This document shows, one piece after another, positions 1 to 64,000 of a stretch of DNA of 64,000 bases; position 1 is the stretch's first letter, and each line of letters starts with the position of its first letter. Made by a program: the position numbers and the translations under genes. Under the pieces are notes generated by a model. The model had not been told where the DNA came from. It made no database searches and worked only from the letters and a program-made list of their open reading frames with translations. Source of the DNA: Desulfovibrionaceae bacterium (lineage in GTDB: Bacteria; Desulfobacterota; Desulfovibrionia; Desulfovibrionales; Desulfovibrionaceae); assembly GCA_009773665.1 (NCBI GenBank), contig WSYE01000003.1:62001-126000 (forward strand), in the 5' to 3' direction.

Positions 1-236
1 TGCAAAACAAAACCAGCAACCATTAACCAGATAGCACTTATTGCACCAATTCTCACCGTGGAATATTGTTTTGCATTAGTACGAGAAAGTTCAACGTACT
101 CTGTTTCATCAGGCAACTCAAGAGTTGGGATAATTATCCTACCATCCTTAGAAACCACCCTAGAAATAGGCAATCCATAAACAGCAATCAAGATTGAGCC
201 AACTGTATTCAAAATTAAGCCAATAATACTGAGCAT
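1..236 (-). CDS. Small membrane protein, cut by window edge
   Basis: Reads leftward off the window edge, so only the first 78 residues are seen. The start is an ATG at 234-236 preceded by GGAGGT. The N-terminus (MLSIIGLILNTVGSILIAVYG) is a hydrophobic anchor, followed by a polar stretch and a second hydrophobic segment near residues 65-78. I do not recognise the family. The base composition is clearly more AT-rich than its right-hand neighbours, which fits acquired DNA. Confidence 0.5.
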   Translation of the reverse strand, partial: MLSIIGLILNTVGSILIAVYGLPISRVVSKDGRIIIPTLELPDETEYVELSRTNAKQYSTVRIGAISAIWLMVAGFVL

Positions 237-351
237 AGCTAATACACCTCCGAATGCTTCATATGCTCTGCCCAAATGGCGCTATAAACCTTCGCCCGCA
301 GCTAAGCAGAGAAGCTCCCTCTTCGAGGCTGCGCCTCTTGAGGGAAGATGT

Positions 352-606
352 TCACGATCTCGGAGCCTGGTCCCCCGGAGCCTTCTTCATGATGCTGAAT
401 TTCAAGGTGGACAGGTCGAAGCCGCGCCTCTCCAGTTCCGTGCGCACGTCGTCGTTGAGCACGTTCAAAAGGTAGTTGGCGCTGGCTCTGTTCACTCCTT
501 CACCATGATCCGCTACAAAGTCGTATCCTTCGTGAGGATGCCAGCCCCAGGACAGGCACAACTCGCCCGGCTTTGCTCTCTTGTACCGTTGCTTCCTGGC
601 CTTCAT
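352..606 (-). CDS. Hypothetical 84-aa protein
   Basis: An 84-residue basic, soluble protein starting MKARKQRYKRAK. There is no signal or membrane segment and no motif I recognise. It lies just downstream of the nuclease gene on the same strand with only 18 bp between, so it is probably co-transcribed. About 115 bp to its left hold no gene. Confidence 0.5.
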   Translation of the reverse strand: MKARKQRYKRAKPGELCLSWGWHPHEGYDFVADHGEGVNRASANYLLNVLNDDVRTELERRGFDLSTLKFSIMKKAPGDQAPRS

Positions 607-624
607 GTCTTGCGCCTTTTGCTG

Positions 625-1119
625 CTAATGCTTTCTGCGCCAATTCCATGGCGCGGTAGGATTGGGCTGGCCCCAAAGCCCGGCCTTGGCGGTGCGTGCC
701 GAGGCCTCAGTCTCCTTCCAGGCTTCGCACGTCGGCGTTTTGCAATACCGGGTATAGTGCCAGGCTAGGCCTGCCCGAAGCAGCTCCTGATTCAATACAG
801 GCCCATCGGGCTTGCCCAGCCGCACAACGGCCACTAAGCGCCCGTAATGGTCCTTGTCGATAACATCCAGGAAGACCTGGCCCCCGGCCTGGACGATCTT
901 TGATGTCACGAAGTCCTTGGCCTCCTGGCCAAAAGGCTGGTCCTTCTCCGGGCAGTCGATGCCGTACAGACGCACGCGGGCATTCCCAACGTGCAACGTG
1001 TCGCCGTCGCTCACCTTCCTGACCTGGCCAGCCTCCCACGCCATGGCCACCACCGGCAGCACCAGAACCGTGAGGATCAGCGCAATAAACGCCGGGAAGA
1101 TTCTCTTCATGTCTTTCAT
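625..1119 (-). CDS. Exported thermonuclease-like (SNase) protein
   Basis: Staphylococcal-nuclease-like domain protein of 164 residues. After a signal segment (residues 3-24, ending VAMAW) the domain shows the SNase features VSDGDTLHV, VRLYGIDCPE (Arg and Asp of the active site), DHYGR and a final GLWGQPNP. It should act on nucleic acid outside the cytoplasm, as such plasmid-borne nucleases often do. I take the ATG at 1117-1119; the reading frame also extends to a TTG at 1161 that would precede the signal peptide. A role in conjugation or DNA clearance is only a guess. Confidence 0.8.
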   Translation of the reverse strand: MKDMKRIFPAFIALILTVLVLPVVAMAWEAGQVRKVSDGDTLHVGNARVRLYGIDCPEKDQPFGQEAKDFVTSKIVQAGGQVFLDVIDKDHYGRLVAVVRLGKPDGPVLNQELLRAGLAWHYTRYCKTPTCEAWKETEASARTAKAGLWGQPNPTAPWNWRRKH

Positions 1120-1157
1120 TTTCTTTTGCCTTGCTTGTGCGTCTTTCGCCGGTTGAC

Positions 1158-1382
1158 TCAAACCGTCAGATGATGCTCCATGATGTTATTGTCCGGCATC
1201 TTCTTTCTGAGGCTATCAACATACCGCCTCGCATTGTAAGCCTCTCGTGGTGCAAGAGCCCCTTTGAAGACGTACCACTCCCCGGCGAATCCATGGTCCA
1301 GGCCAAGCCTTTCAAAGCGTTCCAAAACTTCATCGTCCGGTTTTGCATCGAAAATATATTCGACGTGATCGAAGTCAGGCAT
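1158..1382 (-). CDS. Hypothetical 74-aa protein
   Basis: Short acidic protein (MPDFDHVEYIFDAKPDDEVLERF...) with a good ribosome site (AAGGAG, 9 nt before ATG at 1380-1382). It is in line with, and probably co-transcribed with, the nuclease gene. No recognisable domain. Confidence 0.55.
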   Translation of the reverse strand: MPDFDHVEYIFDAKPDDEVLERFERLGLDHGFAGEWYVFKGALAPREAYNARRYVDSLRKKMPDNNIMEHHLTV

Positions 1383-1412
1383 GATGAGTACTCCTTCTTG
1401 ATGGAATCAAGA

Positions 1413-1739
1413 TCATTGGTTGTTCATCATCCTAAGCAGCTTGTCTTTCTGCTCTTTTATCTTCGCCGCATCGCTCTTGGCCTTGCCATCCTTCTTGCAT
1501 TCTTCTCCGGCCTCTATAATTTTTTCGTAATCCTTCTTCACTATGCGTCCAACCTCCATCAAATTCTTGCTGATCGCCAAAACACTCGGGCACGCTTCAG
1601 AGAGCTTGACGACTTCGGCATACTGATCAGCCGTTATTTCGTCGTAATTGCTGCCAGTGCAATTCGAAAACATAACCGTGACAACGACAAATAATGCAAC
1701 AATTCCAACCAGTACTTTCCAATTTAATTCATCACGCAC
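1413..1739 (-). CDS. Small membrane-anchored protein
   Basis: 108 residues starting with GTG, preceded by AAGGAG. Residues 8-26 form one hydrophobic segment ending in FSNC, which resembles a poor lipobox, so it may be a lipoprotein or an inner-membrane anchor. The rest is a charged, probably helical domain (residues 35-108). Family unknown. It sits in the same leftward set as the preceding membrane gene. Confidence 0.55.
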   Translation of the reverse strand: MRDELNWKVLVGIVALFVVVTVMFSNCTGSNYDEITADQYAEVVKLSEACPSVLAISKNLMEVGRIVKKDYEKIIEAGEECKKDGKAKSDAAKIKEQKDKLLRMMNNQ

Positions 1740-1750
1740 GGTACTTCTCC

Positions 1751-2269
1751 TTATCTTGCGTTTGGTGTTTCCGAACTTGCTATTTCAGGCGTGGAAACCA
1801 TTTTGCCAGCCTTACGCAGAACGCCTTGCCGCTCCTGCCCGTTCAGGAAGTTCACCCTCTCGGCCGCCGCATCAGGATCGGTGTGGTCGCTCTCCGGCAT
1901 CCAGGCTCCGTCCGGCAGGAAAAAGCCAACGGTCCAAGTCTCCTCATCGGTCTTCCCGTACACGTATCTTCCGGGGAGGGTGGGTCTTTCTTCCTCGTCG
2001 TCCACGCCACCATTCTGCATCTTTTTTTCAAAGTTGACCGTACGTTGAATCATAACGACAACAACGGTGATCAGCAGGCTGGCGAATGCCATTGTTACGA
2101 ATTCTGAGTTGTACAGCAGAAACCTTTTAGGGATGTGATGTCCCTCCGCACCCGCGAAGAGCACACCTATCCAGACCAATGCCAAGATGAAGGAATACAG
2201 GATGTTGACTCCTATGCGAATCAGAAACAGCACGACTACCACAACGAGAATGCAGTTGATGATAAGCAT
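1751..2269 (-). CDS. Hypothetical membrane protein, 172 aa
   Basis: Three hydrophobic segments (about residues 2-22, 24-42 and 58-76) are followed by an acidic soluble tail with DDEEER and a W-rich stretch (TWTVGFFLPDGAWMPES). The start ATG at 2267-2269 has a strong GGAGG site. I do not recognise the family. Membrane proteins of this kind are frequent beside mating and partition genes. Confidence 0.6.
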   Translation of the reverse strand: MLIINCILVVVVVLFLIRIGVNILYSFILALVWIGVLFAGAEGHHIPKRFLLYNSEFVTMAFASLLITVVVVMIQRTVNFEKKMQNGGVDDEEERPTLPGRYVYGKTDEETWTVGFFLPDGAWMPESDHTDPDAAAERVNFLNGQERQGVLRKAGKMVSTPEIASSETPNAR

Positions 2270-2291
2270 GGGAACCTCCTTTGCTTCCGCC

Positions 2292-2642
2292 CTAAAAGCC
2301 GTGCTTACGAAGATATTCGTCCAATGCTTCGCGAACGGCCCAGGCTTCTTTCATGCGCTGGTTGTAGCAATAGCTCCGCAGCCGGTCATAAAGCTCATCT
2401 GAGAAAACGACGGTCTTCCTCACTTCGCCTTTTTGCTCTTTCGTATCTGTGTCTTTGATCAAATTATCATCATCGCCTTTTTGCTTTTTCGCCTTGCCAG
2501 ACTTACGCAAATCAGGATTTGCGTCTTCACGACCTTGCGCCTTTTCACCATCGCGTATCTGTGAAGACTGGCCCCCCTCCTCTTCGGTCACGTCCGTCCG
2601 CTTGAACAGCTCCCCGCCCTTGATTCCTTTCCCGAGTACCAT
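2292..2642 (-). CDS. Ribbon-helix-helix partition partner (ParB/ParG-like)
   Basis: 116 residues. The first 70 are charged and probably disordered; the C-terminal 45 (RKTVVFSDELYDRLRSYCYN...AVREALDEYLRKHGF) fit a ribbon-helix-helix DNA-binding domain. The gene starts one base after the stop of the ParA gene upstream, the usual arrangement for a type Ib ParA plus small centromere-binding protein. Its likely job is to bind a parS site and the parA promoter. The longer open frame (to 2762) lies inside parA and is rejected. Confidence 0.7.
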   Translation of the reverse strand: MVLGKGIKGGELFKRTDVTEEEGGQSSQIRDGEKAQGREDANPDLRKSGKAKKQKGDDDNLIKDTDTKEQKGEVRKTVVFSDELYDRLRSYCYNQRMKEAWAVREALDEYLRKHGF

Positions 2643-2643
2643 G

Positions 2644-3387
2644 TCACGCCCTCCGTGCGATTTCGTTTGCAAGCCTGTCGTAGTCCTCAGCGCCAGCGCT
2701 TCCTGGCCGGTAAGCCTGGATGTCCTTGCCGTGGCTGGGTGCCTCGGCCAAGGCCACGGCATCGCGAATCTTCGTTTCGAAAAGGATGTCCGGGAAGGCT
2801 CGGCGCAACTCGTTGAACACGTCGCGGTTCAAAGTCTTGCGCTTGTCGTAGAACGTCACGGCTATGCCCAGGACACGCAGCATGGGGTTAAGGTCCCGCA
2901 CCATGGCCACAGTGTTGTGGAGCAGTTCCAGCCCCCTCAGGGCGTGAAATTCAGCCTGTACCGGGATAACGATCTCATCCGCCGCCACCAGGGCGTTGAC
3001 GGTGACGAGGCCCAGGTTCGGCGGACAGTCCAGGAGCACAAAATCATACGCCTCGATGTCGCTCAACGCCTTCTTCAGCATGTTCTCTCGCCCGATCCTG
3101 CCCGCAAAGGTAAGGTCGGCCTGCGCCAGGCTCATGGTAGCCGGAAGAAGGTCCAGCTCGCCCTTGCGGACGACCTCCCCCATGCTGGCCCGCCCGTCCA
3201 TGACGTCATAGACGCTCGCTTCCAGTTCATCCGGTTCGATGCCGCACGATGCGGTCAGGCTGCCCTGGGCGTCCAGGTCCACCAGCAGGACACGGCACCC
3301 TGCCCGTGAAAGGGCCGCCCCGACATTCTGAACGGTCGTCGTCTTCCCGACCCCGCCCTTTTGGTTCACAAAAGCTATTTTGCGCAT
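2644..3387 (-). CDS. parA: ParA-family partition ATPase
   Basis: 247 residues with a deviant Walker A at residues 8-16 (QKGGVGKTT), the signature DLDAQGSLT near residue 38, and Walker B-like FVLLDCPPNLG near 116-126. These mark a ParA/Soj ATPase that moves plasmid or ICE copies along the nucleoid. It is the first gene of a two-gene unit with the ribbon-helix-helix protein. No N-terminal HTH is present, so promoter control probably rests with the partner protein. Confidence 0.9.
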   Translation of the reverse strand: MRKIAFVNQKGGVGKTTTVQNVGAALSRAGCRVLLVDLDAQGSLTASCGIEPDELEASVYDVMDGRASMGEVVRKGELDLLPATMSLAQADLTFAGRIGRENMLKKALSDIEAYDFVLLDCPPNLGLVTVNALVAADEIVIPVQAEFHALRGLELLHNTVAMVRDLNPMLRVLGIAVTFYDKRKTLNRDVFNELRRAFPDILFETKIRDAVALAEAPSHGKDIQAYRPGSAGAEDYDRLANEIARRA

Positions 3388-3547
3388 ATTGGCACCTCAC
3401 TAAATGTGATGAGTCATATTTCCACAAAGGCATACTTTCGTCAAGTAATAAATTGTAAAATGAGAATTTGATAATTGTATGGTACGATTCATCACAAATC
3501 TGGCCGGGGGGGTTGACACGACGCGGAATTGTCTATACATTTTGACC
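3388..3547. promoter_or_regulatory. Divergent parA/brnT control region with inverted repeat
   Basis: This 160-bp gap separates leftward parA from rightward brnT. It holds widely spaced inverted arms TGTGATGAGTC (3405-3415) and GATTCATCACA (3486-3496), one mismatch, and a small palindrome ATGAGTCAT (3409-3417). AT-rich DNA lies between. These are plausible operator or parS half-sites for the ribbon-helix-helix partner, but binding is inferred. Confidence 0.4.
3513..3541 (+). promoter_or_regulatory. Sigma70-like promoter of brnTA
   Basis: A perfect -35 TTGACA (3513-3518), a 17-bp spacer and a -10-like TACATT (3536-3541). The brnT ATG starts at 3548, seven bases after the -10, and no Shine-Dalgarno sequence is visible, so the mRNA may be leaderless. 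Confidence 0.55.
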
Positions 3548-3829
3548 ATGCAATTTGAATGGGACAAAACAAAGGCTCAGGCTAACCTGGACAAGCACGG
3601 CTTGGATTTCGAGGATGCCAAGAAAGTTTTTTCCCGTCCTGTCGTGATAACGCCGGATGCGCGGCGCGACTATGGCGAGCTGAGATACAAAGCCTTGGGG
3701 GAGCTTGACGGAGTGATAGTCTACATCGCCTTCACGCCCCGAAGGGATGCAGTTCGCATCATTTCCATGCGCCCGGCCAATAGAAAGGAGCGTGAAGCGT
3801 ATGCCAAATCCCACCAAAAGCGACCTTAG
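3548..3829 (+). CDS. brnT: BrnT-family ribonuclease toxin
   Basis: 93 residues starting MQFEWDKTKAQANLDKHGL, the hallmark BrnT opening, with the later family motif DEVRxISMRPANRKERE seen as AVRIISMRPANRKERE. BrnT is a RelE-fold RNase toxin. The family would have the start at ATG 3548; an upstream frame to 3479 has no family similarity. The end overlaps brnA by 29 bp, typical of the brnTA operon. It probably stabilises the element. Confidence 0.88.
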   Translation: MQFEWDKTKAQANLDKHGLDFEDAKKVFSRPVVITPDARRDYGELRYKALGELDGVIVYIAFTPRRDAVRIISMRPANRKEREAYAKSHQKRP

Positions 3830-4094
3830 CCGCGTTCGGGCCATGTCTGACGCTGACATAGAGCGAATTGCTTTGGAAGACCCTGACGCCCAACCCATGA
3901 CGGACGAAGAGTTGGCGCAAGCAAAACGGATGCGCCTGGATGATTTTTTGCCAACTACCAAGGCAAAAGTTTGTTTGCGGCTGGATCAGGACGTGGTGAC
4001 ATGGTTCCGTGCCCGTGGGCGCGGGTATCAAACCAAGATCAATGCCGCCTTGCGAGCCTTCATAGATTCCCAGGAACATCGGCCCCGGCCCTAA
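3801..4094 (+). CDS. brnA: BrnA-family antitoxin
   Basis: 97 residues. The C-terminal part (KVCLRLDQDVVTWFRARGRGYQTKINAALRAFIDS) is the BrnA ribbon-helix-helix DNA-binding domain; the N-terminal half should hold BrnT. The start MPNPTKSD at 3801 is preceded by GGAG. BrnA usually represses its own promoter together with BrnT, so the 3513-3541 promoter is its expected target. Confidence 0.87.
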   Translation: MPNPTKSDLSRVRAMSDADIERIALEDPDAQPMTDEELAQAKRMRLDDFLPTTKAKVCLRLDQDVVTWFRARGRGYQTKINAALRAFIDSQEHRPRP

Positions 4095-4469
4095 CCTAAG
4101 GCACCCCCTGGCTCTGCGAAAACCCTCTTCACGCCGCTTCGGCGTGTAGGCTCTTCGCGGAGCGTACCCAAGCCATACAGCGTCGGTCCATGGCCACGAG
4201 CTGCGCTAGAGTATGGCTTGCGTTAGTCCACCCCGCGCCCTCACCGGCCTGCCTTTAAAATGGTCCTCGTAGCCGAACATGCTGCACCTGGTCATACGCG
4301 GGCACGGGCTCCGGCCCGCTTCGGGCCGGTGGGGGCCTGTGTGCTTTTCGCTGGAGGTAGCCGCCCGAAAAGGGCAGCCCTGGACGGTCGCGCTGAGGTT
4401 TTCGCGAAAGCGTCCAGGGCCAGGCATTGCGCGTTTACGGCGTTCTTTCTTGGTGGGCTGGTTTGCGGT
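4095..4469. other. Non-coding gap holding dispersed repeat copy A
   Basis: No convincing gene. The stretch carries repeat D copy A plus a further GC-rich hairpin stretch (4350-4470). It is the largest gap on the left flank of the presumed leading region. No conserved nick sequence was recognised. Confidence 0.5.
4122..4350 (+). repeat. Dispersed repeat D, copy A
   Basis: Three blocks recur in the same order at 21606-21828 (opposite strand) and 37727-37957: a left block with CTCTTCACGCCGCTTCGGCG and GGAGCGTACCCA, a middle GGCCTGCCTTT, and a right block with GGCACGGGCTCCGGCCCG, CTTCGGGCCGGTGGGGGCC and a final TGTGCTTT. Left and right blocks each form GC hairpins. Block spacers differ between copies. 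It may be a small non-autonomous mobile or structural element. Confidence 0.7.
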
Positions 4470-4688
4470 TCAAACCTGGTCAACCGTCTCGGGGCTTTTG
4501 AAGGCCCCCACAGTGGCGTTATGGTGGCATTCGGGACAGGCGCAAAAAGAGGTGTCTTCCCATTCTGCGCCCTCGTAGTCTTCAACACCATTGTCCGAGA
4601 CGCGAAAGGTAGTCGTGCCAACGATGTCAAACGGACCTTCGTTGCCGCATTTCGGGCAAACCATGCCCTCTAGGCAATTGATGTTCAT
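4470..4688 (-). CDS. Small zinc-ribbon protein
   Basis: 73 residues with two CxxC pairs, CPKCG near residue 11 and CACPEC near residue 50, a treble-clef or zinc-ribbon pattern. GGGAG precedes the ATG at 4686-4688. It is the last small gene of the leftward unit starting at R1. Function unknown; small zinc proteins are common in leading regions of plasmids. Confidence 0.6.
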   Translation of the reverse strand: MNINCLEGMVCPKCGNEGPFDIVGTTTFRVSDNGVEDYEGAEWEDTSFCACPECHHNATVGAFKSPETVDQV

Positions 4689-4779
4689 GACACTGCTCCC
4701 TCAATTTAGTGTTTCTGTTCCTGCTTCAATCCAGGCACACAGACGCGCCTGGATTGCGTGCTGGGCCAGAAACGGGCCG

Positions 4780-5013
4780 TTAGTCTTCGGTGTCGGGGTT
4801 TTCGTCCTGTTCCTCCTCGAAATGCGTTTCGGACAGGCGCACCGCATCGGCAAAATCGAAGTCCTCGGCCTCGTGAGCGGCCAGGTGGCGGAGGTCCGAA
4901 AGAAGATCGGTCAAGTCGTCTTGCCCGACCTGGCCACCTTCCCCGAGGCATTGCGCCTTGTAGAATTCCAGGGCCTGCATTGCGCGTTCGCGGCGTTCTT
5001 CGTTCGTGGGCAT
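4780..5013 (-). CDS. Hypothetical acidic protein, 77 aa
   Basis: Starts MPTNEERRERAMQALEFYKA and ends in an acidic tail (EEEQDENPDTED). GGAG lies 8 nt before the ATG. It follows the 78-aa gene with a 12-bp gap on the same strand. The small, very acidic make-up recalls DNA-mimic or anti-defence proteins, but no family is recognised. Confidence 0.55.
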   Translation of the reverse strand: MPTNEERRERAMQALEFYKAQCLGEGGQVGQDDLTDLLSDLRHLAAHEAEDFDFADAVRLSETHFEEEQDENPDTED

Positions 5014-5025
5014 GGTGGGGACTCC

Positions 5026-5262
5026 TTATTGCTCGGACTTTGAAGGGTAGATTGTGGCGATGTTGTCCCGGTGAATCGAGCCGCATTTTCCGCCGTCCGT
5101 GTTCGTAGGGAATCCGTCGCGGTTGAACATCCGAAGGGCCGGGCGTTTCTCTTGCGCGAGCTGGTACGCGGCCACGTAGTGCAAACCGCCGTACACTGAA
5201 CGCACAAGGCAAAGCTCTTCGGGCTTGAGTCCATTGTAGTAGTTCGGGGCTTTGGTCTGCAT
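5026..5262 (-). CDS. Hypothetical protein directly behind repeat R1
   Basis: 78 residues starting MQTKAPNYYNGLKPEELCLV. The ATG at 5260-5262 and its ribosome site (CCGGAGAA) are almost the same as those of the methyltransferase gene behind R2, showing that the repeat reaches right up to the start codon. No domain recognised. It heads a three-gene leftward unit (78-, 77- and 73-aa proteins). Confidence 0.6.
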   Translation of the reverse strand: MQTKAPNYYNGLKPEELCLVRSVYGGLHYVAAYQLAQEKRPALRMFNRDGFPTNTDGGKCGSIHRDNIATIYPSKSEQ

Positions 5263-5698
5263 GGCTTTTCTCCGGGGTTTTGTGTCTTTGCTTCTTGCCT
5301 TCTCTCCCCCCCAACATCCTTCCGGCGGAGGGGGGGAGGGGCAGGGCCTTTCATCTTCAAAAGGCCTGACCCTCCCCCATCCCGCCGGAAGGCCGCGAAC
5401 TCTGGAAAATGCGTGCTGTTGCCCGTGGCCAGGTAGCAGGCCGAGTGACAGGGCCTCGGGCTTTGACGAGGACCTGGCGCGAAGGCGTGCATTGGCCACG
5501 GGCAAGCCTTCAGCACGCCACCGCCCAGCGGTTCTGTGCTCTTAGCCTTCCTGGGCTCCGGCTGTTTGGATTTGAGGAGCCGACAAGGCGCCGATCTCCG
5601 CCCCGGTTCATCCGGGGCAATCGCCGGGTCCAGGGCCGGGCACCGGCCCTGGTCGCGGGAGAGCGCGAGAGGGGGGGTGACTCCCCCCTCTCGCCCGA
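5263..5698 (-). repeat. Structured leader/promoter repeat R1
   Basis: First of three ~430-bp copies (others 7589-8010 and 9666-10090), always just upstream of a leftward gene. Stems seen: A, 5316-5392, outer arms CCTTCCGGCGG/CCGCCGGAAGG with a GC inner stem; B, 5411-5518, arms GCGTGCTG/CAGCACGC plus TTGCCCGTGGCC/GGCCACGGGCAA; C, 5601-5617, CCCCGG/CCGGGG; D, 5631-5651, CAGGGCCGG/CCGGCCCTG; E, 5667-5693, GAGAGGGGGG/CCCCCCTCTC. The sequence AGGTAGCAGG(C/G)CGAGTGACA in the B loop is shared by all copies. A single-strand promoter or structured leader is inferred. Confidence 0.8.
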
Positions 5699-5716
5699 TT
5701 TTGAAGTTCCCTTCCC

Positions 5717-5740
5717 CGTCCAGGCCTGAAGGCCTGGACG
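5717..5740 (-). terminator. Hairpin after the methyltransferase gene
   Basis: A perfect 10-bp stem CGTCCAGGCC with loop TGAA, 18 bp beyond the stop of the leftward methyltransferase gene. There is no U-run on the leftward strand, so it may be a weak or factor-aided terminator. Confidence 0.4.
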
Positions 5741-5758
5741 ATGGAAGAGGTAGAAGGA

Positions 5759-7588
5759 CTAGATCAGGCTTTGCATCTCAGCACGTTCCCGGACATGGGG
5801 TTTACTGATGGTGAGCAGGGCGACCCTGACGCCTGTTCCCGCTTCCTTGAAGGAGCCCTCCGGGAGGTTTTCCCAGGTAGTGGCCAGGGGCTTCAGCTCG
5901 TCATTCTGGCGCGGCCCGTTGGCGCACAGGGCCACCAGGACGCCCCCAGGGCGGAGCATGTGCAAGGCGTGCTTGATGTGCTTGATGTCCACGCCGTTCT
6001 CAAAGGGCGGATTCATCACGATCCGGTCAAAGGTGCCAAGGTCGCCGTTGCAGGCCAGGAAATCCGCCCGGTGGATGTGGAGCCCGGACAGGCCCAAGCG
6101 CGTCAGGCCCTCGGCGAGGTCCAGGTTGATTTCCACGGCTACCTTGTCGGGCTGGTCGCCGATGGCCCGGAGCAGGTTGCCCGTGCCTGCGCTGGGCTCA
6201 AGCACGCGGTGATCGGGGTGGATGTCGGCCAGGTCCACCATTTGCTCGGCGATCGCGTTCGGGGTGGGGAAGAGCTGGGGCACGGCCTTGACCTCCACGG
6301 GCTTCTTGGCAGCCTCCTTGAGAGCCTGAAAGGCTTTGTCGTCTTCGTTTTCTTCCTTGGACGGCGCGGGGACAATCGGGCGCGGTTGGGGTTTGGGGGC
6401 CTCAACCTCGATCGTGGCCGGGCGTTCGTGCACTTTGGCGTCGGTCAGGTAGACGCACACAAGCGCGCTCTTGACGATGGCGATCCTGACGCGGTGGGAA
6501 TTGTCCACCATTCGTGTGCCTTTATAGTCGCGCCAGATGGCCGCATATTCGGCTTGCGTCATCTCTACCTGTGCGAAGGGCTCAGACTGGCCGCGTCCGT
6601 CGAACCTCGTGATGGCGATGCCTTCGGGCGCGCGATAGTTGCAGATGGGGAGTTGCTTAGGGCGCGGCTTCTTCTCCAGCAGCGCGCTTGCGCCCTGTTC
6701 TTCCAACATGGCCTTTTCGTAGGCCAGCCGGTTGTCATAATGGGCAATCCATCGGTCGTGCCAGGGGATCATCCTGGAGTGTGCTTCCACTGCGATGTCG
6801 CGGGCCTGCTCGGGCGTGATTATGTTATCCTCTAAGGCGCTCCAAAGGCTTCGCGATCCTTCGTAGGTGTTTTCCGTGCGCGGGTACTCGGAGAGCGGGA
6901 AGCAGCGTGAGATATGGTCACGGTCGGTGATGTAAAGCGCCCGCTCGCGGAAGGTCAGGGGCTCGCCGTCCTTACGTTTGATAGCGGCTGCGTCGTTGGC
7001 CCACAGTTTCAGGAACATTTCCGCTTGCGCCTTGCTGCGCTCCTGCTTCCGCTTGTCTGCTTCAAGGGTCTTGATGCGGCGAGCGCGCACGCCGGGGAGT
7101 TCCTTGTATTTTGCATGGGCCAAGGCACCGGCTGCCCTGGTGGTCCAGTATTTTGACGTTTCCCAAAGGTTTACGGCCTTCCGCATGCCGTTTTCGATGC
7201 GCTCCGCGTCCTTTCTTGCGCGTTTCTCGCTGTGGTGCCCCACAAGGATCGGCTGGCCAAGCGGGATGCCGTCCGCGAGCGTGTCAACGGCTTTGCGGGC
7301 GCTGTGCGCATCCGCTGCCCGCTTTTCGGAGTAGCCCTCGAACCGCTCGGCGCGATCTTCGGCACGATCAACCAAGCTGGTGTCTTCGTCGCCAATCTCG
7401 CCGCACAGTTCAAGCGCGAGATCCTCACGCTCGGGCGTCCACATCGGGGCAACGAAAAGCTCTTGCTGCGGTGCCCACTTATACCCGGCGGCCTTCACGC
7501 GGGCGTATGTTCCGGCGTCCAGGCGGCTTGAGGCGTACAGCCGCAACTTGTTGTCTTCGGGCGAATATGTGGCGGTCATGGTCTGCAT
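5759..7588 (-). CDS. DUF3560 protein with adenine-methyltransferase domain
   Basis: 609 residues. The N-terminal part (about 10-165, with YARVKAAGYKWAPQQELFVAP and the later HHSEKRARKDAERI) fits DUF3560, a plasmid-associated family. The C-terminal part is a Rossmann methyltransferase with motif I EPSAGTGN (residues 464-471) and motif IV NPPF (526-529), the N6-adenine type. A charged linker (about 395-430) joins them. It lies directly behind R2. By position and type it is likely an early-expressed protein protecting incoming DNA from restriction; this is inference. I start at ATG 7586-7588, behind CCGGAGAAGAGCC. Confidence 0.8.
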   Translation of the reverse strand: MQTMTATYSPEDNKLRLYASSRLDAGTYARVKAAGYKWAPQQELFVAPMWTPEREDLALELCGEIGDEDTSLVDRAEDRAERFEGYSEKRAADAHSARKAVDTLADGIPLGQPILVGHHSEKRARKDAERIENGMRKAVNLWETSKYWTTRAAGALAHAKYKELPGVRARRIKTLEADKRKQERSKAQAEMFLKLWANDAAAIKRKDGEPLTFRERALYITDRDHISRCFPLSEYPRTENTYEGSRSLWSALEDNIITPEQARDIAVEAHSRMIPWHDRWIAHYDNRLAYEKAMLEEQGASALLEKKPRPKQLPICNYRAPEGIAITRFDGRGQSEPFAQVEMTQAEYAAIWRDYKGTRMVDNSHRVRIAIVKSALVCVYLTDAKVHERPATIEVEAPKPQPRPIVPAPSKEENEDDKAFQALKEAAKKPVEVKAVPQLFPTPNAIAEQMVDLADIHPDHRVLEPSAGTGNLLRAIGDQPDKVAVEINLDLAEGLTRLGLSGLHIHRADFLACNGDLGTFDRIVMNPPFENGVDIKHIKHALHMLRPGGVLVALCANGPRQNDELKPLATTWENLPEGSFKEAGTGVRVALLTISKPHVRERAEMQSLI

Positions 7589-8010
7589 GGCTCTTCTCCG
7601 GGGGGTTGTGTCTTTGCTTTTTGCCTTCTCTCCCCCCAACATCCTTCCGGCGGAGGGGGGGAGGGGCAGGGCCTTTCACTCTTCAAAGGCCTGCCCCTCC
7701 CCCATCCCGCCGGAAGGCCGCGAACTCTGGAAAATGCGTGCTGTTGCCCGTGGCCAGGTAGCAGGCCGAGTGACAGGCCGAAGGCTTTGCGTAGGCCTGG
7801 CGCGAAGGCGTGCATTGGTCACGGGCAAGCCTTCAGCACGCCACCGCCCAGCGGTTCTTTGCTCTTAGACTCCTGGGCTCTGGCTGTTCGGATTTGAGGA
7901 GGCGAGAACTCGCCGATCTCCGCCCCGGTCGTCCGGGGCAATCGCCGGGTCCAGGGCCGGGCACCGGCCCTGGTCGCGGGAGAGCGCGAGAGGGGGGCAC
8001 CCCCCTCTCG
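7589..8010 (-). repeat. Structured leader/promoter repeat R2
   Basis: Second copy, closest to R1. It keeps the long hairpin with arms CCTTCCGGCGG/CCGCCGGAAGG, the GCGTGCTG/CAGCACGC stem, the CCCCGG/CCGGGG stem with a shorter loop, CAGGGCCGG/CCGGCCCTG and a shortened GAGAGGGGGG hairpin. Two hairpins with U-runs upstream (8034-8101) should stop readthrough, so the methyltransferase gene must be expressed from within R2. Confidence 0.8.
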
Positions 8011-8037
8011 CCGGCTGCGGATTGAAGCAGTAAAAAT

Positions 8038-8071
8038 GAAGCGCGCCCGGCGTTTCACGCCAGGCGCGCTC
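8038..8071 (-). terminator. Rho-independent terminator
   Basis: On the leftward strand, GAGCGCGCC-TGGCGT pairs with ACGCC-GGGCGCGCTTC and is followed by ATTTTTA. It ends the ssb/sprT/small membrane gene unit before R2. Confidence 0.7.
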
Positions 8072-8083
8072 AAAAGGGGGAAA

Positions 8084-8101
8084 CCGGGCCTTGCGGCCCG
8101 G
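8084..8101 (-). terminator. Second terminator hairpin
   Basis: CCGGGCC and GGCCCGG with a small loop, followed on the leftward strand by TTTCCCCCTTTT. It directly follows the stop of the 41-aa membrane gene, in tandem with the terminator at 8038-8071. Confidence 0.6.
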
Positions 8102-8105
8102 GGTA

Positions 8106-8231
8106 TCAACAGTGGTTGTGCGAGTGACGGCGGTGACGGCCCTTCCGTGGCGGAAGCCGGAAGGTCAGGATAAGCGCGACTGTGGCCATGAGCGCCAACA
8201 CGACGACAAAGAGGGTTTCGGTGTATGTCAT
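8106..8231 (-). CDS. Small single-span membrane protein, 41 aa
   Basis: Starts MTYTETLFVVVLALM; one membrane span (residues 5-25) followed by a basic, histidine-rich tail (RKGRHRRHSHNHC). The ATG at 8229-8231 has GGAGGG at 7 nt. Last gene of the ssb unit. No family recognised. Confidence 0.55.
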   Translation of the reverse strand: MTYTETLFVVVLALMATVALILTFRLPPRKGRHRRHSHNHC

Positions 8232-8422
8232 TTGCACACCCTCCAGGTTATAACTTGCGAAATTGCTAGGCATCCAATGCCTATCCAAATTCCCAACGGC
8301 CGATCTTGAAAGAAGCCTACCAACAAAGAGCCAGCCGCGACCTTTTCAAAGGCATCCGCGAAACGCTTCAATACTGCCGTCACAATGCCTCCTTACTCAT
8401 CCCTGGCAGGGGTTGTCCAGCC
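8232..8422. other. Gap without a gene
   Basis: 191 bp between the SprT-like gene and the 41-aa membrane gene. I see no convincing coding frame or strong structure. Confidence 0.4.
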
Positions 8423-9106
8423 TTAAGCAGAACCTTCCCCGACAAAAGCCCCCTCGCACTTTGCGCACATCATGGCCAGACCGGGCTTGCCCCAGGCGTT
8501 TTGCCCGCATGGGCATGTGTATTTGAGCTTGCTTTGCCTGGGCTTTCTGGGCTTGGGCTCACCACCTTCGCCCTCCTCGCCATCGGCCTGGACCGGTGCC
8601 GTGGGCAAGCAATCCACGCTCTGAAAGTTGAAGCGGAAACCGGCGGCAAGTAGCTCCTGGCAGACCTGTTCAAACAGTCCGCCGGGCATCACATAGTCGG
8701 ACATGCTCGGGCCGACTTTACGGCCCCCAGGCTGGCCAGTGTCGGAAGGTATGAGTCCGATTGCCTCCATCTTCCCCGCCCATTCCTTGTTGTGGTAGCC
8801 GCCCCGGGTGGGCTTGCCGAAGCACCACTGCCAGTGATGGGCCATTTCGTGCCCGAGGGTCTGCAATATCTCAACGTCCGTCTGCTTCCGAAAGACTGCG
8901 GGGTTCAAAGCCAACTCCGGGACACTGCCGGAACCGTCCCGGCGCTCGAACCGTCCCGGCGAGTAGTACCCGCACGAGCCCGCCTTGCGCTGGTAGGTGA
9001 TGAGCAAATCGGGCAGCTCACCATCGAACAGGCGCTCATTGAAAAAGGCGTAAGCACGCTCGATTCCGGTGTATTCCCTGCCAGTAAGTTCCGGTTTAGC
9101 GCCCAT
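8423..9106 (-). CDS. SprT-like zinc metallopeptidase domain protein
   Basis: 227 residues. The SprT-like domain carries HEMAHHW (HExxH at 86-90) after an N-terminal ERAYAFFNERLFDGELPD, and the C-terminus has two cysteine pairs (CPCG and CAKC), as in SprT/Spartan proteins. Such proteins cleave protein-DNA crosslinks; plasmid copies are common next to ssb. It follows ssb on the same strand, so it fits an early DNA-handling role after transfer. I infer that from position. Confidence 0.82.
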   Translation of the reverse strand: MGAKPELTGREYTGIERAYAFFNERLFDGELPDLLITYQRKAGSCGYYSPGRFERRDGSGSVPELALNPAVFRKQTDVEILQTLGHEMAHHWQWCFGKPTRGGYHNKEWAGKMEAIGLIPSDTGQPGGRKVGPSMSDYVMPGGLFEQVCQELLAAGFRFNFQSVDCLPTAPVQADGEEGEGGEPKPRKPRQSKLKYTCPCGQNAWGKPGLAMMCAKCEGAFVGEGSA

Positions 9107-9198
9107 GATCTTCCTCTTGATTAGTACGAAACACTTTTAGGTCCCATCATCCCGTATGGGCGGCGCATCCAGCCGGACACGCCGCCCTTGCCTATTCC

Positions 9199-9648
9199 CT
9201 AGAACGGCACGTCATCCATGCCCGAGGCCTCGGACGGGAAAGCCGGACCGTAGTCATCTTCGCCCCCTGACTTGTTCTTGCTGTCCTCGCCCTCGGACTT
9301 CTTCTTCTCCAGGAACTTGATGCAGTGGGAGCCGTTGGCCAGAACGATTTCAGTCATGTAGTGCTTTTGGCCGTCCTTCTCCCAGGAACGAGTCTTCAAA
9401 GAGCCTTCGACGTAGACCAGGCGGCCCTTGTAAAGATGCTCGGCGTAGAACTTTGCCGATTCGCCGAACACCTTGACGCGGTGCCACTCCACCGCCTGGA
9501 CTTTCTCCCCGGCCTGGTTCTTGTAGGTTTCGCTGGTGGCCACGTTCATTTCGGCCACGGCACGCCCGGAGGGCAGGTATGTGAGCTTGGGGTCCTGGCC
9601 CAATCTGCCGATGAGGGACACCTTGTTCATGCTGTTCAGGCTGCTCAT
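9199..9648 (-). CDS. ssb: Single-stranded DNA-binding protein
   Basis: 149 residues: an OB-fold starting MNKVSLIGRLGQDPKLTYLPSG (after 6 extra residues), followed by WHRVKVFGESAKF and a disordered linker. It ends in the acidic tip DDVPF used to recruit partner proteins. The ATG at 9646-9648 has AAGGAG at 7 nt. It is directly behind R3. Plasmid leading regions typically carry ssb to coat the incoming strand and limit SOS induction. Confidence 0.95.
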   Translation of the reverse strand: MSSLNSMNKVSLIGRLGQDPKLTYLPSGRAVAEMNVATSETYKNQAGEKVQAVEWHRVKVFGESAKFYAEHLYKGRLVYVEGSLKTRSWEKDGQKHYMTEIVLANGSHCIKFLEKKKSEGEDSKNKSGGEDDYGPAFPSEASGMDDVPF

Positions 9649-9665
9649 GTCTTTACTCCTTATGC

Positions 9666-10090
9666 CTTTAGGGTTTTCGTCTTTTGCTTTCTGCCTTACC
9701 CCCACCGTTCCTTCGGCGGAGGGGGGGAGGGGCAGGGCCTTTCATCTTCAAAAGGCCTGCCCCTCCCCCATCCCGCCGAAGGGCCGCGAAATCTGGAAAA
9801 TGCGGGCTGTTGGCCGAGGGCAGGTAGCAGGGCGAGTGACAAGCCTGGAGGCTTTGCGGAGGGCTTGGCGCGAAGCCGTGCATTGCCCTTGGCCAAGCCT
9901 TCAGCCCGCCACCGCCTAGCGGTTCATTGTTCATCGGTTCCTGCCTTCGGCTGTATGTCTTTGAGGCGTGCGAGGAGCCGCCGGTCTTCGCCCCGGACCC
10001 CCCAAGCGTCCGGGGCAATCGCCGGGTCCAGGGCCAGGCTCTGGCCATGGTCGTGGGAGAGCGCGAGAGGGGGGCGACACCCCCTCTCGC
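9666..10090 (-). repeat. Structured leader/promoter repeat R3
   Basis: Third and most diverged copy, upstream of ssb. Its stems persist through paired changes: GCGGGCTG/CAGCCCGC where R1 has GCGTGCTG/CAGCACGC; arms CCTTCGGCGG/CCGCCGAAGG, one pair shorter than R1; CAGGGCCAG/CTGGCC in place of CAGGGCCGG/CCGGCC; and CCCCGGAC/GTCCGGGG, two pairs longer. It reaches to within 11 bp of the coupling-protein stop. Confidence 0.8.
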
Positions 10091-10100
10091 TTTCCCCGTC

Positions 10101-11900
10101 CTAGTTGGAAGCCATCTGCACTTTGTCTTCATAGACGCCGTGCCTGACAAAGGCCTGCCCGGTCTCCAGCCGCTTGATGTCGTCCGGGTGCACGACGAAC
10201 TCCCGCACCAGGCGGTTGCTCATCATGCCGGTGAACTCGTCCTCGTCTGACTGTGCTGTGGATTTGAGCGCCTCCTTTGTGCCGAACAAGCTTGCAAGCT
10301 CTTCGGCATCCTTGTGGTCGTTCTGCTTCTGCACCATGAGCGTGTTGCAGTTCTGGATGATCTGCCGGCGAAGAGCCTCGCCGCTCTCCAGCTTGTCGAT
10401 GTCCGCCAGGCTCTGGAAGGCGAGGAGCGCTTCAAATCCCGCGCTGCGGGATTTGTTGATGATGTCCACGACCTGGTGCGAAGCGAAGACGTTGAATTCG
10501 TCGAAGAACAAGGCCACCGGCTCGGGGGTTTCCTGACTGTTTCGGGAGTGGACGGAAATGGCGGTTTTCAGGTCGTTGACGATGAGCCGCCCGAGCGCCC
10601 GGCTCTGTTCAGGATACCTCAGGCTGTCGAGGCTGAAGAGAACCGCCTCCTTGCGCTCGATGGAGTCGGCCAGGTTCAACCCGCCATCCTTGAAGATCGG
10701 CCGAAGATCTCCTTCGGCCAGCGCTGAAATGCGTCCCTGAAGGCCGGATACGGCCTTGGGATCAACATTCTCCATCAGCCGCCAGCAGCGGAGCGCTTCA
10801 GGCTCCACCACCTGCTCAGGCATTTTCCTGTCCACGTCCTCAGGACCGAAGGGTTCGACCTTCGCGTCCTCCTTCTGCTTCTTTGCCTTCTTGGGATCGT
10901 CTTTTATGCCCAGAAGCCGCTTCACGTTCCGGCGATCGCAGTATTCCACCACGTTGGAAAGGGAGGGGCGTTTTCCGCGCAATGTGAACGCGATGAGCAG
11001 TTGTTGCAGGAAGCTCCTGGCTCCGAGCTTGTAGTGTTCTTCGCTCCAGTCGAACAGGCCGATGATCTTATCCGTAAGTTCATCCGGGGTGCCTGACGAA
11101 AAGGCATTGTACGCGGTATCTCCGTCCATGGTGATGACGGAACAGGGAATTCCATAGTCAGCCATTGTGGATTTGAACTTTCGGATATTGCCACGGTCGC
11201 CCTTGCCATCCACGAAGACGATGGCCTTTCGATTCAGCGCGGCGTTAATGATGAAGTTGTAGAGGCTCACGGTCTTGCCCGCACCTGTAGTCCCTATGAG
11301 ACAGAGATGCTGCGTGAGCCACTCGTGGGGAATGGCCACGGGCAATGCCGTCTTGAAGCTCAACCCGATGGGCACGGTGTTTTCCGTCTGCCTTGTGAAG
11401 CGCTTCCAGTGACGCGGCTTCAGCCGCTTCTCGCCCCTGTGTTGCGCGAGAACACCCTTGATGGAATCATGCTGCTTGAGTGACAGACCGGCCATCCCAC
11501 AGGCGCAAGCGGTTGTCAGGGCAAGCAGGATGGACGGAACGATGAAAACCACCAGCCAGTCATACATGGGTTGATGGGTGAAGAAGTAAGGAATGCTTCG
11601 CGCGTCGGTATTTGCAATGGCCTCCATGCTGAAATATTCGTAGTGCCAGATTGCCAAAGTCTGAATAAACGCATTGCCTCGGTACAGAATGAACGAGCTT
11701 GAAAATAACACCACAAAGGCCACTGCCAGACTTTTTTTTAGCGTCCGCTTGGTGTCCGGGTCTTTCATGCGAAGCATGACCAGGCAGTACGCGACCGCGC
11801 CGAAGAATAATGGGATGGGAGACAACCAGAAGTTGAAGATGAAGTATGCGATGGGCAGGACGCCCAGCAGGGTCGTTTTCGCGTCGTCTTTTCTGATCAT
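10101..11900 (-). CDS. VirD4/TraD-type coupling protein (T4CP)
   Basis: 599 residues. Several N-terminal membrane segments (about 10-42, 56-74, 113-138) precede a P-loop domain with Walker A GTTGAGKT (203-210) and Walker B ALFFDEFNVF (about 472-481), ending in the family's FVRHGVYEDKVQ. It links the relaxosome to the type IV channel and powers DNA export. It differs from RP4 TraG-like proteins in its four or so N-terminal spans. The start follows GAGGAG at 7 nt. Confidence 0.88.
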   Translation of the reverse strand: MIRKDDAKTTLLGVLPIAYFIFNFWLSPIPLFFGAVAYCLVMLRMKDPDTKRTLKKSLAVAFVVLFSSSFILYRGNAFIQTLAIWHYEYFSMEAIANTDARSIPYFFTHQPMYDWLVVFIVPSILLALTTACACGMAGLSLKQHDSIKGVLAQHRGEKRLKPRHWKRFTRQTENTVPIGLSFKTALPVAIPHEWLTQHLCLIGTTGAGKTVSLYNFIINAALNRKAIVFVDGKGDRGNIRKFKSTMADYGIPCSVITMDGDTAYNAFSSGTPDELTDKIIGLFDWSEEHYKLGARSFLQQLLIAFTLRGKRPSLSNVVEYCDRRNVKRLLGIKDDPKKAKKQKEDAKVEPFGPEDVDRKMPEQVVEPEALRCWRLMENVDPKAVSGLQGRISALAEGDLRPIFKDGGLNLADSIERKEAVLFSLDSLRYPEQSRALGRLIVNDLKTAISVHSRNSQETPEPVALFFDEFNVFASHQVVDIINKSRSAGFEALLAFQSLADIDKLESGEALRRQIIQNCNTLMVQKQNDHKDAEELASLFGTKEALKSTAQSDEDEFTGMMSNRLVREFVVHPDDIKRLETGQAFVRHGVYEDKVQMASN

Positions 11901-11910
11901 GCAACACTCC

Positions 11911-12492
11911 TCATAGCGGCATCATTTTCGCTTCAATGTAATCGCGAACAACCTTGTCGCTCGCCAGCATCAACACGCGGTCCCTGATTTCCTCCGACCC
12001 GCAATAATAAACGACCTTGAAGTATTCACCGTTGCGCAATGCCGCCACATACTTCCAAATGTTCTCTTCCTGCCGCTTCAGGCTTTTTTGCGACAGTTCG
12101 ACCTCGATAGCGGCGCTCTTCCCTTGGAATGTGATCACGAAGTCCGGTATCTTCTCGGTGAGGCCCCTCCTTCCTTTTTCTTCGATGATCAGGCTCCGCA
12201 GCTTCGCGCCGCCGATGTATTCGCAATCGAGCTTCCCGAGGATGTGCTTGCAAAGCTCCTTGCATTTCCTGTCGTGGTCGAAATCCGAAATGTTGAACTT
12301 CATTTTGCCCAGATGATAGAGGTTCACGCCGAGCCGGGATTGCGTCATTTTCAGCTTGTTGCTTGAAACGAGCCGCTTAAGTCGTTCGCTCGCAGTTGAC
12401 TTCGCCACTTCCAAGAAGAGCGTCACATCATCCAGGGTGCAGTATCCCCATTGATGCGCGAGTTCGATGAGTTCCTGTTCTTTCCGTGTCAC
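11911..12492 (-). CDS. Winged-helix protein with nuclease-like C-terminus
   Basis: 193 residues, GTG start. Residues 1-70 form a winged helix (EQELIELAHQWGYCTLDDVTLFL...STASERLKRLV). The C-terminal half has IPDFVITFQGKSAAIEVELSQKS, a D...E-x-E pattern like restriction-endonuclease-fold domains in replication-relaxation type proteins. It stands 10 bp upstream of the coupling protein. It could be a relaxosome accessory factor or a diverged mobilisation protein; I am not sure. Confidence 0.5.
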   Translation of the reverse strand: MTRKEQELIELAHQWGYCTLDDVTLFLEVAKSTASERLKRLVSSNKLKMTQSRLGVNLYHLGKMKFNISDFDHDRKCKELCKHILGKLDCEYIGGAKLRSLIIEEKGRRGLTEKIPDFVITFQGKSAAIEVELSQKSLKRQEENIWKYVAALRNGEYFKVVYYCGSEEIRDRVLMLASDKVVRDYIEAKMMPL

Positions 12493-12610
12493 AACGCCGC
12501 CTTTCTGATCCTGGTACGTTCACATGCGAATGGGACGACTCTCTGTGCCTGCTGTGAAAAGTGCATCGTACTCTTCACAACCGCGCCTTCCGAACGCCCC
12601 CTCCGTCTCT

Positions 12611-12735
12611 CTGCGGATTTTCGCATTTATGCCTTTCCGTCTTCATGCCTTTGTGCCTTTCTGTATTTTCGTCTTCCCGCCTTTCTGCCTTTTCGTCTTC
12701 CTGCCTTTCTGTCTTTGTGCCTTTCTGCCTTTCGA
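12611..12735 (+). repeat. Phased pyrimidine-rich tandem repeat
   Basis: About five imperfect units of roughly 24 bp built on CTTTCTGnCTTTTCGTCTTC. On the opposite strand it reads as a charged repeat (ERQKGTK, ERQEDEK, ERREDEN, ERHKGMK). With no ribosome site this may be iteron-like DNA, not a gene. Confidence 0.5.
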
Positions 12736-12774
12736 TGTGCCGCATCATCCAGCGCGGCACATCCTTCCTTCGGT

Positions 12775-12841
12775 GGGTAATCAGCTGATGGGGTAATCGG
12801 CACGAGTCTTCGAGTGCCATTACCCCATCAGCTGATTACCC
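12775..12841. repeat. Long inverted repeat H1
   Basis: Arms GGGTAATCAGCTGATGGGGT (12775-12794, continuing AATC) and ACCCCATCAGCTGATTACCC (12822-12841) pair perfectly over at least 23 bp, with a less perfect inner part around GGCACGAGTCTTCGAGTGCC. No U-run follows on either strand, so it is not a simple terminator. Confidence 0.75.
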
Positions 12842-12960
12842 CTCTTATTCTTAATTCTTTTTCTTTCTTTTCATTATCTTACTAACTCTACTGACCTACT
12901 CTTAATAACTCTTCTTCCTTACTTCTTACTCTTCACTGTCTTTCACTGTCTTTCTTCTTC

Positions 12961-13030
12961 CCCGCCGCCCCGTTCCAGACCACCCTCTCTCAACTTGTTG
13001 GGAGGGGGTGGTCTGGAACGGGGCGGCGGG
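12961..13030. repeat. Long inverted repeat H2
   Basis: Arms of 30 bp (12961-12990 and 13001-13030) with only two mismatches around loop CAACTTGTTG. The outer part CCCGCCGCCCCGTTCCAGAC pairs without error. It sits directly beside the pyrimidine tract. Confidence 0.75.
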
Positions 13031-13067
13031 CTCTAATATATGATTTCATTCACTATTTTGCCTTTAA

Positions 13068-13090
13068 AACCCGAATCCCGGATTCGGGTT
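13068..13090 (-). terminator. Likely terminator of the tra/pil unit
   Basis: On the leftward strand AACCCGAATCC faces GGATTCGGGTT and is followed by TTTAAAGG. It lies about 430 bp past the pilT stop. Confidence 0.5.
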
Positions 13091-13524
13091 TGTGTTCGGG
13101 TTTTCAGCCCCTCCGCCGCGTCTGTTAGGTGGCTTTGCGAGGCCGTTTTCACCTGCATAGTGTCCACTACGCTCCAAATGAGGTTCATTGCGTTCCACTT
13201 GGGGGCAATACCGTTCTGGTTCATGTAAATTCGCTCCAGTTCTGTCCGAATCGCGGAAGCTTGTTCCAATGTGGTTCCAGTACGTGCCGGAACAGGGCAA
13301 TTCCTTTCCAATTCGTTCCGGTTCTGGCCATTTCGACCATGGGCCTGTGAAAGCGGAGTGGTCGGCTCGAACCACCTGGTCAACCTGGCTTGATCTGCCT
13401 GACGTTCCCTGTGTGGCCTGTGCACCGGCTCCGGGCCGCCGGAATGGCCCCCCTCGCTCCGCTCGGACTCTCCGGCCCCAGCGGGCGCAAAGCCGCCCGC
13501 CAGGGCTCGGAGAGAAAGCCCCAC

Positions 13525-14208
13525 TCAGTTCCTTTTGCCATCAGGCCTGGCCACACGCTCGGTATCCTCGGCCACGACCCGATACCGTTTCACCAGCATC
13601 GGCGATGCAGCCGACGCGGCTGACACGTTCGGGCTTGCAGTCACGGCGCGAGCCCTCGGCTCGCCTCTGAGAATCCTGATGACATCCTCGGCATAGGCAC
13701 GGCCGCGTTCCGTATCGACGCCCGGCGTGTGATAAGCGGCCACGGCGCGCCAGGTCAGGCCATGCTGTTTGATGGCCTGGCCCAATATCCAGACGCCGAC
13801 CTGGATGTTGCCTGGTTGGTCAAGAACGCTCTCCAGGGGCAGCCTGTAGCGCCGCAGCCATTGGGAGTTCACCTGCATGACGCCGATATCGAAGGAGAGT
13901 CCGGCGGCCATGGCCGCCCGGCTCACCTCCAGCGCCTGTTCCCTGCTCGATGTCTGAACCGTCCGGCCCTGGATGTTGAGCGCCCAGGGCCGCATGGCGG
14001 ATTCCTTAGTGGCGATGGCCAGCGCCAGCTGCTTCGGAACGCCGTAGCGCTCGCATGGCGCGTCAAAGAGCGTGTCCAGGGCCTGGCCGTGAGCAGGAGA
14101 CACGGCGAGCAGAAGGATCAGCGCGGTGCAGGGCGCCAGGGTTCTCAGCATGGCCAGGATGGGTGTCATGGGATCAGCCGAATGGGAGTTTACGGGATGG
14201 AATGTCAT
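13525..14208 (-). CDS. pilT: PilT-like lytic transglycosylase
   Basis: 227 residues with a signal segment (about residues 14-42, ending SPAHG) and an SLT domain: catalytic Glu in ATKESAM, then GVMQVNSQWL and AVAAYHTPG. In R64-type thin-pilus loci PilT (not the retraction ATPase) opens the peptidoglycan for the pilus. I use ATG 14208; a later ATG at 14169 would give a shorter leader. It is the last clear gene of the pil block. Confidence 0.82.
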   Translation of the reverse strand: MTFHPVNSHSADPMTPILAMLRTLAPCTALILLLAVSPAHGQALDTLFDAPCERYGVPKQLALAIATKESAMRPWALNIQGRTVQTSSREQALEVSRAAMAAGLSFDIGVMQVNSQWLRRYRLPLESVLDQPGNIQVGVWILGQAIKQHGLTWRAVAAYHTPGVDTERGRAYAEDVIRILRGEPRARAVTASPNVSAASAASPMLVKRYRVVAEDTERVARPDGKRN

Positions 14209-14228
14209 GAGACCTGTTCGCCGTGCGG

Positions 14229-14534
14229 CTAGTAGTAATGGATTTGGGCCAGCGTCCAATTCTGTTCGGCTTCCAGGTCCACCTGGCGCTCGATGGTATC
14301 GCCCGGGGTCAGGACTTGCCCGTCAGTGGAGTAGACAATGAACACGACGACCTGGACCCCCTGTTGGAGGTTGCGTACTTGGCGCACGATCACTTCCGCG
14401 ACATGGAGCTGGCCGTCAGCAGAGACCTCCAGGAGAAGAAACGCCCGCCCGATCCTCAATTCATCGAGAGCCGGGAAAGGTCCTTGCATCGACCTCAGCA
14501 GGTTGTGAGCCATCATCTGGGGGTGGACTTGCAT
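14229..14534 (-). CDS. Hypothetical 101-aa protein of the pilus block
   Basis: Its ATG overlaps the stop of the tail-collar gene (ATGA), which argues for coupled translation. The chain (MQVHPQMMAHNLLRSMQ...LLLEVSADGQLHVAEVIVRQ) has no signal peptide and looks like a small alpha/beta fold. No family recognised; possibly a chaperone or accessory of the adhesin. Confidence 0.55.
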   Translation of the reverse strand: MQVHPQMMAHNLLRSMQGPFPALDELRIGRAFLLLEVSADGQLHVAEVIVRQVRNLQQGVQVVVFIVYSTDGQVLTPGDTIERQVDLEAEQNWTLAQIHYY

Positions 14535-15217
14535 CACTGGACCGCGCGGATGAGATACCGGACCCGCGTGTGGACCGGAGCGGTTTCGGAACTACCGGAG
14601 TATGTCCCGGTTTGAGCGCTGACAAAGGCTGTGCCCGTCAACGATCCACTATTGAGCGACCCGGAAATTGAGCCGCCTGATGTTGAACGAGTTTCTGTGT
14701 TGTAATTTGCACCAGTAACAGCACCCATGCCTCCACCACCTGTATAATCCCCTCCTGTATTAACTACTGTCTGCGTAAACCAATATGTTTGGGATGACGC
14801 TGATCCGCTTAAAGATGTCGAATTCAACCCACCACTGACAGGTGCGTTTTGCCCAGGAACGGACACGGTATGCGACCTGATGGTGTCCGAAACTTGCGTG
14901 CCGACGAGCCCTGCCGTGGTCGTGCCGCGCAGGAATTGATCGTTGAAGTTAGGAACCGCCCCACCGCCCAAGACCACGCGCAAGCGGTCATACTGGCTGC
15001 CTGCCGGAACGGCCTGGCCGTTGCATTCGAGCCACTTGGACACATCGAAGGGACTGGAGTTCGCAGGCCAAGCGACCACCGTCCCGACGGCGATCGTGCT
15101 CTGCGCAGTGATCGGGACCGTTGTGGGGTTGAAACTGGTCGAATCGGCGGCCAACCCAAGGGAGTGGGCAGCCGTGAGCATGACGATTGTAACAAGCGAA
15201 AAGATGCATCTTCTCAT
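14534..15217 (-). CDS. Secreted tail-collar-domain protein, putative pilus-tip adhesin
   Basis: 227 residues: signal peptide (MRRCIFSLVTIVMLTAAHS), then a phage tail-collar-like domain (GTVVAWPANSSPFDVSKWL, ECNGQAV, VPNFNDQFLRGTT) with a Gly/Ser/Thr-rich C-terminus and HTRVRYLIRAVQ at the end. Tail-collar domains occur in phage fibres and some adhesins. It lies immediately behind pilV, where R64 keeps its shufflon. An exchangeable adhesive tip is inferred. I start at ATG 15215-15217, with GGAG 7 nt before. Confidence 0.7.
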   Translation of the reverse strand: MRRCIFSLVTIVMLTAAHSLGLAADSTSFNPTTVPITAQSTIAVGTVVAWPANSSPFDVSKWLECNGQAVPAGSQYDRLRVVLGGGAVPNFNDQFLRGTTTAGLVGTQVSDTIRSHTVSVPGQNAPVSGGLNSTSLSGSASSQTYWFTQTVVNTGGDYTGGGGMGAVTGANYNTETRSTSGGSISGSLNSGSLTGTAFVSAQTGTYSGSSETAPVHTRVRYLIRAVQ

Positions 15218-15234
15218 ATTCATACTCCGTGACT

Positions 15235-16341
15235 TCATTTGGCGCATGTTGTGCAAACCAGGATTCGCCCGTAGGAAGACGCAGGGTTGACCCAACCGAG
15301 ATTGTCGTCCGTGGTGAGCAGGCGCAAACGAACCCGCCATTGTGTGGCACTGGCAGTCTCGGCCCAGCTCTGGAACGCTGTGATGGGAGGAGCGTCAGCT
15401 CCGGCAGCTGCGAGAGTGGGAGTCACGAATATCTGTGGCGTCATGCCGGTGCCGGGGGGGCAGGACGGCATGGTGATGAGGTCCCCATCCTGCGCCAGTT
15501 GGGTCCCCTTGAGCAGGAGTGAGTTCCCGGTATCAGCGACAACCTCCATCTGCCCATTACGACAAATGTAGAGGCCCTGAGTCACATCCAGGAAAACCCT
15601 GCCTTCCGTGTCGGCATCACAGGTTTCCGTGCCAAGCGTCCGCGCAGTGAACTGCACCTCCTGGACCTTGCGGATGGCGTGATCCGTCATGTCCAGCTCA
15701 GTCTGCATGGCGTTCAGCTCTGGATGGCCCGGGACAGCGATCCTGTAGAGGAAATCCTGGCCAAGGCTGCTGGAGTCGTAGGTCGAGAGGGTGCCCAGAT
15801 GCCCGGCTCCGGGCGTAGGGACGCCCACGCTGGCCAGGTCGAGGGTCCAGCCTCCATAGGCTCCCTGCAGGACGCCGGTGGACTGTCCGGTGATCGCGCC
15901 TGTCGGGATATAGCCACCCGTACCGCCCGCCATGGATGCGGCCGACGGCACAACTGCGGTCCCGAATTTCGGCTGGCCCGGGTCATGGCCAAGGCCGCCC
16001 GTCGTGAGGACCACGGCCTGGATCGCGTTCGCCGACGGCTGGCGGAAATAGACCTGATAGGATTGACCCCAGACGTTCTTCCCCGTGAAGCCTGCCGGAA
16101 GGAACTGCTCCGTGACGAGCGGGCCGGTAGTGATCACGGGGCCACTGGTTGCGGTCGTAGAGCCCAGTAACGTGGTCTGGTGCTTGCGGGCATAGGACGC
16201 CGCCGCGCGGCTCACCTGGGTCAACTGGTCCGCAGCCTGGCGCTTCTGCATTTCCGTGGCCCCGTGCTGCCACAGTGACGCGATCGCGGGCAACAGCACG
16301 AACATCACGAGTAGTGAGGCTATGACTTCAATGATCTTCAT
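15235..16341 (-). CDS. pilV: PilV-type minor pilin/adhesin
   Basis: 368 residues. The N-terminus MKIIEVIASLLVMFVLLPAI is a pilin helix with Glu5; the middle resembles the PilV constant region and the C-terminus (CPPGTGMTPQIFVTP... RILVCTTCAK) is like R64 PilV tips. PilV sits at the pilus tip and picks the recipient. There is no leader before Met1 and no shufflon recombination site or recombinase nearby. Confidence 0.8.
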   Translation of the reverse strand: MKIIEVIASLLVMFVLLPAIASLWQHGATEMQKRQAADQLTQVSRAAASYARKHQTTLLGSTTATSGPVITTGPLVTEQFLPAGFTGKNVWGQSYQVYFRQPSANAIQAVVLTTGGLGHDPGQPKFGTAVVPSAASMAGGTGGYIPTGAITGQSTGVLQGAYGGWTLDLASVGVPTPGAGHLGTLSTYDSSSLGQDFLYRIAVPGHPELNAMQTELDMTDHAIRKVQEVQFTARTLGTETCDADTEGRVFLDVTQGLYICRNGQMEVVADTGNSLLLKGTQLAQDGDLITMPSCPPGTGMTPQIFVTPTLAAAGADAPPITAFQSWAETASATQWRVRLRLLTTDDNLGWVNPASSYGRILVCTTCAK

Positions 16342-16355
16342 TGGACCTCCGGGCC

Positions 16356-16778
16356 TTATTCCGTCCCTGTGACACTGACCAAGCTCCCCTCGGGGACGAA
16401 GCCCGGGACCGGCGTCACGCCATCCGGCACCATGAAGCCGGCGCTTGCGCGGCCCACTGCTTTACTTCCCCAGAACAGCTCGCGTGTGGCTTCTATTTCG
16501 TCGGATGAGGCAGTCCCCCAGACATACAGGCAGCCGGAATCGACCCGGGCTCGCCAGGGCCGCAGGGGTACGTAGCCGGCCGGCAGCGTCAGCGCCGCCG
16601 TCGGCACGTCCCCAGCGCCCTTGTGCCCGTCGAAGACGTAGCGGTAGACCTCGTTTCTGAAGACCGCGTAGTTCGTGGCCACCGCCCGGGCCTGCAATGC
16701 TTGCGGCGCATCCTCTTCCACGAACCGGATCAGGGCCATCACCCCCATGAGCACCATCAAAATGGCCAAGGCCTTCAT
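16356..16778 (-). CDS. pilM: PilM-like pilus biogenesis protein
   Basis: 140 residues beginning with a hydrophobic segment (MKALAILMVLMGVMALIRFV) and a soluble domain, matching the size and layout of R64 PilM. Its ATG overlaps the upstream ATPase stop. Assigned by layout and place; sequence support is modest. Confidence 0.6.
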   Translation of the reverse strand: MKALAILMVLMGVMALIRFVEEDAPQALQARAVATNYAVFRNEVYRYVFDGHKGAGDVPTAALTLPAGYVPLRPWRARVDSGCLYVWGTASSDEIEATRELFWGSKAVGRASAGFMVPDGVTPVPGFVPEGSLVSVTGTE

Positions 16779-17797
16779 ATGGCCTCCAGCCCGTCGCGGC
16801 CGATGATGTTCTTGATCTGGCGCATGTCGTCGCCAAGGGAGTGGAGCTGGCAACTGCGAAGCTTGGCCCGTGTGCCTTGCACGCGCATCAGGGATTCATT
16901 CGACTGGCCAGGATAGGGGAATGGCAGCAAAAGGAACTGAGGCACCTTCTGCAACCGCTCCTCGCACTCCAGGTCCTGGAAGATGACCGCCAGGAGCGAG
17001 TTGGCCAGGTGCCCGGCCGCATTGGCTCCATCGGTCTCCCTGGCCCAGTTGAGCAGGCGCTCCAAGGCGGCCTGCACATCAAAGCCGTGGATGGTGGCCA
17101 CCACCAGTTGCTGACGCGATCCCATGGCCACCCGCAATGACTCCGTGGCCGCGTGTCGCGTATGGATTTCCCCGATGAAGATCACGTTGGGCGAGGCGTA
17201 CAGGTGCGCCCGCTCGATGTGGACGGCCAGCTCGGCTTCCGAGTCGATTTCGGTCTGGAAGCAGTAGCCGTGTTCCCCCCAGGCCCCGGCCAAAGGGAGT
17301 TCCGCCGGGCACTCAAACGTCACCCCATGGCCCCCGAAGTGCTCCAGACGGCCTGCCACCAGGGCGCTGGCCGTGGTCGTCTTGCCGGAGGCTTGCGCTC
17401 CGGCCACCAACACCAGCCCGTGACGCTGCTGGCGCATGAGCAGCCACTCGCATAAGTAGGGAGGTAGCCCCAGCGTCGAAAGACCGGGCACCTTTTCGGG
17501 CAGCCGGCGCAAGAACCAGGTTCGGCCGCCGTTCACGTCCTCGAAGTCCGCCGCCCGGTAGTGCACGTCCTGGTGCAGGAACCGGATAGTGGTTTTGCCT
17601 ACGCGCGCCCCTGTCTCCGGATCACGGCGCGAGGTCAGGAACGCTCCCGTCAGCTTGTTGGGCAGATCGGATATCTCATCCGCATACTCTCCGGGCAGCT
17701 CCACCAGCTGTTGCCCCGAATCGGGGCAGCCCTTCAGCCGCCCCGTCCCGTCCGGCAGGATCAACAGGTCGGAGAACACAAGATCCGACAACGGCAT
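16775..17797 (-). CDS. Second pilus ATPase (GspE/PilT superfamily)
   Basis: 340 residues. Walker A GAQASGKTTT near residue 132, Walker B-like VIFIGEIHTRH near 208, and the His box ATIHGFD near 237 mark a secretion ATPase. It differs from PilQ of the same operon, lacks the long N-terminal domain and is short like retraction ATPases. R64 thin-pilus loci have one ATPase, so this one may drive retraction. The start MPLSDLVF (17795-17797) directly follows pilS. Confidence 0.7.
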   Translation of the reverse strand: MPLSDLVFSDLLILPDGTGRLKGCPDSGQQLVELPGEYADEISDLPNKLTGAFLTSRRDPETGARVGKTTIRFLHQDVHYRAADFEDVNGGRTWFLRRLPEKVPGLSTLGLPPYLCEWLLMRQQRHGLVLVAGAQASGKTTTASALVAGRLEHFGGHGVTFECPAELPLAGAWGEHGYCFQTEIDSEAELAVHIERAHLYASPNVIFIGEIHTRHAATESLRVAMGSRQQLVVATIHGFDVQAALERLLNWARETDGANAAGHLANSLLAVIFQDLECEERLQKVPQFLLLPFPYPGQSNESLMRVQGTRAKLRSCQLHSLGDDMRQIKNIIGRDGLEAI

Positions 17798-17799
17798 GC

Positions 17800-18273
17800 C
17801 TACCTCGCAGCAAATATGATGGTGTTGTTCGAGCTGCTGCACGCCGACTGGATGTCCGAGACACTGCCTCCGGTCACGTCCGTGCCATTGACGCTCACGC
17901 CAAGCCATGCGTCCGCTTGGAAGGTGGCCAACTTGGTGCTCTCCTCCCTCGGGACTCCAGTGAGTGTGATGGTAAACGACGAGCCGTCCGAAGACGCGGC
18001 CAGGGTGATGGTTCCCCCGAATGGGTTGACCAGCTCCGTGCCCTTTACGAACTGCTTGGGAACCAGGCCCGCGTTCAGCGCCATGGTATTGTCCAGACCC
18101 GTGTAGCCGGGGCTTCCCGAGAACAACTGCTGCGTCTGCATGCGCAAGACGATTAAATTCTGTTCGGTGTCGTTGAGCTTCACGCCGGTAAAAGCCTTTT
18201 GCAGCCCCAAGGCCGCTCCGGCCAGGACGATCAGCGCCACGAGAATCGCGCCAATGGTTTCAAGAAAGCTCAT
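17800..18273 (-). CDS. pilS: Major thin-pilus pilin PilS, apparently leaderless
   Basis: 157 residues starting MSFLETIGAILVALIVLAGA: Met at position 1 and Glu at 5, as in mature type IVb pilins such as TcpA (MTLLEV...). An in-frame upstream stop (TAG) and the GGAGGA site 7 nt before ATG leave no room for a leader. Two cysteine-containing C-terminal stretches and the beta-rich body fit a pilin. It is the likely shaft subunit. Confidence 0.8.
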   Translation of the reverse strand: MSFLETIGAILVALIVLAGAALGLQKAFTGVKLNDTEQNLIVLRMQTQQLFSGSPGYTGLDNTMALNAGLVPKQFVKGTELVNPFGGTITLAASSDGSSFTITLTGVPREESTKLATFQADAWLGVSVNGTDVTGGSVSDIQSACSSSNNTIIFAAR

Positions 18274-18274
18274 T

Positions 18275-19339
18275 TTACATTCCTCCAGCTTGCAGCAGTT
18301 GTGTTTGCAGAGAGCCTATCGACGCGGCGATAAGGCCTACCAGACCCGTAATCAGCACAAGAGCGAACAGGTTGAGCACACGGGACTGCCGTTTCACGCG
18401 CTCCACCCCATCGTCCATCCACTCCGTGGCCAGTTCGTTCATTCGCAGGTGGAAGCCCGGCAAAGCCGCGTACACCCTTAAATCGTCAACGATTTCATTG
18501 TCGGGGAAATCAAAGCCTGAGTCATACAAGGCCTCTCCGAGGTTCTTGCCCATGCCGAACTCCCGAGAAGCCGCCAAAACCCGCTCACGCAGGTACGGCG
18601 TGGTCGATTCCGAATCGAGGATGCTCTCCAGGATACGGGACAGCTGCACGCCGGCCCGCATCATGGTGGCCAGGGTATAGAGCCAGGTGCAGCCCACGGT
18701 GAGCCGGTAGATCGACCAGGGCGGGATCGCGTCGGCCACCTGGCGCGTCCTGCCGGTCCAGAACGGCAGGGCAGCTGTTCCGCAGGCGATGGCCCCAAGG
18801 AGCACCGCGAGGGCCATGCCTCCTGCCGGCGATGCGACGAAGCTGGTCAGCGCGTACAGAGCCCAGGCAGCGCCGGTCCAGGAAGAGGGCGAGGAGAGCG
18901 CTGCCAGGTTGGGCATGACCATGATCGACACCACGGCGAGCACGACGCCCACCATGGCGAACAGGAACACGGGGTAGGCCAAGGCGGAGAACACTGCGCG
19001 GCGCATGGCAGCCTTGGCCGTGAGCAGTCCGGCCGCCAGCTGGAGGCCCTCGGGCAGTGTGCCCGAGCGCTGGCCGGCGGATATGAGCATGATCTCTTCC
19101 GGACTGGCGAAACCGGTGAGGCTCGTCCCCAGGTCGAGGCCGAGCGAAAGCGATTCGAGCACCTGAGCGTACACCAGCCTCACCGGAGACTGGCGTTGTT
19201 CAGCTCTTGCCCGCAAGAGCTCCACCGCGCGCAGCAGGTTCAGGCCGTGGTTCGTCTGCGCCGCCAGCTTGCGCCATGCGCGCTGGCGGACGCCCGGACC
19301 AAAGCTCAAGCGCGCCGAGAGGTATTCCGTCTTTTTCAC
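18275..19339 (-). CDS. pilR: Inner-membrane platform protein PilR (GspF family)
   Basis: 354 residues, GTG start overlapping the PilQ stop (GTGA). Three membrane spans (about 130-155, 175-205, 325-350) with cytoplasmic GspF-type domains: FASPEEIMLISAGQRSGTLPEGL and the repeat-like LATMMRAGVQLSRILESI. It is the platform on which PilQ acts. Confidence 0.85.
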   Translation of the reverse strand: MKKTEYLSARLSFGPGVRQRAWRKLAAQTNHGLNLLRAVELLRARAEQRQSPVRLVYAQVLESLSLGLDLGTSLTGFASPEEIMLISAGQRSGTLPEGLQLAAGLLTAKAAMRRAVFSALAYPVFLFAMVGVVLAVVSIMVMPNLAALSSPSSWTGAAWALYALTSFVASPAGGMALAVLLGAIACGTAALPFWTGRTRQVADAIPPWSIYRLTVGCTWLYTLATMMRAGVQLSRILESILDSESTTPYLRERVLAASREFGMGKNLGEALYDSGFDFPDNEIVDDLRVYAALPGFHLRMNELATEWMDDGVERVKRQSRVLNLFALVLITGLVGLIAASIGSLQTQLLQAGGM

Positions 19340-20838
19340 GGCCGCCCCTCCAGGAACATCTGGTTGAAGTCCAGAGGCACCCCAAGGCGTTCTTCGGCCA
19401 AGTACGGGTCCACCACTCCCTGCCGGATCAGGTCCAAGGCGTGCTGCACGTAGCTCTTGCCGTGCTTCTCGTTGAGCCAGTAGTCGTATGCGTCGGCCAT
19501 CTTTTCCGCACGCAGGTGCGCCAGCATCCGCTGGTCGAGGGCGATCACCTCCGCCGCCACTGTCTGCGACACCAGCCCGAGCCCATGGCACTCGGCCAAA
19601 ACGATGTCCAGCCGCTGCTGGACATCCCGAGGCACGAACCGCGCAAGCTCCTTGGGTTTCATTTCCAGCATCTTCACCTTGCATTCAGGGCAAAGCACCG
19701 GCAAAAGGCGCTGATAGGTGAGGCCCGCCAGCACGTTCGGGTCGCACAGAAGATCCAAGGCGTTCATGGCTTTTCCCGAGAGGATGCTCACCAAGCGGGC
19801 GATGATCCCGAAGGCGTTGTTCGCGTGCAGAGTGGCCCACACTCCGTGCCCCGTCAGCGCCGCGTCTATGGCCGCCAATGCCGCCGCGTCATAGCGAATC
19901 TCGCCGATCATCAGCACGTCCGGGTCCGAACGCATGGCCCCGGCAATGGCGTCCTTGTACGCCTGGGCTCGCTTGTTATCGTCCTTGACTTTTTCGATCA
20001 GGACCTGCCGCACGCCCCGCAATGGATACTCAGGCGGGTCCTCCACCGAAAAGAACGCCTTTTCCGGAGTCCGCTCCACCATGGCCTCCATGATGTGTTT
20101 GAGCAGGGTAGACTTTCCGTGCCCGGTCGGGCCGGAGATGATGGTCAAACCCGTGCGCCGGGTGAGGAACTGCATGGTCTCGCAATGCTCCGGCGTGAAT
20201 CCCAGCCGTCCCATCCGTTCGGCCAGGCTCCCCTGGGCCAGCGTCGAGTCGTACAGGAGCCGCAAGGCCATGGACGTGCCCACGCTATCCTGCGCCTGGG
20301 TGATTTCGATGGGCTCGCAGTGAACACGCGCCGAATGCACGGGGCCCGGCAGGTACTCCCGCTTGGCGATGCGTCCTTCCTGCCGCTCCGACGGGCTGAA
20401 GCTCGTGTCCGACGACTGCCCCATCTTCTGGTACAGGCACGCGATCACCTGGCGGCCGAACGGTCCTTCCAGGTGCGTGTAGTTCGCCAGCATCCCAAGT
20501 ATTCTGAACCGGATCATCGTATACGGGCCGGAGTCGATGATGTGGATGTCCGTCGCGTTCGCTTCGTACGCCTTGGCCAGAAGGTCCATGGCGTACTGCA
20601 CCACGTCGTTTTCGCCCTGTCCGGTCCTGGCGGACTGGTTGGCGTATTGCTTGTCGAACTCCTCAGGCGGGTGGAATTCGTATTTAATAGCCCCCCACGA
20701 GTGGTATAAATGACTGTAGCATTCCCGTACCTCTGGTTCGTCGCGCACCTCGGCGCTCACGTGCAGCACGCCGTCCACAAGCGCCACACGGCTGCGCAGC
20801 TTGGACGGAATCTTTTCGAATATCTTCGCGGTCTCCAT
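19336..20838 (-). CDS. pilQ: Pilus assembly ATPase PilQ
   Basis: 500 residues. N-terminal domain, then DIHIIDSGPYTMIRFRILG, Walker A SGPTGHGKST (about 235-244), Asp box VEDPPEY, Walker B DPDVLMIGEIR, His box ATLHANNAFG, and a tetracysteine-like CPEC part. This is the GspE/PilQ extension ATPase of R64-type loci. GGGAGA lies 5 nt before ATG 20836-20838. Confidence 0.9.
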   Translation of the reverse strand: METAKIFEKIPSKLRSRVALVDGVLHVSAEVRDEPEVRECYSHLYHSWGAIKYEFHPPEEFDKQYANQSARTGQGENDVVQYAMDLLAKAYEANATDIHIIDSGPYTMIRFRILGMLANYTHLEGPFGRQVIACLYQKMGQSSDTSFSPSERQEGRIAKREYLPGPVHSARVHCEPIEITQAQDSVGTSMALRLLYDSTLAQGSLAERMGRLGFTPEHCETMQFLTRRTGLTIISGPTGHGKSTLLKHIMEAMVERTPEKAFFSVEDPPEYPLRGVRQVLIEKVKDDNKRAQAYKDAIAGAMRSDPDVLMIGEIRYDAAALAAIDAALTGHGVWATLHANNAFGIIARLVSILSGKAMNALDLLCDPNVLAGLTYQRLLPVLCPECKVKMLEMKPKELARFVPRDVQQRLDIVLAECHGLGLVSQTVAAEVIALDQRMLAHLRAEKMADAYDYWLNEKHGKSYVQHALDLIRQGVVDPYLAEERLGVPLDFNQMFLEGRP

Positions 20839-20848
20839 GGGCGTCTCC

Positions 20849-21478
20849 CTATTCAAATCCGATCATGGTTAGGCTTCGGCCTTTCCGGATTGAAACTCCG
20901 TCACGCCCCACAGCTTCCACAACGCCGTCGGCCAGCCGGTCGCCAGGACGAACCCCCACCACCTTCCCGGAACCAAGCCGGACCCTTGCCGTCAGGCGTC
21001 CATCCGCTCCCTGGACGCTTTCAACCACCGGCCCGGTCTGGGCTTCCTTGTGCACGGGTGAGGTCACGGCCGGAGGAGGTGCGATCACAACCGGAGCAGC
21101 CGCCGCCTTCGGAGCCCCTTTCTCCCGCTCCTGAGCTATCGAAGCCTGCAAGCGCGCCTCCTCCAACTCCGCGCGCAACCTCGTCAGTTCCTTCAGATTA
21201 CCTGCCACCGGCACCGTCACGGACGGCGCTCCAGCCTGGAGAGACGGCGCAACTGTAGCTGCGCCCGGGGCCTCGGCCTTCGGCGCGGAAGCCGGAGCGG
21301 AAGAGGTTTTTACGCCAGGCGAAGAAGGAGCCGACGCCCCGGCCTTGATTGGAGGCGCTGGAGGGGAAAAGCTCTGCCTGACCTCCCCGACGATCATCCA
21401 CAGCGACGGCACCACCAGCGCCAGCGCCCCGATCCACATAATGATTTTGCGCTTGTTGCGTCCTTCACCGAGCAGCAT
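20849..21478 (-). CDS. pilP: Pilus biogenesis protein PilP
   Basis: 209 residues: cytoplasmic tip, one membrane span (residues 15-32), a Pro/Ala-rich linker, a coiled coil (about 92-120) and a C-terminal domain VRLGSGKVVGVRPGDRLADG typical of PilP/GspC-like proteins. The ATG follows a strong GAGGAGG and lies inside the end of the upstream 139-aa frame. Confidence 0.75.
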   Translation of the reverse strand: MLLGEGRNKRKIIMWIGALALVVPSLWMIVGEVRQSFSPPAPPIKAGASAPSSPGVKTSSAPASAPKAEAPGAATVAPSLQAGAPSVTVPVAGNLKELTRLRAELEEARLQASIAQEREKGAPKAAAAPVVIAPPPAVTSPVHKEAQTGPVVESVQGADGRLTARVRLGSGKVVGVRPGDRLADGVVEAVGRDGVSIRKGRSLTMIGFE

Positions 21479-21884
21479 TGGAAGCCTCCTCAGGGAATCT
21501 GATCTCACCGCTCAACAGCACGCTCGGGTCCGAACGCATGGCGTCAGCAATGGCCTTCCGGTACGCTTCTTCTCTGCGCTGCTGCTCAGGCGCCTCCGGG
21601 AGAAAGGCACACAGGCCCCCACCGGCCCGAAGCGGGCCGGAGCCCGTGCCCTTCGCCCGGGCAGTGTTGCCAGCTCGGCTGCCTGGACTGTTCAAAGGCA
21701 GGCCTGGGAGGGCGCGAGGTGGACAGGCTTGCCCTGGGGAATAGGGACAGCTTGTTGAAGTTGGCGTTCCCTGTCCGGGCTGGGTACGCTCCGCAAAGAG
21801 CCTGCACGCTTCGCGTGAAGAGGGCTTCTTCTCGGGCGCGTCGCCCTTGCCTGGAAGCATCACGTTGTCTTTATCTGAGGGCAT
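21465..21884 (-). CDS. Mosaic ORF: repeat D plus a PilQ-like fragment
   Basis: 139 residues. It starts well (AGGGAAG before ATG 21882-21884, overlapping the pilO stop) and ends inside pilP, which suggests it is translated. Residues about 27-97 are encoded by repeat D copy B. The last 40 (EAYRKAIADAMRSDPSVLLSGEIRF) mirror PilQ's Walker B segment (AYKDAIAGAMRSDPDVLMIGEIR). No Walker A or other ATPase part is present. It is probably a chimeric remnant. Confidence 0.5.
   Translation of the reverse strand: MPSDKDNVMLPGKGDAPEKKPSSREACRLFAERTQPGQGTPTSTSCPYSPGQACPPRALPGLPLNSPGSRAGNTARAKGTGSGPLRAGGGLCAFLPEAPEQQRREEAYRKAIADAMRSDPSVLLSGEIRFPEEASNAAR
21606..21828 (-). repeat. Dispersed repeat D, copy B
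   Basis: Inverted relative to copies A and C. Shows GGCACGGGCTCCGGCCCG with CTTCGGGCCGGTGGGGGCC (leftward strand), AGGCCTGCCTTTGAAC in the middle, and CCTCTTCACGCGAAGCGTGC with GGAGCGTACCCAG. It lies inside the 139-aa frame between pilO and pilP. Confidence 0.7.
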
Positions 21885-23118
21885 AAATCTTCCCTTTGAG
21901 CGCCCATGCGCCTTTGTCATTGGAAACACTCGAAAGCGTGAGTCCCGGGAATAATGTGAGGCCTTCCGGGAACGAACCGTCCGACACAACCAGCGACGGC
22001 ACCCCCGCAAGCTCCCATTGCCCCTCAAGCCACGGGCACCAAACCTCGATTCCATCCACCTCACGGCGCTGAGCCCCGGCAAAGGAGAGTTTCAGATGTG
22101 CTCCCAGCAGTTGGGCGCTCTCGTACAGCCGCCGGGATGCCTGCTCCCGGGGAAGGAGCCCCTTCGGGCGTTCCCCCTGGGGCACTCGCACCGGCCAGGA
22201 CAGCACCGCCTTCTGCGGCGTCTCAAGACGCGCTCCTGCCGGCAGGGCCAGGAAACTGGCCCCAGGCTGGTGCGCATACCAGCCCGACACCTCGTTGCCC
22301 GTGAACGATGCGCCATCGAGGACCCAACCGCTCACCGTCACGGGCAGCCCCAGGATCGCGGCCATACCGGCATCGAGCATGGGACCAACAGCGCCCGCGG
22401 ACTCCCACTGCTTCGGGAAATACATCTCCGGGCGCGCCTCGATCTCGCGCCGGCGCTCCTCCTTTCCCACCAGCAGCGCTTGCGCCGCAGCTTGAGCGCG
22501 CTGCTGCTCCTCATGCTCCAGGTACAGCTTCAAGCCGAAGCCGCCGCACATGAGGACCACCACGCCGCCTGCCGCCCACAGCATGCCCGGGCGCAACCCA
22601 TAGCCGTCCCGCAATGGAGTGAGCGCGGCCCCTCGCACGAAGGGCAGCTCCAGTGAAAACTGCGGCAGCAGGGCGGTAATCCACCGCACGCTTTCTTCCA
22701 CGTCCTCGCAGCGCTTCGACTCGAATTCCGTCTCAGGTATCCCCGCAAGTCCCTGGAACCAGGCTTCGGCCTTGTCCTGCTCCGAAAACACCAGGTCGCC
22801 TTTCACGTCGATCTGTCCACGGAACAGCGAGAACACCCACCAGTACGGCCCCTGGGCATCCTCCAGGCGGAAAAAGCCCAGGAATCCATCCGACGGGATG
22901 CGCAGACTCGATGCCAAGGGCCTCACGCCGCGCCAACGGCGCTCATCCCCGCCGCTCCAGCCGAACCCGTGCTGGCGTTGCCTGAACGTCACCATGTCCG
23001 CCACGGGGTCCAGTTTGCGGGCTTCGCGCCGCAACGCCTCCATGCCCGGACGCGGCGAATCAGGACGCCAGTGCAGCCCCACCGCATAACGTTTGTTGCC
23101 AATGACCAACTCACGCAT
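21871..23118 (-). CDS. pilO: Pilus biogenesis protein PilO
   Basis: 415 residues with one membrane span near residues 180-198 and an N-terminal cytoplasmic domain ending in charged sequence. It is placed between the PilN secretin and PilP as in R64, with the size of PilO (~430 aa), so it is assigned mainly by synteny. PilO forms part of the inner-membrane complex. Confidence 0.75.
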   Translation of the reverse strand: MRELVIGNKRYAVGLHWRPDSPRPGMEALRREARKLDPVADMVTFRQRQHGFGWSGGDERRWRGVRPLASSLRIPSDGFLGFFRLEDAQGPYWWVFSLFRGQIDVKGDLVFSEQDKAEAWFQGLAGIPETEFESKRCEDVEESVRWITALLPQFSLELPFVRGAALTPLRDGYGLRPGMLWAAGGVVVLMCGGFGLKLYLEHEEQQRAQAAAQALLVGKEERRREIEARPEMYFPKQWESAGAVGPMLDAGMAAILGLPVTVSGWVLDGASFTGNEVSGWYAHQPGASFLALPAGARLETPQKAVLSWPVRVPQGERPKGLLPREQASRRLYESAQLLGAHLKLSFAGAQRREVDGIEVWCPWLEGQWELAGVPSLVVSDGSFPEGLTLFPGLTLSSVSNDKGAWALKGKIYALR

Positions 23119-23121
23119 GAC

Positions 23122-24738
23122 CTAGACCTCCGCCGATTCCACCTGGATGGTGATAACCAGCAGCGTTCTTCCAGACTTCGCCGTCCTCTTTGTGGTTGGT
23201 ATTCCAAGTGATGTACTTGAATCCGTGGACTGCTTCTCAAAACCGCACAGCACGAGCGTTTGCCCCATTCTCATCGCTGAACGCTGTGCGAAAGCGCGAG
23301 TCGAAGTCTGCGGCAACTGAAGTGTGATGTCCGACGTCTCGATCTCCTTCATTTCTTCGAGCGCCGAGAGATTGATGTTGTATTGGAGGATCACGCGGCG
23401 CTGATCGAGGATGTGCGGGATGACGGTCATCGCGAATCCCGTGGTCACCTCGCCGGGCGTCAACTCCGTGGTCTGCTGGTAGTTCGTGGTGGAGGTCCCG
23501 GCGCTGGCCAGGTAGGCGTGCCGCTCGATGGCCATGACCGGCACCGGCTGGTTGCTCATGACCAGGCCGCCTGCAGAAGTCACCTGAGAGGCATTTCCCC
23601 ATTGGCGTAATGCCTGGAGCACTGCCGAGGACCCCTTGAGCTTGCCGGATACGATCGTGGCGGTCGCCGTGTTGAGATTGCCGACATTGGTAAGGCTTCC
23701 GGCAGCGATCGAAAGTTCCTTGTCCTCGAAGATCCCCTGGAGGTTGAATCCAATGTCCGTATTGTCGCTGATGGACAGCGACCACACCTGCACCGTGAGC
23801 GCCACCTGACGGCCAAGCCTGCTGTTGATGTCCTCAACGAAGGTGGCCACCCTCCTGACGGAGTCCGGAGTATCCCGAACAGTCAGAGTTCCCGCAGCCT
23901 GGTTGATGACCACTGCGCCTTTCGGCGACAGCAGCGCCTTCACGGCCTTCTCGGTGTCACCGAAGATGTCGAAGGACAGCTTCGTTCCGGTGGACTGCGC
24001 TGTTTGCGCAGCCGTGTCCGAACTGGAAACGGCGCTGTTGACCTGCGATCCGCTGATGGTTGAGGAGCTGTTTTCTTTGGATTTGTTCGTGACCTTGTTC
24101 TCGAACGTGACCGTTCCCGGAGCGCCGAGGAGGGTGAACGTCCTGACCATCATCCGGGCGAACACGATGCTTCCGCTCTGCTTTTCAAAGTCCCAGCCGT
24201 AACCCGATGCCACGGCCACCTGGTCCAGGAGTCCCCGCAACGGGCCGTCGTAGGATATCGACAGCTGGCGTCCGGACAGCGCATCGAGCGCGGGGGTGGT
24301 AGCTTTTCCAGTCCCCCCGGGCACGCTCAGCAAAGACTCGAGTTCCAGGTTCACACCAGGCTGGCCAGCCTGGGGAATGGCCGGGGGAGTCTGCTTTGGC
24401 GCTTGCGCCGCAGGGCTAATGGTTCCCTCCGCATCAGCGCCCACCTGCACGGGCAGTGAAACCAGCTCGCCGATGGCTGCGGTGATCTGCGACAGGGTGC
24501 CTTTCTTCTTGAGCGTCACATGCCGGTTCAGCACGGGGTCCGCATCCGTTCCTAACTCAACCGCCTTGGCCCCTATGTATGGCTCCGTGGTCACCATCAC
24601 GGCCCGTGAACGGCTTTGCTCCCTGAACTTCTCCCCCTGGCGCTCTATATCCACTTCATGCTTCTGCGGTTTTGCGCAGCCGCTCATGGCCAACACCAGC
24701 AACATTACGGCCAGCACCAGCATTTTACTTCTTGTCAC
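23122..24738 (-). CDS. pilN: Outer-membrane secretin lipoprotein PilN
   Basis: 538 residues. GTG start with GGAGG 8 nt before. The signal ends in a lipobox (AMSGC), then short N-domains and a C-terminal secretin domain with QVTSAGGLVMSNQPVPVMAIE, GFAMTVIPHILDQRRVILQYNIN and GQTLVLCGFE, as in PilN/TcpC-type secretins. It is the outer-membrane pore of the thin pilus. Confidence 0.9.
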   Translation of the reverse strand: MTRSKMLVLAVMLLVLAMSGCAKPQKHEVDIERQGEKFREQSRSRAVMVTTEPYIGAKAVELGTDADPVLNRHVTLKKKGTLSQITAAIGELVSLPVQVGADAEGTISPAAQAPKQTPPAIPQAGQPGVNLELESLLSVPGGTGKATTPALDALSGRQLSISYDGPLRGLLDQVAVASGYGWDFEKQSGSIVFARMMVRTFTLLGAPGTVTFENKVTNKSKENSSSTISGSQVNSAVSSSDTAAQTAQSTGTKLSFDIFGDTEKAVKALLSPKGAVVINQAAGTLTVRDTPDSVRRVATFVEDINSRLGRQVALTVQVWSLSISDNTDIGFNLQGIFEDKELSIAAGSLTNVGNLNTATATIVSGKLKGSSAVLQALRQWGNASQVTSAGGLVMSNQPVPVMAIERHAYLASAGTSTTNYQQTTELTPGEVTTGFAMTVIPHILDQRRVILQYNINLSALEEMKEIETSDITLQLPQTSTRAFAQRSAMRMGQTLVLCGFEKQSTDSSTSLGIPTTKRTAKSGRTLLVITIQVESAEV

Positions 24739-24767
24739 AACTACTTCCTCCTTCTATGGCTGCTGGC

Positions 24768-26054
24768 TTAGTCTTCAGCCACTTCAACGACGTTGTTTCC
24801 CTGGTATATGGTGACGCGCAACGCATGCCCGCCCCGCTGCAACCCCGTGAACAAATCCTTCACGGCCTCCTCGTACGACCCGCCGAAACGGGCTGGCGTC
24901 TCCAACACGTAGTCTCGCTTCGAGCGCCAAATCAGGCGATACTTCGCCCGCACGGCCCATTCCTCCATCTGTCGCTTCACACCGCCCGGCTCTACCGCCC
25001 ATTCCAATACTTTGGCGGAGGTCGGTTCAGCCGCCACTTCCGGCAGCACCTTTTCCACAGCGCCGGCGGAGGGCGGGGTCAGTTCTGCAAGTGCGGCCTG
25101 GACAGCAGGGGGCGTCCCCGCCGAATTCCCGGCCGGAACCGTGGCTTTCGCGGGAGCAGGGGCAGAGGCTGGCGCGCCAGGCTTGCCCTCGGGCGCTGAA
25201 ACCTGGACCGGAGCAGGGGAAGGCGCGGTTGCTGGCTGAGAGGATGCGAGGGGCTTGGCGGGACGATCAGCAGTCCTGGCCACAGGCTGTGCAACAGCCT
25301 CTGCCTTGGCCACAGCGGCAGGAGCGCCGGCGGCAGGCTCACGCAAATACACAAGCCTTCCGACCTCCAAAACGCTCTCCGGGGCCACGGAGTTCCAGCG
25401 GCAGAAGTCCGCCACCTGGATGCGATTACGCTTGGCGATCCGCGCCGCCGTGGCCTTGCTCCGGACCGGTGTCGCATCGCCTCGCGCCGCTTCAAGGGCG
25501 GCCCGACCCCCAGAGACGGGCATCATTCTTTCGGGATGGGGCTGGGGCGGAGTAGAGGAAGCAACCGGAGTCGTGGCCGGGCGATCCTCAACGGCCTGCT
25601 CTTGCGGCAAGTCCTTTGACTCCACGGGAGAGGCCGGGTTTCCGGCCTGGAGAGGCGTGGCCACGCCCACGACCCGGACGGTCCCGAAGCTGTTGCCATC
25701 GGCTGTGCGCACCCGCAGGTAGCACGTCGGCGGCGTTTGCCCTTGGAACATGTCCAGGGTGTAGCCGATGGCAATGCCGTTGCCGTCGGAAGAGACCGAG
25801 AAGCCTTTCTCGCGCAAGGCCGCCTCCAGCGCGTTGCCGAAGGGCGTCTTCACCTTCGCCAGGCTCACGGAGGTCGATCCAGGCGGATACTGTTCGGCCA
25901 GGTTGTCGGCGGCAGCTTTCGCCAAAGGACCGGCATCGCCGGGATACGTGTCCGTCACGCCGTCATATGCCGGCATTCCGCCGATCTCGGCACGGCGGCC
26001 CTGCATGGCGCATCCGGACAGACACAACACCAGAAGCAGTAAGTATTTTGCCAT
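24768..26054 (-). CDS. TrbH-LysM-TcpQ/PilL fusion lipoprotein
   Basis: 428 residues. A lipoprotein signal (LCLSGC) is followed by a TrbH-like domain (YPPGSTSVSLAKVKTPFG, ALEAALREKGFSV, about 55-90), a LysM-like segment (ARIAKRNRIQVADFCRWNSV, near 205-240), a long Pro/Ala linker and a C-terminal TcpQ/PilL-like domain (MEEWAVRAKYRLIWRS... LRVTIYQGNNVVEV). TrbH belongs to the Trb channel, TcpQ to thin-pilus secretins; one chain carries both. It lies exactly between trbG and pilN. I take ATG 26052-26054. Confidence 0.7.
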   Translation of the reverse strand: MAKYLLLLVLCLSGCAMQGRRAEIGGMPAYDGVTDTYPGDAGPLAKAAADNLAEQYPPGSTSVSLAKVKTPFGNALEAALREKGFSVSSDGNGIAIGYTLDMFQGQTPPTCYLRVRTADGNSFGTVRVVGVATPLQAGNPASPVESKDLPQEQAVEDRPATTPVASSTPPQPHPERMMPVSGGRAALEAARGDATPVRSKATAARIAKRNRIQVADFCRWNSVAPESVLEVGRLVYLREPAAGAPAAVAKAEAVAQPVARTADRPAKPLASSQPATAPSPAPVQVSAPEGKPGAPASAPAPAKATVPAGNSAGTPPAVQAALAELTPPSAGAVEKVLPEVAAEPTSAKVLEWAVEPGGVKRQMEEWAVRAKYRLIWRSKRDYVLETPARFGGSYEEAVKDLFTGLQRGGHALRVTIYQGNNVVEVAED

Positions 26055-26063
26055 CTTCACGCC

Positions 26064-26981
26064 TCACTTCTTCCGGATGGTCACGCGCTGCTGTTTGCTG
26101 CCAACTCCAGAGATGAGGAACGTCTCCGGGAAAATTCCGTCCACGATCATCGACAGGTTCTTCATGCGATAGTTCACCATTTGGTCCTGCCCGCCCGAAC
26201 GGGAGAACAGGACCGGCGCGTCGCCGGTCTGAACAGCCGCCGGAAGTTTGATGAACGTCTGACGCCCATCGTCGAAGACCTGGACGGGCTTCCAAGGAGC
26301 ATCGCCCTTGACCTCGTAGCTGAAGTTCAACTGGCTCAAGTCCTTCGGCTCGCCTGCCGCCTCGGCCGTCTTCCACTGCTTTTCCTTGGCCTCCTTGTCC
26401 TGCTTCTCCCGGTATTTGGCGGCTCCTTCATCAGGGTATAAAAAGCCTACGCGCGGCGTATGACCGTTTTTTTGGCTCACAAGCTGCAAGTAGTAAGAGC
26501 GTCGATCCGTAGTAATGAGAGCTGTCGTGGATAACCCCGCATCCACGGGCTTGATCACGATGTGCGCGGCAGGCCCCGATTTGGCCACCTCGCACATCCA
26601 ACGGGCCGAATCACCGACAAGCACTTCATTGACCGCCTCGCCAGGCTGCAATTCCACAACGCAGAGCTGGTTCGGCGCACCCACCACGACAGGAACGGAT
26701 GCCCCGAAGGTGAACAGTACTTTTCCGCCTGCCTGGACTGGCGGGACGCCGGCACTCTCCCATTCCCGGGCCAGCTTCACCGCCTGCTGCTCACGCGGGC
26801 TCAATTTGACGTCCGGGCTCATGTAGTCGCCAGGGGTCAAGGGCTTGATGGGCAATTTCAGGTCCATCGTCTGGCCGTCGCCTTGCCCTCCCTTGCCCCG
26901 GCCGGGCGCGTCCGCCCCGAACACCGGCTGCACCCACAACCAGGTCAGGATCATCAACAAGATCGCCTTACGTCTTCTCAT
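26064..26981 (-). CDS. trbG: TrbG (VirB9-like) channel protein
   Basis: 305 residues with a signal peptide (about 4-22, ending VFGAD). The C-terminal part shows NFSYEVKGDAPWKPVQVFDDG and TFIKLP, then VNYRMKNLSMIVDGIF, the TrbG/VirB9 pattern. Together with TrbI and TrbH it builds the outer core of the channel. Normally it lies between trbF and trbI; here it follows traF. Confidence 0.88.
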   Translation of the reverse strand: MRRRKAILLMILTWLWVQPVFGADAPGRGKGGQGDGQTMDLKLPIKPLTPGDYMSPDVKLSPREQQAVKLAREWESAGVPPVQAGGKVLFTFGASVPVVVGAPNQLCVVELQPGEAVNEVLVGDSARWMCEVAKSGPAAHIVIKPVDAGLSTTALITTDRRSYYLQLVSQKNGHTPRVGFLYPDEGAAKYREKQDKEAKEKQWKTAEAAGEPKDLSQLNFSYEVKGDAPWKPVQVFDDGRQTFIKLPAAVQTGDAPVLFSRSGGQDQMVNYRMKNLSMIVDGIFPETFLISGVGSKQQRVTIRKK

Positions 26982-27187
26982 CACTCCGCCTTCCTTTCGG
27001 GTTCAGTTACCGCCAGACTCGGGGCGTACCAGACGCCCGCCGCGCGTTTCCCGCCTTGGTCGATTTCGGCCGCCGCCACGAAGGCCGCCAGGATCATCCC
27101 GACCAACACCGGGCAATACATCACGGCCAGACACCACCAACTCAGGCCCGGCGTTTGCCGGACCATGGACCCTGCTTGCGGGCTCAT
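26981..27187 (-). CDS. Small membrane protein between traF and trbG
   Basis: 68 residues with a central hydrophobic segment (WWCLAVMYCPVLVGMILAAF). Its ATG overlaps the traF stop, and its end overlaps the trbG start, so it belongs to the unit. No family recognised. Confidence 0.6.
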   Translation of the reverse strand: MSPQAGSMVRQTPGLSWWCLAVMYCPVLVGMILAAFVAAAEIDQGGKRAAGVWYAPSLAVTEPERKAE

Positions 27188-27840
27188 AAATCCCCCTTCT
27201 CTCCGAACGTCCAAACCGGCTGCACCTTTTCCAACCCCGCCAAGGACACCAGTCCGAAGTACCGGCTGTCGAATCCCTGCGGGTTCGCATCCGACATCAC
27301 CAGGGCCATGCCCTGGGCGATTGGCCCAGGCCGCAGCAGGCTTTCCGGCATCGGCCGAAAACGGCTATCCGTGTCACGGGTGCGGCTCTCCTGGAGCAAG
27401 ATCCCGTTCACCCGGATGCCGTCCGGGCCGATCTCAAGCACGTCGCCGGGCACACCGGCCACGGCCTTCAGCAGCGGCGCTGGGCAGTGCTCAGCGAGTA
27501 TTGTCTTGACGCCTGGACATGGCACGGCCTCCAGGTAGCCGCGCTCCATGGCCAAGGCCGCAAGCGGCCCCGTAAGCCGAAAGGTCGCGTAATCCCCACG
27601 AACGACAGGAGAACCAGCAGGAGCAACGCGGTAGATGCCTAGCGGCATTGACGACGTGAAGTTGAACCGCAAATGGAGATGAACAACGCCAAAGTACAGG
27701 ACGAACAGGAATGCGAGGACGATGGTGGATAATCGCAACGTCCACTTCCAAAAACACTTCAGTACCTCGGCAATGAACTCACCTACGCCAGCAACAGCAT
27801 CCCGGCCCCATGACCGGCCACCATCATTTTCAATTTGCAT
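27184..27840 (-). CDS. traF: TraF-type signal peptidase (S26)
   Basis: 218 residues: one membrane span (about 32-55), the serine motif TSSMPLGIYRV (Ser near 66) and the lysine motif LLKAVAGVPGDVLEI (Lys near 128), then GMALVMSDANPQGFDSRYFG. TraF matures and cyclises the TrbC pilin in RP4. It overlaps the trbI end. Confidence 0.88.
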   Translation of the reverse strand: MQIENDGGRSWGRDAVAGVGEFIAEVLKCFWKWTLRLSTIVLAFLFVLYFGVVHLHLRFNFTSSMPLGIYRVAPAGSPVVRGDYATFRLTGPLAALAMERGYLEAVPCPGVKTILAEHCPAPLLKAVAGVPGDVLEIGPDGIRVNGILLQESRTRDTDSRFRPMPESLLRPGPIAQGMALVMSDANPQGFDSRYFGLVSLAGLEKVQPVWTFGEKGDL

Positions 27841-29065
27841 ACGGCCCCCTGAACACCAAATCCTTGGTAACGGTCACGTTGAAACGGTATCCGGGCCGTA
27901 TTTCCAAGGTCGGCTTGATGTTCATGTTTTTGGAAAGCATCTGTGACGTGGTCTGGCCGAGCTGCGTCGCAAGCGACGAGGCCATCTGCTGCTGGAGGGA
28001 AGGCGAGTTGTTGGAGCCGAGGGAGGCGGTGCTCGCTGGGGTCACGGTATCCACTGCCCAGGAGGTGCCGCCAGCTATCAGCGACATCAGGATGGCGGAG
28101 CCGAACAACCGGAAATAATGGTTGTCCACATCGTCGCTGAACCCGGCGTAACCGGCGCTGTCGGTCCCCGGCATCGTCTCCAGGGTGACGGACGAGCCGT
28201 CTGGGAACACGATCCGGTTCCACGCGACAAGCAGGCGCGATTGGCCGTAGACGATGCGTGAATCGTACGATCCATGGAGCTTCGATCCCTGCGGGATCAG
28301 AAGGTTCTCACCCGTGGCCGTATCGAAGACGTTCTGGCTCACCTGGGCTGTGATGCGCCCGGGCAGGTCCGAGTTGATTCCCCCGACCATCACCGCAGGG
28401 ATGACCCAGCCGGTTTTCACCTCGTACTTGTACCCGGGAACACGGGTTTCCTGTGAAACCCACCGGCCGTCCGTCTTCGCCCGGTTGAAGAATCCCTCTT
28501 TGTCCTTGTCCGCCGCCGGGTCGTATGCCCCCTCCCGGGTCGGCATCATACTCTCCAGGTTCAGTTCGCGCGGGGCCTGGGGCTGCCCCACCTCCCTGGC
28601 CAGGATCGGCGTGCTCGCAACCTGTGCCGCATCCTTTTCCCCGGATTTCTCGGGCTTCTCGTTGCCCCGCTTCAACAGAAGCGGGGACGACAAGGCATTC
28701 ATGGCCTGCTGGTGCTTGCGCTTCTGCAATTCGTCCAGCTCACGCTTGTTGTCGAGAGGTGTCGGATTCGTGACCACCGTCACCAGCTTCGGTTCTTCTT
28801 TCTTCGCTGCCGCAGAAGGCTGCGGCGGAGGCTGCATGAGGCTTCCTTGCGGAGCCTGCAACAAGGGAGCCTTTGTCTCCGTCGTGTTCACCGTCTGACG
28901 CGGTGCTTGCTCCTTCTTTTTCTTCGAGTCCGCCGAGTCCATCATGAACAGCATGAAGACGGCCACTGCCAGCCCCACGGCCAGCAACGCATACAGGGGC
29001 CATTTGGCCATGCGTTCGACCTGAAGAACGTCCTCGGGCTTCTCTTTTTCAGGCGCTTTGACCAT
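27830..29065 (-). CDS. trbI: TrbI (VirB10-like) channel protein
   Basis: 411 residues: cytoplasmic tail, one span (about 23-42), Pro/Gln linker, and a C-terminal VirB10 domain (GWVIPAVMVGGINSDLPG, IPQGSKLHGSYDSRIVYGQSRLLVAWN). VirB10 proteins bridge inner and outer membranes. GGAG lies 6 nt before the ATG. Confidence 0.9.
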   Translation of the reverse strand: MVKAPEKEKPEDVLQVERMAKWPLYALLAVGLAVAVFMLFMMDSADSKKKKEQAPRQTVNTTETKAPLLQAPQGSLMQPPPQPSAAAKKEEPKLVTVVTNPTPLDNKRELDELQKRKHQQAMNALSSPLLLKRGNEKPEKSGEKDAAQVASTPILAREVGQPQAPRELNLESMMPTREGAYDPAADKDKEGFFNRAKTDGRWVSQETRVPGYKYEVKTGWVIPAVMVGGINSDLPGRITAQVSQNVFDTATGENLLIPQGSKLHGSYDSRIVYGQSRLLVAWNRIVFPDGSSVTLETMPGTDSAGYAGFSDDVDNHYFRLFGSAILMSLIAGGTSWAVDTVTPASTASLGSNNSPSLQQQMASSLATQLGQTTSQMLSKNMNIKPTLEIRPGYRFNVTVTKDLVFRGPYAN

Positions 29066-29074
29066 CTGGCGCTC

Positions 29075-29785
29075 CTATTTCCGGCCCTGTGCGCCAGAGT
29101 CCATGACCGTGGAAACCGACATGGCCACCACGTAGATGCCGTTCGGATTCTTCAGCACCTGCGCATCGGTGGCCGGAGGTTGCATCTGGATCGTCAACGT
29201 GGCCTGGTAATTCTCGCTGCTCATCTGGATGCCCGCATAACTGCGGGTCACTTCCGTCCATTCGACACGCCAGGATTCCGCGCTCACCTTGGAGGGGAGT
29301 GTCTTCACGATGACCTGGACCATGCGGTCCTTGCCTCGCTCAAAGGGATTGTACGTCTTGAGCCATTCCTTGACCTGGCCCCTGGCCGCCCCCTCCAAGA
29401 ATGCATCGAGCTGGTCCACATACCGTTTCTGAATCTCCAGGTCCGGGCTCACCGTGCGCCAGCGGATAACGAAGTTGGCCAGCTCCGCCTGGATCACCTT
29501 CGTCGAAGGCCCGGTGGACTCGTCCGCCCTGCCCACGGCCATGGTTTGCCCCAGCTGGTCCACCTCGACCACGTAGGGTACGATCTTGCTCTTTGTGGCC
29601 TGCATCACGTTCCCGGCCACGGAGATGAAGCAGATTCCCAGCGTCACGATCGCCGTCGTGCGCCAAAACGCTTCCCTCTTGATGTAGCTGCCGTAACGCT
29701 CAAGCCATTCTTCGCGTCCGCTCACGTATGACGACTTCTCTTTGGGCGGTTGCGCCGCAGGACTCTCTTTCTTACGGAAAAACAT
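29075..29785 (-). CDS. trbF: TrbF (VirB8-like) channel protein
   Basis: 236 residues: short cytoplasmic tail, one membrane span (about 43-62), then a VirB8 NTF2-like periplasmic domain (VPYVVEVDQLGQTMAVGRADE... YQATLTIQMQPP). A GTG three bases upstream is an alternative start. Confidence 0.88.
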   Translation of the reverse strand: MFFRKKESPAAQPPKEKSSYVSGREEWLERYGSYIKREAFWRTTAIVTLGICFISVAGNVMQATKSKIVPYVVEVDQLGQTMAVGRADESTGPSTKVIQAELANFVIRWRTVSPDLEIQKRYVDQLDAFLEGAARGQVKEWLKTYNPFERGKDRMVQVIVKTLPSKVSAESWRVEWTEVTRSYAGIQMSSENYQATLTIQMQPPATDAQVLKNPNGIYVVAMSVSTVMDSGAQGRK

Positions 29786-29815
29786 CACGTGATCCCCCAG
29801 TGTTCTTTATGGACT

Positions 29816-31048
29816 TCAAGACTTCTTCTTCATGTTGTCATGCATCCGGCGTAAGTTCTGCATAGCTCGACCGGTATGGGTTCGTTTGTCGCCTTGCATG
29901 AACGCATCCTTATGGGCCTTGAACATGGACCCGGCCATGTGCCCCATTGCGCCAAAGCCGGTCTTCCCGGCTGCGCTGGCCATGCTCGCCGCCTGGGCCG
30001 TGGCCGATGCCCCACGCACTCCGGTCGCCGCCGCACCAATGGCCATTCCCGCAGCAGCGCCCGCGATCCCGGCCACCGCGCTCCCCAGCGCATGACCACT
30101 GCTCACGTGCGATCCAGAAACGATCCCGGCGCAAACCTCCGGAATGCTTTTGGAAAGTGCCAACAGCACAATTGATGCGCCGAGTACGACGAATATGCTT
30201 TCAAAAGTTGCTGGGGCACCCTTCAGCTCTTCCGCGAACTGCATTGCGATGGTTATGATGACTTCCAGCACGAAGAGCTTGATTCCGACCGCGAGTGCAT
30301 AGCGCATGGCGTTAAACGCATATTCCTTGGTGTACGTCAGGCCGCCGAACCCTAGTAGTAACGTCGCCGCATTCAGGGCGATCATGGCCTCACACTTCAC
30401 GAAGACAATTTGTGCTGTTATGAGCGCGAATACGATTAGCAACAGTGCCGCGCACAACACCATTCCAAACGCATTCATAGGTTCCCACTTTGTTATTCCA
30501 TTTAATATATTTTTGACTATCGCAAGGCCCACATCAATCGGACCTGACTCGACCATGCTTGCGCCACCGAGCTGTCCGGAAATCTTTTTCAGCCCGTTGA
30601 TGATATTCCACGACCATTCATGATAATTGGCGATGACCGCCCACATGAACATTGTAAACAGAATTACGAGCGCAAACTCCTTCAGAATGTTGTCTAGAGC
30701 TGATCTGTTGAGAGCTGCACGCACGCCAAAGACGAGGATGTTGAGGATCACGCACGTCCGAAACAGACTCATGGCGACGCCTGTCAGAACACTAGACCAA
30801 GCGTCGGTCTTTTCCTTGAATTTGGAAACGATTTGCACTATTATATCAGTGCTTGGTCCGCCGCTTCCGCCAGTTGGCGCTGGTGTCGCATCTCCCGAGG
30901 GAGGATACCCGTCGGCCTCAGGTGTCCACTGGTCATCGTACGGATTGAGAGGAGACGGTGGTGCTTCCACCGCATAGACCGCCACGGCAATTCCGAAAAA
31001 CAGGAGTACTGTTGTTATGACGACGAACTTCAAATTATGCATTAGCAT
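29816..31048 (-). CDS. trbL: TrbL (VirB6-like) membrane protein
   Basis: 410 residues with a signal-like N-terminus, at least six membrane spans between residues 85 and 320, and a Gly/Ala-rich tail (SAVAGIAGAAAGMAIGAAATG) typical of TrbL. The start ATG at 31046-31048 overlaps the 5' end of the divergent lipoprotein gene. I reject the longer frame reaching 31186. Confidence 0.85.
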   Translation of the reverse strand: MLMHNLKFVVITTVLLFFGIAVAVYAVEAPPSPLNPYDDQWTPEADGYPPSGDATPAPTGGSGGPSTDIIVQIVSKFKEKTDAWSSVLTGVAMSLFRTCVILNILVFGVRAALNRSALDNILKEFALVILFTMFMWAVIANYHEWSWNIINGLKKISGQLGGASMVESGPIDVGLAIVKNILNGITKWEPMNAFGMVLCAALLLIVFALITAQIVFVKCEAMIALNAATLLLGFGGLTYTKEYAFNAMRYALAVGIKLFVLEVIITIAMQFAEELKGAPATFESIFVVLGASIVLLALSKSIPEVCAGIVSGSHVSSGHALGSAVAGIAGAAAGMAIGAAATGVRGASATAQAASMASAAGKTGFGAMGHMAGSMFKAHKDAFMQGDKRTHTGRAMQNLRRMHDNMKKKS

Positions 31049-31283
31049 TACCCTCGTCATCCTTTGCGTTGGTGGATGCAACCAGAGCAGCAAGTGCAAA
31101 GACACTTCCAGCTTGAAAGGTGATGAGTTTGTGAAGGCTGTTGAACACAACATCGCCAATGGCTGCCCTGTCAGCGAGAAAGACAAGAAGGATGTCTATT
31201 CCATTCAACACATGTATGACACAGACAAACTTAAAAAACATTTGGACAAGCCTGCTTCAAAAGGTCCCGCTGCTGGATTTTAA
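31017..31283 (+). CDS. Inverted TrbK-like entry-exclusion lipoprotein
   Basis: 88 residues, the only rightward gene in the trb block. The N-terminus MTTNFKLCISITLVILCVGGC is a lipoprotein signal with Cys21; AGGAG lies 10 nt before the ATG. A short basic domain with three further cysteines follows. It lies between trbJ and trbL, where RP4 has trbK (entry exclusion), but is inverted. Its 5' end overlaps trbL and its stop overlaps the trbJ stop. Confidence 0.65.
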   Translation: MTTNFKLCISITLVILCVGGCNQSSKCKDTSSLKGDEFVKAVEHNIANGCPVSEKDKKDVYSIQHMYDTDKLKKHLDKPASKGPAAGF

Positions 31284-31293
31284 AATCCGGCGG
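31268..31293. terminator. Palindrome at convergent trbJ and lipoprotein ends
   Basis: GCTGCTGGATTTT pairs with AAAATCCGGCGGC with two mismatches. Both stop codons lie in its centre, so both genes end in PAAGF. It may stop both transcripts, though trbL must then be read through or expressed past it. Confidence 0.5.
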
Positions 31294-32107
31294 CAGGTGT
31301 AGTTGAAGTCGGAGCGTTCAGCTTGTCAGTCTTCGTGGCCTGCCCCCACGCTTCCTGGTCGAGCACCTTTTTGCGCTCGTTCATGGCCTGCTGGGCCTGG
31401 GCCTGGGTGGAGACCGCAAAGAGCTGCCTCAGCTTCTGGCTCTCCTGAAGCAGTCGGCCCAGGAGCTGGTTCCCCGCCATGACGGCCTTCACCTGGCCGT
31501 CAGGGGTCTGCATGAGTTGCTGCACGTCCGTGTCGAGCTGGTCTGCGTTCTGCTCGATGTCTTCGATCTGCTGCCCAGACACCTCGAAAGCCGCCTGCTG
31601 CGCATCCATGGCAGCCTGGTCAATGGCGTCCTTCTCCTCGCCGACCTCGTTGGGGTTTTTCCACGGCTTCGCGCTGCCGCCATCGGCGGAAGGCAGAGTC
31701 AACCCCTTCTTGGGCGGATAAATCTTGTTGAATATCTGGCTCAACGCCGAGGCATCGCCTCGGTTGAGCTTCAACTGTTTCGACAGCTGTGAAACCTGGC
31801 TAAACTGTCCTTGCAACTGCCCAAGTATGCTTGAGGGCAGGGAAGCCGTATTTTTCAGCATGTTCTGGTACTGATCAAAACCCGTCTGGACCATCTGTAT
31901 CTGTTTCTGCGTCTGCTGCATGGCCTCGCTGACCTGCTTGTATGCCTCTTGCAGCTTTTCAACGTTCGTTATCCTGTCTATCATTTGCGTAAACTTATCA
32001 CTGCAATTCGTGCAGAACACGACAGGAGATGCCTGCGAAAATGAACATGTTGAGAACAGAAGCAGCCACACCAACGGGAAAAATGATCTCACCATCACCT
32101 TTTTCAT
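31280..32107 (-). CDS. trbJ: TrbJ (VirB5-like) protein
   Basis: 275 residues: signal peptide (about 1-26, ending SFSQA), then a long helical domain rich in Gln (VEKLQEAYKQVSEAMQQTQKQIQ). Matches TrbJ/VirB5 layout. ATG overlaps the trbE stop (ATGA). Confidence 0.85.
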   Translation of the reverse strand: MKKVMVRSFFPLVWLLLFSTCSFSQASPVVFCTNCSDKFTQMIDRITNVEKLQEAYKQVSEAMQQTQKQIQMVQTGFDQYQNMLKNTASLPSSILGQLQGQFSQVSQLSKQLKLNRGDASALSQIFNKIYPPKKGLTLPSADGGSAKPWKNPNEVGEEKDAIDQAAMDAQQAAFEVSGQQIEDIEQNADQLDTDVQQLMQTPDGQVKAVMAGNQLLGRLLQESQKLRQLFAVSTQAQAQQAMNERKKVLDQEAWGQATKTDKLNAPTSTTPAAGF

Positions 32108-34509
32108 GCCGCTCTCTCCTTGAGCCACTCTTGTGGCCACGATTCCTTGTGGGTTTCCTGTAGGACCTTGATCCTGGCGATGCTTTCCTTGTCGCTGACG
32201 CCGACGAACGCCAGGGCCTTCTTCTGCAATCCCAACTGCACGAGCCGCCGACCTTCAGGCGTGACCCAGTAGTAATCCCGCTTGGGCCTGGCGGTGGAAA
32301 TGATGTCGATCTGGCGGTCGTTTAGGCCAACCGCTTCGTAGTAGGGACGCTGGTTGATCTCACGGGCGGAAACGTTCGCGAGGAACACTTTCGTGTGGCA
32401 GGAGTCGGCCAGGACGTTCATGATGCCTGATTCGGCAGCGTCAGAAATGTTCTGCGTGGCCAGAACAACCGCGCAGTTGGCCTTACGCATCACTTTCAGC
32501 CACTCCCTGATCTTGGCCAGGAACACGGGATGGCCAAGCATGATCCAAGCCTCATCGAGGAGAATGACCGTGGGCTGGCCCGTGAGCGCGCGCTCGATGC
32601 GTCGGAACAGGTACAACAGCACTGGGATAAGGGTTTTATCCCCCATGCCCATCAACTCCTCGACATCGAAGGTCAGAAAGGAGCTGATATCCAAGGTGTC
32701 CGACTCGGCATCGAGCAGGTGGCCCATGGTCCCGTAGCGGGTATAGTACCGAAGGCCCTCCTTCACCGTGTCGTCCTGGACCTGGTTCACGAAATCCGAC
32801 AGGCTGCGCATGTTGCGCGGGTTCCCCGCCAACAGCTCCATGGCCGCGTGAATGGCGTTGCGGATCGCCGGAGTCACCTTCACTTCCTGCAACACCAGCA
32901 AGTCGGCAATCCAACCCTCGGCCCACACGCGGTCGGCATGATCGTCAATGTGTTGCAGGGGAGCGAAGGCCAGTCCCTTATCCTTGCCGAGTTCGTGGTG
33001 TGTGCCGCCCGTGGCGGTGCACAACGGATACAGGCTCATACCCTTGTCGAACGCGAATATCTGCGCCCGCTCATATCGCCTGAACTGTGCGGCGATCAGG
33101 GCCAACAATGTGGACTTACCGGAGCCAGGAGGCCCGTAAATCAGCGTGTGCCCGACATCCCCCACATGGAGGTTGATCCAGACCGGCGTGGCGCCATCGG
33201 TCGTGCAGACCATGAGCGGTGGCGACTCGGCCGGATAGAACGGACAGGGGCAGAACTCCTCGCCGGTCCAGACGCTGGAGAGAGGGAGCAAGTCCGCGAG
33301 GTTCATGGTGTTGACCATGGGCCTGCGGACATTGGCGAACCAGTTGCCCGGGTGCGAACCGAACCACGCTTCCATCGCATTGATGGACTCGATGCGGCAT
33401 CCGAAACCCATGGTGATGAACGTCCGGCGCAATTCGCGAGCCCAGTCGCGCAACTCCGTTTCATCCTCATGCATCAAGACGACGTTGGAAGTGACGTATC
33501 CGGCTCCGACATACCCGCCCTGGACCTCTGTGAGCGCCTCCTCGGCGTCCGCCTCCATGAGCTGGGCATCCCGGTTCAGTCGCGGATTCGCGTGGTTGAA
33601 GAGCTTGTCGAAGAAGCCGACGACGCCCTGCTTCCACGCTTTCCGGTAGGTATTGATCTCCTTCTGGGCGTCATACTGGTCCAGGCAAATGAACCTGGTG
33701 GAAAACCGGTACTGCAAAGGCAGTCCGTCGATGCTGGCCAGCATGGATGGCCAGCTCTCCTGCGGCAGTCCGTCGATGGCCACCACGGCGAGGCGTTTTT
33801 CGCCAAGCCGGGGGGCGAAGCCACCGACAAGATCTTCGGACCCCAACAACGCATCCAGGTACATGGGGCATCGCGGGATGCGCACCGGCTGGTCCACGCC
33901 GCTCACGCACAGTTGCAAGTGGGACAGGAGTTCGCTGTACCAGACCTCCCCGTCCTCCTCCTCGATCGGGTAGTCCTCCAGCCTGCGCATGGACGCCAGA
34001 ACGGCAGACATGGCGTCCTCGAACTCCAGGAGGGTATGCTTGAAAACGGCCAGGGATCGTTCAAGAGCGCTGGAAGTGGCCCCTCCGACCCGTGCGGCCG
34101 CAGCCACCTTCTGCACTCCCAAATCCGGCCTGAACGCCAGGGTGACGCATGTGCGTGTCCGGTACACATCACCGCCGAAGTAGCTCCGGCGCTCATCGTC
34201 GATCATTTGGGTGATCGGATCGGGGAAGAAACTCTTTTCAGGCGAAGAATACGCCCGGTATTTGGCACGTACGGCGTCCACATTGAGCAGCCAGTTGGTG
34301 CCCAGGACCCGAGTCGCGTTGTTGAACTGCGCGGAAACGCCGGCCAGTTCATCCGGCGTGCTCGATGCGGTGTCGTGACCGCTGATCTCGAACCCGGCCA
34401 GAAACGTGCCGTCCTTGCACATGACGATGCCCGGTTCAACAAGGGCAGCGTACGGCAAGACGGTTCCCAGGCCCCGGTTTCTCGACCGGAACTGTCTCAG
34501 GTCGAGCAT
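32104..34509 (-). CDS. trbE: TrbE (VirB4) transport ATPase
   Basis: 801 residues, starting MLDLRQFRSRNRGLG, with ATGA overlap to trbD. The C-terminal half has Walker A YGPPGSGKST (about 457-466) and Walker B TVILLDEAW; the N-terminal half has CagE/VirB4 features. It supplies energy for pilus and channel assembly. Confidence 0.93.
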   Translation of the reverse strand: MLDLRQFRSRNRGLGTVLPYAALVEPGIVMCKDGTFLAGFEISGHDTASSTPDELAGVSAQFNNATRVLGTNWLLNVDAVRAKYRAYSSPEKSFFPDPITQMIDDERRSYFGGDVYRTRTCVTLAFRPDLGVQKVAAAARVGGATSSALERSLAVFKHTLLEFEDAMSAVLASMRRLEDYPIEEEDGEVWYSELLSHLQLCVSGVDQPVRIPRCPMYLDALLGSEDLVGGFAPRLGEKRLAVVAIDGLPQESWPSMLASIDGLPLQYRFSTRFICLDQYDAQKEINTYRKAWKQGVVGFFDKLFNHANPRLNRDAQLMEADAEEALTEVQGGYVGAGYVTSNVVLMHEDETELRDWARELRRTFITMGFGCRIESINAMEAWFGSHPGNWFANVRRPMVNTMNLADLLPLSSVWTGEEFCPCPFYPAESPPLMVCTTDGATPVWINLHVGDVGHTLIYGPPGSGKSTLLALIAAQFRRYERAQIFAFDKGMSLYPLCTATGGTHHELGKDKGLAFAPLQHIDDHADRVWAEGWIADLLVLQEVKVTPAIRNAIHAAMELLAGNPRNMRSLSDFVNQVQDDTVKEGLRYYTRYGTMGHLLDAESDTLDISSFLTFDVEELMGMGDKTLIPVLLYLFRRIERALTGQPTVILLDEAWIMLGHPVFLAKIREWLKVMRKANCAVVLATQNISDAAESGIMNVLADSCHTKVFLANVSAREINQRPYYEAVGLNDRQIDIISTARPKRDYYWVTPEGRRLVQLGLQKKALAFVGVSDKESIARIKVLQETHKESWPQEWLKERAA

Positions 34510-34820
34510 CAGGATTTCCTCCAGTCCTGCGATCCGAGGCTCCAGATGCTGGATTTTGCGGGATAGTAGAGCTGTTGCAGGCTGTGCCGCCACCAGACCC
34601 GGCACATCATGGGGTCGGCCTTGGCCAGCCTGCGCAGGACGAACATCCCGCTGATGTAGAGCAGCACGGCCACGGCCGCCCCGATCTTGTTCATCCCGGC
34701 CATGGCCACCATGAAGGACGCAAGCGCCAGGTACAGAACCGGATCGCGCTCCGCTCCCATGACGTGGTTGTGACGGTGTAGAGATTGCCGGATGGGGGTT
34801 TTGCGCGGCGCGATGCTCAT
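34509..34820 (-). CDS. trbD: TrbD (VirB3-like) protein
   Basis: 103 residues with two close membrane spans (about 26-62) and the VirB3 pattern IRQSLHRHNHVMGAERDPVL. Overlaps trbC and trbE. Confidence 0.85.
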   Translation of the reverse strand: MSIAPRKTPIRQSLHRHNHVMGAERDPVLYLALASFMVAMAGMNKIGAAVAVLLYISGMFVLRRLAKADPMMCRVWWRHSLQQLYYPAKSSIWSLGSQDWRKS

Positions 34821-35137
34821 ACAAGCGCCCCGCTGAAGCTGAACAGGCCGTCAACCACATTCGTGGCCAGGGCGATGAAGCAGATGGCCAGGATGACGTC
34901 GAGCGCGAGCTTCACGCCACCGGTCAGATCCTCCTTGTGACGGATGAAATAGAACCCCACCAAGGCGATGCCCGCGATGGCGATATATCTGCCCCAAGGC
35001 CCGGTGATGTAGCCGATGAACTTTTCCAGAGGGCTGGTGAACTGGTCGAGCCCGCTGGCGGACGAAGCCAACGCCATGGAGCAGGTCGTCAACGTCAGGA
35101 TGGTCGCGCTGGTCAGGGACAAATACAGTTTTCTCAT
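34817..35137 (-). CDS. trbC: TrbC mating-pilus subunit precursor
   Basis: 106 residues: a signal peptide (about 1-24, ending ALA) and two membrane spans (41-62 and 77-97), the VirB2/TrbC layout. TraF at 27184-27840 is the likely processing enzyme. Confidence 0.87.
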   Translation of the reverse strand: MRKLYLSLTSATILTLTTCSMALASSASGLDQFTSPLEKFIGYITGPWGRYIAIAGIALVGFYFIRHKEDLTGGVKLALDVILAICFIALATNVVDGLFSFSGALV

Positions 35138-36135
35138 GCTGCTTCTCCAACGATGTATTTTTCATGCCATGCTTCGGCACGGGATGAGTGCCGATTGTTC
35201 ACAATGAACTTCGTGGAATACGACTTGCTTTGCTCGTCATAGCCATCCACATGCATTACCTGCGACACTCTTCTGCCTTCCATGCTCTTCTCGATGAAAA
35301 CGACTACATCCACGGCGCTACCGATAGTCCATTGCATGGGGGCAGGCGTCACTTCCGCTACAAGTTGCTCCAAGCGCCTCAGCGCCTCCAGGGCGCTGTT
35401 CGCGTGCAGGGTTGCTATCCCCCCGTCGTGGCCGGTGTTCCATGCCTTCAGGACTTCCAGGGCGGCCCTGTCGCGCACTTCGCCCGGGATGATCCGATCC
35501 GGGCGCATGCGCATCATGACCTTGGTGATCTTCTGCATGTCCCAGCCCTCGGCGGTGCGGAGAGAGACAGCATTCTGGCTAGAAATCTGGATTTCGCAGG
35601 TGTCTTCCATGACCAGCACGCGGTCATGCGGGCACAGCCTGGACATGGTTTCGATGAGCGCGTTGACGAGGGTGGTCTTGCCGGAGCCAGTGCCACCCGC
35701 AACGATGATATTGGCGTGTCTCAGGACCGCCTCTTCCAGGAAATCCTTGGTCCTGGCATCCATAATGCCCGCCTCGGCGTACTCGGCCAGGGTGAACACG
35801 CGCGCGGGTTTTTTCCGAATGCAAAAGGAGGGGCCAGGAGCCAGGGGAGGAATCACTCCCTCTATCCGGCTTCCGTCGATAGGGAATTCCCCTTCCACCA
35901 CGGGTGAGCATGCCGTGATTGTCACGCCCAGGGCGCTGGCCACAAGGGAGAGGATTTTTTGTCCCTCAGCAGGTGACATGCGGCAGGCCTCGAACATCGG
36001 CTCGCCGAACTTCTCCAGCCACAGCCGGCCGTCGGGGTTGAGCATGATCTCCAGCACGTCCGGATCGCGGAGCGCTTCCATGGCCACTGGCCCCATGGCC
36101 TGCTCCAGGTTTCGCAAGAGACGGTCGTCAATCAT
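35134..36135 (-). CDS. trbB: TrbB (VirB11) ATPase
   Basis: 333 residues with Walker A GGTGSGKT (147-154), Asp box VMEDTCEIQ, MMRMRPDRIIPGEVRD and His box ATLHANSALEALRRLEQL. Hexameric VirB11-type traffic ATPase. GAGG 7 nt before ATG 36133-36135. Confidence 0.93.
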   Translation of the reverse strand: MIDDRLLRNLEQAMGPVAMEALRDPDVLEIMLNPDGRLWLEKFGEPMFEACRMSPAEGQKILSLVASALGVTITACSPVVEGEFPIDGSRIEGVIPPLAPGPSFCIRKKPARVFTLAEYAEAGIMDARTKDFLEEAVLRHANIIVAGGTGSGKTTLVNALIETMSRLCPHDRVLVMEDTCEIQISSQNAVSLRTAEGWDMQKITKVMMRMRPDRIIPGEVRDRAALEVLKAWNTGHDGGIATLHANSALEALRRLEQLVAEVTPAPMQWTIGSAVDVVVFIEKSMEGRRVSQVMHVDGYDEQSKSYSTKFIVNNRHSSRAEAWHEKYIVGEAA

Positions 36136-36139
36136 CGCG

Positions 36140-36562
36140 TTACCTCAGCTTTATGACCGCGATCACGGTGATGCAGGCTATGACGACCTGGATGGCCAGC
36201 AACAGCAGCATGCTGTTGCGGAAGTCGCGAAGGATGGTGCGGATGGCCCCGATCGAGGTCGCTTCCAGGGCCTGGCCGATCTTGTTGGCCGCCGCCTGGC
36301 TCTGCGTGAAGTAATCCGTCACGTTCCGGTCGAGCAGCTCCTTGAACTCCTCGCGGTGTCTCCTGAGCAGCAAGTTGAACTTCCCGATCAGCATGTTCAT
36401 GGCCGTGGGCATGAACAGGAGCACGGGATCGTCATCCAAAACCTTGACCCCCAGCTGAGCCTGGATCGCAGCCACCACGTCCTCTCCCCTGAGGAAGATG
36501 GATTCCGCCTGCTCTTCCTCCTGCTGTCCCTCCCGCGCCTTCGGCGCTTTCCGGGAACTCAC
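36140..36562 (-). CDS. traM: TraM-like protein (IncP type)
   Basis: 140 residues, GTG start overlapping the traL stop. A DDDPVLLFMPTAMNMLIGKF segment, a coiled region, and a C-terminal membrane span (about 116-137) agree with RP4 TraM, a transfer-stimulating membrane protein. Confidence 0.75.
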   Translation of the reverse strand: MSSRKAPKAREGQQEEEQAESIFLRGEDVVAAIQAQLGVKVLDDDPVLLFMPTAMNMLIGKFNLLLRRHREEFKELLDRNVTDYFTQSQAAANKIGQALEATSIGAIRTILRDFRNSMLLLLAIQVVIACITVIAVIKLR

Positions 36563-37302
36563 GCCTCCTCCAGGAGCCCAGCCGCGTCCACGACGGTGAA
36601 AATGTCCCGCCAGTAGATCTTCAAGCGGTGCTTCACCATCAGGTACAGTTCCGACTCCGGGGCCAACGCATCTTCAAAGGTCTGGTTGCGCGCCAGAAGT
36701 TCCCGCAGGTTCTTGCCGAACGTCGATTCGTCGCGCTCAGGAAGGTCGATCACCGCGTGGATCAACTTTGCGCTCTCGTGGTAGAAATCCCACTCCTGGA
36801 ACCGCTTCCCGTCGTGCTTCACCACTCCGTCCTTGTGATTGAGCCACACGACGATGGGAACATTCGGGAAGAACTTCATCACCAGGGCCAAGCCGTCCAC
36901 GGTGTCCTGCAACGCCTGGCCACCCGTGACGACCGTGTGCATCATCAGACGTACGCCCATTTCGCCGAACATCTGCGGAATCTCTTGCTGCTTCAGGTAC
37001 TTAGTCGCCGGATAGAAGGTGGACGCCCCGGAGTCGACCACCATGCACGTTGAGTCCGGCATCGTGCTGACCATCTCCACGATTGCGTCGAACTTCTCCT
37101 TGTCGATCAAGTCCTCGTCCTTGAGCAGTGGCAGCACATGCACATTGAACTGCTTGTATGCCGCGTAGGAGTGATTCACGACGTCGGTGTCCACCCCCAT
37201 CACTTCCATGCCTTTGGCCTGGAAATACTGATGGAGGACGAACGCTGTGAACGTCTTGCCGACGCCGCCTTTGCCCTGAAGAATCCAATGCACATGTTTC
37301 AT
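36559..37302 (-). CDS. traL: TraL-like ATPase (IncP type)
   Basis: 247 residues, deviant Walker A LQGKGGVGKTF (8-18) after MKHVHWI, with MGVDTDVVNHSY. The order traK-traL-traM and the opening match RP4 TraL, a ParA/MinD-fold transfer protein. Confidence 0.82.
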   Translation of the reverse strand: MKHVHWILQGKGGVGKTFTAFVLHQYFQAKGMEVMGVDTDVVNHSYAAYKQFNVHVLPLLKDEDLIDKEKFDAIVEMVSTMPDSTCMVVDSGASTFYPATKYLKQQEIPQMFGEMGVRLMMHTVVTGGQALQDTVDGLALVMKFFPNVPIVVWLNHKDGVVKHDGKRFQEWDFYHESAKLIHAVIDLPERDESTFGKNLRELLARNQTFEDALAPESELYLMVKHRLKIYWRDIFTVVDAAGLLEEA

Positions 37303-37306
37303 GTTC

Positions 37307-37702
37307 TCATCCGTTGATTTTCACCCCGCGCGGGATTCCGTAATCATCCTTAACAGCGGGTAAGTTGGTGTTCGCCGTCCCTGGTGTGGAACTCCCCGCA
37401 GCCGGAACCAGCGTTTGTGATTCTTGCCCGCTCTTGGCCGCTACTATCACTTCCATTGGAAGTGCGTTGCGATGCAGGGTGTAACCTTTGGCTTTCAAAA
37501 CCTCTTTCACTGCTTTCTGAAATGTCTTGAAGCAATATTGCGAAATCTTCTTCTGAACGATGTACATCCGGTACACCTCAGCCAGTGTGTGGCTCTTCAA
37601 CAGCAACTTCAGTATGTCGTCCATCAGTTCGACTGTTTCCACACGTGCCAGATTGCGTTTGTTCGCATACTTGTGCGGCGTTTGTTCAGGACTTGGTTTC
37701 AT
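37307..37702 (-). CDS. traK: TraK-like oriT-binding protein
   Basis: 131 residues. Basic N-terminus, then KLLLKSHTLAEVYRMYIVQKKISQYCFKTFQKAVKEVL, which fits the TraK/MobC-like pattern of a long helix plus SYxTF-type stretch. It heads the traKLM set as in RP4, where TraK wraps oriT DNA just upstream of its own gene. Confidence 0.65.
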   Translation of the reverse strand: MKPSPEQTPHKYANKRNLARVETVELMDDILKLLLKSHTLAEVYRMYIVQKKISQYCFKTFQKAVKEVLKAKGYTLHRNALPMEVIVAAKSGQESQTLVPAAGSSTPGTANTNLPAVKDDYGIPRGVKING

Positions 37703-37966
37703 GACTACGCCCTTGCCCCTCGCCCCTCTTCACGCCGCTTCGGCGTGCAGGCTCTTCGGCGGAGCCGTACCCAGCACAAACAGGGAACGCTCGCCTCTCG
37801 ATCCGCGACAGGCTATGAAGGGAGTCCAGAAACCCTACCTTTTCCCAGGCCTGCCTTTGAACGGACCTGGGGTCGAGCTGGTTGAACCTGGCCACCCGCA
37901 GGCACGGGCTCCGGCCCGCTTCGGGCCGGTGGGGGCCGGTGGGGGCCTCTGTGCCTTTCCCGCCTG
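37703..37966. other. Gap upstream of traK, candidate oriT
   Basis: No gene. Repeat D copy C fills most of the gap. By synteny with RP4, oriT should lie here. I could not find an IncP-like nick consensus (ATCCTGC) in it. Confidence 0.35.
37727..37957 (+). repeat. Dispersed repeat D, copy C
   Basis: Same order of blocks as copy A: CCTCTTCACGCCGCTTCGGC with GAGCCGTACCCAG, then AGGCCTGCCTTTGAACG, then GGCACGGGCTCCGGCCCG and CTTCGGGCCGGTGGGGGCC. The last block has a GGCCGGTGGG duplication not seen in the other copies. Confidence 0.7.
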
Positions 37967-38296
37967 TCATGACTTGCCTTCAGCCTTCTGCCGTTCAATT
38001 TCGGCCACGATCCTTGGGTGCAACCGCAGCTGGAACGTGAACTTCTTCTGGGCTTCGCGTTTCAACGTCACCAGCCCGGTCTTCACTATTTCACCGATGT
38101 ATAAGCGCATGGCTGGCTTACTGACGGCGATCTTCTTTCTCAGCGTCTCCAGCGAAACTGTAATTGCGTCGTTTTCGCCACAGTTCTGGACAATCACGAA
38201 GTATAGCAGCTTCGCCCCCGGAGAGATCAAGAAGCCTTCCGTGACGAAATCCGTGATGTTGAATTTGATGACATCACTCCCTGTGAGTTTTTCCAT
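37967..38296 (-). CDS. Winged-helix protein, paralogue of the upstream gene
   Basis: 109 residues: FVTEGFLISPGAKLLYFVIVQNCGENDAI, SLETLRKKIAVSKPAMRLYIGEIVKTGLV and FTFQLRLHPRIVAEI line up with residues 1-85 of the next gene upstream. A winged-helix DNA binder; it could regulate or assist replication. It directly abuts the larger protein (stop/start within one base). Confidence 0.6.
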   Translation of the reverse strand: MEKLTGSDVIKFNITDFVTEGFLISPGAKLLYFVIVQNCGENDAITVSLETLRKKIAVSKPAMRLYIGEIVKTGLVTLKREAQKKFTFQLRLHPRIVAEIERQKAEGKS

Positions 38297-39523
38297 TTAC
38301 GCTGCCTTTGCATCCGTGGTTTCATGTGTTTCACAGTGGTCTTCGGCCCATGGAACAAGAGACGTTCGAATCCATGCGAAGAACTCCTCCTCGGCTAAGG
38401 CGGCATAAGCTTGTGCTTCCTGCCTCAAGGCTTCCCGGGCCGGATAAGACCGTCTGGTGCCCAGCCGGATGAGTGCCGAGATTGCCGTGGATCTCTCCCG
38501 GCCGGACAGGGCGCGTCCCAGACCCAGCGCCATGGCGTCCAAGGCCTCCTGGATTCTGGCGGGAAGTCCCTGCTTTTCCTCATGGCGGTGGCCCTTGGCA
38601 TTCTCCTGGACGTTCGGAGCGTGCCCAGCCTTGTTCGAGGTATCCGCCTGCGCGCTTACTGCTCCGGTGGATTCCTGGCCTTCGGCCTCATGGCCATCCT
38701 GGAGCGCCTTCCTCGGCGCTTCAGGAAGTTCCTCCTCCCAGCGCCTGGCCCAGAGCCAGTTGGCCAAGTACGGGGCATAGCCTCTCAGCCAACGGAAATT
38801 GCGTTCGAGGTTTTCCCTGATGGTCGTCACCAGGAAGGCCGCATCGGGTAGGACTCCGGAGCGCCAAAGGTATCGCCACAGGCGCTTGGCTTTGCCCGGA
38901 TCGGGATTTTTGTTTTCAGGCCAAACCGCCAGGATCACCCCGAACGTTTTGTCTGCCTCGGCAAGCTCGTCCTGACTGAGCCGGGCGACGCGCCCTGCTT
39001 TCTCCGATCTCTTCACTTGGCGTAAAACTGCCTTCGGTCTTCTGCGGCTGTCGCTCCCGGCAAAAGCGGGTACCGGTGCCAGCTCCATCGCCTCCCCCCG
39101 TCTTGCGGGGGGTAGGGGGGTCTTCTGTATTTCTTCTTTATTATTTCGTGCGCACTTTTCTGCGGGATAAACAGCAGGTTGCGTGCGGCATGAACTTGTT
39201 TGGTACGATCCATTTCCGTGTCTTCCGGCCTGATCCGGCTGGCCTTGCCTCGAAACGGCCCTCGGCCTCCGGCGCGCCCTTTCCGCCAGGATCGCGGGAT
39301 GGAGCACCAGCCGATAGATGTTGCTGCGCCGCCCGCCGTTCTCCACGGCGATGAGCCCTGCCTTTTTCAGGTCCTGGATCGCTGCCTGGACGGAGCGCAC
39401 GCTCCTGCGCATGTCTCGCGCCAAGGTGGCCTGGCCTGGCCAGCAATGGCCGCGCGGCCCGCACCGCTTGATGAGGCAGCCGTAGAGAATCACCGCTGAA
39501 AACGAGAGGTCGAATGTTCTCAT
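38297..39523 (-). CDS. Winged-helix protein, putative replication initiator
   Basis: 408 residues starting MRTFDLSFSAVILYG, behind GGAGGA. The N-terminal winged helix (WPGQATLARDMRRSVRSVQAAIQDLKKAGLI) resembles plasmid initiators; the middle is a basic disordered linker and the C-terminal half has a helical domain (AVWPENKNPDPGKAKRLWRYLW; ESLERNFRWLRGYAPYLANWL-like). It might be a Rep protein. The role is not proven by sequence. Confidence 0.6.
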   Translation of the reverse strand: MRTFDLSFSAVILYGCLIKRCGPRGHCWPGQATLARDMRRSVRSVQAAIQDLKKAGLIAVENGGRRSNIYRLVLHPAILAERARRRPRAVSRQGQPDQAGRHGNGSYQTSSCRTQPAVYPAEKCARNNKEEIQKTPLPPARRGEAMELAPVPAFAGSDSRRRPKAVLRQVKRSEKAGRVARLSQDELAEADKTFGVILAVWPENKNPDPGKAKRLWRYLWRSGVLPDAAFLVTTIRENLERNFRWLRGYAPYLANWLWARRWEEELPEAPRKALQDGHEAEGQESTGAVSAQADTSNKAGHAPNVQENAKGHRHEEKQGLPARIQEALDAMALGLGRALSGRERSTAISALIRLGTRRSYPAREALRQEAQAYAALAEEEFFAWIRTSLVPWAEDHCETHETTDAKAA

Positions 39524-39702
39524 GACAAACTCCTCCACATGGTCGCGTTTCGCGTCCCATCCCGTGAGATTTTCCAATTGTTTCAAGCCCTTGCGACTTG
39601 GAGAGAAAAGTACAAAAAACACTCAGACCCCTTGACGGGACCTCCCCTTTCGGGTACGGTTCGGCCATCCAATTGTGAATGGCCTTTGCCTTTCGTGCTT
39701 TT

Positions 39703-39730
39703 GAAAGCCTCGGTTGCACCCGAGGCTTTC
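39703..39730. terminator. Hairpin with 11-bp stem
   Basis: GAAAGCCTCGG and CCGAGGCTTTC flank a short loop; on the plus strand it is followed by GCCTTTTC. Confidence 0.5.
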
Positions 39731-39785
39731 GCCTTTTCAGGCCAGTCGCTGTTTCGTCGCCGGTGCTCCCGGTTGGACTGTTGAC

Positions 39786-39851
39786 CGAGCGGCTGGCTCG
39801 TCAGGACCGGGACACCACGCCCGGCCGACCGCCCCGAAGGGCGGTTTCGCC
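39786..39851 (+). repeat. 66-bp direct repeat, left copy
   Basis: Matches 40829-40894 at all but about six positions; core GTCAGGACCGGGACACCACG then CGAAGGGCGGTTTCGCC. The two copies flank the lipoprotein and exported-protein genes. Confidence 0.7.
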
Positions 39852-39905
39852 GAAGAAGTTTTACTGAACGGAAGAAGCATGCCAGCTGAAACCACGGGAG
39901 GCCTC

Positions 39906-40247
39906 ATGCGCTCCATCAGTCTTTGTATTGCCACTGCATTTCTCTTGCTCCTGGCTGGTTGTGCCCCGAAATCTACAAACAAAAGCTCGCTGACTCCTTT
40001 GACCATCAGCATGGGGAATGACTGTACAGCGTACGTCTTTACCAATGATGCTCTCCGGTACACATTTTCTGCCCCTGGAACGCAGGCCGTCCAGCAGGGG
40101 ACGTACACAGTCAACATCGTGTGCCCGACATGGAAGCAAAGCTTCCTCAGTTTTAAAATTGACGTTGACCCTGTGGAGTTGGCAGCAGGGCCAGGTGCGG
40201 ATGTAAACACTCCGGACACGACCATTACTCACTCTTCCCCACAGTAA
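39906..40247 (+). CDS. Small lipoprotein
   Basis: 113 residues; signal MRSISLCIATAFLLLLAGC with lipobox LLAGC, GGAGG before the ATG. The body is polar and beta-rich. Converges on and overlaps the next gene's end by 23 bp. No family recognised. Confidence 0.65.
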   Translation: MRSISLCIATAFLLLLAGCAPKSTNKSSLTPLTISMGNDCTAYVFTNDALRYTFSAPGTQAVQQGTYTVNIVCPTWKQSFLSFKIDVDPVELAAGPGADVNTPDTTITHSSPQ

Positions 40248-40755
40248 AGGCGTAGGTCTTGGTTGCCGCGTCGTAGGTAACGCCAAACTTATTTCCATCA
40301 ATTGTTTCGATAACAAAAGGCGTGGAAGAGTCCGGCAGGCTACTGAAATGATCCGGCTCAAAATAATGCATGAAGGCCTTCTGACCTATCTGCGCTGCAA
40401 GCCGAAACTCCACGGAGGGCAAAGCTCTTTGCGGCTTCTGCGGATCACGCATGTACAGATAGCGCATAAGCCTGCCTTCTTTGAAATAGGCATGCTCAAC
40501 CGAAGACAGGATCAGAAGCAATGTTCCTGTAGTTGAATGAACCGTCTGGCCTTGCAATAATTCCAACGGTACGCCGAAACTCCTGTCTTCCAACACAATG
40601 AATGTATCGACAGGTGCGGTCAGGCTGACTTCATATGAAAAAGGATGGTTTGACAAAATCCTGTTCGTTGCCTTGATGCTCTTTTCTGCCGCATGTCCGC
40701 TGCCGCCATGCAGTATCAACAGCATGAGGCAGATGAGTCCGAAGCCAGTTTTCAT
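40225..40755 (-). CDS. Exported hypothetical protein
   Basis: 176 residues with a signal peptide (MKTGFGLICLMLLILHGGSGHA) and a beta-rich body. It could be a VirB9/TrbG-like or surface accessory protein, but I see no firm motif. It converges with the lipoprotein gene; the pair lies between direct repeats. Confidence 0.6.
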   Translation of the reverse strand: MKTGFGLICLMLLILHGGSGHAAEKSIKATNRILSNHPFSYEVSLTAPVDTFIVLEDRSFGVPLELLQGQTVHSTTGTLLLILSSVEHAYFKEGRLMRYLYMRDPQKPQRALPSVEFRLAAQIGQKAFMHYFEPDHFSSLPDSSTPFVIETIDGNKFGVTYDAATKTYAFTVGKSE

Positions 40756-40828
40756 AACGACGATCCTTGTGATAGTGATGATTGTTGTCTGACACCGCCT
40801 GCAAGGTGCCCACGGCCACCAGGCTGCC

Positions 40829-40894
40829 CGAGCGGTTGGTTCGTCAGGACCGGGACACCACGCCCGACCGACCGACCCGAAGGGCGGTTTCGCC
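40829..40894 (+). repeat. 66-bp direct repeat, right copy
   Basis: Copy of 39786-39851. Lies upstream of the leftward exported-protein gene; the left copy lies upstream of the rightward lipoprotein gene. Confidence 0.7.
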
Positions 40895-40975
40895 TTGGCC
40901 CTCTCCCGCACCCCGGGAAAGGGGCTCGTGTTAACCCGGCGACCACCCCAGCCGGGAAAATCCCATTTAACCGGC

Positions 40976-41212
40976 TCAGCAAGGCGTTTTCCTCAACCGT
41001 TGCGAGTGAAATGCGATTGCCGTCAGGAGCTGTGCCGCCTTCGCCACCGCCTGGTCAGGCGACGATCCCTTGCGCAAAGCCTCCGCAATAGTGAACCCGG
41101 CCCATGACTCGACATGGAGCTGGTCGGCATACCTGCGTTGGAAAGTGGTCTTCGGAAACATCCGGTCCCTGCGAGTCCGAAGGACGCGCGTCTTACAGAA
41201 GAATTCCTTCAT
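40976..41212 (-). CDS. Hypothetical basic protein near the element edge
   Basis: 78 residues starting MKEFFCKTRVLRTRRDRMF. AGGA is 9 nt before the ATG. Basic, with an amphipathic C-terminal half (ALRKGSSPDQAVAKAAQLL). Family unknown. Confidence 0.5.
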   Translation of the reverse strand: MKEFFCKTRVLRTRRDRMFPKTTFQRRYADQLHVESWAGFTIAEALRKGSSPDQAVAKAAQLLTAIAFHSQRLRKTPC

Positions 41213-41652
41213 CAGCATACTTCCTGAGGTGGGCTGCCCTGCCCTGGTTGATCTTCCGCTGGAATGAGGTAGAGGAGCATGAACCCTCGTCCCGCGAAGG
41301 AATGCCTGCGGCCGCCCGGCCAGGTGCCGGGCGGCAGTCGGGTGGAGGGTTTGGCAGGGAGAGAGGGGGATCGGGCTCCCTAGAACGATCGAAGCCGAGT
41401 GATCCCCGGAAGCAAGGACAGCCAAGGGCTGGCGTAGTTTAACAGCGCCTTTTTCTGTTGCTACAAAATCAAGCGACGATACTTTCGACTTGTGTTTGTA
41501 ACATGCTGAAAAATAATGATCTTTTAGACTACAGAGAGACTTTAAGCGCCAGAAAATGCAGCATAACACTCGGAAATCTCTGGATTTCTCAAGGTCAAGA
41601 CATCGTTCACGGATAAACCGTGAAAAATCAGAAGGATAGCCCCCCACGCGCA
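41213..41652. other. Right end of the element, no gene
   Basis: 440 bp without a gene. Composition turns AT-richer after 41,450. Inverted repeats GAAATC/GATTTC (41574-41589) and TTCACGG/CCGTGAA (41606-41624) lie just before the MCP homology starts, so an attachment site may lie here. Confidence 0.4.
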
Positions 41653-42183
41653 GCCATCGAGGCGGCGCGGGCAGGAGAGGCCGGACGAGGCTTCGCGGTC
41701 GTGGCGGACGAAGTGCGCAAGCTGGCCGAGAAGACCCAGGCGGCCACCAAGGAAGTGGGCGACGCCATCCACGGCATCCAGGACGGCACGACCAAGAACA
41801 TCCAGAACGTCGAACGCACAGTCAAGACCATCGAATTGGCCACTGGGCAGGCCAACAAATCCGGCGAGGCCCTGGGGTACATCGTGCGCCTTATTGAGAC
41901 CGCATCCGACCAGGTCCGGTCCATCGCGACGGCTTCGGAGCAGGAATCCGCCGCATCTGAAGAGATCAATCGGGCCATTGAGGAGGTGAGCACCATCTCC
42001 TCGGAAACCGCCCAAGCCATGACCCAGGCCGCCCAGGCAGTGTCGGATCTGGCCCATCAGGCCCAGGTGCTCCAGAACCTCATCACGGCCATGAAATCCG
42101 AGGGCGGCTCCCAGACGCAGCTGCCCCACGCCGTCCGCCAGGGCTCCGTCTTGCCGGGCGGCACGCGCAAGGCGCTGGCCTAA
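41653..42183 (+). pseudogene. C-terminal remnant of a methyl-accepting chemotaxis protein
   Basis: Homology starts abruptly at [20 protein letters not shown], inside the most conserved MCP hairpin (normally [15 protein letters not shown]), and continues through the C-terminal signalling helix ([18 protein letters not shown]). The ligand, membrane and HAMP parts are missing. In-frame sequence before it (KNQKDSPPR) is unlike an MCP, so the gene is cut at the element boundary. A usable start is not evident. Confidence 0.8.
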
Positions 42184-42503
42184 AACGTACCGTTTGTCCT
42201 GACGCTTCGGGAGTGACTCAGAAGTCGGAGCGCTGCGGCTCTCCGCGCAGACTGCTACGAACCCCTTCAGGTCACCCAGGAGGGGTTCCTCATTTCAGGC
42301 CTGGTCGCGACGATGAAGGAAGAGAGTGTTACACGATACGCCAGCCCCTAGCGCATAGGCAGGAATCAGGCTAAGAAGGTGGTATCTATGGACTCAGCCT
42401 TCATGCGCCGATTCCAGGGCAAGGCTGGGGAGTATATCAGCTCTACATATCCTCAGCTACAATAGCGACTTGTTAGACCAATGTGCGACCTAGGGGATCA
42501 CGG
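42184..42503. other. Intergenic region before the kinase operon
   Basis: 320 bp. Holds the hairpin at 42259-42288, with the presumed promoter of the kinase operon downstream. No coding frame I trust. Confidence 0.4.
42259..42288 (+). terminator. Terminator of the MCP gene
   Basis: GAACCCCT and AGGGGTTC with a 14-nt loop, followed by CTCATTTC; 75 bp after the MCP stop. Confidence 0.5.
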
Positions 42504-45338
42504 ATGACCGAGAAACTGTCCAATCACCAGAACAAAGAAGACTCCGCATCCCCGGCGAACAAAACGCTTGAAGCGTTTATCCGGTTGTACCGGATTTCAG
42601 GTCAATCCATTACACAAATCCTCGATTCAGCCCTTGAAGAGACACTGTCGCTCACGGAAAGCGACGTTGGCTATATCTATTTTTATGATGAGGCCACTCG
42701 TCTTTTCACGCTCTATTCATGGTCAAACACGGCCATGGCTTCATGTGCGGTTGTTGAAAAGAAAACAAGCTATGAGTTGGAAAAGACAGGTCTCTGGGGA
42801 GAAGCGGTCAGAAAGCGAGAGCCTATCATTGTAAACAATTATCTTGCTCCTCACCCCCTTAAAAGAGGGCAGCCTGAAGGCCATGTGGCACTGAAAAACT
42901 TCCTCACCATACCTGTATTCCACAACGAATCTATCGTTGCGGTGATAGGCGTAGGGAACCGGAAGGATGATTATACATTAGCGCACGTCCACCAGCTTGA
43001 GCTCTTCTCCAAAGGAGTATGGGAACTCGTGCTCCGCAAGCAATTTGAGCAGCAGCTTGCGGAAAGCAGTCACATATTTCGTTCCCTTGTCGACACAACC
43101 TTGGATGCAACGTTACTCGAGTCCACCGACGGCACCATTCATTATGCCAACAAGGCGGCATGTGACCTATTCGGCATGACAAGTGATGAGTTACAGAGCG
43201 CTGGGCGCAAAGGCCTTGTTGATTCAAAAGACACTCGCGCTGCGAGGCTTCTCCAAGAGAGAGATCACTTTGGGAAAGCAAAAGGAGAACTCCGCTTTCG
43301 CCGTAAAGATGGAAGCATCTTTGAAGGAGAACTTTCCTCGGCAATCATTTCAGGAATTTCAAAGGGGGATCGTGCCAGTGTGGTCATACGGGATGTATCT
43401 GAGCGGAAGCGATATGAGCAAAATCTCAAGAAGGCGCTGGTATTCAACAACACGATCCTGGAACACGCTACGGTTGGGATTGCTGTGTACAGTGCAAAAA
43501 CCGGGCGCTGCGCGCTGGCGAACAAAACACTTGCGGAGTTTCTTGGGGGCGCAGTGGAGGATCTTCTCGCGCAGAACTTCCGGGAACTCGACACATGGAA
43601 ATCGACAGGACGCCTTGAACAGGCGGAACGTGTTCTTGACGAAAAGACCACGATAAAGTCGGACAACAAATTCACCAGCTCATTTGGGAAAGTAGTATAT
43701 CTTGAGAGCACCTTCGCCGCCATTGAAACAGGTGGTAAATCATATCTGCTCCGCGTGGAAAAGGACATATCTGAAACAAAGCGACTGGAAAAAGAGATAA
43801 ACGACCAGCTTGAATTTGTTAATACACTTATCGACACAATCCCATCACCGCTCTACCTCAAAGATGTTTCTGGTCATTATATTCTTTGCAACAGAGCCTA
43901 TGAATCTCTTCGTGGATCGACAAAAGAAAATTTATACAGCAAAACAGTATACGACATACTTCCTCGCGAAACTGCTGATTTCCACTCGAACAAAGAAATA
44001 GAGATGTACGCAAGCGGAGCATCCATCTCTTACGAAACCCAAACCACAACATTCAGTGGAGAACAACGGGACATAATTTTCAACAAGGCTCCGTTCATGG
44101 ATACGGAAGGCAATGTCAGAGGATTGATCGCCATCATGACCGACATCTCAGAGAGAAAGTGTGCTGAGAGTGAGATTGCAGAGCGAGAGGCCACTCTCAG
44201 AAAGATCCTCGAAGGCATTAATGCGGGGATTATCATCGTCGATCCAAAAACGTTTTCCATACTTGATGTCAACGAGGCCGCTGAGAAGATATTGGGTGAG
44301 TCAAAGGCTGCGATTGTTGGCAGACCATGCCGCAGTTTCAAGTGGACCCGTGAAAGAGACGGGGCAGTTGAGGAATCGTGCCCTCTGCTTGATGGCAACA
44401 TAAACGACGAAGAATACAGGGTTGAACGTTTAGACGGAACAACCGTCCCCGTGATAAAGACGGTCATCTCCGTGATGCGCTCCAACCAACTCCTTATTTT
44501 CGAGATTATTTTCGACATAACCGACAGAAAGAGCATGGAGCGTCAGCTCGCACTGGCGCATCGACTGGAATCCATCGGCGGCCTGGCTGCCGGAATTGCG
44601 CATGAAATCAATACTCCCATCCAGTATATCGGGGACAACCTGAGCTTTCTGGAAACAGCATGGGCCGAATTGGCTTCGGCTCTTACGCAACGAACAGATC
44701 GCACCATGAGCACTGGCAACGACTCGGACCTGGAGTTTCTCATGGAAGAAGCACCCAAGGCGCTGACCCAGTCCCGCGAGGGGGTTGCCCGCGTGGCTGA
44801 AATCGTCAGTGCGATGAAGCGATTCTCTCATGTCGGCGGAGGGGAAAAGAGTTTGCTGGACGTGCCAAAAGCAATTCAAAATACTATCATGATTTCCCGC
44901 AATGAGTGGAAATACCACTCGGAAATCCAACTCGACCTTGATCCGTCAGTGCAGTTCCTTTCTTGTTTTCCTGGTGATTTCAACCAGGCGCTTCTCAACA
45001 TTTTGGTGAATGCCAGCCACGCAAACACTGACAAATATCATGATCGCAAAGACAAAGGGACCATAACTGTCAAAACGAGGTGCGATGGAAGCTGGTTTGT
45101 GTTGTCACTGACTGATACCGGTTGCGGCATCCCGGCGCAAAATCTTCACCGCATTTTCGACCCCTTCTTCACTACCAAAGAGGTCGGGAAAGGCACGGGG
45201 CAAGGGTTAGCGCTTTGCCACGACATCGTAGTGAAAAAACATGGCGGCTCTCTTGATGTGCGTTCTGAAGTTGGCCAGGGCACGACTTTCTTTCTGCGCT
45301 TCCCGCTCCAAAAGGAAGGAAATGAGACACGACAATGA
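42504..45338 (+). CDS. Soluble GAF/multi-PAS sensor histidine kinase
   Basis: 944 residues, no membrane span. A GAF domain (about 25-170), then four PAS-type units (about 185-300, 305-425, 430-550, 560-670) each ending in a PAC-like turn (ISERKR, DITDRKS). The dimer/H-box is LESIGGLAAGIAHEINTP; the ATPase has ILVNASHA, DTGCGIP and GKGTGQGLALCHDI. It is the first gene of a four-gene rightward operon; AGGGG lies 8 nt before ATG 42504. Ligand unknown; likely cytoplasmic redox or small molecule. Confidence 0.9.
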   Translation: MTEKLSNHQNKEDSASPANKTLEAFIRLYRISGQSITQILDSALEETLSLTESDVGYIYFYDEATRLFTLYSWSNTAMASCAVVEKKTSYELEKTGLWGEAVRKREPIIVNNYLAPHPLKRGQPEGHVALKNFLTIPVFHNESIVAVIGVGNRKDDYTLAHVHQLELFSKGVWELVLRKQFEQQLAESSHIFRSLVDTTLDATLLESTDGTIHYANKAACDLFGMTSDELQSAGRKGLVDSKDTRAARLLQERDHFGKAKGELRFRRKDGSIFEGELSSAIISGISKGDRASVVIRDVSERKRYEQNLKKALVFNNTILEHATVGIAVYSAKTGRCALANKTLAEFLGGAVEDLLAQNFRELDTWKSTGRLEQAERVLDEKTTIKSDNKFTSSFGKVVYLESTFAAIETGGKSYLLRVEKDISETKRLEKEINDQLEFVNTLIDTIPSPLYLKDVSGHYILCNRAYESLRGSTKENLYSKTVYDILPRETADFHSNKEIEMYASGASISYETQTTTFSGEQRDIIFNKAPFMDTEGNVRGLIAIMTDISERKCAESEIAEREATLRKILEGINAGIIIVDPKTFSILDVNEAAEKILGESKAAIVGRPCRSFKWTRERDGAVEESCPLLDGNINDEEYRVERLDGTTVPVIKTVISVMRSNQLLIFEIIFDITDRKSMERQLALAHRLESIGGLAAGIAHEINTPIQYIGDNLSFLETAWAELASALTQRTDRTMSTGNDSDLEFLMEEAPKALTQSREGVARVAEIVSAMKRFSHVGGGEKSLLDVPKAIQNTIMISRNEWKYHSEIQLDLDPSVQFLSCFPGDFNQALLNILVNASHANTDKYHDRKDKGTITVKTRCDGSWFVLSLTDTGCGIPAQNLHRIFDPFFTTKEVGKGTGQGLALCHDIVVKKHGGSLDVRSEVGQGTTFFLRFPLQKEGNETRQ

Positions 45339-46570
45339 AGCCTTCAATCATATTTGTAGATGACGAGCCCAACATTCTGGACGCCCTCAAGCGTCTGCTC
45401 TATCCGATGCGCCAAACCTGGGACATGACCTTCTGCCTGGGCGCGCTCCAAGCGCTCAACGTACTGGCGAAAAAGAAGCACGACATCCTCGTCACCGACC
45501 TTCTTATGCCGGACATGGACGGAGGGAAGCTCCTTGCGGAAGTCCATGCCCGCTACCCTGACATGGCCCGTATCGTGCTTTCCGGGCATTCAGGGAATAA
45601 ACTTGCCCTGAAGGCATCACGCTATGCCCACCAGTTCCTGGCCAAGCCAGTCCAGTCCGAAGAGTTGAAACGCGCCATTGAGCGCGTTGTCACCCTGCGC
45701 GTGGTATTTGTAAGCCCCTGCGTGCAGAAGCTGATAACCAGAATTGACACACTTCCCACCCTTCCTGACGTACACAGACGCATCATGGCCGAACTGAACG
45801 CGCCTGAGCCGTCCATGAAGCTCGTTGCTGATTTGATTTCTCAGGACATGGGGCTGTCGGTCAGCATGTTGAAACTGGTGAACTCGGCGTTTTTCGGTTT
45901 GCGGACCAAGGTCTCCAGCCCCACCCACGCAGTAAACTTGCTTGGACTGGACGTGATATCAGGACTGGTGCTCACGGTGCAGCTCTTTTCAAAATTCGAT
46001 GTAACACTGCATAAAGGATACGACCTTGACCGCCTTTGGAAGCACTGCCTGAGCACAGGGTGTATGTGCAAAGCCTTGGCGCAAGCTGAGGGATTAACCC
46101 AGACGGAACAAGACGAACTCTATGTGACTGGCCTTCTTCACGACGTAGGCAAATTAATCCTGTTATGTTCAGCTCAAGACATTTATGAAACAGTTCTTTC
46201 TACATGCAGAAAAGAAAATATTGCAACATGGAAAGCTGAACGCGATCAACTCGAATGCACCCACGCGGAGCTTGGCGCATACCTATTAGGCCTATGGGGC
46301 CTTTCCGACAAGACGATTACAAGTGTTTTCCACCACCATCACCTTATGGGGTACTCTGGAGATTATCCCCTCCATGCAACTATTGTCCATGTGGCCAACG
46401 CCCTTGACCATGAACTGAACATGGAGAACCCCAATTATGACCAGGATAGATGGAATCTTGACGCAATTGATCACTTCGGCTTCGCGGATCGCCTGCCTGC
46501 GTGGAAGAATTACGCCGAGGCAGCCCTAAAGGAGGTCTGTTCAGATGAACACAAAAATCCTGATAGTTGA
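45335..46570 (+). CDS. Response regulator with HDOD domain
   Basis: 411 residues. Receiver domain (FVDDEPN, phospho-Asp in VTDLLMPDMDG, Thr/Ser site SGHSG, FLAKP), then an HDOD domain (LPTLPDVHRRIMAEL, SVSMLKLVNSAFFG, GLLHDVGKL). HDOD proteins are HD-GYP relatives that regulate signalling. ATG overlaps the kinase stop by 4 bp. Confidence 0.9.
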   Translation: MKPSIIFVDDEPNILDALKRLLYPMRQTWDMTFCLGALQALNVLAKKKHDILVTDLLMPDMDGGKLLAEVHARYPDMARIVLSGHSGNKLALKASRYAHQFLAKPVQSEELKRAIERVVTLRVVFVSPCVQKLITRIDTLPTLPDVHRRIMAELNAPEPSMKLVADLISQDMGLSVSMLKLVNSAFFGLRTKVSSPTHAVNLLGLDVISGLVLTVQLFSKFDVTLHKGYDLDRLWKHCLSTGCMCKALAQAEGLTQTEQDELYVTGLLHDVGKLILLCSAQDIYETVLSTCRKENIATWKAERDQLECTHAELGAYLLGLWGLSDKTITSVFHHHHLMGYSGDYPLHATIVHVANALDHELNMENPNYDQDRWNLDAIDHFGFADRLPAWKNYAEAALKEVCSDEHKNPDS

Positions 46571-47672
46571 CGACGACACAAATCTCCTGGACTCCATGCG
46601 TCGCGGCCTTTGCCGCCGCTATACCATCGTCGTGGCCACCGGCCCCGACAAGGGCCTCAAAGCTGTCAAAGAGCAAGGGCCTTTCGCTGCTGTGATCTCG
46701 GACCTACGGATGCCGGGCATGGATGGGGTCCGCTTTCTTGAGAAGGTGAGGGAACTGGAGCCCACCACCGTAAGAATGATGCTTACCGGCCACGGAGACC
46801 TGGATGCGGCAATGACCGCCGTCAACGAGGGGAGTGTCTTTCGGTTCATGACCAAGCCCTGCCCTGTGGAAACTCTTATCCGCGCATTGGATGCCGGGAT
46901 TGCCCAACATAAACTGGTCACGGCCGAAAAGGAGTTGCTGCGGGGAACCTTGCGGGGATGCATCAAGGTACTTGTGGACATTCTCAATCTTGTCAGCCCG
47001 GAAGCCTTCAGCCGGGGGGAGCGGGTCAAGCGGCTTCTCATGGCGTGTGCCAAACGGCTCGGACTGACCAACACCTTGAAACTCGAACTAGCGGGCATGC
47101 TCTCCCAGATAGGCATGGTGGCGGTCCCCCAGGACATAATTTTCAAGCGTTTTCGCGGTGAGCAACTGACGCCGGAGGAAGCCCAGATCTATCGCATGCA
47201 CGCCACGGTGGCCACCACCCTTCTTTCCCAGATACCGCGCATGAACGACGTGGGCGAAATCATCGGAAACCAGCTGGACTGTTTCGCAAACGTGGAAATA
47301 GCGATACTGCCGGAAGGCGCGGTGCTTCTGAACCTGTGTCTGGAATATGATGACCTCGACCTGCTCGGCGTGGACAAGGAAGCCGCCATAGAATCCCTGC
47401 GCGACAAGTGGGCTGCGGTATTCCCTGCCCTATTCAAGAGCTTCGAGGAGACGGTCTTCTGCGATGACGGTTTCATACCCAGGCTTATCGCTTTCAAGGA
47501 AGTTCACGCAGGCATGATCCTGCGCCAGGACATCTTCGACGACAGCAATCTTCTGATCATGGCCAAGGGCCAGGAGATTACTGAAATCGCCCTGCTCAGG
47601 ATTTCCAAAATGCGCGAGAGTTTCAAGCTTCCAGAGAAGCTGAACGTCCTGGTTCCGCTGCAAACTACCTGA
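46545..47672 (+). CDS. Response regulator with degenerate HD-GYP-like domain
   Basis: 375 residues: receiver (LIVDDDTN, SDLRMPGMDG, LTGHGD, FMTKP), then a helical domain that aligns with HD-GYP order. Where HD-GYP has HDIGK it reads LSQIGMVAVP, and the GYP motif is missing. So no phosphodiesterase activity is expected. Overlaps the previous gene by 26 bp. AAGGAGGT precedes the ATG. Confidence 0.82.
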   Translation: MNTKILIVDDDTNLLDSMRRGLCRRYTIVVATGPDKGLKAVKEQGPFAAVISDLRMPGMDGVRFLEKVRELEPTTVRMMLTGHGDLDAAMTAVNEGSVFRFMTKPCPVETLIRALDAGIAQHKLVTAEKELLRGTLRGCIKVLVDILNLVSPEAFSRGERVKRLLMACAKRLGLTNTLKLELAGMLSQIGMVAVPQDIIFKRFRGEQLTPEEAQIYRMHATVATTLLSQIPRMNDVGEIIGNQLDCFANVEIAILPEGAVLLNLCLEYDDLDLLGVDKEAAIESLRDKWAAVFPALFKSFEETVFCDDGFIPRLIAFKEVHAGMILRQDIFDDSNLLIMAKGQEITEIALLRISKMRESFKLPEKLNVLVPLQTT

Positions 47673-47713
47673 GCAGGAACCAGGGACACAAACCATTTTC
47701 GACTGGAGGAACC

Positions 47714-48721
47714 ATGAGGCAATGCATCCTTACCGTCGCGCAGGCCAAGGCGAAAATCGAAGAGGGACGCAAGCTGCTCCTGGCCGGAGATGAAAATGTG
47801 CTGCGCAAACTCCCCAAGGGCAACTGGATAGGCGGGACGATCCCCTATTTCATAACCCACGACCAGGGCGGCATGATGTCCCGCACGGCTCTTTTCGCCA
47901 CGGACATCAGCGACGTGGTAGAGACCATGGAGATCGTCCGTTACGATCACAACAATTTGTCCAAGGTCTTCACAAACGGGGCGAACCACGCATTCAGCTT
48001 CATCATCATTCCCGCCCGGAGCATAGCGCACCTGGCTTTCGCCTTGAACGCCCCCCGCTATCAAGACTTCGGCAAACGCCCTCTCGTAGGGTGGATATCC
48101 GGCGTTCACCTGGACGAGTTGGGCGAGATCACCCCCAAAGTTTACAACGGAACGACCGGCGCGGCCCTGAGTGAAGGAGCGCTCGTGCTCCATGCGGATC
48201 TGATTCCAGGGAAGGCGGCCAGGCTGGGCATTATCAATCTCTTCGAGCAGGGCGACGGAGACAGCCTGACATTTCCGGTTGACGGCTTTTCCGCCAGGGA
48301 TGTTTTCGTCAACGGTGAGAAGGACAATCTCGCGGCATACATCACTCGAAATAAACTCGACACCAAGCTTCCTCTTGTGGCCAAATACAACGGCATAATG
48401 GCCAACACCAGTTTCCAGAATGTTGACGACATTTCTGAAGAAGTGACGTTTTATGCACCAGTGTTCAAAGACGTTGTATACAAGCACGCCCGCCCTGTCT
48501 CCAGTTACGAAACAGCCTTCAAGGAGCATTTGAAAGCGAAACAACAAATCACTGAAGACCATATCGGATTCTCCTGCAATTGTATCCTGAACTACCTCTA
48601 TTCCGGGCTGGAAGGCAAAAACACCGATCCATTTTCGGGTCCCATCACCTTTGGCGAAATTGCCGCGCAGCTTCTGAACCAAACTTTGGTTTTTCTGGAG
48701 ATACTTGACGACAGTCAATGA
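47714..48721 (+). CDS. Uncharacterised protein of the signalling operon
   Basis: 335 residues, no signal or membrane span. Features include GNWIGGTIPYFITHDQGG near the N-terminus and GFSCNCILNYLYSGLEGK near the C-terminus, which weakly recalls FIST sensory proteins. It is fourth in the operon and may sense or give output for the HK/RR pair. I am not sure of the family. Confidence 0.6.
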   Translation: MRQCILTVAQAKAKIEEGRKLLLAGDENVLRKLPKGNWIGGTIPYFITHDQGGMMSRTALFATDISDVVETMEIVRYDHNNLSKVFTNGANHAFSFIIIPARSIAHLAFALNAPRYQDFGKRPLVGWISGVHLDELGEITPKVYNGTTGAALSEGALVLHADLIPGKAARLGIINLFEQGDGDSLTFPVDGFSARDVFVNGEKDNLAAYITRNKLDTKLPLVAKYNGIMANTSFQNVDDISEEVTFYAPVFKDVVYKHARPVSSYETAFKEHLKAKQQITEDHIGFSCNCILNYLYSGLEGKNTDPFSGPITFGEIAAQLLNQTLVFLEILDDSQ

Positions 48722-48977
48722 ACACCTGTTATTTTTCCGATCGCGTCATCCACGGGGTCACACTTCAGAGGAGGGCACATGCCCTCACGTCCGATGATCC
48801 GGGCGACTCGCTGATTCTGGTGAGAGGGCGCCCAGGAAACGCCGCCCAGATCGGAACGTTCGTCCGGCAGGCTATTTCGCCGCCCCTGTAACCAATCACG
48901 ACGCCAAAGCGGCTACACTCAAGCATACCCCACTCTCCCCGGTTGCCAACATCCCCAAAGGGTTTATACACAAGGCC

Positions 48978-50462
48978 ATGCCGCGACGCTTTCTTCTTAC
49001 CCTCCAGGCCATGCTGCGCAATCTGGTCCGCACCCTGGCCCGCGCCCTGGCGCTCATCCTGGCCATGTCGCTGATTGCGCCTTCCCCCTTGTCCGTGACC
49101 CCGGCCAACGCCAGCTATTTCAGCTTCGGGATCAAGGAAGAGAAGGAACTCGGCGACAAGTTCAACGTGCTCATCCGCTCCAAGCTGCCCATGATCGAGG
49201 ACTCCGAGGTGGTGGATTACGTCCGCGACGTGGTGGACCGGCTGGCCAGACAGATGCCGCCCCAGCCCTTTCCGTTCACCGTGGCCGTGGTGCAGGACAA
49301 CGCCATCAACGCCTTTGCAGCGCCCGGCGGCTACGTCTTCGTGTTCACGGGCCTGATGCTCAACATGAACCACGACTCCGAAGTTGCGGGCGTGCTGGCC
49401 CACGAACTGGCCCACGTCACCCAGCGCCACATCGCCAAACGCGTGGAACAGGGGCGCATCCTGAGCATCGCCTCCATCCTGGGGATGCTGGCCGGGTTCG
49501 CCCTGGGCGCGACCACCGGGCAGCGCGACGCGGGCGGTGCTATGATCATGGGCTCCCAGGCTGCGGCCACCCAGGCCATGCTCAACTACTCGCGCGACGA
49601 CGAACGCGAGGCCGACGAGGTAGGCATGAACTACCTCTCCTCGGCGGGATACCCGCCGCGCGGGCTGCCCCAGGCCTTCGACGTGATGCAGCGCATGAAG
49701 ATCTTCAAGGGATACGGCTCCATTCCGGCCTATCTGTCCACCCACCCGGACATCATTGAGCGCATCGGCTACCTGTCCGAGCGCGTGAACCGCATGCCCA
49801 AGGATGTGGTGTCCCGCCCGGACCGAGACGAGCGTTTCCTGCGCGTGCAGACCATCATCCGAGCCCGCTACGGCGACCCCGCCGCCGCCATCGCCTATTA
49901 CGCGAAAAGAGGGTCCTCCATGACCCGGCTGGACCGACTGGGGCTGGCCATGGCCCTGGGGCGCACCAACGAGAACGCCCGCGCCCGCCAGGCCTTCGAC
50001 GAAGCCCTGAAGGACGGCGCCAACGACGCCCTGTGGCTGCGCGAGGGGGGACGGTTCTTCCTGAAGCTGCGTGATTTCGACCGGGCAGGCACGCTCTTGC
50101 GCCGCGCCGTGGAACTAAACCCGAAAGACATGGTTGCCTCGGCGGAATACGCCATGATCCTGGCTCAGGAGCGCCGCTACCCCGAGGCTCTCGCGCTCAT
50201 GCGCAAGGTCTCCACCTTCGCCCCGGAATCAGCTGAAGTGCGCCAGATGCTGGGGCGCATCTACGGCGAATCGGGCGACATGTTCCGCGCCCACCTGAAT
50301 CTGGCCTACGCAGCCGTGTATTCCAACGACGCACGCCAGTCCCTGATGCAGATGGAAAAGGCCAGGAACTACGGCCGCACGGAAGAGGACCGCAAGGAGC
50401 TGGCCCGGCTGGACAAGATCTTCAGGGAGCGTTCGGAGTATTGGCCCAAGGGGCCGATGTAG
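48978..50462 (+). CDS. M48 metalloprotease with TPR region (BepA-like)
   Basis: 494 residues: signal segment (about 12-40), zinc site HELAH within GVLAHELAHVTQRH, third ligand in DDEREADEVG, then a TPR-like C-terminal half. BepA-type proteins degrade or chaperone misassembled outer-membrane proteins such as LptD. Alone in its unit; a 257-bp gap with promoter space lies upstream. Confidence 0.88.
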   Translation: MPRRFLLTLQAMLRNLVRTLARALALILAMSLIAPSPLSVTPANASYFSFGIKEEKELGDKFNVLIRSKLPMIEDSEVVDYVRDVVDRLARQMPPQPFPFTVAVVQDNAINAFAAPGGYVFVFTGLMLNMNHDSEVAGVLAHELAHVTQRHIAKRVEQGRILSIASILGMLAGFALGATTGQRDAGGAMIMGSQAAATQAMLNYSRDDEREADEVGMNYLSSAGYPPRGLPQAFDVMQRMKIFKGYGSIPAYLSTHPDIIERIGYLSERVNRMPKDVVSRPDRDERFLRVQTIIRARYGDPAAAIAYYAKRGSSMTRLDRLGLAMALGRTNENARARQAFDEALKDGANDALWLREGGRFFLKLRDFDRAGTLLRRAVELNPKDMVASAEYAMILAQERRYPEALALMRKVSTFAPESAEVRQMLGRIYGESGDMFRAHLNLAYAAVYSNDARQSLMQMEKARNYGRTEEDRKELARLDKIFRERSEYWPKGPM

Positions 50463-50564
50463 GGGGCGTGCTTGTCTCAAAAACCTGAATCGCGTGCCCA
50501 AGTCTTACGTGACATGCCTCGACCTTGCCCATTGACAAACCAGCAATAAGTGCAAAACACATAC

Positions 50565-51182
50565 ATGCCGACATCATACTACCTGCTACATATATCTCTA
50601 TCTGACATCTCCCCGGAAATATGGCGGACCTTCGTCGTGCCTTCTTCGATATCGTTAGACAGACTCCATGATGTGATTCAAATTGTCATGGGGTGGAACG
50701 ACTGTCACCTCCATGAATTCGTCATCTCAAACAAGCGGTATACTGAGAATCCGGAGCACAACGACAACGGCATTGAGTCAATGCTTCACACTTTGGATGA
50801 ATTATTAACAAGGCAGGGGAGAAGCATTACATATTTGTATGATTTTGGAGACGGATGGGATCATATGATCACACTGATAGACAACGATTATCCTGTAGAC
50901 ATTAAGCAACAGCATCTTTTTTGCACTGATGGTGAACGGGCGTGCCCCCCTGAAGATGTGGGAGGTGTCAGAGGTTATGAAGAATTTTGCAATGCAATAA
51001 ATAACAAGACGCATCGTAAGCATGCTGACTACATAGAATGGCTTGCCACACCTCCATGCCCTCCCAAGGTGTTTGACACTGAAAAGTTTAATAAAGACTT
51101 GGTCAACCTTGACCTCTCGAAGTATCAAAGATGGTCAAGGGATCGACATTGCCGTTGGGATCTTCCAAACAAACTACTATAA
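50565..51182 (+). CDS. pRiA4b ORF3-like (IS1096 TnpR-like) protein
   Basis: 205 residues: ISLSDISPEIWRTFVVPSSISLDRLHDVIQIVMGWNDCHLHEF, then DFGDGWDHMITL and CPPEDVGGVRGYEEF are hallmarks of the PF07929 family, found in plasmids and many bacteria; function unclear. It is AT-rich compared with its neighbours, which suggests recent acquisition. The start is uncertain (ATG 50565 versus GTG 50550). Confidence 0.82.
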   Translation: MPTSYYLLHISLSDISPEIWRTFVVPSSISLDRLHDVIQIVMGWNDCHLHEFVISNKRYTENPEHNDNGIESMLHTLDELLTRQGRSITYLYDFGDGWDHMITLIDNDYPVDIKQQHLFCTDGERACPPEDVGGVRGYEEFCNAINNKTHRKHADYIEWLATPPCPPKVFDTEKFNKDLVNLDLSKYQRWSRDRHCRWDLPNKLL

Positions 51183-51224
51183 TCATCCATTTATTCCTCC
51201 ACATTATTCCGTCCACTCATCACT

Positions 51225-52622
51225 TCACGCCCTGGGCAAACTGAACACGAACTCGCTGCCCTGCCCCACCGTACTGCTGACGGTGATGTCCCCGCCGTGC
51301 GCCGTGAGCACCGCCTTCACCAGCGCCAGCCCAAGGCCAAGCCCTCTGTGGGAGCGGCTCTTGTCGCCCCGGTAGAGGCGCTCGAAGATGCGCGGGATGT
51401 CTTCCGGGGGGATGCCCTCTCCCTGGTCGTGCACCGTCACCCGCACCCGCCCGTCGTCCATGCGGGCGCTGACCTGCACCTGCCCTCCGGGCTTCGAATA
51501 CTTGAGTGCGTTGTCCAGAAGGTTCGCCAAAAGCTGGCGCACCCGCCCGGCGTCGGCCAGGGCGAACAACCCCGGCGCGGCGTCGCAGATCAGGATGATT
51601 CCCTGCTCCTGGGCCAGGTAATCGTAAATCTCCACCCCCTCTTCCACCAGAACCGCCATGTCCACCCGCTCGATGGACAGGCGCATGGTCCCGGTCTCGG
51701 CCTCAGAGATGTCCATGAGCGTATTCAATGTGGTGCGGATACGCTCGTTCTCCTCGGCGATGTCCATGAGCGCCTCGCGCAGACCCTGCTGCGACAGGTT
51801 GGACTGAAGCGCCGTTTCCACCACGGCTTTGGCTCGGGTGAGCGGCGTGCGCAGGTCGTGGGCCACGTTGTCCAGGGCGTCGCGCATCCCCTGAATCAGG
51901 GTGGAGATGCGCTCCAGCATGGAATTGAACAGGCTGGCCAGTTCGTCCAGTTCGTCTCCGGTGCCGCGCGTGGGGACGCGAGCGGTCATGCTGCCGCCCC
52001 CGATGGAGTTCACTGTGGCTATCAGGTCGCGGATGGGGGCCAGGGACCTGTCGGCCTGGATGGCTCCCACCACCACGCCAAGAAGGATCACCGTGGCCGT
52101 GATAAACAGGAAGATGCGCTTGAATTCCGAAAGCAGGGCCTCACGCTGATGGGCGTCGCCCCCCACGATGAGAAAGGTTCCGCTTCCCAGCTTGCGTGAA
52201 GTGACCTCGAACACGCCGCCTCCCGGTCCAGGCTGCTCCAGCAGCTGCCACTGCGCGGCCTCCAGGGAGCGTGGCTCAAGCTTGGCCTGGGGCAGCGTCT
52301 CCCAGCCGGGGGGGGACACCGTCAGGCGTTCGCCCCCGGACGGGTCGAGGATGCGCACGAAGTACTCGGACTCCTCGTATTCCTCGGTGTCGCGCCGAAT
52401 GAAGTCCAGCAGGGCGGGCAAACCCTTCGTTCGCTCTATATAGCTGTATTCATTCAACTTTTCTGTGAGAAGCTTCTGATCCTGCGAGCGCACCACCCCC
52501 GCCAGGAGCACGTAGGCAATAACGAACAGGAGCAGCGAACTGACGATGTAGAGCAAGGCATAGATCGCGGTCAGCCTGAAGGCGGTGCTGCGTCTAATCC
52601 TGCCGAGGAGGCTTGAGGACAT
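51225..52622 (-). CDS. Membrane sensor histidine kinase (HAMP)
   Basis: 465 residues: membrane spans at about 15-42 and 172-192, a periplasmic domain, HAMP region, H-box DALDNVAHDLRTPLTRAKA, and ATPase motifs LLDNALKYS, DQGEGIPPEDIPRIFERLYRGD, GLGLALVKAV. Overlaps its regulator by 29 bp; partners with it. Confidence 0.9.
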   Translation of the reverse strand: MSSSLLGRIRRSTAFRLTAIYALLYIVSSLLLFVIAYVLLAGVVRSQDQKLLTEKLNEYSYIERTKGLPALLDFIRRDTEEYEESEYFVRILDPSGGERLTVSPPGWETLPQAKLEPRSLEAAQWQLLEQPGPGGGVFEVTSRKLGSGTFLIVGGDAHQREALLSEFKRIFLFITATVILLGVVVGAIQADRSLAPIRDLIATVNSIGGGSMTARVPTRGTGDELDELASLFNSMLERISTLIQGMRDALDNVAHDLRTPLTRAKAVVETALQSNLSQQGLREALMDIAEENERIRTTLNTLMDISEAETGTMRLSIERVDMAVLVEEGVEIYDYLAQEQGIILICDAAPGLFALADAGRVRQLLANLLDNALKYSKPGGQVQVSARMDDGRVRVTVHDQGEGIPPEDIPRIFERLYRGDKSRSHRGLGLGLALVKAVLTAHGGDITVSSTVGQGSEFVFSLPRA

Positions 52623-53277
52623 AACCGACCCCCCTCAGGGTGGAGAGCATCTTGGGCTGGAAGTCGCGGTCGATCTTGTTTCGCAGGCGGCACACCAGCA
52701 CGTCCACCACGTTGGTCTGGGGGTCGAAGGTGTAGCTCCAGACGTGCTCCATGATCATGGTCTTGGAGAGAACCTTGCCCGGGTTTCGCAGGAAGAATTC
52801 CAGCAGGGAGAACTCCCGGGGTTGCAGGGTGAGCACGGTCCCGTCGCGCATCACCTCGCGGGTGAGCAGGTTCATGCTCAGGCTGCCCACCACCAGCTGC
52901 GTGGTCTCGGCGCTGCTGGTGGAGCGCCGGATGAGGGCCTGAAGCCGCGCCAGCAGTTCGGCAAAGGAGAAGGGCTTGGCCAGGTAGTCGTCCCCGCCGG
53001 ACTGCAAGCCCTTGACCCGGTCGTCCACGGAGCGTTTGGCCGAGAGGATGATTACGGGCGTGTTCACCCTGCTCTTGCGCATCTCTTCGATGAGCTTCAG
53101 GCCGTCCATGCCCGGCAGCATCAGGTCGATCACGGCGGCGGAGTAGGTTTCCGAGAGGGCCATGTGCAGGCCGTCCGCACCGTCGGCGCACTGATCCACT
53201 GCGAAGCCGTTCTGCTTGAGGCCCTGGGCGATGAAGGCCGAAATCTTTGGGTCGTCTTCCACGAGTAGGATGCGCAT
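52594..53277 (-). CDS. OmpR-type response regulator
   Basis: 227 residues: receiver (LLVEDDPKI, phospho-Asp in DLMLPGMDG, LSAK, DYLAKPF) and winged helix (LQPREFSLLEFFLRNPGKVLSK, VDVLVCRLRNKID). Paired with the kinase. The small exported gene behind it reads away from it; a shared promoter region (53278-53484) may be the target. Confidence 0.9.
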   Translation of the reverse strand: MRILLVEDDPKISAFIAQGLKQNGFAVDQCADGADGLHMALSETYSAAVIDLMLPGMDGLKLIEEMRKSRVNTPVIILSAKRSVDDRVKGLQSGGDDYLAKPFSFAELLARLQALIRRSTSSAETTQLVVGSLSMNLLTREVMRDGTVLTLQPREFSLLEFFLRNPGKVLSKTMIMEHVWSYTFDPQTNVVDVLVCRLRNKIDRDFQPKMLSTLRGVGYVLKPPRQD

Positions 53278-53484
53278 GGTTTGGATGGATAGACCCGGCA
53301 ACCGTGGCTGTCAACGCGATCAGGCCTTCGAGAGCCTTTCAATTGTGTAATAGCCAGGAAAGGGATTGGTAATGAATGCTGGAGTAGCTCTCTTCCCACG
53401 CAAAGCAGCCGGATTCCCCCCACACCGGTTGCCGGTTTTTCGACAAAACCACCTCAAAGACTGTTAATCCAAGGAGATCAGAAA

Positions 53485-53643
53485 ATGAAAAAGGCCGTTA
53501 TCTTCGCCGTTGCCTCCTGCCTGCTGTTCAGCTCCGTCGCTTTCGCTTTCGAAGGCTCCAAGTCCACCTCCGACAAGGGCTCCTACACCGAGCAGATGGC
53601 CAAGAAAACCAAGAAGACCAAGAAGGCCGCCCCCGCCAACTAA
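53485..53643 (+). CDS. 52-aa exported lysine-rich peptide
   Basis: A signal peptide (MKKAVIFAVASCLLFSSVAFA) and a 31-residue mature part ending in KKTKKTKKAAPAN. AAGGAG lies 7 nt before the ATG, and a clear terminator follows. Transcribed away from the OmpR-type regulator, so possibly its target. No homologue recognised. Confidence 0.7.
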   Translation: MKKAVIFAVASCLLFSSVAFAFEGSKSTSDKGSYTEQMAKKTKKTKKAAPAN

Positions 53644-53668
53644 GCGGCGCGTTGCTTTCATTTCGATC

Positions 53669-53690
53669 GAAAGGCCCTTCGGGGCCTTTT
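53669..53690 (+). terminator. Rho-independent terminator
   Basis: GAAAGGCCC-TTC-GGGGCCTTTTC 26 bp after the small exported peptide gene. Confidence 0.75.
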
Positions 53691-53727
53691 CGCGTTTCGG
53701 CGATCCACCCCCCACTCGAAAGAAAAA

Positions 53728-53756
53728 GCCCCGGCCATCTCAGGGATGGCCGGGGC
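53728..53756 (-). terminator. Rho-independent terminator
   Basis: A 12-bp stem GCCCCGGCCATC/GATGGCCGGGGC, followed on the leftward strand by TTTTTCTTTCG; ends the cysteine-rich protein gene. Confidence 0.75.
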
Positions 53757-53788
53757 AGAACGCACGATAAGCTCAGGCGAAGTGCCGT

Positions 53789-54310
53789 CTAGTCGATCCG
53801 GCCAATCTCGCGGGTCTGACTGGAGGGACAGGTATCACAGGAGTAGCAGTCCTCGCAGCCGCCCTTGTAGGGGTAGCCGGTGAACACCGCGTAAATGCGG
53901 TTCAGGCAGCCCTTGTCGTCCCACTCCAGGTCGAGCTTCTTGAACTTCTTCTTCACCTCGCGGGTGGGGGTGGGCAGCGGCATGCACCCGCCGATCAGTT
54001 CCGGCATCACGCTCTGGGCGGCGCACATCACCAGGGTGATGGCCAGATGGTGGAAGGCGAAACCGTGGTGGGAGTTCTTCTCGAAGGCCTGCTGCACTTC
54101 GCTTTCAGTCTGGGCGTCCAGATAGACAAGCAGGAAGCCGTCCTGGCCGTCGGAGGGCTCCATCTTGTAGGCCTGCACCTGGCCCTGCCACTTGTCCCAA
54201 TAGTGTTCGAGAAGTTCGGTCAGCTCGCGCTCAAGGCGCATGAGCCCGCTGATCTCCATGTAGTATTCCATGTCGAACTCGGGCTGGGTTTCGATCTTCT
54301 CCAGGCTCAT
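53789..54310 (-). CDS. Hypothetical protein with C-terminal cysteine cluster
   Basis: 173 residues. The C-terminus GGCEDCYSCDTC has four close cysteines, likely a metal site. The rest has HHLAITLVMCAAQSVMPEL and is otherwise helical. AAGGAAAAC before ATG 54308-54310. No family recognised. Confidence 0.65.
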   Translation of the reverse strand: MSLEKIETQPEFDMEYYMEISGLMRLERELTELLEHYWDKWQGQVQAYKMEPSDGQDGFLLVYLDAQTESEVQQAFEKNSHHGFAFHHLAITLVMCAAQSVMPELIGGCMPLPTPTREVKKKFKKLDLEWDDKGCLNRIYAVFTGYPYKGGCEDCYSCDTCPSSQTREIGRID

Positions 54311-54518
54311 GTTTTCCTTGCCCACGCGATGCTCCTTGGGAATGAATTGCTGGGGCTGGGATGTAGCCTGTTTGAGCCTGGGGGGCAACGTCCTTGCCCG
54401 ATGCCCCGGCCCACGACGCAGTACGGACTCAACACCCGCTCACAGAGTAAGAAACGAACCGCAGAGAACAATGTATTTTGTTTATAAAAAACACTTCGTA
54501 TTTTTCATAAACGCGTTT

Positions 54519-55244
54519 CTATCGCCCCGGAGGCAAGGTCACGCCGAGCAGCAGCACCCGCTTGTCGCCCCCGGAAAACATTCCCTGGAACCGGGCCATG
54601 CCCGCCGGGTCGGCCAGATTCAGCTTGGTGACGCCCGACTTGGGCAGGGCCTGATACAGCCAGCGCCCGCCCGAGCCGTCCGGCAGGATGACGCCAACGT
54701 GGTAGTGCTGGAGCGTATAGCCCTTGCGCCGCCCGGTCTGACTGAAGCTCACCAGACAGGCCTGGTCCGGGTTGATCTGCGCAAGTGCTTTCTTCCAGGC
54801 GGCCTGATCCGCCACGGGAAAGCCCAAGGCCGTCTTGCCGCTCTCTTGCGGGAAAACCTGCCGGGGCTCTGGCAGCAGCCAACGCCGGGGCAAGCCTTCG
54901 GAGAGATTCAGGATCAGATCGTAGCCGAAGTCCCAGTCCTGGCCCATGGCGCTTGCCGGGCCGGAATCGCCCAGGCGGTCGCGCCCGGCTTGGCGTGCGG
55001 GCGGGCCGGAGGGGGCAATCATGCGCATGAGGCAGTAGTCCAGGCCGGAACAGTTGAGGCCAGGGGTCGGAAAGGTCTGCTCCGGATGCTCGAACAGCGT
55101 CCAGCGTCCGGCCTCGTCGCGTACGCCGTCCGGGCGGTACGGGATGCCCAGGAGCTGGTCGGCACGGGTGGTCAGGTCGGCGGCGTGGGACGGGAGGACG
55201 CCGGAGAGCAGCACTGTTAGAAGGAGGACAATTCTTTTCATCAT
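54519..55244 (-). CDS. Secreted NlpC/P60-like cysteine hydrolase
   Basis: 241 residues: signal peptide (about 1-21, ending SHA), TTRADQLLGIPYR, catalytic-type Cys in LNCSGLDYCL and His in HYHVGVIL, the order of NlpC/P60-like peptidases. Assignment by motif only. Could be an amidase acting on the cell wall. Confidence 0.65.
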   Translation of the reverse strand: MMKRIVLLLTVLLSGVLPSHAADLTTRADQLLGIPYRPDGVRDEAGRWTLFEHPEQTFPTPGLNCSGLDYCLMRMIAPSGPPARQAGRDRLGDSGPASAMGQDWDFGYDLILNLSEGLPRRWLLPEPRQVFPQESGKTALGFPVADQAAWKKALAQINPDQACLVSFSQTGRRKGYTLQHYHVGVILPDGSGGRWLYQALPKSGVTKLNLADPAGMARFQGMFSGGDKRVLLLGVTLPPGR

Positions 55245-55363
55245 GTGTGCGGCTCAATCATGTCTTTTGGGGGTGGGGAAATTAACAAGGCGCATGTTTC
55301 AAACTCCATGCGCCCGACTATGTGTGTTTCCAAACATTTCTCTGAACAACGGGCTAGACTCGC

Positions 55364-55753
55364 TCACTTCATCACGCCGAGACTTTTCTCGACGGATCGA
55401 GGGTCAAGACCTAAGTCATCCCTCATAGCTATAAGAAGCTCATCTTGGGTCTTATTTCTATCTGTAGAATTCGCGACTGTGATGCGTAATCCTCTTGCCA
55501 ATCGAACAACATCTGGTGACCCGACAAGCGTAGCTCGTTCAACAGCCACAGCAAATCGCATTTTACTTTCAACACTTCCCTTTGCTGCCACGTCACCCAA
55601 CGCAGCCAAGACTTCTAAATAAGCTTTTTTCTTTTCCTGAAAGACTCGCTGAGTGAACTGGGCATTACGCTTAAAGTATGATTGGAGAGCTGTATTTAAC
55701 AAACTCCCCAGTCCGATCCCACCAAGCAAAGGGAAAAGCCAATCCCAGGCCAT
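55364..55753 (-). CDS. Hypothetical membrane-anchored protein
   Basis: 129 residues; an N-terminal span (LFPLLGGIGLGSLLNTAL) is followed by a helical stretch (FQEKKKAYLEVLAALGDVA). I take ATG 55753. The composition is AT-richer than the flanks. No family recognised. Confidence 0.6.
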   Translation of the reverse strand: MAWDWLFPLLGGIGLGSLLNTALQSYFKRNAQFTQRVFQEKKKAYLEVLAALGDVAAKGSVESKMRFAVAVERATLVGSPDVVRLARGLRITVANSTDRNKTQDELLIAMRDDLGLDPRSVEKSLGVMK

Positions 55754-55787
55754 CACGCCCCCGCAGGTTGCAAACTGTCCCAAAACG

Positions 55788-56129
55788 TCAGGCCGTCCCG
55801 CGCTCGTTCCCGGCGAGCCCACGGCTGATAAACCCGGCCACGAGGTGATCCGGGCTGACGCCCTCCTCGCTGGCCCTGGCTTCCAGGCTGGCCAGAAGCT
55901 CCTTGGGAACCTGGGCAATGATGCGTCCGCCCGAGGCAGGGGTTTTCCCGCCCCATTTGGCGTTGGCTTGCAGCCACGCGCGCTCGGCGTCCGCCGCCTC
56001 GACCACGGCCTGTTCTATGGAATCGCCGTCGGCCATGCAGCCGGGCAGGTCGGGAAACGTGACCAGCCACCCTCCCCCGTCCTCTTCGGACAGGGGATGA
56101 ATCTCGAAGGGCAACTCAGGAGTTTTCAT
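55788..56129 (-). CDS. hicB: HicB-family antitoxin
   Basis: 113 residues: HicB fold (GGGWLVTFPDLPGCMADGDSIEQAVVEA) and a C-terminal ribbon-helix-helix-like part (VPKELLASLEARASEEG). Overlaps hicA by 14 bp. Confidence 0.85.
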   Translation of the reverse strand: MKTPELPFEIHPLSEEDGGGWLVTFPDLPGCMADGDSIEQAVVEAADAERAWLQANAKWGGKTPASGGRIIAQVPKELLASLEARASEEGVSPDHLVAGFISRGLAGNERGTA

Positions 56130-56367
56130 GGTTTTTCTCCACCCTGTGGACCAGCGCAAGGAACTTCTTCACATAAATGGACTTGATCGGCTTGTGCGCC
56201 GGAACGCTCACGTGCGCCCCATCGGGGGACCGAAAGACCACATGGCTCGTGCCGTCGTGGTCCCAATCGATTTCCATGGACTGAGCGACCCGCTTGAAGT
56301 CCTCAATCCGCCAATCCCCACGAGAGTTGGCCCGCATGCGGGCCAAGACCTTTTCGATACGTCCCAT
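56116..56367 (-). CDS. hicA: HicA-family mRNA interferase toxin
   Basis: 83 residues with DFKRVAQSMEIDWDHDGTSHVVFRSPDG; the His in GTSHVVF is the catalytic residue of HicA. First gene of a hicAB pair. Confidence 0.85.
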   Translation of the reverse strand: MGRIEKVLARMRANSRGDWRIEDFKRVAQSMEIDWDHDGTSHVVFRSPDGAHVSVPAHKPIKSIYVKKFLALVHRVEKNHENS

Positions 56368-56410
56368 TGAAAACAGCTAGTGCATCTGCGGCCATATGGC
56401 AAGAAGACGA

Positions 56411-56447
56411 AGGCCGGGACCAGCCTCTATCAAGCTGATCCCGGCCT
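56411..56447 (-). terminator. Terminator after bipA
   Basis: AGGCCGGGA..AGC and GCT..TCCCGGCCT form a long stem; on the leftward strand TTCGTCTTCTT follows. Confidence 0.65.
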
Positions 56448-56474
56448 CGGAACATGCAGGAATTGGTTGCTGCT

Positions 56475-58313
<1,839 letters not shown>

Positions 58314-58387
58314 TGGAATTGATCTCCGATATATTTGGGAGGCCCCTCCATACGGGCCGCAAGCCCTGCTGGCAAGCGAAAGTCGCG

Positions 58388-58861
58388 TTACGGTTGCGAC
58401 AGGCAATTCGCGCAGGGCGTGATGAGGCTCACGCGGTTGGCCTGCTCGTATGTTGTTTTCGACTCGAACAGAGGAATGGCGGCGGCGCGAAACAGTTCGC
58501 CATAGGCCGTGGAGGCCTGCGTAAAGCTCAAGGAGGCGATGAACTGGCGGTCGGCCTGGGCCACCTGCTCCAAAGTAGGCGTGGAAAGGGAATAGCCGGG
58601 GGAGAGGTCGTGTTCGCGGCAGGCGGCGTCCACGCAGTCGATGGCCGGAGTGCCCATGGGCGTGGCGTTTACGCCGCACCAGTTGCCGTACTGCGGCACG
58701 AGCGCGGCGATATTGGACACCAGCGCCGCCGGGTCGGAGCCGGAGGTCTGGAACAGTTGGTCGTATATGGCCAGCTGCTGCTCCAGGGTGGTGACCTGGG
58801 CGAAGCAAAGCCCCGGGGAAATAAGCGTAGCGAGAAGAGGGAGGAGAAGGATTGGATTCAT
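58388..58861 (-). CDS. Secreted phospholipase A2-like protein
   Basis: 157 residues: signal peptide (about 1-21, ending CFA), Ca-loop-like [13 protein letters not shown] and the active-site helix [12 protein letters not shown] with the His-Asp pair. It fits bacterial PLA2. GAGG is 5 nt before ATG. Reads leftward behind the bipA gene. Confidence 0.78.
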
Positions 58862-59025
58862 GGCATCCTCATGGTTCTTTTTCAAAGTTTGATCAAGCAC
58901 GAATCAGCTCTTAGTCCATCCCGGATGCACATTCGCGCTTGATGCAAGAAAAAAGACGTTGCCCGCCTGGGCCGACGGCTCTATATGACAATCATATGGC
59001 CGTTCATGAACGAACCTGTTCCCAA

Positions 59026-59775
59026 ATGAATGTGCGAGTGAAAATGCCCGCTGCATTTGCCATAGCCCTGATTCTTCTCACGGCGCTTCCGGCACGGAGC
59101 GAGCCCATCGAATTCTATTATCCGGAACGCCCGCCATACAGCTACACTCAAAACGGCCAAGCCACAGGCCTGCTTATCGAACTCAGCCGGATCATCCTGC
59201 TCAAGGCCGGGGTCGAGGGCACCTTCACGGAAATGCCCGCTCCGCGAATCTTCGCAGAGTTGCAACGCGAAGACGTCCAGTGCTGCCTTGTCGGGGGGCT
59301 CAAGATTCCCGGAAGAGAGGCATACGGAACATTCACCCGGCCCATCTTCGAGGACAGCCCCCTGGTGGCCCTTTTTCTCTCCAAAAACCAGAAACTGTTC
59401 GTCGGCAAGCACAGCTTCGAGGAACTCGCCGCCACCAACAATCTCAAGCTGGGCCTCATCGCGTCCTGGTCCTATGGGGAACACGTCGATGGCGTCATCA
59501 AGAAACAGAATGCCCAGGTGATGCGCATTCCGTCGACTATGCAGCAGGGGCTCATGCTGGCCACCGAACGCTTCCAGTACACCCTGGCCAGGGGATCAGA
59601 AATCGACGAGATCATCAGGCTCTCAGGCAAGCAGAAGAAGGATTTCCTGACCATGCCGCTCTCCGACCTCAACGAACGCAGGGAACGCTTCATCTTCTGC
59701 GGGAAGGGAGTGCCCAATGAGGTGATCGAACGGATCAACGCCGCCATCGATGCCGTTCGTGCAGGAAGCAAGTGA
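59026..59775 (+). CDS. Periplasmic solute-binding protein (family 3-like)
   Basis: 249 residues: signal peptide (about 1-24, ending ARS), then the binding fold with YYPERPPYSYTQNGQATGLLIEL and DVQCCLVGGLKIPGREAYGTFTRP. A standalone amino-acid-type binding protein; no transporter gene near it. ATG choice uncertain (58996, 59026 or 59044). Confidence 0.8.
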   Translation: MNVRVKMPAAFAIALILLTALPARSEPIEFYYPERPPYSYTQNGQATGLLIELSRIILLKAGVEGTFTEMPAPRIFAELQREDVQCCLVGGLKIPGREAYGTFTRPIFEDSPLVALFLSKNQKLFVGKHSFEELAATNNLKLGLIASWSYGEHVDGVIKKQNAQVMRIPSTMQQGLMLATERFQYTLARGSEIDEIIRLSGKQKKDFLTMPLSDLNERRERFIFCGKGVPNEVIERINAAIDAVRAGSK

Positions 59776-59893
59776 TCCCCGGCGCAGACGCATCTCTTCG
59801 AATCCTTCGCATTCCCCCGCCCCTCTGCGTGTCCCTGACAAGACATGCGATCAACCATGGAGCAACGTATCCATGTTTTTCAAAACTGCGACA

Positions 59894-60715
59894 TTATAAA
59901 CGACCCGTTTCCGTCTCCCAGCCCTGAGTCACGTCCCGCCCCTTCTTGTAGCGGAAATCGCAAAGGGCAGCCCCCTGCGCGAGGGTGCCGGTGCGCACAA
60001 GCCCCGTGCCTTCCGCCCTCGAGCGGGGAAAATCGTTCAGGCAAAAATACGGCGCCACGTCCATCATGCCCTGCGCCTTGAACAGCTTCACCGCGCCGCA
60101 CTCCAGCATGTCGTACCCCAGGTCGAACCCGGAGCCGTTTTCGACATACGCCCGCCCGACCCAGTCGCCGGGGTAGGTGCGCAGCTCAGACCATTGCGCC
60201 CAGGCCACAAGCGAGTGGCGGCTCTGCGGGGTAAAGAACGCTTCACCGCGCGCCGTGAGTTCCGGACTGGGGGTATTGGCGATATCCATGGCGTTCAGGT
60301 CGTAAAACAGCCGACCCGAATCAGCAGCGGTCCTGCCGTGGGACTTCATGGCCGCGTGGATGGCGGCAAGCCAGCCCGCCTGTATCAGATAGAGCTGGTT
60401 GCGATTGGCGTCCCCCCCCAGATCGGCCATGTCGGGCAGCATGGACTCGAAGGCGACCATGGCGTCGGCAGCGACCGCAGGCGCAGCCACGCCGGGATAC
60501 GCGGCAGCGACGTATTGGCGCACGCCGTCGCAGACGCCTTTGAAGTCCGCCAGCAGGCGCGTCCGGTTCGCAGCGTAGTAATTCTGCGCCGAGGCCGACG
60601 CGGGCCAGGGGATGGCGCACCCGCACACGGCCAGGCATCCGGCCCAATAACTGGCCCGACAACTGGCCTGGAGAAAACGCCGCCTGGAAATACCCGCCCC
60701 CGGTGAACTCTTCAT
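59894..60715 (-). CDS. Tat-exported ATC-hydrolase-like protein
   Basis: 273 residues. The twin-arginine signal SRRRFLQA is near residues 10-17. The C-terminal part (YFCLNDFPRSRAEGTGLVRTGTLAQGAALCDFRYKKG) matches the L-2-amino-thiazoline-4-carboxylic acid hydrolase family; the substrate here is unknown. Two cysteines (NDFP and CDFRY contexts) are conserved. Confidence 0.7.
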   Translation of the reverse strand: MKSSPGAGISRRRFLQASCRASYWAGCLAVCGCAIPWPASASAQNYYAANRTRLLADFKGVCDGVRQYVAAAYPGVAAPAVAADAMVAFESMLPDMADLGGDANRNQLYLIQAGWLAAIHAAMKSHGRTAADSGRLFYDLNAMDIANTPSPELTARGEAFFTPQSRHSLVAWAQWSELRTYPGDWVGRAYVENGSGFDLGYDMLECGAVKLFKAQGMMDVAPYFCLNDFPRSRAEGTGLVRTGTLAQGAALCDFRYKKGRDVTQGWETETGRL

Positions 60716-60880
60716 TATCGCCGCCCTTTATCGACCCGTTAAGGAAGTCGATTCTTGAAGCCTTTTCAAAATACTCGTTGGCAAGGCGCAGGAAAAAGCC
60801 AAGCCCGATGCGCATTCGGCACACGTGAGGGTTTGGCTGTTTCCGTGCAACGCAGCCAGCGGGGATTTTTCAACAGACTG

Positions 60881-61609
60881 CTATTCCATCCAGATCAGGC
60901 TGGCCTGCCTGCCCGACTGGGCTTTGTCCCTTCTGTAGGAATGGAACGCCCGAAGGCTGTGGGTGCACAGGTCCAGGCCGAAGATGCGCTCTCTTCTCAG
61001 CCCGGCGGTCATGAGTTGCGCCACGGTGAGTTGCCACAGGTTCACGATCTGCGTGGCCGGGTCGAAGTGATCGCGGAACCCGGCCCCGAATTCGGCCTCG
61101 AAGTTGGTGAACTGGCTGGCGGACGGCCCCAGGCTCGGTCCGCGCACGGCCATCAGCTCATCCGGCTTCACCCTATAGTGCTCACAAAACGCCGCCACAC
61201 CCTTCTGCGGAAACTCCAGCACGTTGCCGCGCCAGCCCACATGCAGCCCGGCCACGAAGCGCCCGCTCTCGTGCGCCAGCAAAATCGGTTGGCAGTCGGC
61301 GGTCTTTATCACCAGGGCCATGCCGGGCTGGCTGGTGGCAGAGCCGTCGGCCAGCAGGCTTGACGGTTCGCCTGAGCCCACGGCCCCCGGCTCGAAGACC
61401 ATGTCCGTGCCGTGCACCTGCCGCAGCGAATGCCAGGACCAGAAGCCCAGGTCCGCCTGGAGCGACTCACGGTTGGCCTGCACCGCTGCCGGGTCGCACT
61501 CCACATTATAGGAGATGTTGCCCCTGTCCGGGCCGCTCATGGCGGTGGTGAAGGCCACGCGCACGCCGGGCAGGCCTGGGAAACTGAACGGTATCACCGT
61601 GACTGACAT
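60881..61609 (-). CDS. pgeF: Peptidoglycan editing factor PgeF (YfiH family)
   Basis: 242 residues: SLRQVHGTDMVF, TADCQPILL, HVGWRGNVLEFPQKGV are the Cu-oxidase_4/PgeF motifs with His and Cys metal ligands. PgeF removes misplaced L-Ser from wall precursors. Adjacent to the folate gene. Confidence 0.92.
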   Translation of the reverse strand: MSVTVIPFSFPGLPGVRVAFTTAMSGPDRGNISYNVECDPAAVQANRESLQADLGFWSWHSLRQVHGTDMVFEPGAVGSGEPSSLLADGSATSQPGMALVIKTADCQPILLAHESGRFVAGLHVGWRGNVLEFPQKGVAAFCEHYRVKPDELMAVRGPSLGPSASQFTNFEAEFGAGFRDHFDPATQIVNLWQLTVAQLMTAGLRRERIFGLDLCTHSLRAFHSYRRDKAQSGRQASLIWME

Positions 61610-61621
61610 GCTTTGCTCCTC

Positions 61622-62206
61622 TTACGCTCCGGGCTCAACCCGAAGAATCTCTTCATCCGTCACGACCACGTGCACGGGCCGATCCCAGGGGTCCACGGGC
61701 AGCGCCTCAACCACCTGGAAGCCGTGCGCCAGCCCGATCAGGACAGTATCCGCGAACTCCGGCCCGGCCAGCAGGCGGTCGTAGTAGCCCTGCCCGAAGC
61801 CCAGCCTGCCGCCGCGCCGGTCAAAGGCCACGGCGGGGATGAGGGCCGCGCCGGGCGAAAAATCATCCAACGCCGGACACAACTCCGGATGCGGCTCCGG
61901 GATGCCGTACGCGCCAGGAGCCAGCTGCGACAGGCAGGTGAGACAGGCCACATCCAGAAGTCCGGCTTGACCGGGCCGGCAACGCGGGGCCAACACCCGC
62001 ACGCCGCGCCGAAACAGCGCGTCCAGCAGGTCCGTGGTCTCGACCTCGCCGCCGAAGGCCAGATAAACAAGCACCTCGCGGGCCTGCTGCCAGGCATCAA
62101 GGGTTTCCACCTGGGCGGCTGTTCGCAAACTGGCCTCGCGCACGTCTGCGGGCGCGAGGGCGGAGCGCCGGGCCAGCATGGCCTTGCGCAAGAACGACTT
62201 GTCCAT
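61622..62206 (-). CDS. 5-formyltetrahydrofolate cyclo-ligase
   Basis: 194 residues: LRKAMLARRSALA, VLVYLAFGGEVET, LIPAVAFDRRGGRLGFGQGYYDRLLA (glycine-rich active region). It makes 5,10-methenyl-THF from folinic acid with ATP. The start may instead be ATG 62233. Confidence 0.92.
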   Translation of the reverse strand: MDKSFLRKAMLARRSALAPADVREASLRTAAQVETLDAWQQAREVLVYLAFGGEVETTDLLDALFRRGVRVLAPRCRPGQAGLLDVACLTCLSQLAPGAYGIPEPHPELCPALDDFSPGAALIPAVAFDRRGGRLGFGQGYYDRLLAGPEFADTVLIGLAHGFQVVEALPVDPWDRPVHVVVTDEEILRVEPGA

Positions 62207-62292
62207 CGTGTGTGGGGGCGCGTTGTGAGGCATCGCGTTCCATGCTAGCAGGCAACCGAGCAGCCGAAAAGAACCTTTGCACCGGAGCGCCC

Positions 62293-62988
62293 ATGCCCAC
62301 CCAAACCCCCTACTGGATCGCCTTCGGCGACATTCACGGCCATGTAAAACGGCTTGCGGACATACAGGAACTGCCGGGAGCCGCAGGCGTCATCATCACG
62401 GGCGACCTGACCAACCGGGGCGGCGTCACGGAAGCGGCGCGCGTGGTCGAGGCCGTGGCGGCCATCAATCCGCGCGTGATGGCCCAGATCGGCAACATGG
62501 ATTATGAGCCGGTGCAGGTCTGGCTGGACGAATCAGGCCGGGGCATCCACGCACAGGCCGTGGAGCTTGCTCCGGGACTCGGGCTCATGGGCGTGGGCTG
62601 GTCCAGCCCGACGCCCTTCGGCACGCCGAGCGAGGCTCCGGACGGACAGCTGGCCGAGTGGCTGGACGAAACGTATGAGAAAGCCCGAGAATTCAAACAC
62701 CTGATTTTGGTGTCGCACACGCCGCCCCTCAACACCACGACGGACGCCATCGGGCCGGGAACGCACGTGGGCTCGCAGGCCGTGCGCGCCTTCATCGAGC
62801 GGGTGAAGCCGGAGCTGTGCATCACCGGCCACATCCACGAGGCGCGCGGCACGGACTTGATCGGCGAGACGCTGGTGATCAATCCTGGCGATCTGGCCTC
62901 CGGCGGCTACGTGCTCATCGGATTCGACGGCGGCAAAGTGACGGGAGAACTTCGTACAGCAAACACTGGGGAGCGCCGGGGCAAATGA
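62293..62988 (+). CDS. Calcineurin-like metallophosphoesterase
   Basis: 231 residues: FGDIHGHVKRL, ITGDLTNRGG, GNMDYEP, SHTPP and TGHIHEARG are the five metal-ligand motifs. GGAG precedes the ATG. Its stop overlaps the exonuclease start (ATGA), so they are one operon. Confidence 0.9.
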   Translation: MPTQTPYWIAFGDIHGHVKRLADIQELPGAAGVIITGDLTNRGGVTEAARVVEAVAAINPRVMAQIGNMDYEPVQVWLDESGRGIHAQAVELAPGLGLMGVGWSSPTPFGTPSEAPDGQLAEWLDETYEKAREFKHLILVSHTPPLNTTTDAIGPGTHVGSQAVRAFIERVKPELCITGHIHEARGTDLIGETLVINPGDLASGGYVLIGFDGGKVTGELRTANTGERRGK

Positions 62989-63746
62989 TCCTCTATTCCT
63001 GGAACGTGAACGGCCTGCGGGCCACTGCGGGCAAGGGTTTCAACGAATGGCTCCAGGCATCCGGGGCCGACGTGGTGGGCATCCAGGAGACCAAACTCCA
63101 GAAGGACCACGAGGCAGGCTTCTCGCAGGTTCCCGGCTACTCGGTGAACTTCCTGTCCAGCACGGTCAAGAAGGGCTATTCCGGCGTGGGAGTGTACAGC
63201 CGCCCCGCTCCGCTGGCCGTCAACGCGGAGCTGCCCGATCCGCAGTTCGGCGGCGAAGGACGACTTCTGCACCTGGAATATCCGGAGTTCCACTTCTTCA
63301 ACGTCTACTTCCCCAACGGCCAGATGGGCCAGCACCGGCTGGACTTCAAACTGGCCTACTACGAGGCTTTCCTGGCCCACGCCCAGGAGCTTCGCAAGCA
63401 CAAGCCCATCGTGGCCTGCGGCGACTTCAACACCGCCCACACCGAGCTTGACCTGAAGAATGCCAAATCCAACGAGAAGACCTCGGGATTTCTGCCTGAA
63501 GAGCGGGCCTGGCTGGACCGGTTCATCGCTGCCGGATACGTGGACACCTTCCGCATGTTCGAGCCGGGCGGGGGCCACTACACATGGTGGGACTACCGCT
63601 TCCAGGCCAGGGCGAGAAACGTGGGCTGGCGCATCGACTACTTCTTCGTGTCCGAGGAGCTGCGCCCCAAGGTGGCGCGGGCCTGGATAGCTGACGAGGT
63701 GATGGGGTCGGACCACTGCCCGGTGGGATTGGAGCTCGCGCTTTAG
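62985..63746 (+). CDS. xth: Exodeoxyribonuclease III
   Basis: 253 residues: WNVNGLRA, GIQETKLQ, NVYFPNGQ, GDFNTAHTELDL, WRIDYFFVS and SDHCPV are the AP-endonuclease/ExoIII motifs. A base-excision repair enzyme. Confidence 0.95.
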   Translation: MILYSWNVNGLRATAGKGFNEWLQASGADVVGIQETKLQKDHEAGFSQVPGYSVNFLSSTVKKGYSGVGVYSRPAPLAVNAELPDPQFGGEGRLLHLEYPEFHFFNVYFPNGQMGQHRLDFKLAYYEAFLAHAQELRKHKPIVACGDFNTAHTELDLKNAKSNEKTSGFLPEERAWLDRFIAAGYVDTFRMFEPGGGHYTWWDYRFQARARNVGWRIDYFFVSEELRPKVARAWIADEVMGSDHCPVGLELAL

Positions 63747-63782
63747 GCACGGCGCTTGCTTGGAAATCCGCAGAGGATTCCC

Positions 63783-64000
63783 ATGGCCGTAGACGTGTCC
63801 GCCCAACTTTCAGCGCAATCCGCCGCCAGCACGACGGAGCCCGTCTTTCATCCGAGGCTTAGGCCCCGGTCCACGCGGGTGCGTGCTTTCGAAGACACTT
63901 TGGCCGACACGCTGGCCAGCACGACGGCAGGTCCAGGGAAAGACGCCGGGGCGTCCGCGCCTTATGCCGCGAAAGCGCAAGCATCCCGGTTCCATGAGGT
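63783..64000 (+). CDS. Start of a protein cut by the window edge
   Basis: An open frame of 72+ codons starting MAVDVSAQLSAQSAAS with GAGG before the ATG, and no stop up to the end. The seen part is Ala/Ser/Thr-rich and probably disordered. No family can be named. Confidence 0.5.
   Translation, partial: MAVDVSAQLSAQSAASTTEPVFHPRLRPRSTRVRAFEDTLADTLASTTAGPGKDAGASAPYAAKAQASRFHE

Follow-up and report, generated by a model that had tools for sequence, protein, structure and literature searches.

Folded non-coding repeats before ssb and DUF3560-methyltransferase genes of a Desulfovibrionaceae mobile element: candidate single-stranded-DNA promoters

The window, a stretch of 64,000 nucleotides from a Desulfovibrionaceae bacterium (contig WSYE01000003.1), carries a mobile DNA element on which a non-coding element of ~380–400 nt occurs in three directly oriented copies, R1, R2 and R3. 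Behind R1 lies a 78-aa ORF (P0001; 5026–5262, − strand) without a PHROGs or PADLOC match. The gene behind R2 encodes a DUF3560-methyltransferase (5759–7588, − strand; PF12083, 4e-41) that starts at the ATG at 7588 or at a second one at 7579; searches with it used 5759–7582, two codons short, as the query. R3 is followed by ssb (9199–9648, − strand; PF00436, 4e-33), whose product is 50% identical to the F SSB over 102 aa, and downstream of ssb lies a gene for a SprT-like protein (8423–9106, − strand). A terminator-like hairpin (8039–8071, − strand) is located directly upstream of R2, and a similar one directly upstream of the relative copy G355b. Of the two strong terminators that an earlier note on this DNA had placed before R2, the consensus scan returned this one; the second hairpin (~8098–8081) is unlisted because its T-run is short.

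The three copies are given here on the + strand, which is thought to be the folding strand. R1 (5263–5698) comprises a leader (5263–5317), HP1 (5318–5392), HP2 (5411–5518), a small hairpin (5521–5533), HP4 (5624–5658) and HP5 (5665–5694). R2 (7589–8015) has its leader at 7589–7642, HP1 at 7643–7717, HP2 at ~7736–7841, HP4 at 7945–7979 and HP5 at 7986–8011, while in R3 (9649–10090) the leader spans 9649–9709, HP1 9710–9782, HP2 ~9802–9908 and HP5 ~10060–10086. Pairwise identities among R1, R2 and R3 are 92, 82 and 81%, and the copies are separated by indels of 1–9 bases, which argues against coding sequence. A search of the genome with 5200–5800 returned the three places (E 0, 3e-180 and 9e-107); apart from these, it matched only the hairpins themselves, through their complementary arms. 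The distance from HP1 to the leftward ATG is 55 nt in R1, 61 nt in R3, and 54 or 63 nt in R2, depending on the ATG. Coordinates, identity (81–92%) and this 54–63 nt spacing bear out the description of three repeats, each before a separate leftward gene. An unpaired pyrimidine-rich stretch adjoins HP1.

The fold of the repeated element is real. Five large stems and one small one appear both when R1–R3 are folded singly and when the three are folded jointly, as the earlier note had proposed for the large stems, and in the joint fold both sides have changed in 12 of 157 pairs. Across seven of the nine known copies, 95.4% of pair cells in HP1, HP2 and HP4 are paired, compared to 37–54% in slid controls, and 14 of 62 pairs show both-sided changes, far above these controls. 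The 62 are part of 92 pairs predicted by RNAalifold on alignment A4 with G-U allowed on the + strand; the other 30, from HP3, the small hairpin and doubtful pairs, were dropped. HP5 is absent from that prediction, whose one-sided changes cannot choose a strand. The tip of HP2 is conserved (AGTGaCAaG ... CtTGGCGCG).

Two further genomes of the family carry divergent copies of the element. The nine distinct copies are R1–R3, G355a–c, G6A, G6B and the partial copy S on contig L074. A gene that Pfam or BLAST could name lies behind four of them (R2, R3, G355a and G355b), in each case for an SSB, a SprT-like protein or a DUF3560-methyltransferase; the SprT-like homologue in G355 is preceded by a copy of its own. 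Small or cut ORFs follow R1, G355c, G6A and S, and no ORF was found behind G6B. The expectation that homologues always precede ssb- or methylase-type genes held in that no copy stands beside an unrelated named gene, with the gene nameable for four of nine. The gap between HP1 and the ATG is 49–61 nt in six of the eight ORF-bearing copies and 33–108 nt across all eight.

Model R1 matched the same four genomes among 288 of the family, 348 of the order and 348 of the class, and only the own genome among 247 of the phylum, under the stricter filters of these large searches, which may lose weak matches. Searching 198 relatives with the R2 DNA returned four genomes (G000, G003, G006 and G021). In G021 the match covers 51 bases of the HP4–HP5 stretch, and the surrounding 20 kb gave no hit to model R1. 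Nor did this model match at the six loci searched among the 17 that a DUF3560 protein search of genome contigs returned. Matches to the DUF3560-methyltransferase occur in at least 5000 plasmid records. Rfam gave nothing over R1–R3 at gathering score, and its 69 sub-threshold matches, all microRNA hairpins, were regarded as chance. So was the single 40-base plasmid match to R2; phages gave none. In viral contigs, eight pattern matches to a 16-base core were inspected and deemed chance, and two longer patterns had no match.

Which strand folds was assessed in several ways. Relative to shuffles, R1–R3 fold with z of −7.2 to −10.3, and the template strand of the genes folds better than the coding strand in seven of the nine copies, three of them by less than 0.5 z; G6B and S lack this bias. 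The same preference was seen in all six Frpo/ssi control stretches. The coding strand is itself far above shuffles, with z of −6.8 to −7.7 in R1–R3 and G355a–c. A strand-symmetric helix count over the nine copies gave 16 G.T to 4 A.C on the + strand, a figure that takes in some helices outside the consensus fold (R1, R3 and G6B); with these removed and shared changes merged, a hand count gave about 10:1. A looser setting gave 23:9, against 252:284 for random window segments, and the whole-fold symmetric count was 182:104 before any correction for composition. The + strand has more T than A, which inflates the G.T count. Controls at the stricter and looser settings gave 5:4 and 11:6 for the six Frpo/ssi stretches, and 0:8 and 9:15 for the beta-proteobacterial and Pelobacter repeats. 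When aligned pairs were counted instead, R1–R3 gave G.T 9 to A.C 2, a bias lost on adding divergent copies (11:10 with G6A; 9:10 for a five-copy HP1–HP2 set with G6B). We attributed this loss to misalignment of the divergent copies and took the alignment-free helix count in its place, although both counts deserve weight. Aligned-pair controls were 6:9 for four Frpo/ssi stretches, 3:2 for the beta-proteobacterial repeats and 0:0 for Pelobacter. Since known Frpo/ssi elements gave 6:9, 11:6 and 5:4, such counts are weak markers. Overall, fold scores and pair counts moderately favour the template strand as the one that folds, as in Frpo/ssi.

A promoter inside the fold was predicted by the earlier note, but nothing convincing emerged. 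In none of the nine copies did a −35/−10 pair in the paired part of the folded + strand exceed shuffles, which reached its score in 21.5–99% of cases; this test is weak, as six Frpo/ssi controls did not clearly beat their shuffles either (7.5–63%). On the coding strand of this part of the window, a consensus scan gave no sigma-70 match, and no rightward promoter above shuffles was found. The longer leader of G355a contains a TAGAAT box. The Frpo/ssi elements of F and ColIb-P9 are likewise without a strong linear sigma-70 site.

The closest parallels to this layout come from conjugative plasmids. Frpo1 and Frpo2 of F are repeated stretches of ~600 nt directly before ssb and another leading gene; like R1–R3, they fold better on the template strand and lack a strong linear sigma-70 site. 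Boxes of the −35/−10 type, none of which were found in R1–R3, have been reported for folded Frpo (PMC9849209), and the entry order of F is known. In ColIb-P9, ssi copies precede ssb, ardA and two further genes, in line with the several copies claimed for this plasmid, and here too the template strand folds better. The IncF plasmid pDM0133 has one Frpo copy ending at the ssb start and a second that lies 231 nt upstream of a small ORF, itself followed by DUF3560. Frpo thus stands before the same two gene types as R3 and R2, which agrees with the view that these genes fit the known class. No sequence relationship between the repeats and Frpo/ssi was found, which speaks against the promoter reading: model R1 had no match at E≤1 to known Frpo/ssi (L056 and L057), and BLAST of R1–R3 against the F, ColIb-P9 and pDM0133 stretches gave nothing over 60 bases at 1e-4. 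We considered whether the DUF3560 protein could be M.EcoGIX (PMC7736820) and set this idea aside; the DUF3560 protein is not matched by the 227-aa methylases of either F or ColIb-P9. Outside these plasmids, Frpo-like candidates have already been reported in an insect-metagenome island whose host is not stated (Samuel et al. 2024, PMC11541004). Single-strand origins (sso) such as that of ICEBs1, on an integrative and conjugative element, are also described as folded single strands (PMC4595007).

The position of the transfer region is harder to reconcile with a leading-region role. A type IV secretion coupling protein gene (10101–11900, − strand) adjoins a candidate MOBC-type relaxase (11911–12492, − strand; NF041423, E 8e-8 over 65 aa), which at 31.9 bits is below the cut-off of 200 and has no Pfam match at 0.01. 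By eye, its motif EVELSQKSLKR is similar to FEVERTVKSR in a reading frame of CloDF13 that we take to be mobC. TrwC, NikB, MobF and MobA/L queries gave nothing significant against the element, PF03432 has no match in the own genome, and a MobC-like query matched only the own genome and G003 among 285 family genomes. Beside the relaxase candidate lies a probable oriT, predicted at 12618–13091 from 24-bp tandem repeats (12618–12733) and inverted repeats (12775–12841, 12961–13030 and 13067–13091). It is located to the right of the genes behind R1–R3, so that if these genes enter first, the + strand is not the one transferred, and if the + strand is transferred, they enter last. Either the strand or the entry order is then wrong for a simple single-stranded-DNA promoter, and the proposed leading-region location is doubtful. 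For copy S, the RSF1010-like oriT of its contig makes the other strand the transferred one, which is the wrong polarity.

The best single explanation, to which we assign a probability of roughly 0.45, is that R1–R3 act in the manner of single-stranded-DNA promoters. Each copy would fold into five stems while the + strand is single-stranded, most simply after it has entered a new host as the transferred strand, and the fold would recruit polymerase, which would transcribe leftward through the purine-rich leader into the gene behind. Genes so driven would be ssb with the downstream SprT-like gene, the DUF3560-methyltransferase and the small protein. Once the second strand is made, the fold would be lost and the genes would fall silent; we infer silencing in the double-stranded state because no ordinary promoter was seen and a terminator-like hairpin lies upstream of R2. 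An unlikely alternative is that the folds are single-strand initiation sites at which RNA polymerase or primase primes complementary-strand synthesis, expression being a by-product or separate. Repetition along the element, the moderate one-strand fold bias and the pyrimidine-rich stretch beside HP1 suit such a role, and Frpo is described as both promoter and primer source, its transcripts doubling as primers (PMC7736820); yet HP1 lies 33–108 nt before an ATG in eight of nine copies, a position that a site serving priming alone would not require.

The strong coding-strand fold and the similar start-codon spacing across copies could instead reflect a promoter inside the element that yields a structured 5′ untranslated RNA controlling translation. 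We give this little credence, as the strand bias favours the template strand and, in the window, the coding strand gave no sigma-70 match. Equally poor odds attach to a double-stranded regulatory region, whether an operator or a promoter that responds to some unrecognised sigma factor or activator; the stems would then be cruciforms or binding sites. Its precedent is two beta-proteobacterial MOBF plasmids (Acidovorax pAOVO01 and Denitratisoma pI), each with two repeats of 680–750 bp before the same two gene types, ssb and the DUF3560-methyltransferase, and with a palindrome that contains a strong promoter (TTGACG-16/17-TAGAAT or TACAAT). Repeats before these genes therefore need not be single-stranded-DNA promoters. 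No such box was seen in R1–R3, however, and the two plasmid copies tested fold little beyond shuffles (z −0.3 to −2.3, against −7.2 to −10.3). A non-coding RNA transcribed rightward from the + strand is very improbable: this strand folds best in seven of nine copies, but there is no rightward promoter above shuffles, a T-run after HP5 is absent by eye, and the copies are placed at start codons of opposite-strand genes.

Returning to single-stranded-DNA promoters, the R elements are candidates for a variant alongside Frpo, judged from sequence, rather than members of the Frpo family. A bolder version, which we consider rather unlikely, is that they form a second, sequence-unrelated family without sigma-70 boxes, whose conserved HP2 tip is recognised by a variant of the host polymerase or by a factor that the element encodes, and which drives establishment genes even if these enter late; such promoters would then have arisen more than once. 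Should the promoter reading be right, different conjugative elements would have arrived independently at the control of establishment genes by folded single strands, and such cases would escape surveys that depend on Frpo similarity or −35/−10 boxes. Of the three genes behind R1–R3, two belong to a class that aids the establishment of newly arrived DNA in a recipient cell. At least three repeat families without detected kinship (R, Frpo and the beta-proteobacterial repeats) have units with ssb and DUF3560-methyltransferase behind them, which raises the question of why these genes attract such elements. The R elements offer a concrete test of how widely single-stranded-DNA transcription occurs outside F- and ColIb-like plasmids.

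The three copies of the folded element, R1, R2 and R3 (5263..5698, 7589..8015 and 9649..10090), are structured repeats that stand, as the earlier note claimed, before three leftward genes. They are 81–92% alike, and 12 of their 157 predicted pairs are altered on both sides. Hairpin HP1 starts 55 nt upstream of the ATG of a 78-aa ORF (R1), 54 or 63 nt upstream of that of a DUF3560-methyltransferase (R2) and 61 nt upstream of that of SSB (R3). In gene sense, from far to near, each copy is composed of HP5, HP4, HP3, a further small hairpin, HP2, whose tip is conserved, HP1, and a leader that is unpaired and holds GGGG-rich and AAGGCARAAAGC-like sequence.

A covariance model built on the HP2 region of R1–R3 and G6A, a relative in genome G006, matched only G000, G003, G006 and G355 among 288 genomes of the family, the same four among 348 of the order, and the source genome alone among 247 of the phylum. 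Nine distinct copies resulted: R1–R3, G6A and G6B of G006, G355a–c of G355, and S, a partial match on contig C21 of G003. G355 belongs to another genus than the source and is listed with 8% contamination. The earlier note had proposed a search of this kind in Desulfovibrionaceae plasmids, to see whether ssb, methylase or anti-defence genes always lie behind the hits. Behind G355b is a DUF3560-methyltransferase (58% identical); the gene behind G355a encodes a protein that is SprT-like (73%; Pfam 7e-12), and a ParA (70%) comes next. The short frame behind G355c begins MTLNDVKLIGRL and, by eye, resembles the start of an SSB; searching its contig with the window SSB gave nothing at 1e-3. The ORFs behind G6A (55 aa) and S (38 aa) could not be named, and a gene sought behind G6B was not found. 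Of eight copies, six (R1, R2, R3, G355b, G355c and G6A) have HP1 and the ATG 49–61 nt apart, with G355a (108 nt) and S (33 nt) as outliers. R1–R3 have independent relatives in front of the same gene types.

The two divergent G006 copies face each other ~300 bp apart (L042, 10530–11480), and an ORF that looks integrase-like by eye lies 2.4 kb to their right. In G021, another genus of the family, 51 bases of contig C2 (L044, 8581–8628) are 84% like the HP4–HP5 stretch.

The fold of the element is under selection. The alignment used, A4, was made with MAFFT without regard to structure and holds the seven copies other than G6B and S. Of the 92 predicted pairs, 62 were scored, those of HP1, HP2 and HP4. 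Pairing held in 95.4% of 432 cells, with both-sided changes in 14 pairs and 35 cells and a covariation of 0.288; the structure was derived from the same sequences, which favours the paired-cell figure and the others less so. Sliding one side of the pairs gave maxima of 54.0% paired, 6 pairs, 11 cells and 0.119. Further pair types numbered 29, a value reached by 7 of 500 shuffles.

That the folded strand is the template (+) strand of the genes has moderate support, mainly from folding z-scores of both strands, computed from 60 dinucleotide shuffles. In seven of nine copies the template strand scored lower, by a margin below 0.5 in R1, G355b and G355c; G6B was tied and S reversed. It was likewise favoured in 6/6 Frpo/ssi stretches (335–440 nt, gene side), and not in the repeats tested from beta-proteobacteria (two) and Pelobacter (two). 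In a strand-symmetric count of + strand helices, G.T outnumbered A.C by 16 to 4 (at least 9 Watson–Crick pairs) and by 23 to 9 (at least 7; random window segments, 252:284), in copies that are mutually dependent and on a strand with more T than A. The six Frpo/ssi gave 5:4 and 11:6. Aligned pairs gave 9:2 for R1–R3, but 11:10 and 9:10 once divergent copies were included, and 6:9 for four Frpo/ssi.

The −35 and −10 boxes expected within the fold are not shown: none of the nine copies rose above its shuffles (fraction 0.215–0.99). The controls did not clearly do so either (0.075–0.63), so the lack of boxes is weak evidence. No sigma-70 match was listed on the − strand of window 4900–10200. Two were listed on the − strand of L070 (G355, 5300–8400), one (8372–8345) upstream of the terminator-like hairpin that precedes G355b and the other inside the methyltransferase gene. 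Best linear coding-strand scores, taken without shuffles, were 1.4–6.8 for the nine copies (the 6.3 of G355a being a TAGAAT in its longer leader), 3.0–5.7 for six Frpo/ssi, 12.8–13.3 for four beta-proteobacterial repeats, and 7.8 and 9.6 for Pelobacter. Terminator-like hairpins stand directly upstream of both R2 and G355b, and transcription of the methyltransferase gene therefore likely starts inside the element.

R1–R3 lie within a conjugative element of ~53 kb (contig C24 ~50.7–103.7 kb; window ~−11270 to 41650), which we treat as an integrative and conjugative element. C24, of which the window is a part, has 130,015 bases, in a genome 66% complete. The element carries type IV secretion genes, a PilV shufflon, PilS, ParA and, left of the window, an integrase. 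From ORFs and flanks viewed by eye, it seems to break a chemotaxis-receptor gene at the conserved signalling motif. G003, a different species of the genus, has a near-identical copy (99.5–99.7%). Near the right end of the element in the window, two type II hammerhead ribozymes lie ~1 kb apart (39787–39852 and 40830–40895, both −); they are 93% alike over 70 nt, as compared through the G003 copy. Another repeat family, of ~225 bp and ~73% alike, stands at three places in the element: 4120–4349, 21602–21827 (inverted) and 37724–37941.

Transfer polarity is the weak point of the single-stranded-DNA promoter reading. A candidate MOBC-type relaxase of 193 aa (11911–12492) adjoins the coupling protein, and relaxases typically lie in the lagging region, according to a passage of PMC11541004. 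If so here, the + strand would be transferred, as the reading needs, and R1–R3 would enter near the end of the ~53 kb. If their genes entered first, the transferred strand would be the coding strand and the reading would fail. Upstream of the MobC-like gene, tandem repeats and three large inverted repeats make up a block that resembles an oriT (12618–13091). The MOBC oriT of pAD1 has a similar layout. In CloDF13, GGGTGGTCGGG, which we take to be the nic site, is on the strand that fits a lagging relaxase; the shorter GGGTGGTC also occurs nearby on the opposite strand. In the window, GGGTGGTCTGG occurs on + at 13006, and the opposite arm holds its mirror at 12975, so it does not tell which strand is transferred. 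The contig of S (L074, 3632 bases; features at ~251–640 and ~1701–3631) carries a relaxase of the MobA/MobL type together with an RSF1010-like oriT. With nic placed as in an excerpt of PMC4814116, the folded strand of S would be the one staying behind; this predicted polarity, opposite to the transferred strand, argues against a simple transferred-strand model. A passage of Samuel et al. (PMC11541004) describes leading regions of MOBC elements as without anti-defence enrichment.

The same layout recurs in other plasmids. IncF pDM0133 has a Frpo copy (94% to Frpo2) that reaches to the ssb start, and another (92%) that stops 231 nt short of a small ORF, itself followed by DUF3560. Repeats of ~680–750 bp, 99% identical, precede ssb and DUF3560 in Acidovorax pAOVO01 and Denitratisoma pI (L054, L055) and hold a conventional promoter. 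Pelobacter pPRO1 has a ~230-bp repeat (76%; L053 ~10004–10231 and ~10995–11226) ~60 nt ahead of a nuclease gene and also ~525 nt ahead of a small ORF adjoining DUF3560. BLAST of the beta-proteobacterial and Pelobacter stretches against R1–R3 gave short pieces only (E 0.1 or weaker), with no kinship detected. Among the open-access papers that literature searches listed, none was recognised as a description of repeats like R1–R3.

R1–R3 may instead be priming sites, mRNA leaders or unusual double-stranded regulators, all of which are live explanations. The elements themselves are real, structured and placed as first claimed, and we put the chance that they act as single-stranded-DNA promoters, like Frpo of F and ssi of ColIb-P9, at about 45%.
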